NCBI GenBank assembly: GCA_903642235.1
Contig: CAHJWL010000011.1
Span: 1 to 64,000 of the forward strand
DNA length: 64,000 bases
Direction of reading: 5' to 3'
Source: Acidobacteriaceae bacterium
GTDB taxonomy: Bacteria > Acidobacteriota > Terriglobia > Terriglobales > Acidobacteriaceae
Shown here: one piece after another, positions 1-64,000 of the stretch
How the letters are laid out: every line of letters starts with the position of its first letter
How positions within the stretch are numbered: position 1 is the stretch's first letter
Notes under the pieces: generated by a model
What the model was told of the DNA's origin: nothing
Seen by the model: only the letters and a program-made list of their open reading frames with translations
The model's database searches: none
Program-made: the position numbers and the translations under genes

Positions 1-110
1 TTGATATACAGGAGCTTTGGCCCATTCTTCACGTAGTTCAGGGCTGCCTGGCTGTTTGACTGTGTTCCGGCCGTCGCCGAAACCGGATTGTCTTGAACTG
101 CTGCGCTCAT
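1..110 (-). CDS. Partial CDS, possibly aldehyde dehydrogenase N-terminus
   Basis: An ATG at 108-110 on the minus strand is preceded by a good Shine-Dalgarno (AAGGAG, about 8 bases upstream) and opens a frame that runs off the left edge, giving 36 residues starting MSAAVQDNPVSATAG and ending NGPKLLYI. The ending resembles the first strand of aldehyde dehydrogenases (usually LLYINGxWV), but the part visible is too short to be sure. It is divergently transcribed from the AraC-type regulator at 286, a common arrangement for a regulator and its target oxidoreductase. The function is inference. Confidence 0.45.
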   Translation of the reverse strand, partial: MSAAVQDNPVSATAGTQSNSQAALNYVKNGPKLLYI

Positions 111-285
111 ATTCCCGCTCCTTGAGATTGGCCGGATACGCTGAAGTCAGCCAATTGACATTTAGAGTGAAACGAAGGGTCCTTAGCACTGACAGATTGA
201 GACGTAATCCTGCCCGATCCTGCCGTTTCTTGCTCGTCGTCGTAAAGAGTCATGACGGACTCTGAAGTTTGCAAGGTGGTGATGA

Positions 286-1197
286 GTGGATGCTCTGGAA
301 ACGTTGGCTGCGGCGATCTCGATGCACTGCAAGGAGGCTGGCACGTACGCGACGCCGATCGCCGGCTTGTATCTCTCGAAGGCGGTGTCAACGAGCACAG
401 CGCCGCAGACCGTGGACCGGGCCGTCTTCTGTGTCGTTGCTCAAGGCGAAAAGAGCATCGTCCTCAATCAGCGGGTCTACCCTTTCAGTGCAGGTCAGTA
501 CCTGGTCATACCGCTCGACCTGCCGCTCGTAGGACAGTTGATCCAGGCCAGTAAGCATAGCCCCTGCCTGTCCTTAACAATCGAGCTGGATATCGCCGAA
601 CTCACTTCGCTGATGACAGAGACGACGCTTCCGCAACCTGCCTCGCGAACACAACCGCAAGCGTTCGTAATCAAACCACTTCAAGATGATCTCTTGAATG
701 GTGTCATCCGCTTGGTAAACCTGTTAGATAAACCGCAGGAGATCAAGGTTCTTGCTCCTTTGTTATTTCGAGAGATCTTCTACCGTTTGCTTCTTTCCGC
801 AGACAACACCCTGATGCTGCGCGTCGCAAATCAGCAAGCACAGATGGGGAAGATCGCTCTTGGTATCGCCTTCCTGAAACGCAACTTGAGTCGAACTGTC
901 CGGATGAGCGAGCTTGCCCGGGAGATACGTATGAGTACAAGGAGAATGCACGTTTGGTTCAAAGCGGCGACAGGCATGACGCCAGGACAATTTGTGAAGA
1001 GCTTTCGCTTGCAAGAGGCACGGCGCATCATGATCTTCGAGACTCTGGATGTGAACACTGCCTGTCGACGTGTCGGTTACGTCAGCGCCTCACAATTTAG
1101 TAGAGACTACTTACGGTACTTTGGTGTTCCGCCGGCTCGTGATGTAAAAGCGATACGAGCGAACAATCAGCTGCAAGTAGGTGATCCGCGCAGATGA
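286..1197 (+). CDS. AraC family transcriptional regulator with AraC_N domain
   Basis: 303 residues. The N-terminal two thirds (about residues 20-170) match the cupin-like AraC_N sensor domain seen in regulators such as YqhC, with an SIVLNQRVYPFSAGQYLVIP-like strand pattern. The C-terminal 100 residues hold the two AraC helix-turn-helix motifs: MSELAREIRMSTRRMHVWFK followed by GYVSASQFSRDYLRYFGVPP. It is probably a cytoplasmic activator of the divergent gene at 1-110, since AraC_N regulators usually control neighbouring aldehyde or alcohol oxidoreductases. The inducer cannot be read from sequence. The start is the first ATG with a purine-rich stretch (AAGGTGG) upstream. Confidence 0.88.
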   Translation: MDALETLAAAISMHCKEAGTYATPIAGLYLSKAVSTSTAPQTVDRAVFCVVAQGEKSIVLNQRVYPFSAGQYLVIPLDLPLVGQLIQASKHSPCLSLTIELDIAELTSLMTETTLPQPASRTQPQAFVIKPLQDDLLNGVIRLVNLLDKPQEIKVLAPLLFREIFYRLLLSADNTLMLRVANQQAQMGKIALGIAFLKRNLSRTVRMSELAREIRMSTRRMHVWFKAATGMTPGQFVKSFRLQEARRIMIFETLDVNTACRRVGYVSASQFSRDYLRYFGVPPARDVKAIRANNQLQVGDPRR

Positions 1198-1411
1198 TAG
1201 CTGTCGCGGTGCGCCTTTTCTTATTCTCGACGTGAAAGCGACTCCTACAGCCTTCAATTAGCAGAGTGCTGCTGGAGTTCAACTCTCTAAAGAAACCGAC
1301 GTGAGAGTTGAGAATGGCTGAGACTACTGCGACGGAGTTTCGGGTGAGGTGAAATCGCTTTAAAGATTCAACGTGCGAACGGATCTATCCGTCGTATAAC
1401 CGGAGGTTCAA

Positions 1412-2110
1412 ATGAGGTCTTTGAAGCAGAGGGCGCGGATAGCTGGCTTGTGGTACTTGGGCTTCGCTCTTGGACCGTTTTATCTGCTCTACGTTCCCTC
1501 GAGGACGGTTGTGCAGAGCGACGCTGCCGCCACTGCAACCCGTGTACTAGGACACCAGACGCTCTATCGCTGGGGCATGATCACGGAAGCGATTGGCGCG
1601 GTCATGTTGATCGGCCTGGGCTTGGCGTTGTATCGGCTTTTTGAAGAAGTCGACAGACATCGCGCGCGACAAGTCGTGGCTCTAGCTTTGGTTTCGTCTG
1701 CCTTGGGATTGGTGGGCTTGCTCTTCGAAGCCACGGCCTTCATCGCTTTCCGCACAGGTGAGGGTGTTACCGGCTTCGACAAGCCCGCACGTGCAGCAAT
1801 TGGTCTGCTGTTGATCCGGATGCATGCGCATGCCTACAGCATCAATCAGACGTTCTGGGGTCTGTGGCTGCTGCCGCTCGGATGGCTGTTCGTGCGCTCG
1901 CGCTTCCTGCCGCGCTGGCTGGGACACTGGCTCCTGCTTGATGGCGTGTCTTGGGTAATCATCGGCACGAGCTGGCTTGTTGATCCCACTCGTACAGACG
2001 CTCTGTACTGGTATTTCTCGCCGGCAATCTTGGGCGAGCTTGTCGCTATTGTCTGGCTAGTGATCGTGGGTGCAAAGGAACAGGTGGCCGCCGATCCGGC
2101 TACGCTGTAA
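1412..2110 (+). CDS. DUF4386 family membrane protein
   Basis: 232 residues with about six hydrophobic segments; the opening RIAGLWYLGFALGPFYLLYVP and the central EAIGAVMLIGLGLALYRLF are typical of the DUF4386 family of inner-membrane proteins of unknown function. The start is well supported by GGAGG six bases before the ATG. It stands alone, 214 bases after the AraC gene and convergent with the hydrolase on the other strand. No catalytic motif is visible. Confidence 0.8.
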   Translation: MRSLKQRARIAGLWYLGFALGPFYLLYVPSRTVVQSDAAATATRVLGHQTLYRWGMITEAIGAVMLIGLGLALYRLFEEVDRHRARQVVALALVSSALGLVGLLFEATAFIAFRTGEGVTGFDKPARAAIGLLLIRMHAHAYSINQTFWGLWLLPLGWLFVRSRFLPRWLGHWLLLDGVSWVIIGTSWLVDPTRTDALYWYFSPAILGELVAIVWLVIVGAKEQVAADPATL

Positions 2111-2172
2111 CGGCAGATCGGATCCTCAGGAATCACACCTGCAAGCCAAATCGAAGCGGGACAAGCGTTCGT

Positions 2173-3047
2173 TCACGCGGCCCTAGCTATTAGATCGAAG
2201 GCGATCAGCGCTTCAGCCAAGAGTCGAGGCTGCTCCAGCGGAACCAGGTGACCGCAGCCGGGGATGTCCACGCGTTCCAGATGGTCGCAAACGGCACAAG
2301 CTGCTTGTACGCGACGTCACCCGCAAGGCCGCCGATGGCCGCCAACGTTGGAGTGGTCAGCCGGCGACGCAGAAAAGCTCCGCGTATCTGTTCCGCATTG
2401 GCCTTCATCGCTCGGTAGTAGTTGAAGCCGCACTCAAGCGACTTCCGCCCTGTGTAAGCCTCAACGAAGGCATTGCTGATATCGCTAGCTATACCAAGGC
2501 CGTCCTTGGTACCACTCGTGAAAAACCATTCGAGATACTCCCTCTCGTGTCCCACCAGCACGGTCTCTGCAAGATCCGGAATAGCGTGAAAGCCGAACCA
2601 CCATGGCGGGCCCTCCGAAAGGAAGTCTTCTGCGCCCGGCAGATCGCCCAGTACCGTCTCGCAGACGCTAAGTCCCCGCACTTTCTCAGGATGCCGCATC
2701 GCCAGCATCAGTGCGACCGGTGATTCCAGGTCGAGACTGGCCACCATCACCGGCTGGCTCACCTCCAGAGCAACCAGCAGGGCCACCATATCGTATGCAA
2801 GCGTATGCAGGTCATACCCGCCGTCCGCACGCGAACTTCCACCCAGACCACGAAGATCGGGTGCGATCACCCGACGACCGGAAGCCGCAAGCAGCGGCAT
2901 GACCTCGCGCCACATCATCCAGGTATGCGGCCAGCCGTGCAGCAGCAACACCGGCGCACCTTCCCCGATTTGTGCAACGTTGATCTCAATCCCATTTGCT
3001 TGCATCTTGCACAACGTCATGTCCTTCATCACAACTTGACCCCACAT
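2173..3047 (-). pseudogene. Alpha/beta hydrolase (epoxide hydrolase-like), frameshifted at C-terminus
   Basis: The open frame 3047-2205 encodes an alpha/beta hydrolase: oxyanion-loop VLLLHGWPHTWMMW, APDLRGLGGS, and a nucleophile-elbow region reading ASLDLES where the family usually has GHDWGG. The last 30 codons of the frame (after KQLVPFA) are unlike the family. Reading on in the other frame gives DHLERVDIPGCGHLVPLEQP, the expected segment with the catalytic histidine, ending at a TGA at 2173-2175. One base is therefore missing near 2286-2287. The 5' end overlaps the AdaA-like gene by up to 62 bases; internal ATGs at 3029, 3020 and 3005 are alternative starts. The frameshift removes the catalytic histidine, so the product is probably inactive unless it is a sequencing error. 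Confidence 0.75.
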
Positions 3048-3612
3048 ACCCGTCGAATCGGATCTTTCTTATGTCTGACGGTGTTCGCCCATAGAGTGAG
3101 GAGAACGCCGAAGCCATACTTCGCCTGCTGGGAAATCCGGACTTCACTGCAACGTCGTTTAGATCGCAGTTCGTCTCGTTGAGCAGGCGTTTCGCGCGTT
3201 GAACGCGCAAAGTCTTGGCCACCTGAAGCGGAGAGGCACCGACATGTTCCACAAACAGGCGCGACAGATGGCGCACCCCAACTCCCAGCCGTTCCGACAG
3301 TGACTGAACCGTGTTGTCATCCAGGCCGCCTGCCTCGATCATGCGGAGGCCGCGCGTTACGGTAGTCTTCGTTCCCATCCACGCAGGGCAAAACGGCGCC
3401 GACTCCGGCCTGCAACGAAAGCAGGGCCGGTACCCGTCGGCTTCCGCGGCGGCCGCGGTCGGGTAGAAGTGAACATTCTTGCTGAGCGGCGGCTTCACCC
3501 GACAGATGGGTCGGCAGTAAATGCCGGTCGTACGAACTGCACAGAAAAACACCCCGTCATACGCCGGATCGCGTCGTAGTCGAGCTCGATCGCATGTCTC
3601 AAAGTCCAGCAT
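2986..3612 (-). CDS. AdaA-like methylphosphotriester-DNA methyltransferase / AraC-type regulator
   Basis: 208 residues: an Ada metal-binding domain in the first 85 residues (FDGVFF-type segment, TTGIYCRPICRVKPP, then CFRCRP, supplying four zinc cysteines) followed by an AraC-type HTH (SLSERLGVGVRHLSRLFVEH and FPSRRSMASAFSSLYGRTPSDIR). This is the architecture and length of Bacillus AdaA, in which a zinc-bound cysteine takes a methyl group from phosphotriesters and turns the protein into an activator of alkylation-damage genes. It lacks the AlkA glycosylase domain carried by some longer relatives; given the AdaA precedent I read it as complete, although its tail overlaps the hydrolase gene. 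Confidence 0.82.
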   Translation of the reverse strand: MLDFETCDRARLRRDPAYDGVFFCAVRTTGIYCRPICRVKPPLSKNVHFYPTAAAAEADGYRPCFRCRPESAPFCPAWMGTKTTVTRGLRMIEAGGLDDNTVQSLSERLGVGVRHLSRLFVEHVGASPLQVAKTLRVQRAKRLLNETNCDLNDVAVKSGFPSRRSMASAFSSLYGRTPSDIRKIRFDGYVGSSCDEGHDVVQDASKWD

Positions 3613-3784
3613 CCGCTCAGACTAGCGGATGGCGAGCCCCTCAGACCGCAGTTGTCGAGGATCAAGTCCGAAAGCAGTCTCTTGGGCGCAGAGGAGCATC
3701 TGTATACCCCACGGTCGGCAGGGACGAACGGTGACATTTTGGCTTTGCACAGCTACGACGGTTTCGCTTTGCGGCTACACCATG
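3613..3784. other. Non-coding flank left of the insertion sequence
   Basis: 172 bases between the AdaA-like gene and the IS. The short open frames here have no recognisable protein features. The last five bases (ccatg, 3780-3784) are the left copy of the IS target duplication. Confidence 0.5.
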
Positions 3785-3835
3785 TGTTCGCGCTCAGTAG
3801 AAATGACAGGGTGATGCGCCCAATAGAAATGTCAG
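3785..3835. repeat. Left terminal inverted repeat of the IS
   Basis: Begins TGTTCGCGCTC and contains TAGAAATGACAG followed about 20 bases later by TAGAAATGTCAG. It aligns, with mismatches, to the reverse complement of the right end. The repeated TAGAANTG unit is a likely transposase-binding site. Confidence 0.7.
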
Positions 3836-3996
3836 TATAAGGGCCGTCGTCGTCGTGCGGTGGGAATGTGTGAAATCACGAAGTGATTTCCAAGGTATGT
3901 GGGAAGGGTGGGACGGCTTCACCGTTCCACCCTTTCCAGCAGACCATCATTTCCACCGCGGCGGGCTGCGTGCATTTTTTTGGTGATGTTTACCCA

Positions 3997-4436
3997 TTAG
4001 AAGCTTGGGTTAGCAAGGCCCCGGATGATGTCTAAGCGATTCGTCGGCGCGTCAGGGGAGAGGAAGTCTGAAATCGTACTGCTGTGCGTCGGGGGCGATG
4101 CAGGAACTCCACCGGCCACTCTGTAAGCCGTTCTTCCTTGACGTGACTGTACTGCTCAGGCTCGTCTTCGGCTATGTACTCAACCTGTCGGATGAGTGCT
4201 AGTGGCTCTTCCGCTCCGGCGGCACTCTCTGCAAACGCAAGCGCTTCGGCGTAGGTTGCAAAGGCATAGTAGTAGTCGTTCCCATCCTGCTCGTCAGGAG
4301 CGCCCCGTTCTGGGTGACACCAAATCCGGTACTCAAGAACCTCATCCCAGACGAATCCGCCGCCTGCACCTGTCACGGCAGAGTAGGTTCCAACAAGAGA
4401 AGCGTCGACGGCGTTGGGGTATGTAAGAGTGTTCAT
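3997..4436 (-). pseudogene. IS passenger gene of unknown function, frameshifted
   Basis: The frame from the ATG at 4436 encodes an acidic protein (MNTLTYPNAVDASLVGTYSA; WCHPERGAPDEQDGNDYYYA) rich in Tyr, Glu and Ala. The open frame stops at 4032 with an Arg-rich tail. One missing base near 4077-4078 would instead continue as TISDFLSPDAPTNRLDIIRG and end at TAA 3997-3999, which matches the ending I recall for this family. Family members are sometimes annotated as acetyltransferases, but I see no acetyl-CoA-binding motif and give no function. It lies 18 bases downstream of the transposase reading direction and inside the IS termini. Confidence 0.62.
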
Positions 4437-4454
4437 GGCTCGATGAGGAAGTCC

Positions 4455-5779
4455 TTACACGATACCGGCTGCTAGGCGTGATGTCTCCGTCTCGCTGCGT
4501 ACCCGCTTCTGGTAGCCGGTCTTCTCGCTGTTGGTCATGACCTTCGTTGCGAGCCGGAGGTCCTGCTGCGCCTTTACGATCGCGAGCGCATGGCCAAGTC
4601 TCTTGTTTTCGACGATGGCCGTGTGGCTGACACGCTGGTCCTTGCTGAACACGCGGTAGGGAAGAACGTGGTCTCGCCAGCGAACCTCTAGCGGTCTGTC
4701 CCAGTAGTCGAAGAGTTCGACGTACTGGCCCTCCAGGCCCTTCGCCACATCTGTCTGCTCCAGGATGATCTGCTTGCGGTCATAGTGGAACGTGAGCTGT
4801 GCGCCAACGTAGCGCTGCTCGCGGTGGCATAGGATGTCGTTCAGCCGGGGCGTGGTCGTTCGCAGCGGACGGTGAAGGTCTTGCGTCCTGGTCGGCGGCA
4901 CGGCAAAACGCTCGTTGTAGCGCTCCATGAACGCAGGCAGGAAGGCGTTGCCGGCTGCCATGTCGCTGATGCTGGCGAGCCGTAGCTCCTTCACGAGCCG
5001 GTCCTGCAACGTACGGTTGGCACGCTCCACGCGCCCCTTCGCCTGGCTGGAGTTCGCGCACAGGATCTCGATGTTCAGTTCCGAGAGGGCTCGGCCGAAC
5101 TGCGTCATACCTTGGCCGCCCTTGGTGTCCTGGCGCACGACCCTGAACACGGAATGCTTGTCGGAGTAGAAGGCCACAGGGCAGCCGTGCTCGTTCAGGT
5201 AGCCGCGCAGAGCAGCGAAGTACGAAGCCGTGCTCTCGCTCGGCACGAACCGCAGCTGCATCAGCTTGCTGGTGGCATCGTCCACGAACACCAGTAATGT
5301 GTAGGGCTCCGCCCGGTCTTCGAACCAGCGGTGCTCGCTGCCGTCGATCTGCACCAACTCGCCGTAAGACTCGCGCCGGAGCCGCGGCTGGTGGAAGGTC
5401 TTGCGCTGCTTGCGCGAGAGCCACACGCTGTCGGCCATCATCCAGCGCCGCAGCGTCTCCCGGCCTACGTGGATCGCGTGCCGCTCAGCAAGAGCCTCGG
5501 TGGCCAGCGTCGGCCCGAAGTCGGCGTAATGGGCCTTTACCAGCTCGACCGCGAACTTCCGGACACCTGGGTTATGGCTGCGATTCGACGTTCGGCCACG
5601 TGCCTTGTGCACCAGCCCGAACCCGCCGTTCTCTTGGTACCGGCTCAGTAGCCGGTACGTCTGCCGCTCACTGATGTCCAACAAGGAGGCTGCTGCCGTC
5701 ACAGTCCGCCTGCCGGAATGCACCTCGTCAGAACCTCAACACGCCGAACCTCGCGCTCGCTCATCCTCGTCCACGCCAT
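4455..5779 (-). pseudogene. DDE transposase, ISNCY/IS1202-type, N-terminal frameshift
   Basis: The open frame from GTG 5723 gives 422 residues: an HTH region (AAASLLDISERQTYRLLSRY) then an rve-type DDE core with D in LVQIDGSEHRWF, D in FYSDKHSVFRV and E in KGRVERANRTLQDRL. Family members start MSEREVxRVEVLxEV. Here ATGs at 5779 or 5764 begin MSEREVRRVEVLT and run into the main frame only if one base is restored near 5726-5727, giving LTEVHSGRRT. The gene is therefore either broken at its N-terminus or carries a sequencing error. Translation from the GTG would still give an intact catalytic core without the first residues. Confidence 0.85.
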
Positions 5780-5787
5780 CCTTAGAA

Positions 5788-5837
5788 CCTGACAGTTCTA
5801 ATGGGCGGGAACATGACAGTTCTAACGAGCGCCTACA
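5788..5837. repeat. Right terminal inverted repeat of the IS
   Basis: Read from the tip inward it begins TGTAGGCGCTCG and contains TAGAACTGTCA twice, about 20 bases apart, mirroring the left end. The ccatg target duplication follows directly outside it. Confidence 0.7.
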
Positions 5838-5893
5838 CCATGACTATACAGAATCTTCGCTATCGGACCAAAACTATCGACCTGTAGATGTTC

Positions 5894-6109
5894 TCATAGG
5901 TCCACAAAGAATTTACCCAGATCAATTTCAAGTGCGTCCGCGATTCGAGCAAGTGACCGTATACCAATCTCCTTCTTCCCTCGTTCCAGCTCTGACAGGT
6001 GCTCGCGCGCTAATTCCGCGTGATCGGCCAGCATCGCTTGCGTCCATCCGCGAGCTGCGCGCAGTTCGCGAATGCGCCTTCCGACGCGCGTGCAGATGTC
6101 TTTCGCCAT
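5894..6109 (-). CDS. Small Xre family transcriptional regulator
   Basis: 71 residues, almost entirely one Cro/CI-type helix-turn-helix: VGRRIRELRAARGWTQAMLA, then HLSELERGKKEIGIRSLARI, then a short ALEIDLGKFF tail. Such single-domain repressors are common on mobile elements. It lies just right of the IS and is divergent from the LAGLIDADG gene, so it could bind the 86-base region between them; the region holds cttacgta-type inverted repeats around 6140-6162. The target is inferred. Confidence 0.85.
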   Translation of the reverse strand: MAKDICTRVGRRIRELRAARGWTQAMLADHAELAREHLSELERGKKEIGIRSLARIADALEIDLGKFFVDL

Positions 6110-6139
6110 TCTGCCAGCATCGATTTGACCGGCGCAATC

Positions 6140-6162
6140 TACGTAAGCTATAGCTTACGTAC
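6140..6162. promoter_or_regulatory. Candidate operator between xre and LAGLIDADG genes
   Basis: The divergent intergenic region contains TACGTAAGCTATAGCTTACG, an almost perfect palindrome (CGTAAGC TATA GCTTACG). A dyad of this size between a small Xre repressor and a divergent gene is a plausible repressor operator. This is seen in sequence; the binding is inference. Confidence 0.5.
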
Positions 6163-6195
6163 GTTGGCATATTTCTAATAGAGAGGATCCAGATC

Positions 6196-7389
6196 ATGAA
6201 GGCAGATTACATTTCCAGGTTCGATCAAAAAACAGTCGATGCCGTCATTTCCCTTCGCGAGCAAGGACTTGGCAATCGAATCATCACAAGAGAAGCGGGC
6301 TTACCCCGGCACACCGTCTGTGTGCTCCTCCGCAAGCTTGGGTATGACGCGAAGCATTTCACGCCCGAGACGCGTGGAAGAAGGGCATTTTCGCTGCAGA
6401 CCATTGATCTCGTCCTTCAGCGCAGAAAGGAAGGTGTCTCCAATCGCGACATCGCCCTTGAGGCCGGCATGTGTCAGAAGTCTGCGACCCAGATCCTGCG
6501 CCGGCATGGCTTCCGAGCCGCCAATAATCTTCCACAGACTCCCAGCCGCTTCTTCTATTCGCAGGAAGTTATCGACTTGGTACTGGGTCTTCGGAAGAAG
6601 GGCTTTGGATCTCACGTCGTCGCGCGGCAGGCTGGAATCTCTCGTAATGCGGTGAAGCGAGTCTTCCGGCTCGGTGGCTTTCTGCGGCACGGATGCTCAG
6701 GCGGCGGGTCGCACGGTGGTTCTGGAGGTCCTCAGGTGAGCGTCGATATCAGCTATCTAAACCTCACTCCGGAGATGGCGTGGTGCCTGGGTCTCATCTA
6801 CGGCGACGGCCATATGGCTAACGTGGGCCATCAGGTCACGATCGTGACCTCAGACAAAGACGTGGCCGAGAAGTTCGCCAAGATACATGGCAGACCTCGC
6901 GTCATCAATGCGGGTAAGTACTACCGCGTAACCTGGACCTGCGCGCGCCTCTATCGTGAACTTGAGAGCTATGGCCTGTGCCCGAATAAATCAGACAAAC
7001 TCCGATTTCCGAAGCTTCATCCGAGTCTCCTACCGCACTTCGTTCGTGGCCTGATTGATTCGGACGGCTCATTCTACCGCAAAGGACCAGGGAAGCTCGC
7101 AGACTTGCTGGCCTTCTGCTACGCATGCATCTGCGGACCGTTCATGCAAGATCTTCGCGACACGATGGTCGAACACGCCGCTGTGTCGGAATCCCTTCAC
7201 GTAAAGAGCAGACTTCAGAGAGACACGCCGAACCGGGTTTGGTTCATTAAGTACAGCCACGCGAATGCGACCAAGCTCGGGCACTGGGTTTACGATGTCT
7301 CGACCGAGGCGATCCGCGGGGAACGCAAGTATGCTCGATGGTCTGCGGCGAAGGATCGTGTCCTCTGGCCCAGCAGTCGCAAGCAGTAA
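6196..7389 (+). CDS. Free-standing LAGLIDADG endonuclease-like protein with three HTH repeats
   Basis: 397 residues. Residues about 8-165 hold three repeats of roughly 50 residues, each with the pattern T/V-I/V-D-x-V-(8)-G-x-(5)-A-(2)-A-G-(5)-V/A-x-x-(L/V)-x-R (for example IITREAGLPRHTVCVLLRKL, IALEAGMCQKSATQILRRHG, VARQAGISRNAVKRVFRLGG), which look like resolvase-type helix-turn-helix units. A Gly/Ser linker (about 170-182) leads to a homing-endonuclease domain with two LAGLIDADG helices: WCLGLIYGDGHM near 194 and FVRGLIDSDGSF near 280; both carry the acidic catalytic-type residue. The gene is not inside an intron or intein here. Whether it cuts DNA or acts as a WhiA-like regulator is open. 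Confidence 0.82.
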   Translation: MKADYISRFDQKTVDAVISLREQGLGNRIITREAGLPRHTVCVLLRKLGYDAKHFTPETRGRRAFSLQTIDLVLQRRKEGVSNRDIALEAGMCQKSATQILRRHGFRAANNLPQTPSRFFYSQEVIDLVLGLRKKGFGSHVVARQAGISRNAVKRVFRLGGFLRHGCSGGGSHGGSGGPQVSVDISYLNLTPEMAWCLGLIYGDGHMANVGHQVTIVTSDKDVAEKFAKIHGRPRVINAGKYYRVTWTCARLYRELESYGLCPNKSDKLRFPKLHPSLLPHFVRGLIDSDGSFYRKGPGKLADLLAFCYACICGPFMQDLRDTMVEHAAVSESLHVKSRLQRDTPNRVWFIKYSHANATKLGHWVYDVSTEAIRGERKYARWSAAKDRVLWPSSRKQ

Positions 7390-7415
7390 GCTCGCATCGT
7401 CTATCTTGCGTCATT

Positions 7416-7473
7416 TGATCTTCTCCGGGAGCTACATTCACGCAACAGGCCCGTAGTCTCCCGGAGAAGATCA
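7416..7473. terminator. Bidirectional terminator / perfect 16-bp inverted repeat
   Basis: TGATCTTCTCCGGGAG (7416-7431) is exactly complementary to CTCCCGGAGAAGATCA (7458-7473), with a 26-base loop. It sits between the convergent LAGLIDADG gene and the winged-helix gene, and includes the TGA stop of the latter. It lacks a long T run, so termination is inferred from position. Confidence 0.65.
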
Positions 7474-7992
7474 CCAGCGTTTGAGCTTCCCGAAGGGTCC
7501 TAGCCGGCTCGCAAGAAGGTTATTGCTTCGAGCATATTGTGGCTGCGATGAGGCCAGCTTCCGCTCGTGTACAAGCCGATCGCAGTCAGAGGCACTCAAG
7601 CGAGGCACCGGTTCGACGAGGACAGGAGGAAAGATCATTTCCTGTTGAGATCTATCAGGAGCCGCCTTCCTTCTACCCCCACATCTGTATCTCTCGATGG
7701 CGGCCTGTGGCCCCTCGGCTTGCTTTTGAAGTCTGGCCAACGCGAGTTGGATCGTCGCCGGGCCGCTTTTCATCTGGGGATGTTCGATTTCAATCCACCG
7801 CGATTTCTCCAACTCACCTAGAAGTCGCCATACGTTGGTGCGGGACATTCGTGCCGAGGTCGCCAGTTCCTTTGTAGTGCACCTGCAGGTGCCTCTCTCA
7901 TCCGACGCCCGAGCGATCGCCAGCATGAGCATGCGCGGGGAGCTCTTCCCTGGAAACCGTTCCCACATCTCGGTATAAAGTTCGGTGTTCAT
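7471..7992 (-). CDS. Winged-helix DNA-binding protein of the mobile module
   Basis: 173 residues. The first 90 form a helix-turn-helix domain (PRMLMLAIARASDERGTCRC, ELATSARMSRTNVWRLLGEL, then a wing with WIEIEHPQMKSGPATIQL); the rest is a basic, low-complexity tail. The start has a strong Shine-Dalgarno (AAAGGAG, 7 bases upstream). Winged-helix proteins of this kind are often replication or transfer regulators on integrative elements. It is the last gene of the minus-strand module, 54 bases after the primase gene. Confidence 0.72.
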   Translation of the reverse strand: MNTELYTEMWERFPGKSSPRMLMLAIARASDERGTCRCTTKELATSARMSRTNVWRLLGELEKSRWIEIEHPQMKSGPATIQLALARLQKQAEGPQAAIERYRCGGRRKAAPDRSQQEMIFPPVLVEPVPRLSASDCDRLVHERKLASSQPQYARSNNLLASRLGPFGKLKRW

Positions 7993-8046
7993 AAGCTTTC
8001 TCCTTTAGACCTTAGAGCGCTATGCGCTTTCGGTAGAACTGATGGA

Positions 8047-8910
8047 TCAACTACCCGCATGTCGCTTCGCGAGAGTGATAGTTCGCTGGATGTAAGCTGA
8101 CCTGCGGCGTTGGTCCGGATCACGAGAGAGATAATTGTTCTCAAGCGCATGTTCTACGTCGCTTTCCGCCATCCCCAGAGAGAGAGCCGCAACAGAGAAG
8201 GAGGCATCGGCTCGTGCCGGACTTCCGCTGAACTGTGGCAGGTCCCGGAAGCGGGTCACAGAAAGTCGCGAGAACCTCCTCCCCCTCGGGGGAGAAAGGG
8301 TCCTGCAGGCAGTGTGAGCCGCTTGCTCTCGCTGAGTGGTGAGCACCGCGATCTGATCTTCGATCTCAGCCCGGAACCTGGTCGCTCCCGGGAAGATCGT
8401 TCCGGCGTGGCTGCTGAGCAGCACGAAGGGAGCAAGCCCATCCGCCCGCCGGTGCTTCGGCTTGGGATTGGTAAAGCCCGGCATGCGGCCGAAGTGCCTC
8501 CAGTCCGCTGCGCCAGGGTCGCCTCCAAAGCGCGCTGCGAGCGTACGCGCTGCAAACGTTGCAAGGGCGGCTGGCAGTACGTCTGTGTGCCGCAACCACG
8601 CCTGGAAGTTCTTCGGACTGGTCTCGACTAAGGCCGCAGGCGCAAAGCCTTCCTGGCGCAGCAGACCGACTGCGGTAGCACTGAGATCATCAAGCAGCGT
8701 GCAGGCATGTTCGCCAGCAGGCCTGACATAGACGTGTTCCCCGCGCGAGTTGCGATATCGGAGAAACGGCAGCCGCTGCAGAACCTCTTCGCCAGTCAGC
8801 CCATCGTGCCCAGGTAGCATGCCGCCCTGCGCTCCGCAGATACCAATATCGTAGCTCGGTGCTCCTAACGCGCGTAGGAAGCAAGAGACTGCTAATTCTG
8901 TCCTGCTCAT
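8047..8910 (-). CDS. RepB-like DNA primase (archaeo-eukaryotic primase superfamily)
   Basis: 287 residues resembling the RepB primase domain of mobile elements: LRYRNSRGEHVYVRP, then the acidic TLLDDLSATAVGLL (D74, D75), ETSPKNFQAWLRH with the NxQAW signature, and DWRHFGRMPGFTNPKPKHR, the conserved basic segment. These primases make primers for plasmid or integrative-element replication. The C-terminal 90 residues are poorly conserved and basic. It lies in the minus-strand set with the possible HUH protein, 40 bases after the zinc protein gene. The family call is strong from motif order; activity is inferred. Confidence 0.75.
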   Translation of the reverse strand: MSRTELAVSCFLRALGAPSYDIGICGAQGGMLPGHDGLTGEEVLQRLPFLRYRNSRGEHVYVRPAGEHACTLLDDLSATAVGLLRQEGFAPAALVETSPKNFQAWLRHTDVLPAALATFAARTLAARFGGDPGAADWRHFGRMPGFTNPKPKHRRADGLAPFVLLSSHAGTIFPGATRFRAEIEDQIAVLTTQREQAAHTACRTLSPPRGRRFSRLSVTRFRDLPQFSGSPARADASFSVAALSLGMAESDVEHALENNYLSRDPDQRRRSAYIQRTITLAKRHAGS

Positions 8911-8950
8911 GCCACACCTCCTGAACCGTCCGGTTTGCTCCCCGTTACAT

Positions 8951-9625
8951 CTAGATCGAAAGCGAAATCGCCCCCGGACCAGCGATGTCCGTTGCTCTCG
9001 TTCCTTCTTTGGTCTTTGCGTCCGAAGTCGCTCGCTTTGCTGTCTTCAACTGAGCGAGCAAAGTGTTGCTGGCCCGGATCTCAGCAGCCAAAGCCCGACA
9101 TGCCAGGCGGGTGTAGGTCCACTCATGCATACCCTTGGGTCGTTCCGGGAAGCGCTCCGTCATGTCTCCGGTTCCGCCGAGCCGGATCCTGCACATCTGG
9201 GCACGAGCCAGGTCCCGGCTTCTGGCAGGAACCCGTTGCAATGGATACGACACACCGCGGCAGCGGCGGCAAAGGAAGTCCTCCTTGCCGTAGAGGATCG
9301 CCACACCACGTCCGCAGGCTCCGCGCGGACAGACCAGCCAAGGTCGCCGGCCGCCATAGTGGCACTTCGACCAGCGCACGCGGAGTTCAAATCTGCTGCG
9401 ACGCCTGCCGAAAAGATCTTGTCCCAGATCGAAGTCGACTGTGACACAGTTGCTCTGGAACCGTGTCCACAGTTGAGCTCTTCCGCCGCCATCACGCCGA
9501 AGCTGCAGCCCACGAGTGCGACCTGAAACCAGGAAGCCGTGCCGCTCTAACCAGCGCACATCCAGCCGGTAGAACTCCGACGGCAAACCGTTCTTCCGTG
9601 CACGCCCGCTACCGATGCCGCCCAC
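8951..9625 (-). CDS. MGGxGSGR-type conserved zinc-binding protein of mobile elements
   Basis: 224 residues starting MGGIGSGRARKNGL and carrying the order of motifs I associate with a widespread uncharacterised family: LDVRWLERHGFL near the start, YGGRRPWLVCPRGACGRGVA, LYGKEDFLCRRCRGVSYPLQ and RPKGMHEWTYTRL. Four cysteines (CPRGAC and CRRC) could bind one zinc ion. Relatives are frequent beside integrases and replication genes, but no function is established to my knowledge. Its start overlaps the end of the upstream possible HUH gene by 17 bases, which suggests a shared transcript. Confidence 0.78.
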   Translation of the reverse strand: MGGIGSGRARKNGLPSEFYRLDVRWLERHGFLVSGRTRGLQLRRDGGGRAQLWTRFQSNCVTVDFDLGQDLFGRRRSRFELRVRWSKCHYGGRRPWLVCPRGACGRGVAILYGKEDFLCRRCRGVSYPLQRVPARSRDLARAQMCRIRLGGTGDMTERFPERPKGMHEWTYTRLACRALAAEIRASNTLLAQLKTAKRATSDAKTKEGTRATDIAGPGAISLSI

Positions 9626-10301
9626 GGTGGCCTCCTCTTGGCTTCATTGGCGTGGACTTCGAAATGGTTGACCGACATGACGTTCTCTCAGCGGGAACTG
9701 GGAGGTCCTTAGCGACAGGTCGCATGGTCAGCGTCTCAGCGCAAACTCGATGGCGAATGTGATCAGGGACGAACGAGTCGGTTTGCTGTTCGGCAAATAG
9801 ATCTCTGTCAACTTGGAAAGACATCCGTCCCAAGTTGTGCAGGTCCCAATCGAAGTTAGCCTCACTCGCCGTCTTCGCGATGTAGAACATCCCACGCAAG
9901 TTCGGGCGAAAGGGTTCACTCTTGCAATCTCCGAAGTGTTCCATCCAAAGCGCCGGCACAAGCACTTCTAGCGTTTCCCGGTGTTGTTCTAAGGCAGCTA
10001 CAGCGAAATGCCAATGAAGTGGAGTCGGTGACAAACCCAGACCGGAGGTCTTCCTTCGTTCCAGAACGAACACGCACGCGACGGGACCTCCCAGCGCTCG
10101 CTCCAGGCGATCGAGGTAGGACTTGAACGTCCCTTTCGCACCATCTTCGTCCATTGACCTGCGATAGGTTCCGCAAGCGTAGACCTGCCATGCTAGTTCC
10201 GAAAAGAAGCTGCCGTACTGGTGCGCTGCCAAGGAGAAGCGAGTAAGCCTCTTGCACTCGTGCGGAGGTGCGCTCTCAGAAGATCTGTGGCAAGTAGACA
10301 T
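9609..10301 (-). CDS. Possible HUH-type replication endonuclease
   Basis: About 230 residues. I read a Rep-like order: an N-terminal strand and helix (GTFKSYLDRLERALGG), a strand CVFVLERRK, then PLHWHFAVA (H96, H98) matching the metal-binding HUH motif, and later GMFYIAKTAS, which resembles the catalytic Y-x-x-K motif (Y140, K143). This is the motif spacing of rolling-circle Rep proteins and relatives, but overall identity to any named family is not visible to me. The frame opens at TTG 10313; the ATG at 10301 is preferred. The C-terminus is basic. It sits between alpA and the zinc protein. Moderate confidence in the fold, low in a specific role. Confidence 0.55.
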   Translation of the reverse strand: MSTCHRSSESAPPHECKRLTRFSLAAHQYGSFFSELAWQVYACGTYRRSMDEDGAKGTFKSYLDRLERALGGPVACVFVLERRKTSGLGLSPTPLHWHFAVAALEQHRETLEVLVPALWMEHFGDCKSEPFRPNLRGMFYIAKTASEANFDWDLHNLGRMSFQVDRDLFAEQQTDSFVPDHIRHRVCAETLTMRPVAKDLPVPAERTSCRSTISKSTPMKPRGGHRGRHR

Positions 10302-10463
10302 AGGACGATCCAAGGAGAAGTTGATTTCTCTGGTTGGTGAAGCGTTGACAGGAGCGATGCCACGCCCACCGCCGGTGGTAAAAGAACGTGGTGAATCGAT
10401 CCAACTGGGTGGGGCCAGGGCTGCTTGTTGCCCCTGACTCTGAATGTGCTTAGCACAGTAGGT

Positions 10464-10790
10464 CTAGAAACCTGAACGGTTGTCGGCACGTCTCTTTCCA
10501 CGACACGAAGCCTTTGATCGCGTTATGGCGGGCTGGGCTGACGCGGACGTCGTCGACAAAAGAGACTCGGGGTGCCCGGGATGAGCGAAAGGCGATCGGT
10601 GTCCGCAGAGCAGACCATCGATCCAGGCGTCAATGTCGCTCTCAAGCCAACCGATAGCTCGTGCGCCAAGGCTAATCTGTCTGGGAAAGCTGCCTTCTGC
10701 AATGCGCAGGTAAATGGTGCTCCGGGACAGGCCGGTTCGGGCCTGCACGGAAGGTAAACGTAGGATCCGTCTCGCTGCTTGGTTGTGCAT
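10464..10790 (-). CDS. AlpA family regulator (excisionase-like)
   Basis: 108 residues; the first 65 match AlpA/MerR-like excisionase regulators: RILRLPSVQARTGLSRSTIY, IAEGSFPRQISLGARAIGWL, ESDIDAWIDGLL. These small DNA-binding proteins regulate or help integrase-driven excision. The start is very well supported by AGGAGG five bases before the ATG. The last 40 residues are low-complexity. It lies 235 bases from the end of the integrase gene, the usual neighbour. Confidence 0.88.
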   Translation of the reverse strand: MHNQAARRILRLPSVQARTGLSRSTIYLRIAEGSFPRQISLGARAIGWLESDIDAWIDGLLCGHRSPFAHPGHPESLLSTTSASAQPAITRSKASCRGKRRADNRSGF

Positions 10791-11025
10791 TGCATCCTCC
10801 TGGAGCTTGGTTGAACTCCACTGAGAGGAAACGTATGACAGCTGCGGCCAAGAAGCTATACCCCTAGGGCCTCAAAACGCATTTGAGTTAACCAGTTTTC
10901 GCTATTCGAGGCGCACTTTCAGATCATTCGAGCCACACAGAGCCAAACCCAATCATGTCCGCATATCTTTTATGCTTTCTGATCCACCGGCCAGCTCCCG
11001 TGTGACGCCCCTCAGGGTTCTGATG

Positions 11026-12243
11026 TCACGCCACAACGTCTTTAAAGCGCAGCACCCTGGCGCCGCGCTGGGTTTGCTCCAGGAAATCTGCCCACTCCTG
11101 CATCATCTTCGAACGCGCTTTTAGGTAGAGTGCATGATTGTAGGCGGCACTCACAGCGTTTCTCGGGGCATGCGCCAGCTGCAATTCAATGTGTTCGTGA
11201 GCGTAGCCCTGCTCGTGCAGCAGCGTGGAAGCAAGTCCGCGAAAGCCATGCCCTGTCATCCTTCGCTTGAAGCCCATCCGTTCAAGACCCTTGAGGATGG
11301 TGTTGTTGCTCATGTGACGAGAGGCGCTTCTCTCGCCGGGGAAGAGCCAGGCAGAGTCGCCGCACAGCGGACGCAAGGTAGCAAGTACTTCAAGGGCCTG
11401 GCTCGAAAGCGGGACGATGTGCGGTGTCCGCATCTTCATCCGTTCAGCCGGAATGCTCCAGCGTGACGCTTCCATATCAAACTCAGACCAGGTAGCCGCA
11501 ATCAGTTCCCCGGTACGCACGAACGTGAGGGCCATCAACTTAATTGCTAGCCGAGTGATGTGCTTTCCCGGGTAAACCTCTACCTGCCGAAGCAGCTCCG
11601 GCAACTCCCTTGCGTCGATGCGGGCATAATTCACCTTACGCGAAGCTTTGAGGATGTCCCGAGGACGAATTTCGGTCGCCGGATTACGCTGCGCAAAGCC
11701 ATGAGCTATGGCGAAACGGAAGATCTGGCCTGTCGTCTCGAGAGCGCGTTTAGCAACATCCCGTGCACCTCGGCTTTGGATCAGACGCACCATCGCGACG
11801 ACCTCAGGAGCCTCGATGTTTATCACTCGCAGCGCACCGAGGCTCGGCAGAATGTTGCTGGCAAGACGGCGCTTCGTCGAATCAACATGCCGTGGGCTCT
11901 TTCCGTCCTGCCAGTGCTCAAGCCACTGAGCAGCTACGCTTGCAAAAGAGTTCTCGACGGCGATACGCTGACCGCGCTTCTTTGCCTTGCGCTCGGTCAT
12001 AGGGTCAGCACCCTCGACCAACAACTTTCTTTCCTCCGCACGTCGTTCGCGCGCCCGCGCCAAGGAGACCTCCGGGTATCTCCCGAACGTCATCACCTTC
12101 TGCTTGCCCTCATGCCGGTACGTCCATCGCCACAACCTGCCACCTGATGGTGTCACCCACAGGTATAGGCCCCCACTGTCACTCAGCTTGAAAGGCTTGA
12201 CCTTGAGTTTGGTTCGCTTGATCTCTGTGTCGGTTAGCGGCAT
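11026..12243 (-). CDS. int: P4-type tyrosine recombinase (integrase)
   Basis: 405 residues from the ATG at 12243 (MPLTDTEIKRTK); the frame is open a further 23 codons upstream but that stretch does not look like the family. N-terminal arm-binding domain with LSDSGGLYLWVTPSGGRLWR, core-binding domain, then the catalytic residues: Arg in FVRTGELIAATW, HGFRG (H-x-x-R), LAHAPRN and the nucleophilic Tyr in SAAYNHALYL. The gene starts 180 bases from the 3' end of tRNA-Ser, the usual target for this integrase class, and reads away from the tRNA into the element. Confidence 0.93.
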   Translation of the reverse strand: MPLTDTEIKRTKLKVKPFKLSDSGGLYLWVTPSGGRLWRWTYRHEGKQKVMTFGRYPEVSLARARERRAEERKLLVEGADPMTERKAKKRGQRIAVENSFASVAAQWLEHWQDGKSPRHVDSTKRRLASNILPSLGALRVINIEAPEVVAMVRLIQSRGARDVAKRALETTGQIFRFAIAHGFAQRNPATEIRPRDILKASRKVNYARIDARELPELLRQVEVYPGKHITRLAIKLMALTFVRTGELIAATWSEFDMEASRWSIPAERMKMRTPHIVPLSSQALEVLATLRPLCGDSAWLFPGERSASRHMSNNTILKGLERMGFKRRMTGHGFRGLASTLLHEQGYAHEHIELQLAHAPRNAVSAAYNHALYLKARSKMMQEWADFLEQTQRGARVLRFKDVVA

Positions 12244-12422
12244 GTCATCGCCCCCATGTGGAATGTACCCACAATCTGGAACAAACATACCCACAAATAT
12301 GCCCACGATCAAGCATGGCTCTTATTGGACACTAGTGGACGTCAACAGACATGAACTCCAGATTTCACTAAGGTGTTACCCAGATCCTAGACTCTATCGG
12401 ACACCCTGAAACAACTTGACGG

Positions 12423-12509
12423 CGGAGGGAGAGGGATTCGAACCCCCGTTACCCGTTAGGGTAAAGCGGTTTTCAAGACCGCCTGTTTCAACCACTCACA
12501 CATCCCTCC
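12423..12509 (-). tRNA. tRNA-Ser (anticodon TGA)
   Basis: On the minus strand an 87-base cloverleaf: acceptor GGAGGGA pairs with TCCCTCC, the anticodon arm is GCGGT-CTTGAAA-ACCGC with anticodon TGA, a long variable arm (TACCCTAACGGGTA) is typical for serine tRNA, and the T arm reads GGGGG-TTCGAAT-CCCTC. CCA is not encoded. Its 3' end is next to the integrase gene and is the likely attachment site. I did not find a second copy of the 3' end within the window. Confidence 0.95.
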
Positions 12510-12591
12510 GCATCGGGTGTCGAGCTCGGTACATCCAAAGGGTAGCAAACTTCGTCATCGCACTGCGATACTGAATGCAAGCGGCTCCCTT

Positions 12592-13890
12592 ATGGCAATC
12601 ACAAGCACCCCGACCGCGAACCCGATCCTCACTCCCCGCCGCTCGACCTTTGACGCGACCCTCGCCGCCGCCCGCACCACCATGGTCTTCTCCGAGGTCT
12701 CCCGGCTCGCGCTCGATAGCTTTCGCGCCTCAAAGGTCCGCTTCCTTCTCACCATGCTCGGCATGGTGATCGGCTCGGCCTCCATCATCCTGGTCGTCAC
12801 CCTCGGCCTTACCGGCAAGCAGTATGCTCTCGGGCTCATCAGCTCCATCGGCCCCAGCATGATCGAGATGCAGTTCGTCGGCGGCACCGTCGCCGGTCCG
12901 GACAACACCGTCAGCAACGACTACCTGACCCGCGAAGACATGGCCGCCGTCCGTGAAGCTGTCCCCAACGTCGTCGCTGCCTCTCCCATGCTCGAGGTCC
13001 ATTACACCGTCTCCATCGGTTCCGGCGTCACTCGCGATGCCATGCTCCTCGGCGTCAATCCGGACTACAAGATTGTCCGCAACCTCGCTGTTACCGCAGG
13101 CCGGTTCTTTGACGATCAGGACACCACGCAGCACTCCAAAGTCGCCGTCATCGTTGAGTCCTTCGCTCGCGCTCTCTACGGCAGCTCCGGCAGCGCCATC
13201 GGCCATACCGTCTCTGTCCAGGGCATCCCGTTCACCATCATCGGCGTCTTCAAGATGCGCATTGACACCTTCGGCCAGTCCGAGGTCTCCGATCAGACCA
13301 TCCTCATCCCGTATCCCGTTGCCCGCTACTTCACCGGCAGCGAGACGGTGAAGGAGATCTTCTTCTCCATGGCCAACACCGATCAGGTCCTTCCCGCCTC
13401 AAAGCAGATCCTCGCCGTCATCAAGAGCCGCCATCACGCCACCTCCGTCTACAATCCCTTCACCATGAGCCAGGTCCTCGACGTCATGAGCAAGATCGCC
13501 AACATGCTCACCGTCGTTCTCACGCTCGCCGCCGGCGTCACCCTCATCGTCTCCGGCGTCGGCATCATGAACTCCATGCTCGCCAACGTTCAGGCTCGCT
13601 TGAAAGAGATCGGCATCCGCAAGGCTCTTGGCGCCACCTCACGGGAGATCCGCCTGCAGTTCCTCACCGAAGCCGTCTTCCTCTCGCTCTCCGGTGGTGT
13701 CGTCGGCACGGTCATCGGCCTTACAATCCCTAGGGCGATCTCGTTCCTCACGCCGTTCAAGATCCCCTTCTCCTTCCTCTCCGCAATCATCGCTCTCTCC
13801 ACCTCAGTCCTGGTCGGCGTCGTCTTCGGCACACTGCCCGCCAATCGGGCAGCCCGGCTGGATCCCGTGGAGACGCTAAAGTACGAGTAA
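12592..13890 (+). CDS. MacB-type ABC transporter permease
   Basis: 432 residues. An N-terminal membrane helix (RFLLTMLGMVIGSASIILVV) and a large MacB_PCD periplasmic domain are followed by three C-terminal helices of the FtsX domain (LTVVLTLAAGVTLIVSGVGI; EIGIRKALGATSREIRLQFL; the last before ANRAARLDPVETLKYE). That ending is diagnostic of this family, which moves peptides, lipoproteins or drugs across the envelope. The upstream open frame starts at 12517 inside the tRNA flank; the ATG at 12592 is preferred. No ATPase gene is adjacent, so the partner must be elsewhere or shared. Confidence 0.87.
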   Translation: MAITSTPTANPILTPRRSTFDATLAAARTTMVFSEVSRLALDSFRASKVRFLLTMLGMVIGSASIILVVTLGLTGKQYALGLISSIGPSMIEMQFVGGTVAGPDNTVSNDYLTREDMAAVREAVPNVVAASPMLEVHYTVSIGSGVTRDAMLLGVNPDYKIVRNLAVTAGRFFDDQDTTQHSKVAVIVESFARALYGSSGSAIGHTVSVQGIPFTIIGVFKMRIDTFGQSEVSDQTILIPYPVARYFTGSETVKEIFFSMANTDQVLPASKQILAVIKSRHHATSVYNPFTMSQVLDVMSKIANMLTVVLTLAAGVTLIVSGVGIMNSMLANVQARLKEIGIRKALGATSREIRLQFLTEAVFLSLSGGVVGTVIGLTIPRAISFLTPFKIPFSFLSAIIALSTSVLVGVVFGTLPANRAARLDPVETLKYE

Positions 13891-13938
13891 CTCCCTGTCC
13901 CACGAGAGCATCTCTGGGCTCTGCCCATCTCCTGCGCC

Positions 13939-15723
13939 ATGCCGACACCTCTGTCCAGCTCGTCTCTCTGCAGGTCACTGCTTGCGGTCGGCCTTGTCTG
14001 CATCGTTGCCGGCGATCTCTTCGCACAGGCTCACGCCGTGGCTCCTCCTCCTCCCTCAGGCGCGCGGTCCGCAGTCTGCCATCAGCGAGTCGTTCCGCAG
14101 CTGGTGGATATCACCGCAAAGACAAAAATCAACTTTAGTCACATCGCCGCACCGGAACAGCGCTACATCGTCGAATCGATGGGCGGTGGTGTTCTGGCAA
14201 TCGACTACGATCGCGACGGCTGGCCCGACCTGTACTTCACCAACGCTCCCACCGTCGCCATGGCTCTGAAGGGGGAGAAGGCGAGCAGCGCACTCTTTCA
14301 TAACAATCACGACGGAACCTTTACCGACGTCACGAATCGTGCGGGCGTGGCGCATCCCTGCTTCGCCATGGGAGGAGCCGTCGGCGACTACAACAATGAT
14401 GGCTGGCCGGACATGGTCATCACCTGCCTTGGCGGAAACGTGCTCTATCGCAATAACGGCGATGGTACGTTCACCGATGTCACCGCTGCCGCCGGGCTCA
14501 CCGAGAGCCGCTGGTCAACCGGGGCTGCCTTTGCGGACTTCGACGGAGACGGCTTCGTCGATCTCATGATCACCAGCTACGTCGACTTCAAGCTGAACGA
14601 TCTGCCGGAGTTCGGCAAAAGCGCCACCTGCAAGTTCCATGGCATCGCCGTGCAGTGCGGCCCGCGCGGTCTGAAAGGCGCCGGCGACACCCTCTTTCAT
14701 AACAACGGCAACGGCACCTTCACCAACGTGTCGCAAACGACCGGAACAGACGACGCATCTGGCTACTACGGTCTTGGCGTCGTCTGGGCAGACTTTGGCA
14801 ATACCGGCCGTCCCAGCATCTATGTCGCGAACGATTCAACCCCCAACTACCTCTACCGCAACGACGGCGGCGGCAAGTTCGCGGAGATCGGTCTCGAATC
14901 CGGAACCGCTGTCAGTGGAGATGGCTCCGAACAGGGCTCGATGGGCGTGGCCGTTGCCGACTACAACCACACCGGACGCTTCTCCATCTACGTCACCAAC
15001 TTCGCCGACGAATTCAATACGCTCTACCGCAACGAGGGAAAGGGCAACTTCACCGACGTCTCCTACGACTCCGGCCTTGCGCTCGCCTCCTTGCCATACG
15101 TCAAGTGGGGCGTCGCCTTTGCGGATCTTGATAACGATGGATGGGCCGATCTCTTCTCTGTCAACGGCCATGTCTACCCGCAGGTTGATTCGCTTCCTTC
15201 AGGGGCCCGCTATAGGGAACCAGCCAACCTCTTCATGAACCAGCGAGATGGCACCTTTTGCGATGCTGCGACGCAGGCTGGTGAGGCGGTGCAGACACCG
15301 CAGGTGAGCCGCGGCCTTGCCGCCGTCGATCTGGACAACGATGGCAACGTGGACCTCGTCGTCGAGAACCTGGTCGGCAGTCCTATGATCCTGCACAATA
15401 CCGGACAGCCCGGCACCCATTGGATCACCCTGGACCTGACGGGCACGAAGAGCAACCGCTCGGCCCTTGGTGCCCGCATTATCCTCAAGGCTGGCGGAAC
15501 AACCCAGACCGATGAGGTACGCAGCGGCGGCAGCTACCTCTCTCAGGGAGACCTCCGCGTGCACTTCGGGCTTGGAAGCGCCGCGAACATCGATTCAGTC
15601 GAAGTGCACTGGCCTTCAGGCCGGGTAGAGAGCCTTGGAAGACCTCCCGTGGACCATATCTACCAGGTCCTTGAGGGTTCGGGGCTGGTCGCTCCGGGCG
15701 TCATCCGGCCGGCAGGGAAGTAG
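13939..15723 (+). CDS. CRTAC1 family protein (FG-GAP repeats, ASPIC/UnbV domain)
   Basis: 594 residues with a signal peptide (LLAVGLVCIVAGDLFAQAHA). The body holds six or more FG-GAP/VCBS calcium-type repeats, each with a D-x-D-x-D-G-x-x-D loop (AIDYDRDGWPDLYF, VGDYNNDGWPDMVI, FADFDGDGFVDLMI, DLDNDGNVDLVVEN). It ends in an ASPIC/UnbV domain (RSALGARIILKAGG, SYLSQGDLRVHFGLG, VHWPSGRVESL). It is expected outside the cytoplasm as a beta-propeller. In acidobacteria and planctomycetes such proteins are often found beside TPR proteins, as here. Confidence 0.9.
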   Translation: MPTPLSSSSLCRSLLAVGLVCIVAGDLFAQAHAVAPPPPSGARSAVCHQRVVPQLVDITAKTKINFSHIAAPEQRYIVESMGGGVLAIDYDRDGWPDLYFTNAPTVAMALKGEKASSALFHNNHDGTFTDVTNRAGVAHPCFAMGGAVGDYNNDGWPDMVITCLGGNVLYRNNGDGTFTDVTAAAGLTESRWSTGAAFADFDGDGFVDLMITSYVDFKLNDLPEFGKSATCKFHGIAVQCGPRGLKGAGDTLFHNNGNGTFTNVSQTTGTDDASGYYGLGVVWADFGNTGRPSIYVANDSTPNYLYRNDGGGKFAEIGLESGTAVSGDGSEQGSMGVAVADYNHTGRFSIYVTNFADEFNTLYRNEGKGNFTDVSYDSGLALASLPYVKWGVAFADLDNDGWADLFSVNGHVYPQVDSLPSGARYREPANLFMNQRDGTFCDAATQAGEAVQTPQVSRGLAAVDLDNDGNVDLVVENLVGSPMILHNTGQPGTHWITLDLTGTKSNRSALGARIILKAGGTTQTDEVRSGGSYLSQGDLRVHFGLGSAANIDSVEVHWPSGRVESLGRPPVDHIYQVLEGSGLVAPGVIRPAGK

Positions 15724-15801
15724 CTTGGAGCCGACCGCTCCTGCATCGCGACTCTGATGCAGAGACCGCACAAGGCGACGGGTCCACTCCAACAATTCTG
15801 G

Positions 15802-15831
15802 TTGACAATCCTGCAGGTCGGCTTGCTTAAT
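15802..15831 (+). promoter_or_regulatory. Candidate sigma-70 promoter of the first TonB-dependent receptor
   Basis: TTGACA (15802-15807) followed after 18 bases by CTTAAT (15826-15831), about 155 bases before the receptor start. The -35 is perfect and the -10 matches four of six positions. Low-confidence call from motif and position only. Confidence 0.3.
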
Positions 15832-15984
15832 AGTCTCCGCCATGAGGAAGGCCCTCGGCGGCTCCCCCGAAAGATGGGGAGGAGCTTCCATCCAAAGAAG
15901 GCTTGCCCTCATGAGCACAAATTGAGCTCGAAAGTTCTCAAAGAGTGAACTGTCCCTACTACATGCAGGATTTTTGGAGAGCAA

Positions 15985-18900
15985 ATGACGTATAGACGAA
16001 TATTAGGTACGAGCGCTCCCGTTGCGTTAGCGCTCTGCAGCGTGGCGTATGCGCAGCAGACTACGGGCGGTGTAGTCGGGACGGCCACGGATGGCTCCGG
16101 TGCGGCGGTCCCCAATGTCTCCGTGACCCTGTCCAGTGCCGCCACGGGCTTCACCCGGACAGTCACCTCGAACGGAAGTGGTGAATACACCATCACGGAT
16201 GTTGAACCAGGAACCTACAAAGTTACGGTCACGGCACCGAATTACAAGTCGTTCGTGGCCACTGGCGTTCAGGTCAACGTGGCCACATCGAACACGGTCA
16301 ACGCCCAGATGCAGATCGGCGGAACCTCTGAGACAGTTACGGTCGAAGACACCAACGTTTCGGTGCAGACCGACAGCGCAGCCCTCGGCCAGGTCATCGA
16401 CGGCAACCAGGTCAAGGAACTTCCGCTCAACGGCCGCAGCTTCGTCGAGCTCACGCAGCTCCAACCCGGCGTTTCGGCAGCCAACAACTTCGATACGAAA
16501 AACAAGGGCCTGCAGGGCGGCGTGGACATGTCCGTCAACGGCAACCCCACCGTGAACAATCTCTTCCTCATCGATGGGGTTAATAACAACGACGTGGGAT
16601 CCAACCGCACCATCCTGATCTATCCCTCAAACGAAGCCATCGCCGAATTCAAGATGCTGACCAACAGCTTCGGGGCTGAGTACGGGCAGGCCTCTGGCGC
16701 CATCATCAGCATCGTGACCCGCAGCGGAACCAATCGCTTTCACGGCAGCGCCTTCTACGACGGCCGCAATGATGTGCTGGATACCTTCACCTACTTCGCC
16801 AGGCAGAATGCCAATCCCGCGCTTCCACGGGGCGGCAAAGACAAGCTGCGGCGCAACGACTTCGGCTACTCCATCGGCGGCCCGATAAAGCGCGACAAGC
16901 TCTTCTTCTTCTTCAGCGAAGAATGGAATCGTGAGATTCGCGGTCGCACGGTCAGCGCTTGCGTCCCCACGGCGGCTGAACTCACGGGTGACTTCTCCGC
17001 TGACGGTGAGGGTGTGTCCTGCAGTCCCAACCTGCCCGACTTCGCCGGCGCGCCCACGGTCGCGGGAAATCCATATAAGCTGCAGGCGATAGATCCGTCC
17101 GCAGCGAAAATCCTCCAGCTGTATCCTTCCCCGACCCGTACTAACCTGGTTGGCGGAAATAACTGGTCGCAGTCTCTTCCAACCGCGCTCTACTGGCGGG
17201 AAGAAAATGTTCGTGCAGATTACCGCATCACACCGAAAAATCTGATCGTCGGCCGGTATACGCAGGACACCTGGACGAATCCGTCCTATAACGCCGGCTA
17301 TTGGGGAGACGATCCGTTCCCGGCACTGAACAGCAGTTGGTCCCAGCCCTCGAAGTCGATGATGGGTCGATGGACCTCTACCATCAGCGACACCCTGGTC
17401 AATGATGCTGCCTTCCAGTACTCCAACAATCGGATCATTATCACTGCCGGTGGTACGAACCCGGACCTGCTTCCGCAGGTCAGCGCGGCCGTTCCCACCC
17501 TGTTTGCAAATGGGCAAAAGCATTCGCCGGTCGGTGTTCCGCAGGTTAGTCTCGGCAACTACAACACAACGCAAAACATCGCTCCCTGGCAGAATCAGCT
17601 GGATCTCTATAGCTTCCAGGACAATGTCTCCAAGATCTTTGGCCGCAATGTCCTGAAGTTCGGCTTGAACCTCGATATCGACGGTAAAGATGAGGACACA
17701 AACCCCTCGAGCGGCGAGCGGCCGAGCCTGAGCGGCGACGGAGTTGCTCTCAAGAACCCTGACGGAACACCTGCCGGTGGTATCTCCACGGGCAATACAC
17801 TCGCGAACTTCCTGATACCTGGAAACAAGTTCTTCATCAGCGAGACCTCGACCAACGTCCGTGCCAAGCTGCGCTGGCGCAACTACGAGTTCTACGCGAC
17901 GGACAACTTCAAGCTCACACCGCATGTCACAATCGATGCCGGTCTGCGCTACTCCATCATGCCGCCGACCTACCAGCCCAACGGCATTGAAACCAACTTC
18001 CAGCCAAACCTCTACAACGCCGCTCTGCCCGCCACAGATGCCTGCAACGGACTTCTCACCATTCCTGGCAAGGATCCGTGCGGCGACGCCAACAAGCAGT
18101 TCGGAACTGCCTTCTCCTCCGGTACCCCGGGAAAGAACAAGTACCTGCAGGACGTCAACTATCACCTCTTCGCACCCCGCGTCGGCGTGAACTGGGACAC
18201 CTCCGGCACGGGCAAAACGGTGGTCAGCGCAGGCGCCGGCCAGTTCTTCCAGCGGGAACGCATCTCCCGGTACACCCTGGTCTCCAACTCGCCCTTCGCC
18301 ATCAATGCCAACAACTACATCCGCACTCTGGGTGGAGCAACGCCGACCGCTCTGACGGGCGCTACCTCACAGCCGCAGGGCGGCTACGATCCAAAATCTC
18401 TCCTCCCGAACTCCTGGCAATGGAACCTCACCGTCCAGCAGGCGCTCAACGCAAACTCCCTCTTCTCCATCAGCTATGTGGGCAACAAGGGAACGCACCT
18501 GACGTCCGGCTACGACATCAACCAGATTCCGCAGTCCAACTGGCTGGATGCTACGTTCGCGCAGGGCAACGCCGTGAACACGTACCGCCCATACTCCAAC
18601 TACGGCTCGCTGGCATGGTGGACGCACTCCGGAAATTCCAACTTCAACGGTCTTGAGACCCTGATCAAGACCCGCTTCAAGAATCTGCAAATGCTTGCTG
18701 CGTACACCTGGTCGCATTCCATCGCAGACATCATCGTTGATGATTCGAGCGGCGCCCTCGGAACGCAAACGCGCACCTTCTACTCGCAACCACGCTTCGA
18801 CCGCGGCAATGGCGATGTGAACCGCCCAAATAACTTCGTCGCGAACGCCGTCTACAACCTGCCTTCCCTTGCTGGCAAGAACCACCTCTTGACAGGAGCA

Positions 18901-19554
18901 CTCGGCGGCTGGGAGTTGAGTGGCATCACTACCGCGGCGAACGGAAACAACTTCACCATCTACCAGGGTGCAAGTGAGAACACAAAGGCTGTTGCAAAGG
19001 TGCTTGACAGAACCGTCGGCAGCCCGACCCTCGGCACTCTGATCACGAACCCGGTTGCTGGCCTCCTCAACGGACTTGTCCAAACCGGCTACACCGCTCC
19101 TCTCCGCCCGCTGAAGGTCGCAGGCCAAAGCCCAACCGCCGGCCGCAAAGGTCAGCAGATCGTCAATCCCAACGCCTTCACCCTGATCGGCTACCAACTC
19201 GGCACCATTCCAGGCAACATGGCGCCCCGCGGCTATGTGGGTGGTCCGAACTTCGTCAACACAGACTTCTCCGTCGACAAGAACTGGAAGGTTCGTGAGA
19301 TGGCCACGGTGCAGTTCCGCCTGGACTTCTTCGACGTGTTCAACCACGCCAACTTCAATCCCAACCAGGGCACCTTTACGCCGTTCCAATCCGTCAACTG
19401 CGGTGCGCAAGGCGCAGATGGTACGTACCAGCCCTGCAGCACCACCAACAGTGTGATCAGCGCTCAAAGTGCGACCTCCGGCTTTGGAACGTCCAACCAG
19501 ACGATCGGGAACGCCTCACGTCAGATCCAATACACCCTCCACATCAACTTCTAA
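15985..19554 (+). CDS. Oar-like TonB-dependent receptor with carboxypeptidase-regulatory domain
   Basis: 1189 residues. Signal peptide ending AYAQQ, then a CarboxypepD_reg-like Ig-fold domain (VPNVSVTLSSAATGFTRTVT, GEYTITDVEPGTYKVTVTAP), a plug region (LPLNGRSFVELTQLQPGV; NNLFLIDGVNNND; GAIISIVTRSGTNRFHGSAF) and a long outer-membrane beta-barrel to the C-terminus (IQYTLHINF, ending in an aromatic). This is the Oar/acidobacterial receptor type, thought to import large polymers with TonB-ExbBD. Start supported by GGAGA four bases before the ATG. It is followed by a strong terminator and the TPR gene. The substrate cannot be deduced. Confidence 0.93.
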   Translation: MTYRRILGTSAPVALALCSVAYAQQTTGGVVGTATDGSGAAVPNVSVTLSSAATGFTRTVTSNGSGEYTITDVEPGTYKVTVTAPNYKSFVATGVQVNVATSNTVNAQMQIGGTSETVTVEDTNVSVQTDSAALGQVIDGNQVKELPLNGRSFVELTQLQPGVSAANNFDTKNKGLQGGVDMSVNGNPTVNNLFLIDGVNNNDVGSNRTILIYPSNEAIAEFKMLTNSFGAEYGQASGAIISIVTRSGTNRFHGSAFYDGRNDVLDTFTYFARQNANPALPRGGKDKLRRNDFGYSIGGPIKRDKLFFFFSEEWNREIRGRTVSACVPTAAELTGDFSADGEGVSCSPNLPDFAGAPTVAGNPYKLQAIDPSAAKILQLYPSPTRTNLVGGNNWSQSLPTALYWREENVRADYRITPKNLIVGRYTQDTWTNPSYNAGYWGDDPFPALNSSWSQPSKSMMGRWTSTISDTLVNDAAFQYSNNRIIITAGGTNPDLLPQVSAAVPTLFANGQKHSPVGVPQVSLGNYNTTQNIAPWQNQLDLYSFQDNVSKIFGRNVLKFGLNLDIDGKDEDTNPSSGERPSLSGDGVALKNPDGTPAGGISTGNTLANFLIPGNKFFISETSTNVRAKLRWRNYEFYATDNFKLTPHVTIDAGLRYSIMPPTYQPNGIETNFQPNLYNAALPATDACNGLLTIPGKDPCGDANKQFGTAFSSGTPGKNKYLQDVNYHLFAPRVGVNWDTSGTGKTVVSAGAGQFFQRERISRYTLVSNSPFAINANNYIRTLGGATPTALTGATSQPQGGYDPKSLLPNSWQWNLTVQQALNANSLFSISYVGNKGTHLTSGYDINQIPQSNWLDATFAQGNAVNTYRPYSNYGSLAWWTHSGNSNFNGLETLIKTRFKNLQMLAAYTWSHSIADIIVDDSSGALGTQTRTFYSQPRFDRGNGDVNRPNNFVANAVYNLPSLAGKNHLLTGALGGWELSGITTAANGNNFTIYQGASENTKAVAKVLDRTVGSPTLGTLITNPVAGLLNGLVQTGYTAPLRPLKVAGQSPTAGRKGQQIVNPNAFTLIGYQLGTIPGNMAPRGYVGGPNFVNTDFSVDKNWKVREMATVQFRLDFFDVFNHANFNPNQGTFTPFQSVNCGAQGADGTYQPCSTTNSVISAQSATSGFGTSNQTIGNASRQIQYTLHINF

Positions 19555-19566
19555 CCTGATGCAAGG

Positions 19567-19620
19567 CGAACGGCGGGAGGAGCCCTGGCTCCCTCCCGCC
19601 GTTCGCGTTTGTGTCCTCAC
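19567..19620 (+). terminator. Rho-independent terminator after the first receptor
   Basis: CGAACGGCGGGAGGAGCC and GGCTCCCTCCCGCCGTTCG form a stem of 18 pairs with one bulge and a two-base loop, followed by CGTTTG. It lies 13 bases after the receptor stop codon. Confidence 0.8.
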
Positions 19621-19693
19621 CTGACCTCGAGGCACTGCATCACGTTTGACAGCCTTCGAAACCAAACAGCCGCACCTGTGACACGATAGCCAA

Positions 19694-21085
19694 GTGAGTC
19701 GCATCCCCACGCTTCGCCAGTTCCTGACTCTCACCACGCTTCTGCTCTCCGTCGCAGGCGAAGCTCAGGCTCATCCAAAGACATCGCAGGCAGCTTCACC
19801 TGCTGCGTCTTCTCTATCGCAGACACGCGCTGCAAACCTGGGTCCTCTGCAGCAGGCGCAAGCGCAGGCTCTCGCCTCCGGCGATACGTCTGCAATCGCC
19901 ACGACCTCAAACGCGCTCTCCGCCGCGCTGCTCCATGGCCTTGCGCGCCTGGAACGCATCACCGGAGACGCCGAGCGTGCCACGGAACTCGATACCAAGG
20001 GTCGTTTGCTTGAAGCCGACTCCCCTGCCTCCCCTGTAATCTCCACACAGCCCCCCTCTGCCCGCCAACCATCCGCCGCGCAGCGCCTGGCCGCGGAAAA
20101 AGAAAAGATCCCACTCAGGAAGCTTCTGGCGCAAAGCTATAACGACCTGGGAACGGCGGAGGCGCGGCAGGGAAGCTATGAGCGCGCAAAGCAACACTTC
20201 GAAGAGGCCGCTTTCTGGGACACACCAAACGACACTCTTCTCCGAAACCTTGGCACAGCCGCCTTTCGCGTCGGCGACTTCCCAGCCGCGGTTCGCGCCT
20301 TCAATCAATATCTGCAGCCCAAGCCCGCCAATGCCGGAGTCGCCGATCCGCGGTCTCAGCTGATGTACGCTCTGTCGCTCTTTTCAGTCGGAGACTTTTC
20401 CGCGGCAGCGCGCGCCTTCTCTCCCGTCTCCTCTGATGCTCTGAAAGATCCAAGATCGGGGTACTCCTGGGCCTTCTCCCTCGCGCACTCCGGAGATCCG
20501 AAACAGGCAAACAGCATCGCCGGCCAGCTCTCTGCGCAGTCTCTTCCCCCCACTGTCCTCTCACTCGTCTGCCATATCTTTCTCGACACCGAAAGCTATG
20601 AGCAGAGCATCACGTGCTACCGCAAAATACTCGCCACAGATCCGGACTTCCGTCTAGCTCATTACCAGGTGGCTGAGTCTCTCATCCGTCTGGACAGGCC
20701 CGCGGACGCCATCCCGGAGCTTCGGCAGGAACTCGTTCTCAGCCCCGATGATCCGAATGTCGAGTACTCCCTGGCCTTCGCACTTCTCCAGACATCCAGC
20801 AAAGACCAGGCGCGTACCCTGCTGACGACGATCACGGCCACACATCCGGAGATGGCGCAGGCGCAATACCAGCTCGGCAAGCTGCTCCTCGAAGCCGGTG
20901 ATACGGACAACGCCCGCGTGCATCTCGAGGCAGCAGAAAAGGCCGATCCCTCGTCGGACTACACCCACTACCAACTGCAGGCAATCTATCGAAAACTCGG
21001 CCGGACCGCAGATGCGGATCGCGAAGCTCAGCTCTATCGGGAGATCAAGGAGCGCCGTCGCGCCCTGCCTGCCTCCACGCGGTAG
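19694..21085 (+). CDS. Secreted tetratricopeptide repeat protein
   Basis: 463 residues from a GTG start, with a signal peptide (FLTLTTLLLSVAGEAQA). The rest is helical with several TPR units: YNDLGTAEARQGSYERAKQH, LRNLGTAAFRVGDFPAAVRA, LAHYQVAESLIRLDRPADAI, AQYQLGKLLLEAGDTDNARV. TPR proteins are binding scaffolds. With the CRTAC1 protein and the receptor it forms a same-strand group (13939-21085) typical of acidobacteria; joint function is not known. Confidence 0.85.
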   Translation: MSRIPTLRQFLTLTTLLLSVAGEAQAHPKTSQAASPAASSLSQTRAANLGPLQQAQAQALASGDTSAIATTSNALSAALLHGLARLERITGDAERATELDTKGRLLEADSPASPVISTQPPSARQPSAAQRLAAEKEKIPLRKLLAQSYNDLGTAEARQGSYERAKQHFEEAAFWDTPNDTLLRNLGTAAFRVGDFPAAVRAFNQYLQPKPANAGVADPRSQLMYALSLFSVGDFSAAARAFSPVSSDALKDPRSGYSWAFSLAHSGDPKQANSIAGQLSAQSLPPTVLSLVCHIFLDTESYEQSITCYRKILATDPDFRLAHYQVAESLIRLDRPADAIPELRQELVLSPDDPNVEYSLAFALLQTSSKDQARTLLTTITATHPEMAQAQYQLGKLLLEAGDTDNARVHLEAAEKADPSSDYTHYQLQAIYRKLGRTADADREAQLYREIKERRRALPASTR

Positions 21086-21236
21086 ATCTCGAGTCAGGGG
21101 CAGGACTGCTTCTCTCTCGGAAGCCTTCGAGCGAAGGCAGCATCCTCGCAGCAGCTATCCTTCACTCGGGCTGACAGTCAAACAAGCGTCCGTCAGCAAC
21201 GGGATTGCTCAGTTTGCTCCTGAAAGGAGCTCCAGC

Positions 21237-22007
21237 ATGGCCGATAGCGGCACAAACCAGAGCGCTCCCCCGGAGCCCATCGCGGCCAGCATACGTCTGG
21301 AGCGAAAGCATCCTCTGGCCATTCGCTGGATGCATTGGATCAACTTCCCCATCCTGTTCACAATGATCTGGAGCGGCCTGCTGATCTACTGGAACGACTC
21401 CGACAATGCCTTCCAGCATGCCCACAGGGTCTATCGAATCGGTCTCGGTCCCGTGACCCTCCTCCGCTTCTTCCCGGACTGGTTTTATGCCAGCCTTCAC
21501 GTGCCCTACCATGTAACGCAGGGCCTGGGATACCACTTCCTTTTCATGTGGTTCTTCGCCCTCAACGGCATCCTGTACGTGCTATACACATGGCTTTCGG
21601 GGGAGTGGCGCTTTCTTCTTCCGCAGCGCCGCAGTCTGCTCGATGCCATCCAGGTCACGCTCGTCGATCTGCACCTGCGAAAGGGCCTCCCACCGCAGAC
21701 GAAGTACAACGGCGCCCAACGCATCGCGTACACATCCGTCATCCTGATGGGGGCAGGCATGCTCCTCACCGGACTCGCCATCTATAAGCCCATCTCCACA
21801 CACTGGCTTACCGCCCTTCTGGGCGGGTACGAGATGGCCCGCTGGCTGCATTTCTGGCTTACCCTCAGCTTCCTTGGCTTCTTTGTCATTCATGTCGTAC
21901 AGGTCACGCTGGCAGGCTGGAATAACTTCCGTGCCATGATCAGCGGCTTCGAGGTGCAGCGCACGGAAGCGCCCTCCATCGAGGCGGAACGACAAAGGCG
22001 ACAATGA
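21237..22007 (+). CDS. Cytochrome b561 / Ni-hydrogenase-type membrane cytochrome b
   Basis: 256 residues from the ATG at 21237, which has AAAGGAG nine bases upstream; the longer open frame from 20898 overlaps the TPR gene and is not the start. It has about four to five membrane helices with histidines suited to bind haem b: HPLAIRWMHWINFPILFTMI, SLHVPYHVTQGLGYHFLFMW, ARWLHFWLTLSFLGFFVIHV. The gene overlaps the next by four bases (ATGA), so the cytochrome probably passes electrons between the quinone pool and the sulfite-oxidase-like protein, as YedZ does for YedY/MsrP. Confidence 0.85.
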   Translation: MADSGTNQSAPPEPIAASIRLERKHPLAIRWMHWINFPILFTMIWSGLLIYWNDSDNAFQHAHRVYRIGLGPVTLLRFFPDWFYASLHVPYHVTQGLGYHFLFMWFFALNGILYVLYTWLSGEWRFLLPQRRSLLDAIQVTLVDLHLRKGLPPQTKYNGAQRIAYTSVILMGAGMLLTGLAIYKPISTHWLTALLGGYEMARWLHFWLTLSFLGFFVIHVVQVTLAGWNNFRAMISGFEVQRTEAPSIEAERQRRQ

Positions 22008-23335
22008 GCGATCGCGCAAACCAATCCGCTCCCGCTGCCGAACACGATCTGCAGGCGCAGCCCGCTCCCTCACCCCGGTCCGGTGAGGCTAAGCCCGTTT
22101 CCGCAACTGAGTCCGCTCTCGCAGCGCAGCCTGACGGAAACAATCAGCCTGACGGAGACAATCACCCCGCGCCCACGACTCTGGCTGCCCTGCAAGTTCC
22201 GTCCGCTTCACAGAAGCAGGCGGAAAAGCCTGTCGCTGCCAGCGCTCATCCTTCGTCTGAAGCCGCTGCTGTTCGCGCCGGCGATCAGCGACCGGAGGAC
22301 CCCGCCTCAGCCGACGACGTACTGACCCGGCGCATGCAGGGCAGAGAAGCAGCCGATGCCGCGGTGCTTCTGGACTCCCGCAAACAGACCCGGCGCGCCT
22401 TCGTCGTGGCAGCGATCGGCGCGGCTGCCGGCTACGGCCTCTATCGTTCTCTCGACAAGGCACCGAGCGACGACATGCAGCCCTCTCCCTTGCGCCGCGC
22501 GTATGAGCTCAATGCAGCGCTTTCCCGCAAGATCTTTCAGGATCTCCCGCTTGCTCCTACCTACCCCCTGTCTCGCGCGGAAACGTTGCGCGTCAACGGG
22601 GTCTACGGCTTGAAGAGGCCGCTCAAACCCGAGAGCTGGCGTCTTCAGGTCGTCGGCACCACAGCATCCGCGCAGCATCCACGTTTCACCTCCGATGTCA
22701 CCGCCTGGGAGTACCAGTACATCGAAACCGCCAGTGCGGACGATCAAGGTCATGAGACGAAGGTGGACCCCAGGCTGCTCAGCTCTGCCAAGATGGCGCC
22801 TGAGTCCGCGCAGCAGCAGACCAGCGACGATGAGAATCACACCGGCCGCAAGCCTCGCGGCTCGGAAGAGGCCGGCGAGAGCGAGTCCACCCTGCGGCCC
22901 GGTACGCCAGGTCTGCTTCTGCCGATGAGCGATCTGCTCAAACTGCCGCGACACGAACTCGTCACCCAGTTCAAGTGCATCGAGGGCTGGAGTCAGATCG
23001 TGCATTGGGCAGGCATTCGCATGTCCGACTTCTTTGAGATCTATCCGCCTGCTCTGATCGACGGGAAAGAGCCGCGCTTTGCGTACATGGAGACACCCGA
23101 CGGCGACTACTTCACAGGCTATGATCTCCATGCCTTGCGCCACCCGCAAACACTCCTCGTGACCGAGATGATGGGTGCACCGCTCACGGAATCTCATGGC
23201 GCCCCGCTGCGTCTCCACATGCCCACCAAGTACGGCTACAAGCAGATCAAGCGCATCGGTCTGATCGCCTACACCAACAGCAAGCCCGACGACTACTGGA
23301 CCAAGCTCGGCTACGACTGGTACGCCGGCCTCTAA
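22004..23335 (+). CDS. Sulfite oxidase-like molybdopterin-dependent oxidoreductase
   Basis: 443 residues. Residues 1-125 are a Ser/Pro/Glu-rich extension, followed by a single hydrophobic segment (RRAFVVAAIGAAAGYGLY) preceded by KQTRR, then an oxidoreductase_molyb domain: the cysteine expected to bind molybdenum lies in VTQFKCIEGWSQIVHWAGI, followed by FAYMETPDGDYFTGYDL and GAPLRLHMPTKYGYKQIKRI. A charged insert (about residues 245-300) splits the domain. It is YedY/MsrP-like, and those enzymes repair methionine sulfoxide, but the actual substrate here is unknown. The partner is the cytochrome b gene that overlaps it. Confidence 0.87.
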   Translation: MSDRANQSAPAAEHDLQAQPAPSPRSGEAKPVSATESALAAQPDGNNQPDGDNHPAPTTLAALQVPSASQKQAEKPVAASAHPSSEAAAVRAGDQRPEDPASADDVLTRRMQGREAADAAVLLDSRKQTRRAFVVAAIGAAAGYGLYRSLDKAPSDDMQPSPLRRAYELNAALSRKIFQDLPLAPTYPLSRAETLRVNGVYGLKRPLKPESWRLQVVGTTASAQHPRFTSDVTAWEYQYIETASADDQGHETKVDPRLLSSAKMAPESAQQQTSDDENHTGRKPRGSEEAGESESTLRPGTPGLLLPMSDLLKLPRHELVTQFKCIEGWSQIVHWAGIRMSDFFEIYPPALIDGKEPRFAYMETPDGDYFTGYDLHALRHPQTLLVTEMMGAPLTESHGAPLRLHMPTKYGYKQIKRIGLIAYTNSKPDDYWTKLGYDWYAGL

Positions 23336-23512
23336 CCCGGCCGCGCAGCAATCCCTGCTGTCTCCGTCTCTACACCGACGGCGGGCACAAGCTCTTCTAG
23401 GGCATCGGGTGTAAGCCGCGGCTCTCCAGACCAGCTCGTCTGCAGCTCCGGAATCCGCAGCAACCTGCAGAGCGAGTCACTCAGCAGCAGCGCGGGCCGG
23501 CCCTCATGCTCA
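23336..23512. other. Convergent intergenic region, no gene recognised
   Basis: 177 bases between the molybdoenzyme and glycosyltransferase stop codons. A minus-strand frame runs through it but lacks a start with a ribosome binding site and has no family features. Confidence 0.4.
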
Positions 23513-24667
23513 TCACCCCGCCGCGCTGAGAGCGGCAACCATGCTCGCCGCTCGTCGATCCCATGTGCCGTCTCTGCTGGCATGCCACCGCGCCTCAATC
23601 TGGCCATCGTTGAAGCCGCGGGTTCTGAGCTCCCGCAGCAGCGTCGCGCCCTGCTCCGCCGTGTCAAAAAGCTGCAGCAGCGGTGGCTTGTGCAGGAGTT
23701 CCTCAAACCCCCGCGTTGCAAGAATCGGCCGTGTCGCCGCAAGATGCTCATAGAAGCGCGTCGAGCTCCCGGAGTACGTCGGCTCCCGCAGCTTGTACGG
23801 CAGAACCGCAACATCCAGACCGCGCGCATACGCCGCCAGAGCGCCGTACGGCTTCTTCCCGACAAAGCGGACGCGCCCGCCCCTCTGCAGCAGATCCTCC
23901 CGCGCGAAGCGCTCCCCCGCATCAGGAACGTCCTGGCCGACCGGACCGATCAGCAGCCACGAGAAATCAGGATCCGCATCAACCAGCGCCCGCAGCAGCA
24001 GCCAGTCCACGTTCGACCCCATATTCCCGATCACACCAGCGATCGGTCGTTCCAGCCCATCTGCGTCCGCCGGCAGCTCCTCCGGGAGCAGCAAGGGCGC
24101 GGCGATCAGGTTTGCCTCCCGGGTCGCATTCGGAACAACCAGAATCTTCGCTGGATCGCATCCCGCCTCCCCGGTCAGATACTCTGCAAGCCGGTTCGAG
24201 TTCGGGCAAACCAGCCTCGCAGCCGCGCACATCCTGCGATCCAACCTCGTCACTTGCAGGGGGTTGACTCCCGCATACGCAGCAATCCGGTCGGTAAGGT
24301 AATAGACCACAGGTCCCGGCCACAGTGCCGCCAGCGGCGCATGGTATGGCGTTGTGCAGAGCAGTGGCGACAGAGCCGGAGCGGTCGTCTGCCGCAGCAG
24401 CCGCCGTCTCAGGCCTGAGCCAGTACGTGCCATCCACGAGAGAGGAGGCCGCGCATATCCTCGCTGGAGCGGAAAGCTGCGCTGGGAGAGTCCGGCCTCT
24501 GTCGTGGCCTCCTCCCTCTCCCCACCGCTTGATCCGGCAAAGAGAGCCCATCTCTCCATCCGTGGCCGCCAGGCTGTTACAGGCACAAGCCGCGACAGAG
24601 CCATCGCAAACTCCCGGTCGAGCGCATCCGAAAGCTGCATGTACTGCCATCGTTCTGTATCACGCAT
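23513..24667 (-). CDS. Glycosyltransferase, GT-B fold (family 4-like)
   Basis: 384 residues. The N-terminal half carries YYLTDRIAAYAGV and RLVCPNSNRLAEYL, the C-terminal Rossmann half IAGVIGNMGSNVDWLLLRAL, WLLIGPVG, VRFVGKKPYGALAAYARGLD and the donor-site segment SGSSTRFYEHLAATRPILAT with the E-x(7)-type pattern of GT4 enzymes. A cytoplasmic sugar transferase for surface polysaccharide or glycolipid is likely; acceptor unknown. It is read in the same direction as the two genes upstream at 24740 and 25074. Confidence 0.83.
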   Translation of the reverse strand: MRDTERWQYMQLSDALDREFAMALSRLVPVTAWRPRMERWALFAGSSGGEREEATTEAGLSQRSFPLQRGYARPPLSWMARTGSGLRRRLLRQTTAPALSPLLCTTPYHAPLAALWPGPVVYYLTDRIAAYAGVNPLQVTRLDRRMCAAARLVCPNSNRLAEYLTGEAGCDPAKILVVPNATREANLIAAPLLLPEELPADADGLERPIAGVIGNMGSNVDWLLLRALVDADPDFSWLLIGPVGQDVPDAGERFAREDLLQRGGRVRFVGKKPYGALAAYARGLDVAVLPYKLREPTYSGSSTRFYEHLAATRPILATRGFEELLHKPPLLQLFDTAEQGATLLRELRTRGFNDGQIEARWHASRDGTWDRRAASMVAALSAAG

Positions 24668-24739
24668 CGTCCAGTGATCTTACTGTGCCGTCCGACCCGC
24701 TTCACCAGGGCCGCCCTCGCCCCGTCCGCGCCTCTCGAT

Positions 24740-24955
24740 CTAGGAGGCAGCCGAGACGAAGGACAGAAGGCTCGGCGGTGTGCCCGCCTCCACCACCTTG
24801 ACCCGGCAGGACCGGCACTCCTTCTCGTGTGTGAGCAGGGCCATCAGGGCAACATCCGCTAGCGCCTGGTTCCTAAGCGTGGAGCCGGAGACTCGGGCGG
24901 CCGAGACCGCGCGGGAGTACGACGCAAGCAGTTGATCGCCAAACGTGCAGGCCAT
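24740..24955 (-). CDS. Small hypothetical protein with HxxxC-x2-C motif
   Basis: 71 residues from the ATG at 24955 (MACTFGDQLLASYSRAVSAA). The C-terminal third has HEKECRSCRVKV, a possible metal-binding site like that of small anti-sigma or zinc-finger proteins, preceded by a helix. No family recognised. The frame is open upstream to 25126 but that would overlap the next gene. Coding status is supported by its position between two same-strand genes and by the motif. Confidence 0.5.
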   Translation of the reverse strand: MACTFGDQLLASYSRAVSAARVSGSTLRNQALADVALMALLTHEKECRSCRVKVVEAGTPPSLLSFVSAAS

Positions 24956-25073
24956 ACATCTCAAACTAGCACCCGTTTGTAGTCCGGCAGGAGCTCGTTC
25001 AGGTCGCAGCATTTGCGGAAAAGTGGAAATGTCGGCCCAGAACACACGAGCAGGGAAGCGCTCTGAAAAGGGA

Positions 25074-25787
25074 CTAAGACCAGCGGCGCGTGGACCTCTT
25101 GGCAGCGGAGCGTCGGGTGTACTCAAACGGCCCGCTGACGGCCAGGCGTCTGCCCTCAGGATTCAGCTGCCACGCGAGCAGCATGGCAAACGCTACGGAG
25201 ACAAGGCCGGGCAGCGCGAAGAGCGATCGCCGAAGAGCGAGCATAGGGGCCGCAGGGGCGAAGGCAGCGAGGCGAAGCAACGTTCTTACGGGAAGGGCGA
25301 GCATGGGGCCACGTCCGGCATGGAGGGAGAGTGAGACCAGAGTCTCGGCGGCGAGGGCCTCCGTATAGGTGAGATAGGTGAGGGTGGCAGCGGCGATCTG
25401 GAGAACAAGGCCGCCTCTCTGGTGCGAGCCGGCAGAGACGGCGGCTCCAAGCAGCGCTCCGAGGAGGAGGATGAGGGCAGTAAAGGCCCAGAGGCCCAAA
25501 TCCCAGATCGGCAGCGCGCTCTCGGGAATATGACGCAGCAGGTCAATCGACCAGGAGATCGGGATGAAACTGAGCAGGGCGGCGGCGACGCCGAAGAGCA
25601 GACCGCGCATGCGGCAGCGGCGGAGGTAAGCGGACTCGTTGCGGCGAAGAGCCTCGGCGCACGGTCCGCAATGGGCAGAGCCGTCGACGCGCCAGTAGGA
25701 CCGGACGAGGACGGTGCTGCAGCCGCGGCAGGTCTCGATGGTCTCGGGACCAGTGAGCAGCCACGCGCCGGGTCTCATGGCAGGCAC
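25074..25787 (-). CDS. Membrane protein with N-terminal zinc ribbon
   Basis: 237 residues. Residues 15-45 hold two CxxC pairs (TCRGCSTVLV and HCGPCAEALR), a likely zinc ribbon. Then about five hydrophobic segments (LLFGVAAALLSFIPISWSID; LWAFTALILLLGALLGAAVS). No recognised family beyond this. It ends 119 bases before the start of the small gene at 24955 and is divergent from trpC. Confidence 0.7.
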   Translation of the reverse strand: MPAMRPGAWLLTGPETIETCRGCSTVLVRSYWRVDGSAHCGPCAEALRRNESAYLRRCRMRGLLFGVAAALLSFIPISWSIDLLRHIPESALPIWDLGLWAFTALILLLGALLGAAVSAGSHQRGGLVLQIAAATLTYLTYTEALAAETLVSLSLHAGRGPMLALPVRTLLRLAAFAPAAPMLALRRSLFALPGLVSVAFAMLLAWQLNPEGRRLAVSGPFEYTRRSAAKRSTRRWS

Positions 25788-25936
25788 CTTGGCGGTGATG
25801 CTGGGCGGAATGCGGGAGGAGGCGGCATACGGGTGCGCTGATGGCTCATAAGACGCCGCGAGAGCAGGCGGAGGCGGGCGACAACAGTCTGATAGGACGC
25901 CCGGCGGCGCTCCGTCCCCAGTAGAATAAGGTCTCT

Positions 25937-26740
25937 ATGGCGACGCAGCTGGATCAGATTCTTGCGCACACAGCGATGCAGGTCGAAGAGCGAAAGGCAG
26001 CGGCGCATCTGCCCGCGCTGGAGCAGGCAGCGGCGGCGCATCGGCCCCGTGGTTTCCGGGCAAGCCTCGAGCGGGTCGCGGCTCAGGAACCCGCCATCAT
26101 CGCGGAGATTAAGAAAGCGTCCCCGTCCAAAGGTCTCATCCGCGCGGACTTCAGGCCGCAGGCGCTGGGTTCGGCGCTTGAGCGCGCAGGAGCGGCCTGC
26201 CTGAGTGTGCTGACAGACAGCGAGTTCTTCCAGGGATCGCTGGCGGATCTGCAGGCGGTGTCGGAGGCAGTCGAGATCCCGGTACTGCGCAAAGACTTCA
26301 TCCTGGACCCGTTTCAGATTCTCGAGGCGCGAGCCGCGGGAGCTGATGCGGTTCTGCTTATCGTGGCGGCGCTCGATGACGACACACTCGGCCTGCTGCA
26401 CACCTTCGCCGAGGATCTCGAGCTCGATGTCCTGGTGGAGGCGCATACGCATGAGGAGATCGATCGGGCGGTTGCCCTGGGCGCTCGCATGATCGGCGTC
26501 AACAGCCGTGATCTGAAGAGCTTCACCGTAAAGACCGAATCGCTTCTGTTCATGGTGGACGCTCTGCCCAGGCATGTACTCCGGGTGGCGGAGAGCGGCA
26601 TCCGGTCCGCGGAAGACGTACGCGCGCTGCAGGCCGGGGGCTATCAGGCCTTTCTCGTAGGCGAAGCCCTCATGCGACAGCCGGATCCTGCGGCGACACT
26701 CGCTCTGCTGCTCGACCGCGAGTACTCGCACACCATCTGA
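25937..26740 (+). CDS. trpC: Indole-3-glycerol phosphate synthase
   Basis: 267 residues, the normal length. Converts CdRP to indole-3-glycerol phosphate in tryptophan synthesis. All landmarks of the TIM barrel are present: IAEIKKASPSKG, LRKDFILD, LVEAH, NSRDLKSF, ESGI and FLVGEALM. It is followed 44 bases later by trpF, which makes its substrate. The other trp genes are not in the window. Confidence 0.97.
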   Translation: MATQLDQILAHTAMQVEERKAAAHLPALEQAAAAHRPRGFRASLERVAAQEPAIIAEIKKASPSKGLIRADFRPQALGSALERAGAACLSVLTDSEFFQGSLADLQAVSEAVEIPVLRKDFILDPFQILEARAAGADAVLLIVAALDDDTLGLLHTFAEDLELDVLVEAHTHEEIDRAVALGARMIGVNSRDLKSFTVKTESLLFMVDALPRHVLRVAESGIRSAEDVRALQAGGYQAFLVGEALMRQPDPAATLALLLDREYSHTI

Positions 26741-26784
26741 GCGCGAACATCCGTTTCAGCACTACAAGGGAGAGCGGATCTGCT

Positions 26785-27474
26785 GTGTGGGTAAAGATTT
26801 GTGGCACGACAAACCTCGACGATGCGCGGCTTGCGGTAAGTGCAGGCGCGGATGCCGTCGGATTTGTGCTGGCGGCGGCGAGCCGGCGGCGCGTCACCCT
26901 GGAAGCCGCGGCGCGGATCTCGCGCGTGCTGGCGGAGGAGTCGCCGCTTGTAGAGCGGGTAGGCGTCTTTGAAGCCGTGGACGCCGGCCAGCTGGTGGCG
27001 GCAGCGCGTGCAGCCGCTCTCACAGGGGTGCAGCTGCACGGCGGAGGCGGAGCGGCACTGGCGCGAGCCATGAAGGCCATCGCTCCGGAGCTGGCAGTGC
27101 TGGCGGTCGTCTCCTGGGAGATCGGCGCGCCGGATGCCGCAGCAAACGTCCGTCAGCAGATCCAGGCCATGCAGGCAGCAGGAGTGGAACGCGTGCTGCT
27201 GGACTCGAAGCTGGGTCCGGATCGGGGCGGGACAGGGGTGGCCTTTGCGTGGAAAGAGGCAGCCGAAGCGCTCGCCGATGTGCGGGATGGCCTGAAGCTG
27301 GTGGTCGCAGGTGGGCTCAAACCGGAGACCGTCGCGGAGGCCGTACACACGCTCCAACCGTGGGGTGTCGACGTGGCAAGCGGCGTCGAAGAGAGCCTTG
27401 GCCGTAAAAGCTCATCCGCGGTACAGGCCTTTGTGCAGGCGGCTCGCGTTCAAGTGCAAAATGCGATGGGCTGA
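26785..27474 (+). CDS. trpF: Phosphoribosylanthranilate isomerase
   Basis: 229 residues from a GTG start. TIM-barrel isomerase acting just before TrpC: VKICGTTNLDDARLAV with the catalytic Cys, GADAVGFVL, GVQLHGGGG, LLDSKLGPDRGGTG with the catalytic Asp, VVAGGLKPETVAEA and GVDVASGVE. Length is normal. Adjacent to trpC on the same strand, probably one transcript. Confidence 0.96.
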   Translation: MWVKICGTTNLDDARLAVSAGADAVGFVLAAASRRRVTLEAAARISRVLAEESPLVERVGVFEAVDAGQLVAAARAAALTGVQLHGGGGAALARAMKAIAPELAVLAVVSWEIGAPDAAANVRQQIQAMQAAGVERVLLDSKLGPDRGGTGVAFAWKEAAEALADVRDGLKLVVAGGLKPETVAEAVHTLQPWGVDVASGVEESLGRKSSSAVQAFVQAARVQVQNAMG

Positions 27475-27534
27475 GACGATCAAACCGCCCGGGTGTCGTC
27501 ACCGAACGGCTTGGAGCCGGGGAGGGCTGCTGTC

Positions 27535-27708
27535 TTACGAGCGGGCGACGGGTGTACTGTTGCGGATTCGCGGACTCCGGTCGTGAACGCGGGGAGAGCG
27601 ATCGTGGTACGTATGTGGCGTATCGTGCACCGTCACAACGCGGGGCTGCGCAAACGTGAGCGCTGGAGCCAGGGTCAGCAGCACGGCAAGTGTCAATCTT
27701 CGGGTCAT
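27535..27708 (-). CDS. Small secreted protein, 57 residues
   Basis: ATG at 27708 with GGAGG eight bases upstream opens a 57-residue frame: MTRRLTLAVLLTLAPALTFA is a clear signal peptide, then QPRVVTVHDTPHTYHDRSPR and a second HDRSPRIR copy, a His/Arg/Ser-rich mature part of about 36 residues. It is convergent with trpF. No family recognised; a role in metal or envelope binding would be a guess. The good ribosome binding site and signal peptide argue that it is real. Confidence 0.55.
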   Translation of the reverse strand: MTRRLTLAVLLTLAPALTFAQPRVVTVHDTPHTYHDRSPRVHDRSPRIRNSTPVARS

Positions 27709-28108
27709 CTGCAATACCTCCGAACGTGCTTATCTGACGTCGAAAACGGAGCAGCGGATTCAGAGAATCGCGAGTTCCTTCCTCAAAGCGCGCTCTGTTG
27801 CACTCCCACCTCCGTAGTATGTCGACGCACAAGAGAGGTGGCATTCAGAAATGTCATTCATAAATGTGCTGGAGGTTCCCCGCGCGCTAATGACAGGAGA
27901 GAGACACAGGCGTCCGGTCGCCGTCCCATCTTTTCGTTTGACTTCACCCGCCCGCTGCATGACGCTTAAAACCATCACGACCAACTCAGCCCTGCGCTCC
28001 TGAACCGATCGCATGCTGTCCTCCCCTCCCCACGGCATACCCCTGCCCGCCTTCCGCCCTCGATCCCGCTTCACTCTTCCGAGCCATCTGTAAGGAGCCT
28101 CCACCCGC
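27709..28108. other. Intergenic region upstream of the second receptor
   Basis: 400 bases between the small secreted gene and the receptor. It must hold divergent promoters, but I see no convincing -35/-10 pair, riboswitch or gene. A Shine-Dalgarno (AAGGAG) sits 11 bases before the receptor ATG. Confidence 0.4.
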
Positions 28109-31100
28109 ATGCACCCGCTGCAACAACATCGCCTCGCCCTCGCCGCCTGTCTCCTCACCGCGGCCGCTCCCGCCTTTGCTCAGAACGCCGCCCTCGGCAG
28201 CATCGCCGGCGTCGTCCGTGACGCAACCGGAGCCGTCGTCCCCAACGCCACCGTCCTCGTCACCAACGCCGGCACCGGCGCCTCCCGCACCCTCACCACA
28301 GACTCCGACGGCCACTACATCGCCACCTTCCTGCAGCCCGGAACGTACGAGGTTGTCCTCTCCGGCTCCGGCTACGGCAAAATCGATCAGAAGAACGTCA
28401 CCGTCACTGTCGGCAGCACCAACACCGTAGACGCCACATTGCCCAACGCCAGCGTCTCGACCGATGTCGTCGTTACCACCGACAACGTCCTCATCGACAC
28501 CGACAAGACGGAGTCCTCGCAGACCGTCGGCCAGGAGCTCGTCTCGAACCTCCCCGTCAACGGCCGCCGCTGGGACAACTTCGTCCTTCTGACCCCGAAC
28601 GTCGCCCCCGACGGCAACTCCGGCCTCATCTCCTATCGCGGCATCTCCGGCATCTACAACACCAACCTCGTCGACGGCGCCAACAACCAGCAGGCCTTCT
28701 TCTCGGAGGCGCGCGGCCGCTCCGTCGGAGCCCCCTACGTCTATCCGCTTGACGCCATCCAGGAGTTTGAGTCCTCCGTCTCCGCCTACTCGGCCGAGCT
28801 CGGCCAGTCCGCCGGCGGCGTCGTCAACGCCATCACCAAGTCCGGCACCAATGCCTTCCACGGCGATCTCTTCGAGTACTACCGCACCCCCGGCTTCAAC
28901 GCCCTCGATCCCTTGAACAAGTTCCAGGGACGTCTGCCCGGCGGCAATCCGCTCCTTCTCGTACAGCCCGTCAAGGTCCAGCACCAGTTCGGCGCCTCCG
29001 TCGGCGGTCCCATCCTCAAAGACAAGCTCTTCTTCCACGCCACCTACGACGGCTATCGTCGCGTCAACCCCATCACCTATCTCTCCACCTATAACAACGG
29101 CACCACCTCCATCCCACAGCTCGCCGGCCTCTGCGACGGCCGCACCTCCGGCTACGTCACTCGCGGCTCCGGCACTACGCAGGCGATCTATCCCTCGGTC
29201 ATCGCCGGCATCTCCCCCGCCCAGTGCACCGCCGCGGTGGACTTCATCAGCGCTACCCAGCTCGGCGCTTTTGCCCGCAACACCACCCAGGACATCTACT
29301 TCCCACGCCTCGATTGGCAGGCCACCGCCAAAACCCATCTCTCCGCCTCCTTCCTCTTCGAAAATCTGAAGATTCCCAACGGCTATAACTCCGGCACCAC
29401 CGTCTCGAACGGCGGTGTCTCGCAAAATGGCGGCATTAACTTCCACCAGCGCTACCTCACAGCCAACGCCGAGACCGCCCTCACCAGCCGCTCCACCAAC
29501 GTCGTCCACTTCCAGTGGTCGCGCGATCTTGAAACCGCCTCCACCAACTCCGGCGGCCCCGCCATCTCGCTCACCAACCTCTTCGCCTACGGCGAAACCT
29601 CCGCCCTGCCGCGCGGTGCCTTCCCCGACGAGCATCGCTGGCAGATCACCGACATCTACTCCACCGTTCGCGGCAAGCACTCGCTGAAGGCCGGCGTCGA
29701 TGTCAACCTCATCCACGAGCAGATCCAGAACCTCTTCCAGGGCGACGGCAGCTTCTCCTACAACACCGGCACCGCCGAGTTCAACTTCGCCAACTGGATC
29801 CAGGACGTCTATCAGGTCAACGGCGGCCGGCACTACAACAACTTCACCCAGGTCACCGATCCCCTCACCGGCAGCGGTCGCGACGACTTCTGGAACAAGA
29901 ACCTCGATATCTTCGCCGAAGACAACTGGAAGATCACGCCGAAGCTGCTCCTCTCACTCGGCGCCCGCTACGATGTCCAGCTCGTCCCGCAGCCCGACCG
30001 CCCCAACCTTTCCTCAGGCGTCGCCGCCGAGTACACCAGCACCATCAACACCGACTACAACATGGGCGCGCCCCGCTTCGGCTTCTCCTGGAACCCCTCC
30101 GAGGGCACCGTCGTGCGCGGCGGCTATGGCCTCTTCTTCGGACTTACCTCGAACTCCACCTTCTACACCATTCGGCGAGAGAACGGCGTCTACCAGCAGC
30201 AGTACAACGTCAACGCCACCACGAATCCGAACACCCCCTACGTTCCCCTCACGCAAACCGGTACCGGCACGCCCAACCGCGCCTTCCAGCAGTCCGGCTC
30301 CTACATCTCCTACGCCCCGCAGGGCGGTACCCCCGCCTTCACGCCGCCCGGCCCGGCTCCCGTCAACCAGGTCACCGGCGTCGCCAACCCTGCCGTTAAC
30401 CCCGGCCTGCCCACCGCCATCCTCTCCGCCCGCGGCCTCGCGCGGAACTTTCGCAACCCCTTCTCGCACTCGTGGGATCTCACGGTCGAGCAGCAGCTCC
30501 CGCTCCGCTCCACCCTCACCCTGGCCTACGTCGGCAACCGCGGCATGCGGCTTCCCGTTTTCGTCGACGGCAACGTCGACATCACCTCCGGTTCAACCGC
30601 GCGGCCCTACACGCAGTTGACCGCCGCCGGCGCGCCCGTGCAAGCCGTCGCCGTTCCCATCTACACCCGTCGCCTCACACCTGCTACCGGCTCCGTGCTC
30701 GCCGGCTTCTCGGACGTCAACGCCTGGTACCACGCGCTCGCGGTCACCGTGCGCAAACCTGTCTCCTACGGGGTTGAGGTCCTCGCGAATTACACCTGGG
30801 CTAGAACCATGGATGGCGGCCAGGTCTCCGGCGTCAACGGCACCTTCAACGGAACCGACACCCCCATCGATCCGTTCGCGCGTGGTCCGCGTCAGGGTCG
30901 CGGTGCCGAGTACTCCCGCTCCGACCTCGATCAGCGCGGTCGCTTCGTCGGCTCCGTCGTTGCAACCTCCAAGCTCCCCATTCCCAACCGCTTCGCCGCC
31001 TACGCTGTCAACGGCTTCCAGGTCTCCGGCACCTTCACCGCGCAGACCGGCTTCCCGCTCACCGCCTTCCTCAACAACTCGCCCGTCTCCGCTATCGGCG

Positions 31101-31507
31101 ACGGCGGCCTTACCGGCACCGCGCTCTCGCTCAACAACGCCGGCACCCCCGGCCGTGTCCCCGACACCATAGCCCGCCGCAACGCCTTCCCCGGCCCCGG
31201 CGTCCACAACCTCGACGCCCGCATCTCCCGTACCTTTCCTTTCTTCCGCGAAGGCATGAAGCTCGAGCTCGCCGCCGAAGCCTTCAACGTCATCAATCAC
31301 CGCAATATCCTCGCCGTCTCGCAGACCGCCTACAGCTACGTCGCCGTCAGCACACCCCGCAACCCCACCGTCTGCACACAGGACGCCGCCACCTCCGCCG
31401 GCTGCATCGTCCCCTATACCGCCACCCCCTTCGCCACCCCCACCAGCACCTCCAGCGTCCTCTACGGCCCCCGCCAGCTCCAGCTCCTCGGCAAGCTCTA
31501 CTTCTAA
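28109..31507 (+). CDS. Oar-like TonB-dependent receptor with carboxypeptidase-regulatory domain (second copy)
   Basis: 1132 residues, the same architecture as the receptor at 15985 but clearly diverged: signal peptide ending PAFAQ, Ig-like domain (VVPNATVLVTNAGTGASRTL; GHYIATFLQPGTYEVVLSGS), plug (LPVNGRRWDNFVLLTPNVAP; NTNLVDGANNQQAFF; GGVVNAITKSGTNAFHGDLF), then barrel ending GPRQLQLLGKLYF with a terminal Phe. Codon third positions are very C-rich, which produces long antisense open frames that are not genes. Followed 255 bases later by a TonB-C protein on the same strand. Substrate unknown. Confidence 0.93.
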   Translation: MHPLQQHRLALAACLLTAAAPAFAQNAALGSIAGVVRDATGAVVPNATVLVTNAGTGASRTLTTDSDGHYIATFLQPGTYEVVLSGSGYGKIDQKNVTVTVGSTNTVDATLPNASVSTDVVVTTDNVLIDTDKTESSQTVGQELVSNLPVNGRRWDNFVLLTPNVAPDGNSGLISYRGISGIYNTNLVDGANNQQAFFSEARGRSVGAPYVYPLDAIQEFESSVSAYSAELGQSAGGVVNAITKSGTNAFHGDLFEYYRTPGFNALDPLNKFQGRLPGGNPLLLVQPVKVQHQFGASVGGPILKDKLFFHATYDGYRRVNPITYLSTYNNGTTSIPQLAGLCDGRTSGYVTRGSGTTQAIYPSVIAGISPAQCTAAVDFISATQLGAFARNTTQDIYFPRLDWQATAKTHLSASFLFENLKIPNGYNSGTTVSNGGVSQNGGINFHQRYLTANAETALTSRSTNVVHFQWSRDLETASTNSGGPAISLTNLFAYGETSALPRGAFPDEHRWQITDIYSTVRGKHSLKAGVDVNLIHEQIQNLFQGDGSFSYNTGTAEFNFANWIQDVYQVNGGRHYNNFTQVTDPLTGSGRDDFWNKNLDIFAEDNWKITPKLLLSLGARYDVQLVPQPDRPNLSSGVAAEYTSTINTDYNMGAPRFGFSWNPSEGTVVRGGYGLFFGLTSNSTFYTIRRENGVYQQQYNVNATTNPNTPYVPLTQTGTGTPNRAFQQSGSYISYAPQGGTPAFTPPGPAPVNQVTGVANPAVNPGLPTAILSARGLARNFRNPFSHSWDLTVEQQLPLRSTLTLAYVGNRGMRLPVFVDGNVDITSGSTARPYTQLTAAGAPVQAVAVPIYTRRLTPATGSVLAGFSDVNAWYHALAVTVRKPVSYGVEVLANYTWARTMDGGQVSGVNGTFNGTDTPIDPFARGPRQGRGAEYSRSDLDQRGRFVGSVVATSKLPIPNRFAAYAVNGFQVSGTFTAQTGFPLTAFLNNSPVSAIGDGGLTGTALSLNNAGTPGRVPDTIARRNAFPGPGVHNLDARISRTFPFFREGMKLELAAEAFNVINHRNILAVSQTAYSYVAVSTPRNPTVCTQDAATSAGCIVPYTATPFATPTSTSSVLYGPRQLQLLGKLYF

Positions 31508-31762
31508 CCCGGCATCCACTGCGCAATCTCAAGCGGCTCCGATTCCATCCTCGGAGCCGCTGCCGTTTGCCATGTCATTCAAAGCCTCCTCTGACCCATA
31601 CCCGGAGGGATCTGCTTTCCACCACGAGTGCCCGGTCCGCCTCTCACAACCCATGCAAGCCGTCATCTCTGCCGAAGCGCAACGCGCGAAGAAGAGACTG
31701 CATCCAGGCTTCAGCCGGCAAGTTGGCCGCCGTAAAATCCGCTCTTGCGGTATCGTGCCTGA

Positions 31763-32599
31763 GTGCGACCTCTCTTCCTCCTTGCAGTCCTGTCTCTGAC
31801 CTGCCAGCTTCAAGCGCAAAGTACCCTCGCCGACCTGAAAGCCCGTCTCGTCAAGCAGCCCCTCTACCTCCGTGGAAGATGGCGTGATGACAAGCTCTTC
31901 TTTGACACCTCGGGTCAGCTGATTGGCACCTCCGCGCCCACGACCTTCACCATTGCCGGGATCGAGATCCGATCCGTAGACCTCAAAGCCGACCGCCTGA
32001 TCCTCAAAGGAAGGCGCGCCGGCCTCGAGTTCAAGCATGACCAGCCAAAGCGCGTCGTGATCGACAAGGAAGCGGTCCAGATCGAGATCGCGGCCCCTCC
32101 CGCTGGAGACTACACCGTCCCACTCGAGCGCATCCTCACGCCAAAGCTTCCTGATCTGCTCTTGGCCGTGCCCTCCTACTGGCTCCCCTTCGTCCAGCAG
32201 CATCTGCTTCCCTCTGAACTCCCGCACGCGCCCGGCGCAGCAGGTAGCTCAGACCAGATGCCATCGTCCCGATCTTCCCGGCCAGGCCCAGATGCTCCAT
32301 CAGCAGCACAGCCATTCAAGGTGGGCGGCAGCGTGACCGCTCCGCGTTTGGTTGTTCAAGCCGAACCGCAATTCAGTCCTCAGGCAAGATCCATGCAGTA
32401 CGCCGCGACGGTCCTGGTACAGCTCGTGGTGGATGCTAATGGAGATCCTTCCCACCCGGTCATCCTGCGCCCTGCAGGCCTGGAGCTGGATGAACGTGCC
32501 CTGGCAGCGGTGGCTCACTACAAGTTCGTTCCAGCCACGAGCAACGGCCGTCCCGTCCCTGTTGAGGTGAACATCGACATCAACTTCCAGATCTTCTAG
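31763..32599 (+). CDS. TonB C-terminal domain protein
   Basis: 278 residues from a GTG start, with a signal peptide or N-terminal anchor (LFLLAVLSLTCQLQAQ), a middle beta-rich region (residues 25-150), a Ser/Pro linker and a C-terminal TonB-type domain: AATVLVQLVVDANGDPSHPV, ELDERALAAVAHYKFVPATS and GRPVPVEVNIDINF. TonB-C proteins contact TonB-dependent receptors; its location directly after one supports that. It lacks the classical long Pro-rich spanner and a clear transmembrane anchor, so it may be a secreted relative rather than the energy-transducing TonB. Confidence 0.8.
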   Translation: MRPLFLLAVLSLTCQLQAQSTLADLKARLVKQPLYLRGRWRDDKLFFDTSGQLIGTSAPTTFTIAGIEIRSVDLKADRLILKGRRAGLEFKHDQPKRVVIDKEAVQIEIAAPPAGDYTVPLERILTPKLPDLLLAVPSYWLPFVQQHLLPSELPHAPGAAGSSDQMPSSRSSRPGPDAPSAAQPFKVGGSVTAPRLVVQAEPQFSPQARSMQYAATVLVQLVVDANGDPSHPVILRPAGLELDERALAAVAHYKFVPATSNGRPVPVEVNIDINFQIF

Positions 32600-32681
32600 C
32601 CGAAGCCCTACTCCCCATCGTTAACCCATCCCCTAAAAGTCCCAATCCCAAATCCCCCGTCAACCCTCTAAACTCACCCGT

Positions 32682-35105
<2,424 letters not shown>

Positions 35106-35134
35106 AGGCCTAGTATGTATTTTCGAGGTTTTTC

Positions 35135-35431
35135 GTGCCTGACCAAGTTTTCCTGGATGAGTCACAGAAGCAGAAGGTGATCGATGCGCTTACGAAGGTG
35201 GGTGCCGTCAAGCCGTGTCCGCGGTGTGACAATCCTACTTTCGCAACGGCGGATACCGCGTTTGCTCGACCGCTACAAACATCTCTTCCTCAAGTCTTGA
35301 TAGCTGGCAGCTACGTTGTTACTGTGGCTGTTTTTTGCAAAAGGTGTGGCTTTCTGAGTGAACACGCAATCGGAGTCTTGGGGCTTTCCATCGCAGACCT
35401 TCAGCTAGGGAGCCCGCATACCAGTGAGTGA
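35135..35431 (+). CDS. Small zinc-ribbon protein
   Basis: 98 residues from a GTG start. Two cysteine pairs, PCPRCDN near residue 28 and FCKRCGF near 69, form a likely zinc ribbon around a hydrophobic stretch (VLIAGSYVVTVAVF). No named family recognised. Its end overlaps the start of the next gene by eight bases, so the two are probably co-translated. Base composition is less GC-rich than glmS. Confidence 0.68.
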   Translation: MPDQVFLDESQKQKVIDALTKVGAVKPCPRCDNPTFATADTAFARPLQTSLPQVLIAGSYVVTVAVFCKRCGFLSEHAIGVLGLSIADLQLGSPHTSE

Positions 35432-35978
35432 TCCATCCCCCCCTCCTCTTAGCTCTGGTTCGCTTGCCTCCGAGGTCGTTGAAGGGGCTTCGCTTGTATT
35501 CTGTGTTGCCCCGGACAACTTAGTAATTTCGGAAGATAGGCTCGAGAATACGTTACTGAAATATAGAGATCAGCTCGAAGCGCGAGACAAGTGGTTGGCA
35601 CCCGGCGCTCTCGCCTTGTCCTTGCTTCTCGCATTAACAACTTCGACGTTTAATACCATTATCCTAAAGGGCGAAACGTGGCACGCGATCTTTCTGGTCG
35701 GATTGATCGCAGATATTATTTGGCTTGTAGTGGTCCTCACCAAAAGGCGCAAAGTAGTAGAGATTTATGAAATTGTCTCCGACTTGAAGCGCGGAGGAAA
35801 AGCAAGACCAATGATACCGGTGAAAAACGCGGAGCAGCTATCTTCTAGAGGCCAGTCTTACCCTTCGACCGGTATACCAAGAGTCATTAATCTGGTGCCG
35901 CAATGTAGTCGGTGCGGAAATCAGCTACAACAATCATCAGGGCAACAGATCTGCCCCATATGCGGATGCATTAACTAG
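35424..35978 (+). CDS. Two-helix membrane protein with C-terminal zinc ribbon
   Basis: 184 residues: acidic N-terminus, two adjacent membrane helices (LAPGALALSLLLALTTSTFN; IFLVGLIADIIWLVVVLT), a short basic loop and a C-terminal ribbon with QCSRCGNQ and QICPICGC. The start overlaps the preceding zinc-ribbon gene. No known family. The pair may be a membrane-linked sensor or assembly unit, but that is only a guess. Confidence 0.7.
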   Translation: MSDPSPPPLSSGSLASEVVEGASLVFCVAPDNLVISEDRLENTLLKYRDQLEARDKWLAPGALALSLLLALTTSTFNTIILKGETWHAIFLVGLIADIIWLVVVLTKRRKVVEIYEIVSDLKRGGKARPMIPVKNAEQLSSRGQSYPSTGIPRVINLVPQCSRCGNQLQQSSGQQICPICGCIN

Positions 35979-35988
35979 GAAGGTGTAT

Positions 35989-36327
35989 ATGGTTAGCCTC
36001 AACGGATTGTGGACCATAATTTACAGCAGCGGCGCCAACTTCGATGGTGGTGTCGTGGTCTTCCGAGATGGGACACTTCTTGGCGGCGACAATCTATTTT
36101 TCTACGTGGGCAGCTATTCAACCCAAGCTTCTACTCTGACTGCAGAAATAAGCTGCATGGCGTTCACCAAAAACACGACCACAATTTTCGGTGTTCCGGC
36201 AGATCGATTCATGCTTAACGTGAACGGAAACATTCAGGAAGGAACCATCACAGCGACTGGAAATGTTCCAAACGCCCCTGGATTAAACGTCTCCTTAAGG
36301 ATCACTAAACGTAGTGAACTGCAGTGA
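35989..36327 (+). CDS. GrlR-like small regulatory protein
   Basis: About 112 residues. The pattern LNGLWTIIYSS, GGVVVFRDGTLLGGDNLFFY and the SLRITKR ending match the GrlR domain family, beta-barrel proteins named after the negative regulator of type III secretion in enteropathogenic E. coli. Relatives occur widely without any secretion system, so that role should not be carried over. The frame opens at 35983 (MYMVSLNG); the second ATG at 35989 is preferred. Confidence 0.7.
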   Translation: MVSLNGLWTIIYSSGANFDGGVVVFRDGTLLGGDNLFFYVGSYSTQASTLTAEISCMAFTKNTTTIFGVPADRFMLNVNGNIQEGTITATGNVPNAPGLNVSLRITKRSELQ

Positions 36328-36346
36328 TCTCTGATTACCTGGTCTC

Positions 36347-37165
36347 TTACCGAATGTTAAAGCGCAGTGTTTGAAACGGTTCAGCTTGGCAGTTTTCGCA
36401 TCTCGCAAGAATGCCGATACTAAAACCCGCGGTAGTGGAGAGCGGTAGCCTGATCGCGATGATCGTTGAGAATGCCTCTGTGGCAGGAAGCTGCAGGAAG
36501 GCTCTCTGTCTGTCAGTATCATCTGCGCCAGGGGGTCTCGAAAAGCCGACAGGCTGTGGCGCATAGGAGCATTGTTGACAAAGCCTGACTCCGATAGTTC
36601 CATTTCTCGCTTGAACCTCAGAGGTGTTGCTCACCAAGAGAGTGAATTTGACCACTCTGTCGGCGGGAACGGTAACGGTCAGTTCCTTTCTGGTAAGGTC
36701 CTCCGGACCTCCAATCTCCGCGAGGGAGGCTACTAGAATAGCTTTTGGTGGGGAAAGCGCCTTACGCGTAGAAGCTAACTCGCTTCTAAGGTTATCCGCT
36801 TCCTTTTGCAGACCGGCCTTTTCTAAGGCACTCTGAAGGGCGAGCATTTCTGCACTTAGCGCTGAAAGCTTGGCTTCAGATCGTAATGTACTTTCTTCTT
36901 GCAGGTGCTTAGCGGATTCCACTGAATTCTTAAGCTCTGAAATGGTGTGAGCATCCAGATCATGTACTCGGTCTGCCCTTCGCTGTTGCTCGGCCGCTTT
37001 TTTCCCATTTAGGTATGTGCTCATCATGGACGCGATTCCTAGAGTCACTACGAAAAGGATCACCAGTCCTCTTCGTAATCTGGTTGCGTGAGCATTCCAA
37101 TCCTTGAGGAGAGCGAGCATGGCTAGAGCCATCGTCGTGACGTAGACAATGTAAGTCGATATCAT
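36347..37165 (-). CDS. Coiled-coil membrane protein of unknown function
   Basis: 272 residues: two N-terminal membrane helices (ISTYIVYVTTMALAMLALL; LVILFVVTLGIASMMSTYL), a coiled coil from about 65 to 135 (ISELKNSVESAKHLQEES; LQSALEKAGLQKEADNLR), then a beta-rich domain with four cysteines (LCQQCS, CENCQ). Convergent with the GrlR-like gene, 19 bases apart. No family recognised. Less GC-rich than the flanking genes, suggesting it came in with the cassette at 35.1 kb. Confidence 0.68.
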   Translation of the reverse strand: MISTYIVYVTTMALAMLALLKDWNAHATRLRRGLVILFVVTLGIASMMSTYLNGKKAAEQQRRADRVHDLDAHTISELKNSVESAKHLQEESTLRSEAKLSALSAEMLALQSALEKAGLQKEADNLRSELASTRKALSPPKAILVASLAEIGGPEDLTRKELTVTVPADRVVKFTLLVSNTSEVQARNGTIGVRLCQQCSYAPQPVGFSRPPGADDTDRQRAFLQLPATEAFSTIIAIRLPLSTTAGFSIGILARCENCQAEPFQTLRFNIR

Positions 37166-37311
37166 CGTCCCTCGCGTACAGGTAAAAAAGCGCGGATAGG
37201 ACCGCGAACCCTTGTCAAAACTATCAGAACAGATGATGTTCGCTCACCTTCGTGGGAACAAACCCACCCGCACCCCCGTACTCTCCCTCACCACACCCGG
37301 AGAGCCACACC

Positions 37312-37800
37312 ATGCCTCACCCCCTCATCGCCGCCACCCTGTCCCTGCTGCTCTCTGCCACCCTCCTGCCCGCCCAAACCCCACCCGCCCTCGACCAGAT
37401 CCACTCCCAGCCCGAGCTCGAAGCGACCATCCGCTCCCTCGACACCGCCCTCTTCGCCGCCTACAACGCCTGCAACCTCCCCGCCTTCTCCGCGCTCCTC
37501 GCCGACGACGTCGAGTTCTACCACGACCAGGGCGGCCTCACCCTCGGCCGCGCCGCCCTCACCGAGTCCGTCCGCAAGAACGTCTGCGGCCACGTCACCC
37601 GCCAACTCACCCCCGGCTCCCTCCGCGTCTACCCCATGAAGGGCCTCGGCGCCGTCGAAATGGGAACCCACCGCTTCTTTGAGAACGGCAGCCCCACCCC
37701 CTCGGGCGAAGCCGACTTCGTCCACCTCTGGCTCTACAAAGACAACGCCTGGCACCTCGCCCGCGTCCTCTCCTACGACCACCACGCCGTCCGGAACTGA
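37312..37800 (+). CDS. Secreted NTF2/SnoaL-like protein (DUF4440-type)
   Basis: 162 residues from the ATG at 37312 (GGAGAG 8 bases upstream). Signal peptide PLIAATLSLLLSATLLPAQ, then an NTF2-like fold: EATIRSLDTALFAAYNACNL, FSALLADDVEFYHDQGG and a C-terminal VHLWLYKDNAWHLARVLSYD. Such domains bind small molecules or act as accessory domains; no catalytic residues are assigned. The upstream open frame from 37252 is not likely to be translated. Confidence 0.8.
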   Translation: MPHPLIAATLSLLLSATLLPAQTPPALDQIHSQPELEATIRSLDTALFAAYNACNLPAFSALLADDVEFYHDQGGLTLGRAALTESVRKNVCGHVTRQLTPGSLRVYPMKGLGAVEMGTHRFFENGSPTPSGEADFVHLWLYKDNAWHLARVLSYDHHAVRN

Positions 37801-38142
37801 AGCCCGCCGCCTCCCCTTCGCTCTCCGCGTCGCTGTCCTGGCGATGCTGAGCCTTCTTCCGGCACATAGGATGAACCAGAGCCGGGCGGATCACCCAAAT
37901 CTGGCACTCCTCCCGGCCAGAACAGGACACGGAAGCCTCCCGAGCCGTGGCGCAGCCACCCATCCCGGTCCTCTACACTAAACGAGCGAGCGCAGTGCCA
38001 TGGAGGTCTTCTTCAAACCCCCGACCGCAACCCTGATACACCCGGTCACGACACCTCTGGTCCAGATCTAAGTCCTCTACCCTGAAGATTTTGCGCAACA
38101 ATCGATACGGGGACCAAGCACCAGGTAGCCCGCCCCTCACAG

Positions 38143-38796
38143 ATGACACCTGCCGAGTTCTCGAAGCGCCACCCGTACCTCTTCCACATGGCGCACCCCT
38201 CCGCGCTCGCCTCCATCGAGCGTCACGGCCTTCTCAGCACCCAGGCCCTGGCGAGGCTGCTCGATCTCCCGCCCGACGAGCAGTCGCGGCTCTGCACCTC
38301 GCACCGCCCTGAGACCCACGCCCTCTCGCACCCGCTCCACGGCACCATCCACATCCGCGACCAGAAGCCCATCAACGAGATCTGCCTCGCCCGCTGCCTT
38401 GAAGAGGGCCTCACGCCCGCGGACTGGTACCGCACGCTCAACGAGCGATCCTTCCTGTGGGCAGATCGCTCCCGCCTTGACGGTCTCCGCAACGCACAGA
38501 CCTACCGGCACGCGTCTCACCTCATCCTCACCCTCGATGCGGCGTCCTTCGTTGCAAACTACTACGACACAATCACAGTCTCAACCTTCAACACCGGATA
38601 TGCCAGGCGCAAAGCCAGGCAGCGCGGCCCCGCCAGCTTCATCCCGCTCCGTGACTTTCCATCTGGCCCGCAGCAAAAGAAGATCGTCGAGGTCACCGTC
38701 CCGGGCGGCATTCCCGACCTGCGCAACTACCTCTGTGCAAGTGAAATCTCCACGGAAGCACTCAAGTGCCACCGTCCGCCCATCTCGAACACCTGA
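38143..38796 (+). CDS. DUF7002 family protein
   Basis: 217 residues. Opening YLFHMAHPSALASIERHGLL, a central NERSFLWADRSRL and a later TVSTFNTGYARR agree with the DUF7002 family. The opening also resembles the first strand and helix of DarT-like ADP-ribosyltransferases (H-x-x-x-x-x-L-x-S-I-x-x-x-G-L), but I cannot find the remaining catalytic residues with confidence. No antitoxin partner is visible beside it. The ribosome binding site is weak. Confidence 0.65.
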   Translation: MTPAEFSKRHPYLFHMAHPSALASIERHGLLSTQALARLLDLPPDEQSRLCTSHRPETHALSHPLHGTIHIRDQKPINEICLARCLEEGLTPADWYRTLNERSFLWADRSRLDGLRNAQTYRHASHLILTLDAASFVANYYDTITVSTFNTGYARRKARQRGPASFIPLRDFPSGPQQKKIVEVTVPGGIPDLRNYLCASEISTEALKCHRPPISNT

Positions 38797-38820
38797 CCAC
38801 CAGCCCACTCGAGGATCTAC

Positions 38821-38921
38821 GGTACTTTCGTACCTTATAAGCACGCACAAGTAACCTCTAGTGTGCAATCGAGTGCAGGGTCAATGGTACTTTGGTGCCT
38901 ACTAAGTGCACGAAAGTGCAC
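38821..38921. repeat. Short hairpins and direct repeat upstream of a secreted-protein gene
   Basis: GGTAC-TTTC-GTACC (38821-38834) and GTGCAC-GAAA-GTGCAC (38906-38921) are small perfect hairpins, and GGTACTTTSG recurs at 38821 and 38886. They lie 30-130 bases before the gene at 38954 and may be regulatory, but no known site is recognised. Confidence 0.45.
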
Positions 38922-38953
38922 AAGCGTTCCAATCCACTCTGAGAGGTACCGTT

Positions 38954-39411
38954 ATGCGCCAGCTACTCCCCACCGCCATTCTTCCCCTCGCCTTCGCCGC
39001 CTTTTCGCTCCCCTCGGCTCACGCCCAGGGACCTCTTGCCAATCTGTTCGGTATCAGCCCGGTTGCCTTCCAATACACCTGCGGAGCGGCCACGGGCACG
39101 CTCCCGACCTGCACCACGAACTTCACCTTCCCAATAACAAGCGGCTCGTGATCCAGAACATCAGCGGCTCTGCCACCCCCATCAACCCCAACGCGGCCGG
39201 AGCCTTCGCCACCAATCAGGCCAGCCTCACCGTGACCACCCAGATCCTCAACGAGGCCTCCGTGGCTAACGTCGTCGGTCCGAACTACGCCATCGCCAAT
39301 ACCACCACTTGGTTCTACAACACCCTTGTCCCCCTCACCACGGATATCGTTCCCGTCGTGGCCAACAACAACGGCTCGGTCTACATCCAGGGCTATCTCA
39401 TCCCTCGGTAA
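38954..39411 (+). pseudogene. Small secreted protein, frameshifted
   Basis: ATG at 38954 (GAGAGG upstream) starts a signal peptide, LPTAILPLAFAAFSLPSAHA, and a mature start with two cysteines. The frame stops at 39151 after TNFTFPITSGS. Adding one base near 39132-39133 gives TNFTFPNNKRLVIQNISGSA and a further 90 residues to TAA 39409-39411, ending GSVYIQGYLIPR; this longer reading makes a coherent beta-rich secreted protein of about 152 residues. The family is not known to me. Confidence 0.6.
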
Positions 39412-39829
39412 AGTCGGGCAGGTCGCTGCCGTTCCACCTGATGCAGACAGGAAGATAGAGGCCCTATGTCTGACCGCTCCGGCCGTCAGGCACGGGGCCT
39501 CTGCTTCTTCTTGGCCTATGCCGATCCCTCCATCCAGGGCGTTGTGGACTCCAGCCCGAAGTCCCAACCTGACCAGCATCGATATAGGACTTTAGCCGGA
39601 AGGTACGGGGGAGAGGAGGGCGGCCCGAGGAACGAAATACAGCAACATCCAACCTAAAACGTCACGTTACCCCTCTCACGACATGTACTCTCGCAGCCGC
39701 TGGCCGCAGGTATCGATCCGCACGTCAGCCTGCCACACGTCCTCTGCTCTTGTTCAGTCCGTTCTCCCCGCGGCCCACAACAGACCTACCCACGCATCAC
39801 ACCACACGCACCCAAGGAGAACGACTCGC
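39412..39829. other. 418-base region without a recognised gene
   Basis: The frames here are short and without ribosome binding sites or family features. A Shine-Dalgarno for the next gene (AAGGAG at 39814-39819) is the only clear signal. Confidence 0.45.
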
Positions 39830-40090
39830 ATGTTTATCATCTGGTGGATCATCGTTGGCCTTATCGCCGGCTTCATCACAGGCAAGCTCATGAAGGGCTC
39901 CGGATTCGGCACTCTGGGTGACATCGTCGTCGGCATCCTCGGTGCCATCGTCGGCGGCTTCATCATGCGCCTTGCCGGCTTCTCCGGTCAGGGCGGTCTG
40001 CTGTATACCATCCTCGTAGCTGTCGTCGGCGCTATCCTCCTTACCCTGCTTCTGCGCCTCGTCACGGGCAACCGCTCTCGCAACCTGTAA
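39830..40090 (+). CDS. GlsB/YeaQ/YmgE family stress-response membrane protein
   Basis: 86 residues: MFIIWWIIVGLIAGFITGKL, a Gly-rich loop (GFGTLGDIVVGILGAIVGGF) and a third helix (LYTILVAVVGAILLTLLLRL), the standard pattern and length of this transglycosylase-associated family, which is induced by stress in several bacteria. Start confirmed by AAGGAG ten bases upstream; the open frame from 39683 is not used. A terminator follows. Confidence 0.92.
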   Translation: MFIIWWIIVGLIAGFITGKLMKGSGFGTLGDIVVGILGAIVGGFIMRLAGFSGQGGLLYTILVAVVGAILLTLLLRLVTGNRSRNL

Positions 40091-40160
40091 TCCTGTCCGC
40101 TGTTCCTTGTCTCACAGGTCACCGCTCTTCTCAGAGCGCACCACTTCTTGAAGGATCAAC

Positions 40161-40194
40161 AAAGGCGAGGAGCTTTGCTCCTCGCCTTTGTTTC
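40161..40194 (+). terminator. Rho-independent terminator
   Basis: AAAGGCGAGGAGC and GCTCCTCGCCTTT form a perfect 13-pair stem with a TTT loop, followed by GTTTCG. Ends the transcript of the GlsB-family gene. Confidence 0.85.
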
Positions 40195-40429
40195 GTCTGT
40201 GCATGCCTCCTGTGATGAGGCTTCATCGTTAAGATTTCGTGAGCGTTTCCGAAGGACTTGCGGTAGAGTCTAAAAACTAACTGAAAATCAGTCGCTGTCT
40301 CTCATGCTGCAAGGCAAGCACCCGCAACGTGTCTTGCTGTTCGCGGCGTTGGACGGCCGCACCGAACGCTGTGCCTGCGGGCGCCTTGCCGAGGCACACC
40401 CTATCGTTCCCCCGCACGAGAGGTGTCGT

Positions 40430-42064
40430 TTGATTGGATGCACCAGACGCGAGTTCATCACACGGGTCGGCCAGGCGGGCGGTTTCAGCGCAGCCTTTCT
40501 CGCCATGCAGTCACTTGGCCTGGCGCCTGTCAGCACCGCACGCGCGCAAACCGTCTCCGCTGCTCCGAACATCGGAAAGGGCACCTCCGTCGTCATCCTC
40601 GGTGGCGGCATCGCCGGTCTGGTTGCCGCCTATGAGCTCCGATCCCTCGGCTATAGTGTGACGGCGCTTGAGGTGCGAGAGCGCCCCGGCGGTCGCAACT
40701 ACACCGTCCGGCCGGGCGACACGATCACTCTTAGCGACGGGTCAAAGCAGCAGTGCGCCTGGGAGCCGACGCACTACCAGAACTTCGGACCCGCCCGTCT
40801 GCCCTCCATTCATCCCACAATTCTTGGGTATTGCCGCAAGCTCGGCGTTAACTTGCAGGTAGAAGTCAACTCCACGCGATCGAGCTACCTGCAGAACGAT
40901 GCCGCAAACGGTGGCCGGCCTGTGATTCAGCGGCGCGTTGTCAACGACACGCGTGGCCACGTGAGCGAACTGCTGATGAAATCCGTGCAGGGCGGCGCGC
41001 TCGATCAGGATCTATCCGCCCAGGATCGCGAACGGATGCTTGCTTTTCTGCGGATTTACGGACCACTTGACGAGGCGGGCAAGTACAAGGGCAGCGACCG
41101 TGCCGGGTACACGCGAACCGCCGGCGCGGGAGATGAAACGGGCGTGCTGGAGCAGCCCATTGACATGCATACGCTGCTCGATGAGAACTTCTGGCAGGGC
41201 ATGCTGTTTGACGAGCAGTTCGACATGCAAGCCACCATGTTTCAGCCGGTCGGCGGCATGGATCGTATTCCTTACGCCTTCGCAAAGGCCCTCGGAGACA
41301 CGGTCACCTACGGCGCGGCAGTGACCGAGATCCGTAAGTCTGGAAAAGGCGTCAAGATCGGTTACAAATTGAAAGGCCAGGCGAAGTCGATGGAGGCGGA
41401 CTTCTGCATCTGTGCCATGCCGCTGACCATCTTGAAGAAGACGCCAAACGACTTAAATGCGCCCTACAAGAAGGTCATCGAGGAGTGCACCTACTCCCAC
41501 AGCTACAAGGTCGCCTGGGAGAGCCGCCGCTTTTGGGAGCAGGACTACAACATCTATGGCGGTTTGGAGTTCGTGAGTACAGGCTGTAGTCCGATCTGGT
41601 TTCCATCTGCCGGCCTGTTCTCTCCAAGAGGCGTACTCGTGAGTGGCTACACAGAGGAACGAGACACGCCGTTTCAGACGATGAGCCTTCCTGCCAAGTT
41701 TGAAGAGAGTCGCAAGTCCATCGAGCGGCTGCATCCCGGGCATGGCAAGGAACTTCAGAAGCCGATGTACGTGGGTTGGGGCCGGATGGAGCATAACGAA
41801 GGCTCCTGGATCAGCAGCTATGCTCCGGACCAGAACCACGCGCCGGGTATGTCGCTGACGCGGCAGACCGGGCAGGCTCGCTCCGCGCTGAACGCCCGGA
41901 CGGAGACGAACCCGAACTATGAGGTGCTGATCCAGCCGGATGGCCCTATCTACTTCGCAGGCGATCACGTAAGCCACATCGTGGGTTGGCAGGAAGGCGC
42001 GGCACTTAGCTCACTACGCGCCATCCAGATGATCTCGGATGTGGTTAAGTCGAAACAGGCCTGA
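40430..42064 (+). CDS. Tat-exported flavin amine/amino-acid oxidase
   Basis: 544 residues from a TTG at 40430, chosen because GAGAGG lies six bases upstream and the protein then begins with a twin-arginine signal (CTRREFITRVGQAGG); an ATG at 40304 would add 42 unlike residues. FAD-binding GxGxxG region SVVILGGGIAGLVAAYELRS, then LEVRERPGGRNYT, and the C-terminal PIYFAGDHVSHIVGWQEGAA, all typical of monoamine or L-amino-acid oxidases. It would oxidise an amine in the periplasm, giving imine and hydrogen peroxide. It is followed 35 bases later by a RidA protein, which suits imine removal. Confidence 0.88.
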   Translation: MIGCTRREFITRVGQAGGFSAAFLAMQSLGLAPVSTARAQTVSAAPNIGKGTSVVILGGGIAGLVAAYELRSLGYSVTALEVRERPGGRNYTVRPGDTITLSDGSKQQCAWEPTHYQNFGPARLPSIHPTILGYCRKLGVNLQVEVNSTRSSYLQNDAANGGRPVIQRRVVNDTRGHVSELLMKSVQGGALDQDLSAQDRERMLAFLRIYGPLDEAGKYKGSDRAGYTRTAGAGDETGVLEQPIDMHTLLDENFWQGMLFDEQFDMQATMFQPVGGMDRIPYAFAKALGDTVTYGAAVTEIRKSGKGVKIGYKLKGQAKSMEADFCICAMPLTILKKTPNDLNAPYKKVIEECTYSHSYKVAWESRRFWEQDYNIYGGLEFVSTGCSPIWFPSAGLFSPRGVLVSGYTEERDTPFQTMSLPAKFEESRKSIERLHPGHGKELQKPMYVGWGRMEHNEGSWISSYAPDQNHAPGMSLTRQTGQARSALNARTETNPNYEVLIQPDGPIYFAGDHVSHIVGWQEGAALSSLRAIQMISDVVKSKQA

Positions 42065-42099
42065 CAAGCAAGAAAGCCCAAGAGGGTGAGGAGAGCTTC

Positions 42100-42594
42100 A
42101 TGAGAAGATCAATGGCAGTCGGCGTTGCAACTCTGGCGCTGCTGGGAGCGCAGCTTGCCGGCGCACAGGTCGTGGTCAAGCATCTGCAGCCCAATGAGAA
42201 GAGCCCGATTGCGAACGGTGTATGGGCAGGGGACACGCTCTATCTCAGCGGACAACTCGCCAATCCGGTAACGCCCGCTGACCCGGCGAAAGGCACAGAG
42301 GCGGTCTACGGCGACACCAAAACGCAGGCGGCAAGCGCACTGGCAAAGATACAGGCTCTCCTGAAAGAGCAGGGGCTCGACATGAAGGATGTCGTGAAGA
42401 TGACTGTCTTTCTCGCTGGCGATCCGGCAAAGGGCGGCAAGCTGGACTTCGCCGGTCTGCAAGCGTCCTACACGCAGTATTTCGGCACAGCCGATCAGCC
42501 CAATAAACCCGCACGGAGTGCCATGCAGGTCGCGGCGTTGGCTGCGCCTTGGGCCCTGGTTGAGATCGAGGTTATTGCGATTCGTAGTAAGTAA
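42100..42594 (+). CDS. Exported RidA/YjgF family protein
   Basis: 164 residues: signal peptide (VGVATLALLGAQLAGA) and a RidA domain with GDTLYLSGQLANPVT, QAASALAKIQALLKEQGLDM, VVKMTVFLAG and the usual PARSAMQVAALA segment that includes the Arg binding the substrate carboxylate. RidA enzymes hydrolyse reactive enamines/imines to keto acids and ammonia. The upstream oxidase would make such imines in the same compartment. Most RidA proteins are cytoplasmic, so the signal peptide is worth noting. Confidence 0.9.
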   Translation: MRRSMAVGVATLALLGAQLAGAQVVVKHLQPNEKSPIANGVWAGDTLYLSGQLANPVTPADPAKGTEAVYGDTKTQAASALAKIQALLKEQGLDMKDVVKMTVFLAGDPAKGGKLDFAGLQASYTQYFGTADQPNKPARSAMQVAALAAPWALVEIEVIAIRSK

Positions 42595-42671
42595 CTCCTA
42601 ACGGCACAAACTCTCCCGCGGCGGGAAATCCAGAACTTACTTCGAGAAACAAGCCGCAGGAGAGACGAAAA

Positions 42672-42700
42672 GGCGGGAAGGCATCCGCCTTCCCGCCTTT
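42672..42700. terminator. Bidirectional terminator between ridA-like and aminotransferase genes
   Basis: GGCGGGAAGGC and GCCTTCCCGCC form a perfect 11-pair stem with an ATCC loop, with AAAA before and TTT after, so it can act on both converging transcripts. Confidence 0.85.
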
Positions 42701-42728
42701 CGTTCTACGATTGCGAAGTCTCTGCTTG

Positions 42729-43955
42729 CTACCCCATCGAGGGGAATGTGTGTTCGTTCCTCAGGTCGAGGCGTGCGTTTGCGCTCGCGGGTTGATCCAT
42801 CACGGCTTTGAAGGCAGTGTGGAACTGCGCCATCTCCGCCGGCGTGCCGACAGAGACGCGCACCATGTTCGGCCAGATGGGCCAGGTTCTTCCGATCAAG
42901 ACATTCCTTGTCTGCATGGCTTTGATAACGTCACGGCCGTTGCGGCCGGTGTCGATCATGAAGCAGTTTGAAACGGACGGAATGAAGGTGTAGTGGTTCT
43001 CCGTGAGCCAGGCGAAGGTGGTGTTGCGAGTGTCGGCGATGATCTTCTTTCGTGTGGGCACGAGATCGGCTTCGAGCAGGCTGACATTGGCGGCAGCGGA
43101 GCCTGTGATGGGCATGGCGTTCTGTCCGTACGGCTGCAGACGCGCGAGAAGATCCGGCCGGGCAAGAGCCAAACCGCAGCGGATACCGGCCATCCCGTAG
43201 ACCTTTGAGAAGGTGCGAAGGACAATCAAATCCTTGTCTGCGGCAACAAAATCAAGCACGCTCGGCGAATCCGACAGGTGAATGTATGCCTCGTCAACGA
43301 GCAGTATTGAGCCCTTCGGCTTGTGCTCGAGTGCATACGCGATATCTTCCTTGGTGGTCAGGGTACCGGTAGGATTGTTCGGGTTGCAGATGTAGATCAC
43401 GCCCGCATTCGGATCCGCGGCCACCATCGCTTTCACGTCATGCGCGTAGGTGGAGGTCAGGGGAACTTTCGAGATCTTTGCCTTGCTGGCGTTGGCTGCC
43501 ATCATGCCGGCCTCGTACGAAGGGTCCGCCGTCACAAAGCCGCGTGTGGGCGAGGTGAAGGCGAGTACCGTGTAGTGCAGCGGCTCGGACGACCCCGCGT
43601 AAACGGCCACATACTCCTCTTTCAAGTTGTTCTGCGACGCAAAGGTCTTGGTCAGCTTGTCGGTCTCTCCGAGCAGATCGTAGCGGCCGCCCTGGGGCGC
43701 GATAGCAGCGATCGCGTCGCAGGCCGCTTTACAAGGGCCGAGAGGGTTCTCATTCGCGTTGATCAGAACAGCATTCGCCGGCATCGCCGGACGCGCCCGA
43801 CGGGTATGCGGAATGGCCTTTGCCGGATCGGGACTGGCCGCCTGCAGAGCGGCATAGGCAAGGTGCGCCTCTGTAAGGATGGGAGCGGAGGCGGCGAGGG
43901 AGGCGAGCCGAAGGAAGGATCGGCGGGAAGAAGTAGCGGACGTGGCACGTGGCAT
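42729..43955 (-). CDS. Tat-exported PLP-dependent aminotransferase, histidinol-phosphate type
   Basis: 408 residues from the ATG at 43955 (AGGAG 7 bases upstream; the frame open to 44033 is ignored). Twin-arginine signal SSRRSFLRLASLAASAP. Class I/II aminotransferase fold with ANENPLGPCKAACDAI, VYICNPNNPTGTL, LLVDEAYIHL and the PLP lysine in RTFSKVYGMAGIRCGLA. Resembles HisC, but the export signal argues against a role in histidine synthesis. It converges on the oxidase/RidA pair, so all three could act on amino acids in the periplasm. Confidence 0.88.
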   Translation of the reverse strand: MPRATSATSSRRSFLRLASLAASAPILTEAHLAYAALQAASPDPAKAIPHTRRARPAMPANAVLINANENPLGPCKAACDAIAAIAPQGGRYDLLGETDKLTKTFASQNNLKEEYVAVYAGSSEPLHYTVLAFTSPTRGFVTADPSYEAGMMAANASKAKISKVPLTSTYAHDVKAMVAADPNAGVIYICNPNNPTGTLTTKEDIAYALEHKPKGSILLVDEAYIHLSDSPSVLDFVAADKDLIVLRTFSKVYGMAGIRCGLALARPDLLARLQPYGQNAMPITGSAAANVSLLEADLVPTRKKIIADTRNTTFAWLTENHYTFIPSVSNCFMIDTGRNGRDVIKAMQTRNVLIGRTWPIWPNMVRVSVGTPAEMAQFHTAFKAVMDQPASANARLDLRNEHTFPSMG

Positions 43956-44169
43956 GCAGGAGCTCCTATCAGGATCAGACGATGTGAAAAGAGACGGGAC
44001 GGCTGGACGTGCCGGACAAGGAGCCTGGATCAACAGCGCCCTTTGTGCGTCGTGCCATGGGTCAATCGCAGGTGAAGCTTTGCTGATGGGGTGCGTGCGC
44101 TTACTGTACCGCAGGATTCACACGCCAGACACAGAATCTTGCAGGAATAGCTGAAGATCTTGATCTCAC

Positions 44170-44493
44170 TCACCGCACGAAGATGACGCGATGGCGCTCG
44201 AGCCACCAGCAGGGCTCCATACCTCCTTGAGGAAAGAGCGATCGACTGCAAGCGACAGTCTCGGTGCCATCCATGTAGTACTCCTCGCGGTTGCCCTTGA
44301 GCGGAGCGACCACCATCCGTGTCACAGCGACGCTGGCCGTCGCGGAGGAGCCTTGCGCGTGATGCAGCCGCCACATCGCCCAGTCCCCCGTCCAGGCAAG
44401 CAGAGCAAGCACGAGCGCTCCAAGACAGACTCTGATGGCGATTCTCTGCAGACGCTGCCAGTCGATCAAAGGTAAGCTCTCATGAGGATGCAT
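44170..44493 (-). CDS. Small single-pass membrane protein
   Basis: 107 residues from the ATG at 44493. One membrane helix (IRVCLGALVLALLAWTGDWA) after a basic N-terminus, then an extracytoplasmic part with three cysteines (ETVACSRSLF; EPCWWLERH). No named family, although similar small proteins seem common in acidobacteria. The frame is open upstream to 44811, but that stretch lies on top of the next gene and is not coding. Confidence 0.6.
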   Translation of the reverse strand: MHPHESLPLIDWQRLQRIAIRVCLGALVLALLAWTGDWAMWRLHHAQGSSATASVAVTRMVVAPLKGNREEYYMDGTETVACSRSLFPQGGMEPCWWLERHRVIFVR

Positions 44494-44651
44494 TCTCTCG
44501 TACGTGATTCTAGAAGAGAACGAAGCTCGCCAGTGGTGCCGGGAAGAGGTGGCGAAGGTATGTTTCTCTCGCAGAGAGTAAAGCAGAGAGACCCTCGCGG
44601 TCGCAGCACCATTGAGGGTTGAACCATCGTCTAATCGAACGAGGTAGGGAA

Positions 44652-45278
44652 TTGAGAAGGTTTCGAGCTCATTGGATCCGCGGTCTTGGTCTTTGCGCGG
44701 CGGGCGTCGTATCTGGGTTGTGGGAAGGCCGCGCCGTGGCGCAGAGCGATGCAACGGCAGTACAGCCGCTGGCTCTTTCCGCCTTTGGTCTGGCCACCGG
44801 AACATGGACAAACGTTGTGGGCGGCCGCAATCTCGGCGTTACAGCCGGCGGGGATCTTGCATTTCTCACCTACAGGCGGCTTCGACCCGTCGTCGAAGTC
44901 CGGGGCAGCTACCCGCTGTACGACGGGCAGGTCGATCGGCAGAAGAGCTTTGAAGGTGGCCTCAAAGTCGAACGGCAGATCGGTGCGCTGCGTCCCTATG
45001 CAAACTTTCTTATCGGTCGAGGAGAGATCGACTTCAAGAAAGGGCTTCTGGTGGGGAATCTCTTGTACCTGAAGACCGTCTCGACCGTGTACTCGCCGGG
45101 CTTTGGTGTGGAGTACGACGTGACACCGCACTGGTCGGCCAAGGCAGATTTTCAGTACCAGTACTGGAATACACCTGCCGTCGCGAGTGGAACAGTGCAT
45201 CCGAAGGCGTTGAGCGCCGGCGCAGTCTACCGCTTTGACTTCAATCCTCATTACAAGGTTCGCCGAAGAGATCGCTAG
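44652..45278 (+). CDS. Outer-membrane beta-barrel protein
   Basis: About 208 residues. A signal peptide (GLGLCAAGVVSGLWEGRAVA) is followed by alternating strands: FLTYRRLRPVVEVRGSYPLY, GGLKVERQIGALRPYANFLI, VYSPGFGVEYDVTPHWSAKA, AGAVYRFDFNPHY, matching the 8-strand OmpW/OmpX-like type. The frame opens at TTG 44619; the TTG at 44652 has the better ribosome binding site (GAGGTAGG). Function unknown. Confidence 0.75.
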   Translation: MRRFRAHWIRGLGLCAAGVVSGLWEGRAVAQSDATAVQPLALSAFGLATGTWTNVVGGRNLGVTAGGDLAFLTYRRLRPVVEVRGSYPLYDGQVDRQKSFEGGLKVERQIGALRPYANFLIGRGEIDFKKGLLVGNLLYLKTVSTVYSPGFGVEYDVTPHWSAKADFQYQYWNTPAVASGTVHPKALSAGAVYRFDFNPHYKVRRRDR

Positions 45279-45290
45279 CGGGCCTTTTCG

Positions 45291-46130
45291 CTAGAGGTTG
45301 AAGAGGTCGCGAAGACGTTTCGTCTGCGACCGGCTGACCGGGATCTCCGTCTTCTTCGGATCATCCATCCGCACCTGATAGCTGGACTTGAACCAGGGCA
45401 CTACCTCACGGATGTGCTGGATGTTGACGATAAAAGACCGGTGCGCGCGCCAGAAGGTTTCGGGATCGAGCAGGTCCATCAACTCCTCAAGGGTGCGGCA
45501 GTTGGACAGGCCTTCGATAGCCGGTGTAACCACGCTGATGGCGCCTTCCTCAATCGAGGCAAAGCAGATCTCTCGCTGGTCGACAAGCAGCAGTCGGCTC
45601 TGGGCGCGGACGATGATCTTCGCAGAGTAGCTCGGGCCCGGCGCCGGAATGAGACGGCCTCCATGGGCCTGCTCTCCCATGAGACGAAGAAGGGCATCCA
45701 GCTTGGCTTCCGTGCTGACCTCAGGCGGCGCCGGATCGGGCGGCGAGGGGGCGAGTTCGCTCCGCCCGCTGAGCCGGTTGTGGGCCTTTTCCAGTGTTTT
45801 GAGCACGCGTTTCCGGTCAAAAGGCTTGAGCAGGTAATCGATCGCGTTGACCTCAAAGGCACGCACCGCATACTGGTCGAAAGCGGTGGCGAAGACCACC
45901 TGCGGCATCGGCAGATGGCGATCCAGCAGCTTCTTGAGCACGGCAAACCCGTCCAGACCGGGCATTTGTACGTCGAGGAAGACGACGTCGGGCTGATGTC
46001 TGCCGATAAGATCGACAGCCTCAATGCCGTTGGTACCCTGGGCAAGAATCTCCACACCGCCGGCGTCTTCGAGCAGGAACTGGAGCTCCTGGCGGCTGAG
46101 CAGCTCGTCGTCGATGATAAGGGCGGTCAC
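45291..46130 (-). CDS. LytTR family response regulator
   Basis: 279 residues: receiver domain (TALIIDDELLSRQELQFLLE; DVVFLDVQMPGLDGF with the phospho-Asp; FATAFDQYAVRAFEVNAIDY; KPFDRKR), a Pro-rich linker, and a LytTR DNA-binding domain (EGLSNCRTLEELMDLLDPET; FWRAHRSFIVNIQHI; KTEIPVSRSQTKRLRDLF). It is the last gene of a four-gene minus-strand operon led by an ECF sigma factor. No histidine kinase lies nearby. Confidence 0.92.
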   Translation of the reverse strand: MTALIIDDELLSRQELQFLLEDAGGVEILAQGTNGIEAVDLIGRHQPDVVFLDVQMPGLDGFAVLKKLLDRHLPMPQVVFATAFDQYAVRAFEVNAIDYLLKPFDRKRVLKTLEKAHNRLSGRSELAPSPPDPAPPEVSTEAKLDALLRLMGEQAHGGRLIPAPGPSYSAKIIVRAQSRLLLVDQREICFASIEEGAISVVTPAIEGLSNCRTLEELMDLLDPETFWRAHRSFIVNIQHIREVVPWFKSSYQVRMDDPKKTEIPVSRSQTKRLRDLFNL

Positions 46131-46145
46131 GCAGGCGTATCGTCT

Positions 46146-46724
46146 TCAATCACTGTACGCGCGGAGGCGGGCCGGGGAATGGTCTTCTGCGAGATCGTGG
46201 CCGCATTGTGTGCAGTAGATGTCCGTGATCTTGACACCCCGGAAGCATTGACCGCAGACCGGAGCCATCTGGAACTGGCACTGTGGGCAGAAGTGGAAGT
46301 TCGCGGCGATCTCGGTGCTGCAGTGGGCGCACCGCTTCTGGATGGGCTGGCGCAGAAGAAAGTAGACAACGGCTCCGATGCCGCCGGGCATGAGGACGAC
46401 CATCAGCAACCAGATGCCGGGCGACATGCCACGTCGCTTCACGTCACGGCTGACATAGCCGACCAGAAGCACATAGCTGGCGAAGGCGGTGCCCCAGGAG
46501 TAGCCCATAAGCAGTCGCATCGGCAGCATCTCCTGCTTGTGGTGGGGCATAACGCCGTGGAACAGGTACTGTACGCCGACGAAGACCAGAATGGAGAGGA
46601 CGACCGACCAGGCCGGAATGACGCTGAGGTCATCCTCGTCCCGGGCCGGCGTAAGCGTGGACTCGGGAGCGTCCCGCTCGCGAGTCCGATCGGACGCTCG
46701 ATCCTGATCTGAGAGGAAGTTCAT
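46146..46724 (-). CDS. Membrane protein with C-terminal double zinc ribbon
   Basis: 192 residues: three hydrophobic segments (PAWSVVLSILVFVGVQYLF; YSWGTAFASYVLLVGYV; GIWLLMVVLMPGGIGAVVYF) and a cytoplasmic-type tail with four CxxC pairs (RCAHCSTE, FCPQCQF, VCGQCFR, YCTQCGH). It ends 15 bases before the LytTR gene and starts 2 bases after the stop of the preceding gene, so the set is probably one transcript. Confidence 0.78.
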   Translation of the reverse strand: MNFLSDQDRASDRTRERDAPESTLTPARDEDDLSVIPAWSVVLSILVFVGVQYLFHGVMPHHKQEMLPMRLLMGYSWGTAFASYVLLVGYVSRDVKRRGMSPGIWLLMVVLMPGGIGAVVYFLLRQPIQKRCAHCSTEIAANFHFCPQCQFQMAPVCGQCFRGVKITDIYCTQCGHDLAEDHSPARLRAYSD

Positions 46725-46726
46725 TG

Positions 46727-47110
46727 TCAGAGGGACTCACGATCAGTGTTGACGCGACGCGCCCAGGTTAGTGCCAGAATAGCGGCCGTGACGGGGAAGA
46801 ACCACAGAAGAAAGATGAAGATCTGGCTGCTGGCGTCCGGGATGCCGGTGGGCGTGAGCTCATACTGATCGAGCAAAGACCAGATCGCAGTACAGAGGAT
46901 GAGCACAATGGCGGCGCACAGCGCCATGGGAATCCAGAGACTCCTGCCGCGAGAGCGCCGGGACTGCAGACTCTGCGCACGCTCGCGGACGATGCGATGG
47001 GTGCGGTTGACCAACTGCGCCCTCGCCGCGGTGGAGGGCTCGGCAAAGGAGGATTGGCGGGTGTTTACGTCGTCCCGCGACGCGGCTGACGGCCGGCCGG
47101 AGTGACTCAT
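46727..47110 (-). CDS. Two-helix membrane protein downstream of an ECF sigma factor
   Basis: 127 residues: a basic N-terminal half followed by two helices (LWIPMALCAAIVLILCTAIW; IFIFLLWFFPVTAAILALTW). Its ATG overlaps the sigma factor stop by four bases, so it is translationally coupled. That is the usual place for an anti-sigma factor, but no zinc anti-sigma motif is visible. Confidence 0.7.
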   Translation of the reverse strand: MSHSGRPSAASRDDVNTRQSSFAEPSTAARAQLVNRTHRIVRERAQSLQSRRSRGRSLWIPMALCAAIVLILCTAIWSLLDQYELTPTGIPDASSQIFIFLLWFFPVTAAILALTWARRVNTDRESL

Positions 47111-47736
47111 GCGGTCACCTCGTGCGAGCGGAGGGAGCGGAGCTTCGCCAATTCGGGCTTAACCGAGGCAAGACCGCGGTACAGGCGGGATTTGACCGTG
47201 GAGAGCGGCGCGCCGGTGATGGAGGAGATCTCTTCGAGGCTAAGCTCCTCGTAGAAGCGGAGGACCAGCACCTCGCGCGAGCGCGGCTCCAGATGAACCA
47301 GGACCTGGTGCACCTCCGCACGATCTTCCGCGGAGCGGAACTGATCGAGCGGCGAGGGCTCGTCATCGATGATCTCGAAGGCGCGCTCGTTGTCTCCGGC
47401 CTCGCTCATCTCGTCGAGACTGGCCATGGTGCGTTTGCGGGAGAGATCAATGACCAGGTTGCGGGCGATGGTGAACAGCCAGGTGTCGAAGCGCGACTTG
47501 CCGTTGAACTGCGCGCCGCGCAGCAGAACGCGGATCCAGGTCTCCTGGAAGAGGTCTTCCGAGATCTCGCGATTGCCGGTCAGGAACAGAAGATAACGCA
47601 GCAGGCGGTGCTGAAACTCTTCAATCAGGCGATCGAGCAGCTCGGGGTCCTGACGCTTCAGACCCTGCGCGATGACGAGGGTCTCCGCCTGAGTCTGGGC
47701 AGCGACGGCGGCGCTGGAGAGAGAGATCGCTCGCAT
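47107..47736 (-). CDS. ECF RNA polymerase sigma factor
   Basis: 209 residues. Region 2 (RLLRYLLFLTGNREISEDLF; QETWIRVLLRGAQF; FDTWLFTIARNLVIDLSRKR) and region 4 (PRSREVLVLRFYEELSLEEI; GAPLSTVKSRLYRGLASVKP) are both complete. It heads a four-gene operon with two membrane proteins and a LytTR regulator. The regulon cannot be read from the window. Confidence 0.93.
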   Translation of the reverse strand: MRAISLSSAAVAAQTQAETLVIAQGLKRQDPELLDRLIEEFQHRLLRYLLFLTGNREISEDLFQETWIRVLLRGAQFNGKSRFDTWLFTIARNLVIDLSRKRTMASLDEMSEAGDNERAFEIIDDEPSPLDQFRSAEDRAEVHQVLVHLEPRSREVLVLRFYEELSLEEISSITGAPLSTVKSRLYRGLASVKPELAKLRSLRSHEVTA

Positions 47737-48254
47737 TGCTGAGTAAGACGCTCCTGTGTGGGAAAAAGTCTCGGTGGGTGCCGACTGGTTGAGTGTAGAC
47801 CGTTCGGGAGTGAAGGGGACCCGTAACCCCTTTGTGTTTGTGATCCAAAATCTTCAAATCAAGGGGGTTAGGTTTGGATCTCAGGTATCCGGTCTCGCTG
47901 GCACGGGAGCTATGGATCGAATGTGGCTGAGGAGGTTGATCTCAGTATGGTGACTGAGTTAGGGTGACTGCGCCATCGCTGAGAATTGGCGAGTAGAGGT
48001 TTGTCCTCCTCGTGGTCTGGCAGAGAAGCAGATCCCTACGGGATGACAAACAAGGGTGGTTGGGCGTTCGGGCGGGCCTGGCGGTCGCCGGCCATGCATG
48101 ATGGTGAGGCTGTCATGCGTGGGGCACCCGCCTTTCGGGGTGGCGACTTGAGTCACGGACCCCCCTTTGGCGGATTGAGGTAGGGTCCTCCGCCCTTCGG
48201 GGTGGCGAGTTGGTGCAAGGGGATGCTTTGTGGGCTGCACGATAGACTTGTGGG
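47737..48254. other. 518-base intergenic region with dispersed repeat units
   Basis: Between divergent sigma factor and rlmB genes there is no supported gene. It holds GCAGATCCC-TAC-GGGATGAC near 48028-48047 (a short palindromic unit), GTGGGGCACCCGCCTTTCGG near 48119, and two copies of CTTCGGGGTGGCGASTTG-type sequence (about 48134 and 48195). Related units occur inside glmS (34.2-34.5 kb) and at 51.1 kb. Confidence 0.6.
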
Positions 48255-49058
48255 ATGGATGTGTTGTACGGGCTGCACCCGATCGAGGAGGCTGTGCGGG
48301 CGAATCCGCGGTCGCTGGACCATGTGCTGATCGCCCGGGAGCGAAAGGATGAGCGGCTGGAACGGCTGACCCGGCAGTGCCGGGAGGCGGGCGTTCGGGT
48401 GATGGCGGAGGCCCGGCAGCAGCTGACGCGGATGGCTGGAACCGAGACGCACCAGGGGGCGGTGGCGATGGTCCGGGAGCGCCGGCTGCTGGCGCTTGAA
48501 GATCTGATCGGCCGGCCGGGAACGACGCCGGCACCCGAGGCCCGATACCAGTTTCTGCTGGCGCTCGATGGGGTGGAGGATCCGCATAACCTGGGAGCCC
48601 TGCTGCGGACCTGCGACGGCGCGGGAGTGAATGGCGTGGTGCTGACGGAACGGCGATCGGCGCCGCTTTCGGCGGTGGCGGCGAAGACCTCGGCCGGCGC
48701 GGTAGAGCACGTCCGGATCGCCCGCGTCACCAACCTGGTGCGCGCGCTCGAGCAGGCCAAGGAACGGCACTTCTGGGTGATTGGCCTCGATGAGCGCGGT
48801 TCGATGGACTACACGGACTTTGACTTTAAGGCGAACTGCGTGCTCGTGCTCGGCCGCGAAGGCGAGGGCATGCACGATCTGGTGCGGAAGACCTGCGACC
48901 ACCTGTTGCGGATCCCGATGGCCGGCCGGGTGTCGAGCCTGAACGTCTCGGTGGCAGGCGCGGTGGTGATGTTTGAAGCAATGCGGCAGCGTCGCGGTAC
49001 CGGGCCCGTACCGCCCGAGCCGAAGCCGCCCAGGAAGCTGAAGGGCCTGGGCAGTTGA
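48255..49058 (+). CDS. rlmB: 23S rRNA 2'-O-ribose methyltransferase (RlmB/SpoU type)
   Basis: 267 residues. SpoU substrate-binding N-terminal domain (DVLYGLHPIEEAVRANPRSL) and a SPOUT methyltransferase domain: LLALDGVEDPHNLGALLRTC, VVLTERRSAPLSAVAAKTSA, LVLGREGEGM and the C-terminal RIPMAGRVSSLNVSVAGAVV that forms the AdoMet-binding knot. It methylates a guanosine in 23S rRNA; G2251 is the E. coli RlmB target. The stop codon overlaps the TTG start of the next gene. Confidence 0.93.
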   Translation: MDVLYGLHPIEEAVRANPRSLDHVLIARERKDERLERLTRQCREAGVRVMAEARQQLTRMAGTETHQGAVAMVRERRLLALEDLIGRPGTTPAPEARYQFLLALDGVEDPHNLGALLRTCDGAGVNGVVLTERRSAPLSAVAAKTSAGAVEHVRIARVTNLVRALEQAKERHFWVIGLDERGSMDYTDFDFKANCVLVLGREGEGMHDLVRKTCDHLLRIPMAGRVSSLNVSVAGAVVMFEAMRQRRGTGPVPPEPKPPRKLKGLGS

Positions 49059-50944
49059 GGCGATCTTTACTTCTTGCCGCGGCGCTGCCGCTGGCCCGGG
49101 TGATGCTGCTTATTAGCCTCGCCGGCTCTGCGGATGCAACTCTTCTGCCCCTCCAGGCGGCCGCCGCGAAGCAGGGGATAGAGGCCAAGACAGAGACCGC
49201 ACCGGTGATGGATCGAGCCCATGATGCCGAGCGGGAGGCGATCACCTTCACACGCTACGACCTGGATCTACACCTGGCGCCGGCGGAGAGCCGGATGAAC
49301 GCGGTAGCGCGGCTTGCGGTGCGCAATGACGGCAAAATGCCGCTCTCGCGCGTGTTTCTGGCGCTCTCGTCAACGCTCACGTGGGAGGCGGTCTCGGAAC
49401 GAGTGGGGGAGCGAGTGGGGGAGCGCGCGGGCGATGCCTCCGTGACGCTGCATTTTGACGCGGGCAGGCTGGATACGGACGCGGACCACACCGGAGCGGA
49501 GAGTGAAGCGGTGGTGACGCTCTCGCACGCGCTGGCCCCGGGTGCGAGCACGGAGCTGACAGCAATCTACTCGGGCACACTCGCCGCCTCATCGACGCGG
49601 CTTGAGCGCAGCGGCGCGCCGGCGGTGCAGGCGGAGAACGCGGACTGGGACGGCATCAGGGAGGAGGGCACCTTCCTGCGGGGGTTTGGCAACGTGCTGT
49701 GGTATCCGGTGAGTGCGCCGCAGATCTTTCTCGGCGATGGCGCCCGGCTGGCGGAGGCGGCAGGGCAACAGCGGCTGCGGGGGAGTGCAGCCACGGCGCG
49801 GCTCCGGCTGCAGGTGGAGTACAGCGGCACAGCGCCGAGGACAGCCATCTTCTGCGGGCGAAGCGAGAGCCTGCGGCCGCTTGAGGAAGATGCCGGAGCG
49901 AGCGAGAGCCAACCAGCGGGTCTTGCTCTTGCGGACTTCGCGGCGGTGCCGCTGGGCTTTGCGTCGCCGAGCCTGTTTGTTGTGATGGCCGCGCCGCAGC
50001 TGGAGAACCGGGTTGCCGGCATTCTCTCGACAGACGCCGGCTCCGCCGAACGGGTGGAGGGAGCGGCCAAGGCGGCGCAGGCCGTCGTCACCGACTGGCT
50101 CGGCACCCTGCGGGAGCGCCAGCCGCTGCTGCTCGACCATTCGGGGCAGCCGTTCGCCCAGGGAGCGTTTCTGGTGGAGTCGGCGGAGGAGGCGGATACC
50201 TCGTTTGCCATGGTGCATCTGCTGAGCCATGCCTGGTTCCAGTCAGAGGAGGTCTGGCTGGATGAAGGCCTGGCGCAGTTTCTGCCGATTCTTGCACTGG
50301 AGCGCGAACGCGGCCGGCAGGCGGCGCTGGCCCAGCTGGAGGATCAGCGGCCGGCTCTGGCCCTGGCTGAGTCAAACGCAGGCGCGGCGGCCAGCGAGGG
50401 TCTGGGGACGGCGGGCCGCGGAGGGTTGGTGACAGCAAGCCGCGAGGTCTTTTACAGGAACAAAGCTGTGGCTGTGCTGTGGATGCTGCGCGGGCTGGCC
50501 GGCGATGAGGCGATGAAGGAGGCCCTGGCCGCGCTGCGCAGCCGGCCGCCGGCGGAACGCGGTGCGACCGCGTTTGAAGCGGCGCTTGAGAGTGCCTCAG
50601 GCAAGGATCTGGCGTGGTTCTTCAAGGATTGGGTGATGGCGGACAAAGGGCTGCCCGACCTCTCGATCGTGAGTGCGGCCGCGCGCGTGAACCCGGGCCG
50701 GGCGGGTGCCGGCGAGGGATATCTGGTGGCGGTCGAGGTGCGCAACGAGGGCGGTGCGGCGGCGGATGTGGCGGTCACGGTGCGGTCGGGTGACCTCACC
50801 ACGACAGAGCGGCTGCGGGTGCCCGGAGATGGAACGGCGTCAACGCGGATCCTCTTTCAGGGCAGGCCGCAGGAGGTCGAGGTAAACGACGGGAGTGTGC
50901 CGGAAGGCAGGGTGAGCCGGCATGTGCGAGAGCTGGTGTTCTAG
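49055..50944 (+). CDS. M1 peptidase-like protein lacking the catalytic glutamate
   Basis: 629 residues from a TTG overlapping the rlmB stop. Signal peptide (LARVMLLISLAGSADA), an N-terminal M1-type beta domain (FTRYDLDLHLAPAESRMNAV), then the gluzincin region. The family motif HExxH-x18-E appears as HLLSH (about residues 388-392) followed by WLDEGLAQF: both histidines and the distal Glu remain but the catalytic Glu is replaced by Leu. The C-terminus is a TPR/ERAP-like helical part and a beta domain. It is therefore probably not an active peptidase but a binding or structural relative. Confidence 0.82.
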   Translation: MRRSLLLAAALPLARVMLLISLAGSADATLLPLQAAAAKQGIEAKTETAPVMDRAHDAEREAITFTRYDLDLHLAPAESRMNAVARLAVRNDGKMPLSRVFLALSSTLTWEAVSERVGERVGERAGDASVTLHFDAGRLDTDADHTGAESEAVVTLSHALAPGASTELTAIYSGTLAASSTRLERSGAPAVQAENADWDGIREEGTFLRGFGNVLWYPVSAPQIFLGDGARLAEAAGQQRLRGSAATARLRLQVEYSGTAPRTAIFCGRSESLRPLEEDAGASESQPAGLALADFAAVPLGFASPSLFVVMAAPQLENRVAGILSTDAGSAERVEGAAKAAQAVVTDWLGTLRERQPLLLDHSGQPFAQGAFLVESAEEADTSFAMVHLLSHAWFQSEEVWLDEGLAQFLPILALERERGRQAALAQLEDQRPALALAESNAGAAASEGLGTAGRGGLVTASREVFYRNKAVAVLWMLRGLAGDEAMKEALAALRSRPPAERGATAFEAALESASGKDLAWFFKDWVMADKGLPDLSIVSAAARVNPGRAGAGEGYLVAVEVRNEGGAAADVAVTVRSGDLTTTERLRVPGDGTASTRILFQGRPQEVEVNDGSVPEGRVSRHVRELVF

Positions 50945-51181
50945 GGTGGTTCTTGTTTGCGGTATGACGTTGGAAGGCGGAACAGGAGCCAAACAGAGAA
51001 GCAAAGAAGGGAAGCGAAACAGATGGACGATCGTTTGCGGGGTTGATGCCGGACCGGTTTGCCTGTTTGGGGAAGAGGAGTGCGGAACGCGCGTCTGCGC
51101 GACGGCCCACCTATGCCAGTACGGCCGTCATGGAGGGGGCACCCGCCTCTGGCTTGGCTTATGGATTGCTGTGGCTCAGTG
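50945..51181. other. Intergenic region with a GGGGCACCC repeat unit
   Basis: 237 bases between convergent genes. No gene seen. It contains GTCATGGAGGGGGCACCCGC near 51129, similar to units near 48119 and within glmS. Confidence 0.45.
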
Positions 51182-52861
51182 TCAGTGGTGGGTTTTGCGA
51201 GTGGGGCGTTGCTGCGGGGGTGGAGCGGGGCGGTTCAGGGTGTCGGTCCAGATCTGCGCTGATCCCCACGGGCGGTGCGCGGTGAGGTCGAGGCGAGTCG
51301 GACCGGCGGCACGATTGTGCGGCAGAACCTCCGGCAGACCCTCGCCGAACTGCGGGGCGGCGGCAGCGAGGGCGAGCAGCTGGGGGATGGCGATCAGGCC
51401 CGCGAGATGGAGCGTGATCCCATCGCGATCGGCAGAGCCCTCGAGCACGGCGGGATCGTGGCCACCGAGGGGGAGGTGGACGGGATCGAGCACAAGGCTG
51501 GGCGGCCCGGGAGCGGTTGTAGTGGCGAGGGTGGCATCGCCGATGGCGAGGGGGGCCTCTCCAAGATGGCTGCCGATCAGCGCGAGATCATTGAACGTGG
51601 CGTGGCCCTGCCAGCTGCCGGGCTTGTCACCGGCGTAGAGCATGCTTGCGGCGAGCGAGCCGGAAGCGCGGGTCTCAGCCGGGACGCGGGCGGAGAGGAC
51701 GTGGGCCCAGGTGGAGAGAACAGAGGCGGGCAGCTGCGGCGTGCCGATCTCGAGCTGGGCGGAGCGGCGGAGGTCGAGCAGGTCGGGCAGGGTTCCGGTG
51801 AGGGCGACCGTGGCGCCGTTGCTGTCAGGTACGGGCCAGCTGCAGCGCAGATCGTCCAGGGCGTGGAAGACATGCGTGGCAAGGGCGGTGCACTCGAGAT
51901 CGACAGAGAGTGAGTGCTCGGGGATGAAGTCGGCGCGGTGGAGATTGTCGGCCTGCGCGCGCAGAGTGAGGCGCGCGGAAGAGATCTGGCCGGAGAGGTG
52001 GGCGGACAGATTCAGCTGGCCGCGCACGCCGGCGTCGGCGCCGGTGAGGAGACGGCTGGTGGCGCCCAGCGGAGCGTCAGTCCAGGTGGCGTCTGCGGTG
52101 AGCGGAAGGTCGCCGAGATCGGAGGCGCGGGGCGACGCGAGGTCGAGAGCGGCCTCAAGCTTGAGGGTGCCGGTATCGGAGACGCTGACGTCGGTGCGGG
52201 CGGGTTTGGCGCTGATGCGCATCTCCCATTGCCGCGGCTCTGGCAGCCACAGGGCAAATTCGGCTTCCGTAAGCGAAAAGGGAGTCTTTTCCTGGCCGAG
52301 CTTCAGGTTGATGCGGGCGCCTGTGGCTTCGATGTAGGGGAAGCGAGGAGCGGGGCCGGCGCTGGTCTGCGCTGTCGGTGCGGCGTCAACGTGCGAGGCC
52401 TGGAGGAGAATGCCGGAGAGGTTCCAGCGGCCATCCGGCAGATGCACGAGATTCACGCTGGGGTCGGTGAAGGTGATCCGCGAGAACTCCACACGGTGCC
52501 GCCATAGCGAGCCGATGCGCAGCCGCGCGTTCACAGTGTTGGCGCGGATCATGGGCTCCGCGCCGAAGGGCGGCAGCTCATCGATCACCAGGTTCTCGAG
52601 GGTGAAGCTGGGAAGCGGCAGGAGGTTCAGGGTGACATGATCCAGATGCACCGGACGTCCGAGAACCTGCGCCATGCTGGTGGTGACGCGGCGCTGGTAG
52701 CGATTGAGGCTGACGAGCGGGGGAACCACGGCAAGAAGCAGGAGACCGAGACAGACGAAGAGGGCCAGAAGGGTGCGCGCGGAGGGCCGGAGCAGACCGA
52801 AACCGGGTCGGGACACCCGGGGCTCGGTCAGAACGCCCGCTCGATAGGTCTCCTGGTGCAT
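51182..52861 (-). CDS. AsmA family envelope protein
   Basis: 559 residues from the ATG at 52861 (AGGAG about 9 bases upstream; the frame open to 52930 is not used). One N-terminal membrane helix (LLALFVCLGLLLLAVVPPLV) followed by the AsmA N-terminal signature (VLGRPVHLDHVTLNLLPLPS; FTLENLVIDELP; FSRITFTDPSVNLVHLPDGR) and long beta-rich repeats. AsmA-like proteins are bridge-like phospholipid or outer-membrane biogenesis factors. It follows the two signal peptidase genes on the same strand after 119 bases. Confidence 0.85.
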   Translation of the reverse strand: MHQETYRAGVLTEPRVSRPGFGLLRPSARTLLALFVCLGLLLLAVVPPLVSLNRYQRRVTTSMAQVLGRPVHLDHVTLNLLPLPSFTLENLVIDELPPFGAEPMIRANTVNARLRIGSLWRHRVEFSRITFTDPSVNLVHLPDGRWNLSGILLQASHVDAAPTAQTSAGPAPRFPYIEATGARINLKLGQEKTPFSLTEAEFALWLPEPRQWEMRISAKPARTDVSVSDTGTLKLEAALDLASPRASDLGDLPLTADATWTDAPLGATSRLLTGADAGVRGQLNLSAHLSGQISSARLTLRAQADNLHRADFIPEHSLSVDLECTALATHVFHALDDLRCSWPVPDSNGATVALTGTLPDLLDLRRSAQLEIGTPQLPASVLSTWAHVLSARVPAETRASGSLAASMLYAGDKPGSWQGHATFNDLALIGSHLGEAPLAIGDATLATTTAPGPPSLVLDPVHLPLGGHDPAVLEGSADRDGITLHLAGLIAIPQLLALAAAAPQFGEGLPEVLPHNRAAGPTRLDLTAHRPWGSAQIWTDTLNRPAPPPQQRPTRKTHH

Positions 52862-52980
52862 GGAGCATTTCTCCTGATGCTGTGCCGCTCTTTCATCTGC
52901 AGGGCCGGGACAGGATGCTCGCGGGACCACCGTCAGCAGAAGGCTGTCTCTCTCCGGCGTGCTCCGGCAGACTACGGAGG

Positions 52981-53811
52981 CTACCGGATGCGGTGGAAGG
53001 TGCGATTCCAGCGGGTCTGATCAAAGACATGGAGGAGGACGTGGCCCATGAACGAGATGCGTTCACCGATACTCTGCTTGTCCATCTGGTTGGCCGGCGT
53101 TTTGAAAGACCAGTAGACGAACATGGGGCGGCCGACGATGTTCTCCCGCGGCACGAAACCCCAGTAGCGGCCGTCGAGCGACTCGGTCCGGTTGTCGCCG
53201 AGCGCGAACACTTTGCCGGGTGGAACGACCAGATCGCCACCCTGTACATACTTCGGCAGCTCCTCGGCCCAAAGGGCGGTGATATTGCTGTAGGCTTGGC
53301 CGCCGGCCGGGAAGTCGTCCCGGTAAGCGTCGTAGGCGTGCTGTGGGTTGCCATCGTCGACAGGCTTGGCGGCGAAGGGCTCGTTCTGCGCCACGCCGTT
53401 CAGGTAGACGATGCCGTTCTGCAGATGAATGTGATCGCCCGGCAAGCCGATGGCGCGCTTGACCAGGAACAGATCGGGCTCAGGAAGGCTGGGCTTGTAG
53501 AAGACAATGACGTCGCCATGCTTCACGTCGCGATAAGGCAGGAACTTTGCCCAGCGGGAGGGTGGCGCGAGCGTGATGCGATCGACCAGGACATGGTCGC
53601 CGATCAGCAGCGTACTCACCATCGAGGCCGAGGGGATCTCGAAGTTCTGAAAGACGAAGGTCATGACAAAGAGGCCGACGGCGAGCACGGTGCAGATGGA
53701 GGCGAGCGACTCAAGCGGGGTCTCAGTGCGGTCGTCCTTGCCTGCGTCCACGGAGACATCGTCGAGGGAGGGGGCCTTGGGTTCGTTTGGCTCGGAAAGC
53801 GTGGTGGTCAT
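52981..53811 (-). CDS. lepB: Signal peptidase I (first of two)
   Basis: 276 residues. One N-terminal membrane helix (ASICTVLAVGLFVMTFVFQN), the catalytic Ser in FEIPSASMVSTLLIGDHVLV, the general-base Lys in LFLVKRAIGLPGDHIHLQNG, and the GDNRTESLDGRYWGFVP box. Removes signal peptides from exported proteins at the membrane. A second, distinct copy lies 47 bases upstream. Confidence 0.95.
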   Translation of the reverse strand: MTTTLSEPNEPKAPSLDDVSVDAGKDDRTETPLESLASICTVLAVGLFVMTFVFQNFEIPSASMVSTLLIGDHVLVDRITLAPPSRWAKFLPYRDVKHGDVIVFYKPSLPEPDLFLVKRAIGLPGDHIHLQNGIVYLNGVAQNEPFAAKPVDDGNPQHAYDAYRDDFPAGGQAYSNITALWAEELPKYVQGGDLVVPPGKVFALGDNRTESLDGRYWGFVPRENIVGRPMFVYWSFKTPANQMDKQSIGERISFMGHVLLHVFDQTRWNRTFHRIR

Positions 53812-53858
53812 GGTAGCTCCGGATGTCAGTGTATCGTTCCCGGCGGGGGAAGGACGGG

Positions 53859-54650
53859 TCAGCGAACGATGTGCAGGGCGCGGTGCCAGCGGGCGAGGCT
53901 GCGCAGATTCCCAAGCAGGCCGGGCTGTTGTGCGCGGCGATCGTCCCGGGTGTTGCGGTCGTCAGACTCGGGCTCGCGCAGAGAGAGATAGACGATCAGC
54001 GGCTTGCCGATGATCGCGGAGGCGGGAACCAGGCCCCAGTAGCGGCTGTCCTCGCTGTTGTTGCGGTTGTCGCCGAGCACAAAGTAGTTGTTGGCCGGAA
54101 TGCGAAGATCGCCGTGATCTTCGAGATGCCGCAGCTGCATCCACCACTTTGCGTCAATGTCCGGATCGGTTGAGGTCAGGCGGGGAAAGTTGTCGCGGAA
54201 GGAGTCAGGCTCGGAAGGCCGGTAGACGGCGTACGGCTCCAGCAGCGGCTTGCCGTTGATGAAGACCTGATCGTCATGCATGTGCAGGCGTTCGCCGGGA
54301 AGGCCCACGATCCGCTTGACAAGGTGCACGGAGGGGCTCGAGGGGAAGTGGAAGACAACGACGTCGCCGCGATGGATCTTTCCGGGAGCAAGTGGCAGGC
54401 GATCGCGATCCGCTGTCTGCTTATCGACGAGCAGGAAGTCGCCGACAAGCAGCGTCGGCACCATGGAGGCGGACGGTATGCGGAAGGGCTGGACGGTAAA
54501 GGTGATGATGAAGAGGGCGACGATGATGATCGAGAGCAGCGCCTGCAGGGCCAGGAGCACCGTATTTTCGGTGGCGGTGGAGGCTGCGACCGGCACCGGC
54601 TGTGTCGCCTCGGCGGGGGTGCCGGCGGAGGAGGAGTCGGGCGTCGTCAT
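53859..54650 (-). CDS. lepB: Signal peptidase I (second of two)
   Basis: 263 residues with the same layout: one helix (ALQALLSIIIVALFIITFTV), catalytic Ser in FRIPSASMVPTLLVGDFLLV, Lys in HLVKRIVGLPGERLHMHDDQ and GDNRNNSEDSRYWGLVP. It overlaps the rnc stop by four bases (ATGA) and precedes the other copy by 47 bases. The two copies share most motifs but differ in the central region, so they may favour different substrates. Confidence 0.95.
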   Translation of the reverse strand: MTTPDSSSAGTPAEATQPVPVAASTATENTVLLALQALLSIIIVALFIITFTVQPFRIPSASMVPTLLVGDFLLVDKQTADRDRLPLAPGKIHRGDVVVFHFPSSPSVHLVKRIVGLPGERLHMHDDQVFINGKPLLEPYAVYRPSEPDSFRDNFPRLTSTDPDIDAKWWMQLRHLEDHGDLRIPANNYFVLGDNRNNSEDSRYWGLVPASAIIGKPLIVYLSLREPESDDRNTRDDRRAQQPGLLGNLRSLARWHRALHIVR

Positions 54651-55480
54651 AGCTCCTCGGCCGCCGGGCCAGCGAAGAGAGCCGGCCGCTGTTCAAGCTG
54701 GAGCAGAGCCAGGCGGGCAGCCTCCTGCTGCGCGCGTTTTTTGGTGGTTCCTTCAGACTCGGCGAGCGGTGTGGAGACCCCGTCGGCGGTTTCGATCTCA
54801 ACGGCTACACGAAACAGGCGTTTGTGGTCGGGGCCGCTCTCATCGGTGAGCACATAGCGTGGCTGGCCGCGTCCGCTGGCCTGCAGCCGTTCCTGCAGGG
54901 CGGACTTGTAGTCGCCGATGGCGGCTCCCTGCGCGAGCGCCTGCCGCAGGTCAGGCAGTGCCGGGGCAATGACCTCCCGCTCGATAAAGGCGGCGGACGC
55001 GGGCAGGCCGCCGTCGAGGTAGAGGGCAGCGAGTACAGCCTCGAGGGCATCGGCGAGCAGGGCAGGCTTGTGCCGGCCGCCGCTGCGGTCCTCGCCGCGG
55101 CCGAGACGCAGGTGTGCTCCAAGGTTGAGGCGCATCGCCACCGCGGCCAGATGCTCGCTGCTGACGACGGAGGCCCGCAGGCGGGTAAGATCACCCTCAC
55201 GCGCCTGTGGAAAGTTGCGAAACAAAGCCTCCGCAACGACCAGGCTCAGGACAGCGTCTCCAAGAAACTCGAGCTGTTCGTTATCCGGCGCAGGCTTGTG
55301 GAGGCTGCCGATCTGAGGAGGCTGTTCGTGCAGAAGAGAGCTGTGCGTCAGGGCGAGATCGAGCAGCGTGGGATCGCGAAAGGTGTGGCCGGTGCGGAAG
55401 ATCGTCTCGCGCGCAGCCTGCGGGTCACGGCCCTTTGCGGGTCGCGGGCGGCTCGACTTGGCGGCAGGTGCGGTTCGCAT
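54647..55480 (-). CDS. rnc: Ribonuclease III
   Basis: 277 residues from the ATG at 55480; the frame is open to 55594, but the extra residues do not match the family. RNase III signature NEQLEFLGDAVLSLVVAEAL and the second catalytic region LLADALEAVLAALYLDGG, then a double-stranded RNA-binding domain (GDYKSALQERLQASGRGQPR; EGTTKKRAQQEAARLALLQL). Processes rRNA precursors and other double-stranded RNA. Its stop overlaps the downstream lepB start. Confidence 0.93.
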   Translation of the reverse strand: MRTAPAAKSSRPRPAKGRDPQAARETIFRTGHTFRDPTLLDLALTHSSLLHEQPPQIGSLHKPAPDNEQLEFLGDAVLSLVVAEALFRNFPQAREGDLTRLRASVVSSEHLAAVAMRLNLGAHLRLGRGEDRSGGRHKPALLADALEAVLAALYLDGGLPASAAFIEREVIAPALPDLRQALAQGAAIGDYKSALQERLQASGRGQPRYVLTDESGPDHKRLFRVAVEIETADGVSTPLAESEGTTKKRAQQEAARLALLQLEQRPALFAGPAAEEL

Positions 55481-55632
55481 TGCTCTGGTGGATCTCCCGT
55501 CAAAACGGAGCGCAAGATGGAGCGCAGAAGAAAGCATCGTGCGACGTGTGGCCTGGTGCCAGACTACGGCCTGAGTCGGAAGGCTTGCCTGCACCCGTTT
55601 CTTCTCAGGCTATAAACAGGGCAGACCTCAGT

Positions 55633-57492
55633 TTACCGGGTGGGCTGGTAGGCGTCCTTCTCTGCCTTGCCGCTGGGATCGATCGGCTTGTCGTCCTCGG
55701 GCACCCCCTGCTGCTGTTTGGGCAGAGCGAAGGGAGTTTTGAGGCCGGTTGTGGCAGCTGTCCGCGTATCTGTCGGCGCGCCTGGAACGGCCAGAGCCGC
55801 CTGGTACTCGTGGAGCGCCTTGCGGCGATCCGGCTGCACGTCATAGAGGCGGCCGAGATAGATGTGCGACCAAGCGAGAGTATTCGGGTTGCGGGCGCTC
55901 GAGAGGGTGGCTTCAAAGTGAGAGACGGCCTCCTCCGGCTGGCGTTCGAGAAGCGCGATGCGAGCCAGGATGTAGTTGGCCTCGGCATGGTCGCCCGCGG
56001 GGTCCGAGAGTGCCTTGTTGGCGAGATCTTCGGCGGCCGGAGCATCGCCCTGAAGCAGTTTCATCTCCGCCAGACGCAGGCCGGTGGGCGGCAGCGCGAC
56101 GCGACGGACCACATCGTGCGACTCCTCGGGAAGGAACGCAACCTGCTTCGCTTCATGCACCTGCCGGTCGACGTCCATGCCATAGACCATCTGGCCGATG
56201 TTGTCCTTGAGGCTGACGTTGCTGTGCTCCTCGAGGATGAGCTGCTGGTAGAAGTAGTTCGTCAGAACCCAGCCGTGGCGGGTGGAGAGATCGGCCGCGT
56301 TGCGGCGGGCTGCCTCCGTCTGGCGCTCGTAGAGGTTCTTTGCAGCATCATACTTCTCGAAGTCGACGCGCTCGCGCATGCCTGCCGGCTTGACCGGCGG
56401 TGTGAGGCCGATATCCATGGTGCGGGCCTCGATTGCCTTGATCAGGCATTCCGTCAGCAGCGAGACGATGTCGGACTTGTGAACGAAATCAATCGGGGCC
56501 TCCTGGACCGGCTTCAGCAGAGGCAGGAGACGGTCCATGGCGGCGGCCCGTGCGTAGATCATGGGCTCTACCTCGTAGTGGAGGTAGGTGTGGCGGATCT
56601 GCTCCATGTGGAAGGAGCCGGTGGCCGAGGGTGAGACCGCGATGATGTAGTTCGATCCGTAGATGCGGGCGTTTACGGCTGTGGGCGCGAGCATGGGCTC
56701 CAGCAGCACAAGAAAGCGGCGGTCGTCATAGCCGGAGACCGGCGCTCGAAGATAGATGTTCGTGTTCAGAATCATCTTCGTCAGCGGGTCGTGCATACGG
56801 TCGAGGATCGCGTTGTAGGCGGGACGGTTGTCGACCCAGAGAGCATGCAGGTGCGTGGCGTCGGAGAAGTTGTGCACCAGCGGAAGGATGCTGAGGATCT
56901 GGGTGGAATCGGGCGGCAGTTCCGCTTCGTCCGCGGTCGGCGTGAGATCGGGCGAGGTGTAAAGGGCGAGCGAGACGTACTGGGCAACGTTCAGACCGCC
57001 GTCAGAGAGCGTGTGCTGATGAACGTAGGTGCAAAGCGCGTCACGGCTCTTCGCGGCTTCGGGCGAGGCAGCGATGGCGGCGGCGACCTGCCCGCGGATG
57101 ACGGCGCGGATGGGGTTGGAGGCGGCGAGATCGGCGTCGTAGCCGCAGATGTTGAGGGCGACGGCCAGATCGAAGAGGGGTTCACTCGTCTCGAGCGTAA
57201 TGGAGGATCCGGTAGCGTCAGTTCGCGTGCTGCGGGGCGCGGGGTCCTGGCCACCGCTGCCAGAGGAGGAGCTCTGCGATTGCTTCTGAGGCTGGTTCCT
57301 GACCTGACCCTCACCTTGAGCGGAGACGGGCAGGCGAAGCAGGCCGAGCAGCGCGCATGCGGTGAGAACAGATCGCAGCGCGGACAGGCCGCAGGGGCGT
57401 CTGGAGAGAGGTGCAGCGGCACCGGAGAGAGGGGTCACAACAAGGGTTCGACGCACCCATGGAGTGTAGGAGAGCGTACGGACTGCACGCAA
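55633..57492 (-). CDS. Secreted tetratricopeptide-like protein of unknown function
   Basis: 619 residues: signal region (SALRSVLTACALLGLLRLPV; SAQ), a Gln/Ser-rich linker, a helical domain of about 300 residues (FDLAVALNICGYDADLAASN; LNVAQYVSLALYTSPDLTPT; EVEPMIYARAAAMDRLLPLL) and C-terminal TPR-like repeats (AEANYILARIALLERQPEEA; LAWSHIYLGRLYDVQPDRRK). I recognise it as a type common in acidobacteria but know no function. It lies just downstream of the anti-sigma gene on the same strand, with 23 bases between. Confidence 0.72.
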   Translation of the reverse strand: MRAVRTLSYTPWVRRTLVVTPLSGAAAPLSRRPCGLSALRSVLTACALLGLLRLPVSAQGEGQVRNQPQKQSQSSSSGSGGQDPAPRSTRTDATGSSITLETSEPLFDLAVALNICGYDADLAASNPIRAVIRGQVAAAIAASPEAAKSRDALCTYVHQHTLSDGGLNVAQYVSLALYTSPDLTPTADEAELPPDSTQILSILPLVHNFSDATHLHALWVDNRPAYNAILDRMHDPLTKMILNTNIYLRAPVSGYDDRRFLVLLEPMLAPTAVNARIYGSNYIIAVSPSATGSFHMEQIRHTYLHYEVEPMIYARAAAMDRLLPLLKPVQEAPIDFVHKSDIVSLLTECLIKAIEARTMDIGLTPPVKPAGMRERVDFEKYDAAKNLYERQTEAARRNAADLSTRHGWVLTNYFYQQLILEEHSNVSLKDNIGQMVYGMDVDRQVHEAKQVAFLPEESHDVVRRVALPPTGLRLAEMKLLQGDAPAAEDLANKALSDPAGDHAEANYILARIALLERQPEEAVSHFEATLSSARNPNTLAWSHIYLGRLYDVQPDRRKALHEYQAALAVPGAPTDTRTAATTGLKTPFALPKQQQGVPEDDKPIDPSGKAEKDAYQPTR

Positions 57493-57515
57493 GCAGGAAC
57501 GGACCCGAGGAAGCG

Positions 57516-58226
57516 TCAGCCGTGGACCGAGATGCCGGAGAAGGTCATCACGACGTGGCCACGCACCGGGACGCCAAAGACGCTCGCCGGCCGGAAGACG
57601 CTGGCCAGCAGGCGATCAATGATCTGTGTGCGGCTCGCCGGGTCCTGCGGGCCGGAGACGATGCGGTAGTCATACACCTCTCCGCGGGCGTCGATCGAGG
57701 CCTCGACGACGATGGTGCTGTCCTCCGTGGTGGCAATGGGCTGGATGCCGGTCATGGAGTACAGGTAGTGCGGCGCGGTCATGGCGCCAAGCGGCTCGTC
57801 ATTCGCCATGACGGGGTTGGCGGCGCTCATGGCGCCAAGCAGGAAGAGAATGCTGCCGAGAAAGATGACAGCCGCGGCCATTCCGGCGCTGGCCTGCAGA
57901 AGAAGCGGTTTCAGAGCATTCTGCCAGCTCACGGCGAACCGGCCGAGCCGGCTCGGCCAACTGCGTTGACCCTCATGCGAGATGGCAAGGCGCAGGCGAA
58001 GGTTGAGATCGGCAGGAACCCGCGGCGCGTCCAGGGTGGCAAGAGTCTGTTGCATCTGGCGCGTCAGAGCGAACTCCGCGGCGCAGCCCGGGCAGCCTGT
58101 AAGGTGATCGGCGATCCGCCGCATCTCCACCCCGGAGACAGCCCCGTCCAGATAGTCGGAGAGCGACGAGCGCACATGGTCACAGGTTGCAGGCAGGATT
58201 TGCGAAGAGATGCTGGAGGGAGTCAT
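57516..58226 (-). CDS. Anti-sigma factor with zinc finger and TonB-C-like domain
   Basis: 236 residues from the ATG at 58226 (GGAGG 5 bases upstream). Zinc-finger anti-sigma segment with C near 15 and HLTGCPGCAAEFALTRQM, a linker, one membrane helix (ASAGMAAAVIFLGSILFLLG) and a periplasmic part with a TonB C-terminal-like pattern: STIVVEASIDARGEVYDYRI followed by ASVFRPASVFGVPVRGHVVM. It overlaps the sigma factor stop by four bases, the usual coupling. The fused TonB-like tail is unusual and might sense or contact outer-membrane receptors; that is inference. Confidence 0.82.
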   Translation of the reverse strand: MTPSSISSQILPATCDHVRSSLSDYLDGAVSGVEMRRIADHLTGCPGCAAEFALTRQMQQTLATLDAPRVPADLNLRLRLAISHEGQRSWPSRLGRFAVSWQNALKPLLLQASAGMAAAVIFLGSILFLLGAMSAANPVMANDEPLGAMTAPHYLYSMTGIQPIATTEDSTIVVEASIDARGEVYDYRIVSGPQDPASRTQIIDRLLASVFRPASVFGVPVRGHVVMTFSGISVHG

Positions 58227-58942
58227 GCAGACCTCCGGGTAGCTAAGGCCGGCTCTGCGCGGCTGACTCTGAGGCACGGGCGGAGCAGATCCCGCAACAG
58301 GTGCCGGCCGCGGGTGAGACGGCTCTTGACCGTGCCCAGGTTCACGCTCAGCACGTCAGCGATCTCCTCATAGGAGAAGCCCTCGATCTCGCGCAGGACC
58401 ACAACGGTTCGGAAGGACTCCGGAAGCTGACGCAGGGCCTGCTCGACACTGGCCCGAAGCTCACCCTGCTCGGCGTGGTCGAGCGGCGTGCCGTGGCCAT
58501 CGGCAAGGATCATCGCAAGGGTAGGCGCGTCCTCTTCCTGCTCTGAGGGCGGCGTGTCGAGCGTAATTTCGCGGCGTTTATGGCGAGACCACCAGCGACG
58601 CTGGTTCGAGGCCTCATGCAGAGCGATCCGGTACAGCCAGGTACGCAGGCTGGAGCCCCCGTTAAAGCTGCGGATCGACCGGAAGACCTTGATGAAGACC
58701 TCCTGCGTGATATCGGAGGCGTCTGCCGGATCGTCAAGGCTGCGGGCGATCAAGGAGTAGAGCGGCTGGTGGTACTGCGCGATCAGAACGGCGAACGCGT
58801 CCTCGGAGCCGGCCTTGAGGTCGGCGATGAGGGAGGCTTCTTCTGTTGAGAAGCCGATCGCACTTGCCAGATTTCCCACGATAGCCGCTGCCTGCGTCAA
58901 TGGAGTGTCCTCTAAAGTACGACCTTCGTGCCAAACACGCAA
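58223..58942 (-). CDS. ECF RNA polymerase sigma factor (RpoE-like)
   Basis: 239 residues. Region 2 (AFAVLIAQYHQPLYSLIARS; DASDITQEVFIKVFRSIRSF; LRTWLYRIALHEASNQRRWW) and region 4 (LPESFRTVVVLREIEGFSYE; LSVNLGTVKSRLTRGRHLLR). The downstream gene is its likely membrane anti-sigma factor. The start may be internal (ATG at 58942 adds about 35 unlike residues). Confidence 0.92.
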   Translation of the reverse strand: MRVWHEGRTLEDTPLTQAAAIVGNLASAIGFSTEEASLIADLKAGSEDAFAVLIAQYHQPLYSLIARSLDDPADASDITQEVFIKVFRSIRSFNGGSSLRTWLYRIALHEASNQRRWWSRHKRREITLDTPPSEQEEDAPTLAMILADGHGTPLDHAEQGELRASVEQALRQLPESFRTVVVLREIEGFSYEEIADVLSVNLGTVKSRLTRGRHLLRDLLRPCLRVSRAEPALATRRSA

Positions 58943-59103
58943 CCTGGTGAGAAACAGCGCCGCCGGCGGCCGAGTGCTCGCTCACTCTACAGGACTTAGA
59001 CACCAGTGCCGCGACAAAGGTTCCCGGCGCACGGCAGGCGGATCCACCGCTGCACATTGACGAAAGAGCGTCTGTCCGCCAAGATAGAGGTGTCCCCGCG
59101 AGT

Positions 59104-59179
59104 GGGCCTGTGGCGCAGCTGGGAGCGCGCTTCCATGGCATGGAAGAGGTCATCGGTTCGATCCCGATCAGGTCCACCA
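59104..59179 (+). tRNA. tRNA-Ala (anticodon GGC)
   Basis: 76-base cloverleaf: acceptor GGGCCTG with CAGGTCC, D arm GCGC-AGCTGGGA-GCGC, anticodon stem CTTCC/GGAAG around loop ATGGCAT with anticodon GGC, T arm GATCG-type with GGTTCGATCC, and an encoded CCA end at 59177-59179. Confidence 0.95.
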
Positions 59180-59259
59180 AACACCCCCCCAGACTCAGGA
59201 CCTTTAAGGCCGTCGCAGACCGCGGCTTAGAGTCTCGTCTGCTCAGAATGCAGAGAGCG

Positions 59260-60603
59260 TCAGTGCAGCCCCAGGTGCTGGCTCATGCCCTCGAGCGTCT
59301 GGCCTTTGGTCTCCGGGTAGACAGAGAGAACAACCAGAAACTGCACGGCCATCATGCCGGAGAAGAACCAGAACGGCAGCGCCTTCGAGTAAACCGCGAC
59401 CAGCGGAAAGAGGTTGGCGATGACCGCGTTGGCGATCCAGTGCGACGACGAGCCGAGCCCCTGGCCCTTGGCGCGGATGTTGGTCGGAAAGACCTCGCTC
59501 AGATAGACCCAGATCACGGCTCCCTGCGAGAACGCGAAGAAGACGATAAAGCTGATCAGCAGCGGCAGCAGAAGTTTGAGGTGCTGGTTGATGGTGAAGA
59601 CGTAGGCTACGCCGGCGAGCGAAAAGCCGGTGCCGACGGCGCCGATCAGCAGCAGGGTCTTGCGGCCGAGCCGGTCGATAAAGGAGATGCCGAGCAGGGT
59701 GGCGACAAGGTTAGCTACCCCGATCATGACGGCCTGGTAGGCGCTTGAGACCGAGGAGAAGCCCGCGCTGGCAAAGATGTCGTTGAGGTAGTAGAGGATG
59801 GCGTTGATGCCGGAGAGCTGGTTGAACAGGCCGATCGAGACAGCAAGGAAGATCAAGAGCGTATAGCGGGAGGAGAAGAGGCTGTGCTGCTCGGCCCCGC
59901 CTTCGGCATGCAGGGCGGCCACCATGCTGTCGACCTCGGCCTGTGAATCGGGCGATCCCATGCGGGCGAGGATGAGTTGAGCCTCGTCGATACGGTTCTG
60001 CGTGACAAGCCAGCGCGAGCTCTGTGGAACACTGAGCAGCAGCAGCATGAAGAAGAGGGCAGGAAGCACGGCCACACCAAGCTGCACGCGCCACTCGAGC
60101 GCGCCAAAGGCGAAGTGCGTGATGATGGCATTCGACAAGTAGGCGAGCAGGATGCCGACGACGATATTGATCTGGAACATGCCGACCAGGCGACCGCGCC
60201 ACTTGGCGGGGGCGAGCTCGGCAATGTAAACCGGCCCCAGCACCGAGGAGCCGCCGATACCCAGACCGCCAAGGAAGCGAAAGGCCAGAAAGGCCCACCA
60301 CGGGCCGGCAAAGGCGCATCCAGCCGCCGAGATGATGTAGAGAATGCCCATGATGCGAAGGGCGGAGCGGCTGCCGATCTTTTGGCCGAGCGGCCCCGAG
60401 AACATCGCACCCAGAACGGTTCCATACAGCGCGATCGCGACGGTAAATCCCTTCTGGCCCTCGCTCAGCGCGTAGTGCAGCTGCAGCGAGTGGGTCGCAC
60501 CGGCGATCACGGCAGTGTCAAAGCCGAAGAGAAGACCGCCGAGAGCGCCGGTCAGCGCGCTTTTGGCCAGCAGAAGGAAGGCTTTGGACCTGTCTGAACT
60601 CAT
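59260..60603 (-). CDS. Sugar porter family MFS transporter
   Basis: 447 residues, 12 membrane helices. Sugar-porter marks: GGLLFGFDTAVIAGA in helix 1, GSRSALRIMGILYIISAAGC, RFLGGLGIGGSSVLGPVYIA with ELAPAKWRGRLVG, LSGINAILYYLNDIFASAGF, FIDRLGRKTLLLIGAVG and the final PETKGQTLEGM. These proteins use proton symport to bring in hexoses or pentoses. Divergent from the GH1-like gene, with which it may share regulation. Confidence 0.94.
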   Translation of the reverse strand: MSSDRSKAFLLLAKSALTGALGGLLFGFDTAVIAGATHSLQLHYALSEGQKGFTVAIALYGTVLGAMFSGPLGQKIGSRSALRIMGILYIISAAGCAFAGPWWAFLAFRFLGGLGIGGSSVLGPVYIAELAPAKWRGRLVGMFQINIVVGILLAYLSNAIITHFAFGALEWRVQLGVAVLPALFFMLLLLSVPQSSRWLVTQNRIDEAQLILARMGSPDSQAEVDSMVAALHAEGGAEQHSLFSSRYTLLIFLAVSIGLFNQLSGINAILYYLNDIFASAGFSSVSSAYQAVMIGVANLVATLLGISFIDRLGRKTLLLIGAVGTGFSLAGVAYVFTINQHLKLLLPLLISFIVFFAFSQGAVIWVYLSEVFPTNIRAKGQGLGSSSHWIANAVIANLFPLVAVYSKALPFWFFSGMMAVQFLVVLSVYPETKGQTLEGMSQHLGLH

Positions 60604-60861
60604 TGCGTGTTCCTGATGGTGGAAGTTTGAAGTCCAACAAACAATAGCAGCCGGACGTGCTGCCGTGGGCGCTCGAGCAGAGGTGATGGAGCAGGCTCGC
60701 AGCGGACCTGCTCCCGAAGTTGCGGCTCAGGCAAAGAACCTGCGGATTTCCGACAACCGCATCCGGCTCGCGGCCATCCAGTCTAGTTGGGCAACGTTTT
60801 GGTTGCAGGCATCGGTCGGAGCACGTACGGGCGCGTTGTTGCACGTTGCGGGAGATCGATC

Positions 60862-62208
60862 ATGATGAAAGAACCAGTTCCCCTGGAAGTGTGGGGCGGC
60901 GTGGAATGCACGATCAACCGGGTAGGCGACACATTCTTCGATCAGTACGGGCGATCGGGGCACCGCGATCGTCATCTCGAGGCTGATCTTGAGCGGATTG
61001 CGTCCCTGGGCGTGCGGGCTCTGCGGGTCGGCCTGCAGTGGGAGCACTTTGAAGCGACCGAGTCGTGGGAGAGCTTTGACTGCATGCTGGACAGGGTGCG
61101 CGCGCTTGGTATCCGCCCGATTGCCGGTCTGCTGCACCACGGCAGCGGCCCTCCGGGAACGGATCTGCTGGACCCCCGATTTCCAGAGAAGCTGGCGGCA
61201 TATGCCCTCGCCGTCGCGGAACGATACCCCTGGCTGATGGACTACACTCCCGTCAATGAGCCGCAGACGACGAGCCGGTTCTCCTGCCTGTACGGCCACT
61301 GGTACCCGCATCATCACTCCGTCGCCAGCTACGCGCGTGCTCTCGTCCATGAGTTGAAGGGCATCGTGCTCGCCATGCAGGCGATCCGCTCCGTGCAGCC
61401 TGCGGCGCGGCTGATCCACACCGAAGATGGCGGCGCGACCTTCGCCACGGAGGAACTCGGGGCCTTCCACCAGGAGCGGGCGCATCGCCGATGGCTGGGA
61501 ACCGACCTACTCTGCGGGTTGGTCGATGAGGCACACCCCATGCTCGACTTCCTCCTGCGGAACGGCATTGCACGGCAGGAGGTTCTCTGGTTTCGCGATC
61601 ATCCGTGTCCACCCGGTGTACTCGGGCTGAACTACTACGTCACCAGCGATCGATTTCTCGATCATCGAACAGAGCTCTATCCCGAGTATTTCGTCGGCGG
61701 CGATACCGGCAGGGAGCCGCTGGTTGATATCGAGGCGGTACGTGTGCGCTCGCAGCCGCTGCCCGGCGTTGCAGGCCTTCTTACCGAGGCTTGGCAGCGG
61801 TACAAGTTGCCGGTCGCGATCACCGAGGCGCATCTGGGCGGAGCACCGGCGGACCAGGTGCGATGGCTGGCACAGGTTTGGCAGGGCGCGCAGGCAGCGC
61901 AGCGGGCGGGAGCACAGGTGGAGGCCGTCACCGTGTGGGCGCTGCTTGGGCTATGGAACTGGTCCAACCTGTGCACCATCGATGCCAACGTCTATGAACC
62001 GGGCGTGTTTGATTCTCCTGATGGCGAGCTGCGCGAGTCTCCCCTCGTTCCGCTCATCCGGCAGCTTGCGCATGGGGAGGCTCCAGACGATCCCGCCCTC
62101 GGGCAGGCTGGTTGGTGGCAGCGCGAGGACCGCTTCGCCTACCCACCGTATCCGCCGCTGCAGCGGGCCGCGGCCATGGAAGAAGCCCTGTCGGTCTCGC
62201 GCTCCTAG
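60862..62208 (+). CDS. Glycoside hydrolase family 1-like protein
   Basis: 448 residues from ATG 60862 (GGGAG 7 bases upstream; the frame is open to 60787). A beta/alpha-barrel with WGGVECTINRVGDTFFDQYG, YTPVNEPQTTSRF (acid/base Glu as in TxNEP of GH1), a substrate-region LGLNYYVTSDRFLDHRTEL and AITEAHLGG where GH1 has ITENG with the nucleophile Glu. It lacks several classic GH1 aglycone-site segments, and its family is sometimes found fused to dTDP-rhamnose-type reductases. A beta-glycosidase is likely; substrate unknown. No signal peptide, so cytoplasmic. Confidence 0.8.
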   Translation: MMKEPVPLEVWGGVECTINRVGDTFFDQYGRSGHRDRHLEADLERIASLGVRALRVGLQWEHFEATESWESFDCMLDRVRALGIRPIAGLLHHGSGPPGTDLLDPRFPEKLAAYALAVAERYPWLMDYTPVNEPQTTSRFSCLYGHWYPHHHSVASYARALVHELKGIVLAMQAIRSVQPAARLIHTEDGGATFATEELGAFHQERAHRRWLGTDLLCGLVDEAHPMLDFLLRNGIARQEVLWFRDHPCPPGVLGLNYYVTSDRFLDHRTELYPEYFVGGDTGREPLVDIEAVRVRSQPLPGVAGLLTEAWQRYKLPVAITEAHLGGAPADQVRWLAQVWQGAQAAQRAGAQVEAVTVWALLGLWNWSNLCTIDANVYEPGVFDSPDGELRESPLVPLIRQLAHGEAPDDPALGQAGWWQREDRFAYPPYPPLQRAAAMEEALSVSRS

Positions 62209-62213
62209 CCGGA

Positions 62214-62936
62214 TCACCAATGCTTGAGCAGCTTCGCCAGCAGCGGAGCCAGAAGAGCTGTCAGCAGGCCGTTAGCGCCCAGAGCGACCCCGGCAAAGGC
62301 CGCCGCCAAAGGGTGTTGCGGGATGACACGAGAGGCGCCGATACCGCTGCCGGCGGTGCCTGCCGCCAGCCCGATCGCTTGCCAGTCCGTAACCCGCAGG
62401 CTGCGTGCGACAGCGTCGATCGAGACCGCGACCAGGATACCCGCGGCGATTGCCAGAACGGCGCAGAGTGACGGCACGCCGCCAATGCTTTCAGCGACGC
62501 CGATCGCAATAGGTGTGGTCAGGCTCTTCGGCAGCATGGAAAGCGCAATCGGCTGACTGGCGCCGAGCGCGCGTGCAAGACCGTATCCCGTAAGTGCGCT
62601 GGTCAGGGAGCCGGCGATCAGCGCCGCGAGCAGCGGAACCAGACTGCGGCGGATCACCTCGATTGATTGCACCAGCGGGATCGCCAGAGCCACGGTAGCC
62701 GGACCGAGCAGGAAATGCAGAAACTGTGCGCCTGCGAAGTAGGCCGCAAAGCTGGTGTGCGTGAGTCGCAGCGCAATCCCGATGACAACGACGGCAAACA
62801 GGACAGGGTTCGCCACGGGCGTCTTCAGGCGGCGCTGCAGTTCGACGCCTGCCAGGTACGCCATAAGGGTCAGCGTGAGCGCGAGAAGCGGCGCCAGCGG
62901 AAGGAAAACCGCGGGATGGTAGCCAAAGTTCGTCAC
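62214..62936 (-). CDS. lrgB: LrgB/CidB family membrane protein
   Basis: 240 residues, about six to seven helices, with the LrgB landmarks FLLGPATVALAIPLVQSIEV, MLPKSLTTPIAIGVAESIGG and GTAGSGIGASRVI. LrgB works with LrgA in holin-like control of murein hydrolysis or in solute export such as pyruvate/glycolate. Its start overlaps the lrgA stop by four bases. Confidence 0.93.
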   Translation of the reverse strand: MTNFGYHPAVFLPLAPLLALTLTLMAYLAGVELQRRLKTPVANPVLFAVVVIGIALRLTHTSFAAYFAGAQFLHFLLGPATVALAIPLVQSIEVIRRSLVPLLAALIAGSLTSALTGYGLARALGASQPIALSMLPKSLTTPIAIGVAESIGGVPSLCAVLAIAAGILVAVSIDAVARSLRVTDWQAIGLAAGTAGSGIGASRVIPQHPLAAAFAGVALGANGLLTALLAPLLAKLLKHW

Positions 62937-63295
62937 GCCCGCACCCGTTGCTGGCGCTTAAGCAGGCCCTGCAGAACGGCTGCAGTCACCACCAGGGTCA
63001 ACAGAGTGGAGATCACCAGGGAGACCGTCAAAGGAAGCCACGCAGTACGAATCAGGGCGAGGTTGGCCACAATGCCGACTCCCGCGGGCACAAACAGAAG
63101 TCCCAGGATCGAGAGCAGGCCTTCCGCAGTGCGGGCGAGAGCGGGGTTCAGCTCCTGCTTTGACCGAAGCAGCCACACTGTAAGCAATCCCATGCCCAGC
63201 ACGGGTCCGGGTAACGGAAGGTGAAGCAGCGTATGCAGCAGCTCTCCGAAGAGCTGGAAAAGAAGCAGCGTGGCGACGGACTGAAGGAGGGCCAT
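62933..63295 (-). CDS. lrgA: LrgA/CidA family holin-like membrane protein
   Basis: 120 residues from the ATG at 63295 (frame open to 63361). Four helices with LLFQLFGELLHTLLHLPLPG, GPVLGMGLLTVWLL, LGLLFVPAGVGIVANLALI and a C-terminal helix. The holin-like partner of the LrgB gene it overlaps. Confidence 0.92.
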   Translation of the reverse strand: MALLQSVATLLLFQLFGELLHTLLHLPLPGPVLGMGLLTVWLLRSKQELNPALARTAEGLLSILGLLFVPAGVGIVANLALIRTAWLPLTVSLVISTLLTLVVTAAVLQGLLKRQQRVRA

Positions 63296-63584
63296 AGCTG
63301 AGCGTACGGCATGGGACGGAGGCACCAGCACTTCTGCGGAAGGCAGCCGCCACGCGATCAAATGATGTGGCTACGGCCTACCACCGTTGTGTCATTTCGC
63401 TTTGCCGGAAGAGAGTGAAATGTAGTGAAAGCGACACAGCGGCAGCCGCGCCCGGGCGATCGTGCGACGGTCTTGCTCCTGCCTTCTGCTCCCTGCCGCT
63501 CCCTGGAGCAGAGGCATGGGAGCAGCAGGCATGCACGACGCGGGGCTGCCGTCGTAGAGGGTGTGACTTCTAAGGAGAAATGCG
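63296..63584. other. Intergenic region, no gene recognised
   Basis: 289 bases between divergent lrgA and the GAF gene. Only a good ribosome binding site (AAGGAG) for the GAF gene is clear. Confidence 0.4.
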
Positions 63585-64000
63585 ATGTCATTGCTGGAAG
63601 CAACGGTGCAGGAGCAGCGTACGAGCGAGGTCTCGCAGATCTCACGCATCGCTGATCTGCCGTCCCGTGACGATCTGCAGGAGATCGTCGAGATCGCAGC
63701 ACAGATCTGCGGCGCGCCGATCAGCATGGTCTCGATCCTCGATGCGGAGCGGCAGTGGTTCGAGGCCTCCGTCGGCACCCACCTGCGCGAAACGCGCCGC
63801 GACATCTCGTTCTGTGCCCATGCCGTGCTGCAGGAGGAGCTCTTTGTTGTCGAGGACACGCTCAAGGACATCCGCTTCGCCGCGAACCCGATGGTCACGG
63901 GCGAGCCGGAGATGCGCTTTTATGCAGGCATGCCGCTCCGTTCTCCGGACGGAGAGTCCTTCGGCACACTCTGCGTGATCGATCAGAAGCCGCGGCAGCT
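63585..64000 (+). CDS. GAF domain protein, partial at right edge
   Basis: ATG at 63585 (AAGGAG 7 bases upstream) starts a frame of 138 codons that runs off the window. RDDLQEIVEIAAQICGAPIS, MVSILDAERQWFEASVGTHL, ISFCAHAVLQEELFVVEDTL, FYAGMPLRSPDGESFGTLCV make up most of a GAF domain of the type found at the start of sensor histidine kinases and diguanylate cyclases. The output domain lies beyond the window. Confidence 0.85.
   Translation, partial: MSLLEATVQEQRTSEVSQISRIADLPSRDDLQEIVEIAAQICGAPISMVSILDAERQWFEASVGTHLRETRRDISFCAHAVLQEELFVVEDTLKDIRFAANPMVTGEPEMRFYAGMPLRSPDGESFGTLCVIDQKPRQ

Follow-up and report, generated by a model that had tools for sequence, protein, structure and literature searches.

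Six minus-strand genes next to a tRNA-Ser(TGA) gene of an Edaphobacter-group acidobacterium probably make up a small integrative element, which would lie at the 3' end of the tRNA gene, excise, replicate by rolling circle and have its second strand primed by its own primase. The genes were found in a window of 64,000 nucleotides, this being the whole stretch of DNA analysed, and all six open reading frames (ORFs) as well as the adjoining tRNA gene were confirmed as an earlier note had described them. The interpretation given in that note stood with respect to the integrase and its tRNA, AlpA, the HUH nuclease, the primase and the co-occurrence of the genes, whereas its placing of the element boundary at an inverted repeat did not, and its labels 'mobilisable' and 'satellite-like' are at most candidates. 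The relevant features are:

4455-5723, beside the operon: ISNCY transposase gene (NCBIfam match)
6196-7389, beside the operon: endonuclease-like LAGLIDADG gene (Pfam)
7416-7431 / 7458-7473: perfect inverted repeat, 16 nt arms, 26 nt between the arms (computed)
7471-7992, minus strand: winged-helix (WH) gene (ORF)
8047-8910, minus strand: RepB'-type (RSF1010-like) primase gene (ORF)
8951-9625, minus strand: MGGxGSGR (MGG) gene (ORF)
9609-10313, minus strand: HUH-like gene, putatively divergent Rep-type, single-tyrosine YxxK (ORF)
10464-10790, minus strand: AlpA family regulator/excisionase gene (ORF)
11026-12312, minus strand: P4-type tyrosine integrase gene, 428 aa from TTG (ORF)
12421-12509, minus strand: tRNA-Ser(TGA), presumed attachment target, 3' end at 12421 (ARAGORN, Rfam tRNA)

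The reading frames of all six genes are open, and the HUH, MGG, primase and WH genes are tightly packed, the spacing between them being -17, 40 and 54 nt (the MGG frame shares 17 nt with the HUH frame). No promoter was found in a promoter scan, clear inverted-repeat ends were not recognised for the insertion sequence near the operon, and PADLOC gave a single weak winged-helix match. The ORFs at 286-3612 resemble ordinary host genes.

Putative replication genes

The earlier suggestion of a possible HUH nuclease gains support, the product of 9609-10313 being putatively a divergent single-tyrosine HUH endonuclease. T45, H96, H98, W119, Y140 and K143 (P0027 numbering) are invariant in all 15 aligned sequences of its family, the nine most divergent of which are 21-29% identical to the window protein, and these residues are a T, HxH, a W and YxxK, of which T, HxH and YxxK stand for motifs 1, 2 and 3 of HUH initiators. 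The window ORF has HWH at 100 and YIAK at 144; YxxK is the motif of the catalytic tyrosine in HUH initiators. The roles of the motifs were taken from excerpts of PMC3218068. HxH and YxxK at such spacing arose in 152 of 20,000 shuffles. REP_ORF2-G2P (PF23343) was weakly matched, at E up to 1, by seven of the 15 members (best 1.2e-5); the window protein is not one of the seven and had no Pfam match at E up to 1. Profile comparison of the family with G2P-like proteins (70.6%, 3.9e-5) is suggestive only. The AF2 model of the window protein is poor (pLDDT 50.5), with the order b-a-b-b-a-b-a after the first helix and HWH in a strand, and no HUH enzyme was among the 50 matches listed by VIA-align for this low-confidence model.

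Relatives of the HUH protein are rare: they occurred in three of 398 other genomes in a draw from the class and in seven of 397 in a draw from the family, and none was found on plasmids even at E 0.1. Among the nine loci of divergent relatives, four contain an integrase (L187 with tRNA-Asp, L211 with tRNA-Ala, L213, and L215 with tRNA-Lys) and four an excisionase (L187, L212, L213 and L215), and in four of the five loci that show no integrase the contig breaks off close to the gene.

The primase matches PF16793 (RepB_primase) at 4.4e-40, with 138 bits against a cut-off of 24.3, and is homologous to the solved chain 3h20_A, 'Replication protein B' (1.6e-38, DD pair aligned), which bears out the RepB-like primase proposed before. 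We take this chain to be RSF1010 RepB' and the aligned DD pair to be catalytic. Homologues with 49-52% identity are plasmid-borne in the same bacterial family, and one of these plasmids is typed conjugative. The product of the last gene has sub-cut-off Pfam matches only, with winged-helix ones topmost, and matches PHROG 391 (replication initiation O-like, 9.8e-6) and PHROG 6643 (4.6e-5); it appears to be a winged-helix protein remotely similar to the O-like replication initiators of phages and to DnaD.

Conserved neighbours

Linkage of these genes elsewhere was read indirectly, from catalogue contigs that are equal in length and have a matching source. Besides the window, HUH, MGG and primase genes were placed together on three contigs (3701, 5261 and 57398 bp), and two of the three genes on five more (51334, 27041, 7361, 8517 and 469445 bp), all matched by equal length. 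Each of the five other HUH homologues had an MGG or primase partner on such a contig; the MGG homologues (P0002-P0012, P0026) had a credible partner in seven of 12 cases and none in five. The pairing of MGG P0009 with primases P0128 and P0146 on a 1299 bp contig was rejected as a chance match, since the contig is too short to hold both genes. HUH, MGG and primase thus seem to travel together, as the earlier note had expected of relatives.

No matching model was found for the window MGG protein in Pfam (up to E 1), NCBIfam or PHROG. Its family has four invariant cysteines (C99, C104, C119 and C122) in 24 sequences and an RPKGMH motif; it is zinc-ribbon-like and, judging from the cysteines, would bind zinc. 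The AF2 model (pLDDT 81.5) gave no confident fold match. Of 22 Acidobacteriaceae loci, 15 have a tyrosine integrase no more than 8 kb from the MGG gene, against none of 20 control regions. The genes upstream of MGG vary across loci and encode HUH, Prim-Pol, DnaD-like or unknown proteins. In a locus of the same genus (L014) the order is tRNA-Met, split integrase, a 271-aa frame, excisionase, HUH and MGG. An HUH gene stands just upstream of MGG on three of the five plasmids with MGG (Phaeobacter pP18_i and two Psychrobacter plasmids), not on the other two; those of Psychrobacter are annotated as inovirus-type Gp2. When the window proteins were run with phmmer against 82 MGG loci, HUH and WH had no matches, the primase one weak match (0.0038), and AlpA matched seven ORFs. 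A profile made from two AlpA seeds recovered those two alone.

The likeliest role of the MGG protein is that of a DNA-binding accessory to replication, common to elements with different initiators. We also put forward tentatively, and with some doubt, a wider view: MGG would be a replication partner and the zinc-ribbon hallmark of a large class, spread across phyla, that takes in minimal integrated elements as well as small plasmids. Members of this class would freely exchange the adjacent initiator (HUH Rep, Prim-Pol, DUF3987, DnaD-like or an unknown family) while keeping MGG, and the window element would be one of them, with a two-enzyme rolling-circle version, HUH plus RepB' primase.

Presumed integration site and ends of the element

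P4-type integrases use tRNA 3' ends. The integrase here has PF13356 (Arm-DNA-bind_3), PF22022 (Phage_int_M) and PF00589 (Phage_integrase), all above the Pfam cut-off, that is, the arm-binding, core-binding and catalytic domains of a P4-type tyrosine integrase; it also matches PHROG 1 integrase (7.1e-66) and NF007246 (1.1e-75, yet under the cut-off of that model). AlpA matches PF05930 (5.9e-20) and PHROG 66, excisionase and transcriptional regulator (9.2e-10). Together with the tRNA found by ARAGORN and Rfam, these matches bear out the proposed pairing of a P4-type integrase at a tRNA 3' end with AlpA. Integrases of the same lineage or their remnants adjoin tRNA-Ser(TGA) in three of 12 relatives (L192, L193 and L199, the last with remnants; 52-75% identity by piece). 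An AlpA relative is present in one of the 12 loci (L192), while HUH, MGG, primase and WH were found in none of them, with or without an integrase (tblastn, E 1e-3; the flank in L196 was short, about 0.5 kb); at this threshold, none of the 12 keeps the other genes at the site without the integrase, an arrangement that the earlier note had held to count against an element.

The element had been thought to end at the inverted repeat. The repeat is perfect, but it overlaps the WH stop codon and sits between convergent genes, and is therefore not evidence of an end. Folded as single-stranded DNA, this stretch reaches -21.5 kcal/mol, the average of its shuffles being -8.94 (z -5.6; none of 200 shuffles as good). 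It is without a T tract and was passed over by a terminator scan; lying at the operon's 3' end (7416-7473), it is a candidate hairpin terminator or single-strand priming site. The arm has no further exact copy in the window, nor among 222 loci outside two loci of this genome. The intergenic stretches 10791-11025 and 10302-10465 showed no clear folding advantage over shuffles (z -0.03 and -1.1), hence no origin is proposed at either, and no nick site or origin was found in the element.

No repeat of the tRNA 3' end was found on the distal side with a 3'-end pattern, shared words or genome-wide patterns. The longest exact word shared by the tRNA and the rest of the window (12 bases) lies just outside the tRNA 5' end. 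Patterns of 20 and 23 bases with up to three mismatches matched tRNA-Ser genes in contigs C3, C5 and C7 and two three-mismatch places without a tRNA, in C2 and C5; a reversed control pattern had one match per strand. Words of 11 bases near 5913 and 6487 were considered as att copies and judged to be chance. The comparison of tRNA-Ser flanks that had been suggested for locating attL and attR gave neither among the 12 relatives: their flank genes (up to five left and three right) had no match left of the window integrase at E 1e-15, so that an empty site could not be defined. The distal att site may be off the contig or shorter, and, as the window begins at the start of contig C11, the element could extend off the assembly leftward, despite the host-like ORFs at 286-3612.

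Proposed mechanism and alternatives

From these results, a likely mechanism may be suggested. The integrase and AlpA would excise a circle; the HUH protein would nick one strand at a double-strand origin within the element and, together with polymerase and helicase of the host, drive rolling-circle replication. The single-stranded circle set free in this way would be made double-stranded through the element's RepB'-type primase, possibly primed at the hairpin 7416-7473, the winged-helix protein would aid recruitment or regulation, and the circle would re-integrate.

This reading leaves room for mobilisation, and our estimates for the different readings are not meant to sum to one. An integrative and mobilizable element, in which HUH would be a non-canonical relaxase acting at oriT, a helper would supply the channel and the primase would prime the transferred strand in the recipient, overlaps the rolling-circle reading rather than excluding it, and we give it somewhat short of an even chance. 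Excerpts of PMC5704250 report putative relaxases resembling rolling-circle replication (RCR) initiators in 118 of 144 streptococcal IMEs, and according to excerpts of PMC4595007 several plasmids of the conjugative or mobilizable type have a primase gene of their own, whose product works on the strand being transferred; the plasmid-borne primase homologues described above fit the same picture. On the other hand, the HUH relatives resemble replication (G2P) more than relaxase families, and no canonical relaxase, coupling protein or transfer gene was recognised in the six genes or the scanned left ORFs, in agreement with the earlier report of no relaxase-partner or conjugation genes (six genes; Pfam, PHROG, NCBIfam).

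The missing distal att, the ISNCY transposase and LAGLIDADG genes beside the operon and the integrase remnants in L199 would suit a decayed or immobile remnant with an intact integrase, a lost distal end and passenger genes. However, the six open frames with their tight spacing and the occurrence of homologues 70-85% identical as linked sets (equal-length contigs) make such decay rather unlikely. We consider it quite improbable that the element is a PICI- or P4-like phage satellite that relies on a helper phage for packaging. According to excerpts of PMC10111431, int, alpA and a primase are required in Gram-negative PICIs, where these and most other genes are unidirectional, as int, alpA and the replication genes are here; yet the primase is RepB'-type, and neither capsid genes, as noted before, nor terminase or capsid-remodelling matches were recognised in the six genes or the scanned left ORFs (Pfam, PHROG). 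Pattern scans of 2.9 million viral contigs gave no confirmed relative of HUH or primase and three MGG loci, the primase scan having used one query sequence, which reaches close relatives only.

If the rolling-circle reading is true, this is a minimal integrative element in Acidobacteriota that encodes the initiation of both strands, with a nicking initiator and a dedicated primase. To our knowledge, judging from paper listings, little work has been done on such elements in this phylum. A conserved zinc-ribbon-like family would, moreover, serve across many phyla as a marker of integrase-linked elements and of some small plasmids; the function of MGG would explain a constant neighbour beside such different replication genes, and the family would be a handle for finding elements.

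Comparison with known systems

MobA and RepB' form a single protein in RSF1010. The window element likewise would team an HUH enzyme with a RepB' primase, clearly homologous to that of RSF1010/IncQ MobA-RepB, but as separate genes with MGG between them and in an integrated element. The likeness to filamentous phage gp2 (REP_ORF2-G2P) lies in HxH and YxxK and in the weak Pfam matches of relatives, the window protein being too divergent to match the model. Gram-negative PICIs and P4-like satellites share int, alpA and a primase with the window element, according to excerpts of PMC10111431 and PMC8628076, the former also describing a similarly unidirectional layout; the window element differs in the type of primase and in HUH, and late or remodelling genes were not recognised. 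From the P4 set (alpha primase-helicase, psu, sid, delta, epsilon, int, alpA), Pfam and PHROGs identified int and AlpA only. IMEs with RCR-type relaxases are likewise integrated elements with a protein related to RCR initiators, but a RepB' primase, present here, is not mentioned for them in the excerpts of PMC5704250.

With AICEs of the pSAM2 type the window element shares an integrase and an element-encoded replication initiator, here the putative HUH protein. pSAM2 has a tRNA target and an excisionase. The latter is also named in a cited title. Excerpts of PMC3218068 describe AICEs as having an integrase, their own initiator (RepSA with an HUH motif, or Prim-Pol types) and autonomous replication after excision. 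AICEs carry FtsK/SpoIIIE-type Tra, which was recognised neither in the six genes nor in the three ORFs at 4455-7389 and six ORFs left of 4450. Relative to AICEs, the window element has a RepB' primase and the MGG protein in addition.

Gene content of the module and its left side

The reading-frame listing bore out the six minus-strand frames of the earlier note, and tRNA-Ser(TGA) was found beside them at 12421-12509. Pfam upheld the integrase, AlpA and RepB-like primase identities, and the primase could be aligned to solved RepB across residues 3-223. The winged-helix (WH) call for the last gene received Pfam matches of that kind, all of them below the cut-off. The two middle proteins, the HUH-like protein (HUH) and the MGGxGSGR protein (MGG), had no Pfam match. 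HUH, MGG, primase and WH follow one another at -17, 40 and 54 nt, a spacing consistent with one operon.

The window starts at base 1 of contig C11 (assembly of 3.79 Mb in 29 contigs), and the left side of the module carries the following features:

6196-7389, plus strand: LAGLIDADG endonuclease-like gene; N-terminal half with HTH matches, C-terminal part LAGLIDADG-like and of endonuclease type
Between module and contig start: small HTH gene
4455-5723, minus strand, between module and contig start: ISNCY-family transposase (NF033594, 9.4e-141)
Left of the transposase, towards the contig start: Ada/AraC-type gene, hydrolase, DUF4386 protein and AraC regulator

The product of 6196-7389, a gene convergent with WH, matched the PHROG 4645 endonuclease (7.4e-21) and may be a homing-endonuclease-like passenger or a component of the element. 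No clear terminal repeats were recognised for the ISNCY element. Since the four leftmost genes look like ordinary host genes, the left end of the element may lie somewhere at about 3.7 to 7.4 kb.

The HUH family

A protein search with HUH returned six close proteins, the window's own counted, and their alignment, run against 399 and 398 genomes (own counted), added 3 and 7 more genomes, one of them common, hence nine divergent sequences. The sole invariant columns of the 15-row alignment are T45, H96, H98, W119, Y140 and K143 (numbering of P0027), E81, S86, G89 and G124 being near-invariant. YxxK is the tyrosine motif of single-tyrosine initiators, and the conserved residues agree with three motifs of these enzymes: motif 1, HUH and tyrosine. 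The HUH and tyrosine motifs are described in PMC3218068. The possible HUH nuclease of the earlier note is favoured by these motifs and by the hits of seven of 15 members to the Pfam model REP_ORF2-G2P (E up to 1, the strongest 1.2e-5); against it count the lack of any match for the window's own protein, the appearance of the same motif pair in 152 of 20,000 shuffles of that protein, and its poor AF2 model.

Nine loci of the divergent relatives were fetched. Tyrosine integrase was present in four of the nine and excisionase in four, with Pfam results for those of L187, L211, L213 and L215: both in L187 (beside tRNA-Asp), L213 and L215 (beside tRNA-Lys), integrase in L211 (at tRNA-Ala; cargo ArdC at 10627-11511; an excisionase was looked for on this locus and none found), and excisionase in L212. 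On the stretches examined, L188, L189, L212, L214 and L216 showed no integrase; in all of these except L188 a contig end is near the HUH gene. In L187 two large genes (2754-8593) beside the HUH-family gene look, by reading only, like restriction-modification genes.

The MGG protein and its spread

A catalogue search with MGG gave 26 proteins, own counted, none with a precomputed Pfam domain, and at E up to 1 the window's MGG had no hit in Pfam, PHROGs or NCBIfam. A text search of the available papers did not find the strings MGGxGSGR, MGGFGSGR, MGGIGSGR, MGGYGSGR or RPKGMH. The alignment of 24 sequences (P0012 and P0026 left out) has 13 invariant columns, including C99, C104, C119 and C122. 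In the structure prediction proposed earlier for the module's unknown proteins, the MGG model is confident (pLDDT 81.5), with no confident match among solved structures.

One genome scan with the pattern RPKGMHxxTY yielded 75 loci, whose hosts range from Alphaproteobacteria to Fructobacillus and haloarchaea. Going by record titles, the family occurs in haloarchaea at L076 and L094 and in Firmicutes at L048, L084, L088, L089, L091 and L092, and so extends into archaea and lactic acid bacteria, well beyond the window's element type. Relatives' loci, scan loci, viral contigs and plasmids, many of them short contigs, were pooled into 90 loci, 88 with a recognisable MGG frame. Tyrosine integrase accompanies MGG at 48, DUF3987 at 13, HUH at 10 and winged helix at 9, seeds counted (five for integrase, four for each of the others). 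In 82 of these loci the window's own HUH and WH had no match and its primase one weak match, which makes the partners there analogues or remote relatives.

Of five MGG plasmids fetched, the Phaeobacter one carries a gene upstream that resembles filamentous-phage-type replication proteins (G2P-like), two from Psychrobacter an upstream gene annotated as inovirus-type Gp2, and those of Leisingera and Solidesulfovibrio neither. A Psychrobacter contig with an integrase (L047) holds two HUH genes, both of 251 aa, about 3.7 kb apart. Erythrobacter/Porphyrobacter/Sphingomonadales records (L057, L069, L078, L083) contain elements in which the gene order runs from integrase through a G2P-like HUH and a large gene (about 1,090 aa) to MGG.

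Linkage to integrases and to replication genes

MGG occurs in 28 of 398 Acidobacteriaceae genomes, own counted. We examined 22 loci: the window, L009-L014 and L252-L266, the last representing 15 of 28 other match rows; three of the remaining rows are L010, L012 and L013, ten weaker ones were left out, and the weak match L015 was excluded. A tyrosine integrase is no more than 8 kb away in 15/22 and an excisionase in 11/22, compared with integrase in 0/20 regions picked arbitrarily from related genomes (Fisher p 1.9e-6). Part of the training material for the integrase profile came from MGG loci, the window and some of L009-L014 among them; outside this training the count is 10/15. No integrase was found within 8 kb of MGG in L009, L012, L252-L255 and L258.

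Slot upstream of MGG, on the excisionase side where present, in 15 integrase-bearing loci
HUH: window, L014
F23 (unknown family): L010 (9323-9853), L011 (3272-3778), L013 (8890-9417) and L264 (10139-10756), these four between excisionase and MGG; L256; opposite strand in L257, L259
Prim-Pol (PF09250), beside MGG: L261 (2632-3642), L265 (8338-8832; frames of Prim-Pol and MGG overlap)
Unnamed 297-aa protein: L263
DnaD/O-like proteins: L260, L262 (DnaD-like gene not adjacent to MGG in either)
None of these: L266

The F23 copy of L010 has no Pfam or PHROG match, and L264 has an extra 216-aa frame between F23 and MGG. A single conserved small protein is thus found with varying replication partners, which we regard as the most interesting general point of the analysis.

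Homologues of HUH, MGG and primase were also assigned to one contig by equal size in bp and at least one common source. By this measure three contigs (3701, 5261 and 57398 bp) would carry the full set, and five others (51334, 27041, 7361, 8517 and 469445 bp) two of its members; chance is an unlikely cause of the triple and long-contig matches. An equal-size pairing at 1299 bp was rejected as chance, being too short for both genes, and calls for caution on short contigs. A credible partner was lacking for five of the 12 MGG homologues considered (P0002-P0012, P0026).

The tRNA-Ser(TGA) site in relatives

The integrase of the window's lineage, or a remnant, stands directly beside tRNA-Ser(TGA) in three of 12 relatives (L192, L193, L199). 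On the stretches examined, HUH, MGG, primase and WH are absent from all 12; relatives keeping these genes without the integrase, which the earlier note had named as refuting its view, were thus not found among them. The permease gene on the right is no more than about 1.5 kb away from the tRNA in three (L190, L191, L199), and the left flanks vary, as in a hotspot.

Proposed replication of the element

What the earlier note observed is confirmed and its interpretation partly supported. We favour, as reasonably probable, an integrative element that excises, replicates by rolling circle and primes the second strand with its own primase; confidence is slightly lowered by the 1299-bp chance match and by the misses in the 82 loci. 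The hairpin at 7416-7473 could serve as the priming site or simply be a terminator. The HUH enzyme may also serve transfer (compare PMC5704250). Judged by titles and abstract beginnings, none of the papers listed in the literature searches describes the module's arrangement. Rolling-circle elements require a nicking initiator and priming of the displaced strand, as stated in PMC4595007; with the HUH enzyme nicking and the RepB-type primase priming that strand, the module would hold a coherent two-strand set. In the same source a plasmid-encoded primase is one of three described ways of priming, and the primase of RSF1010 recognises its own plasmid origin.
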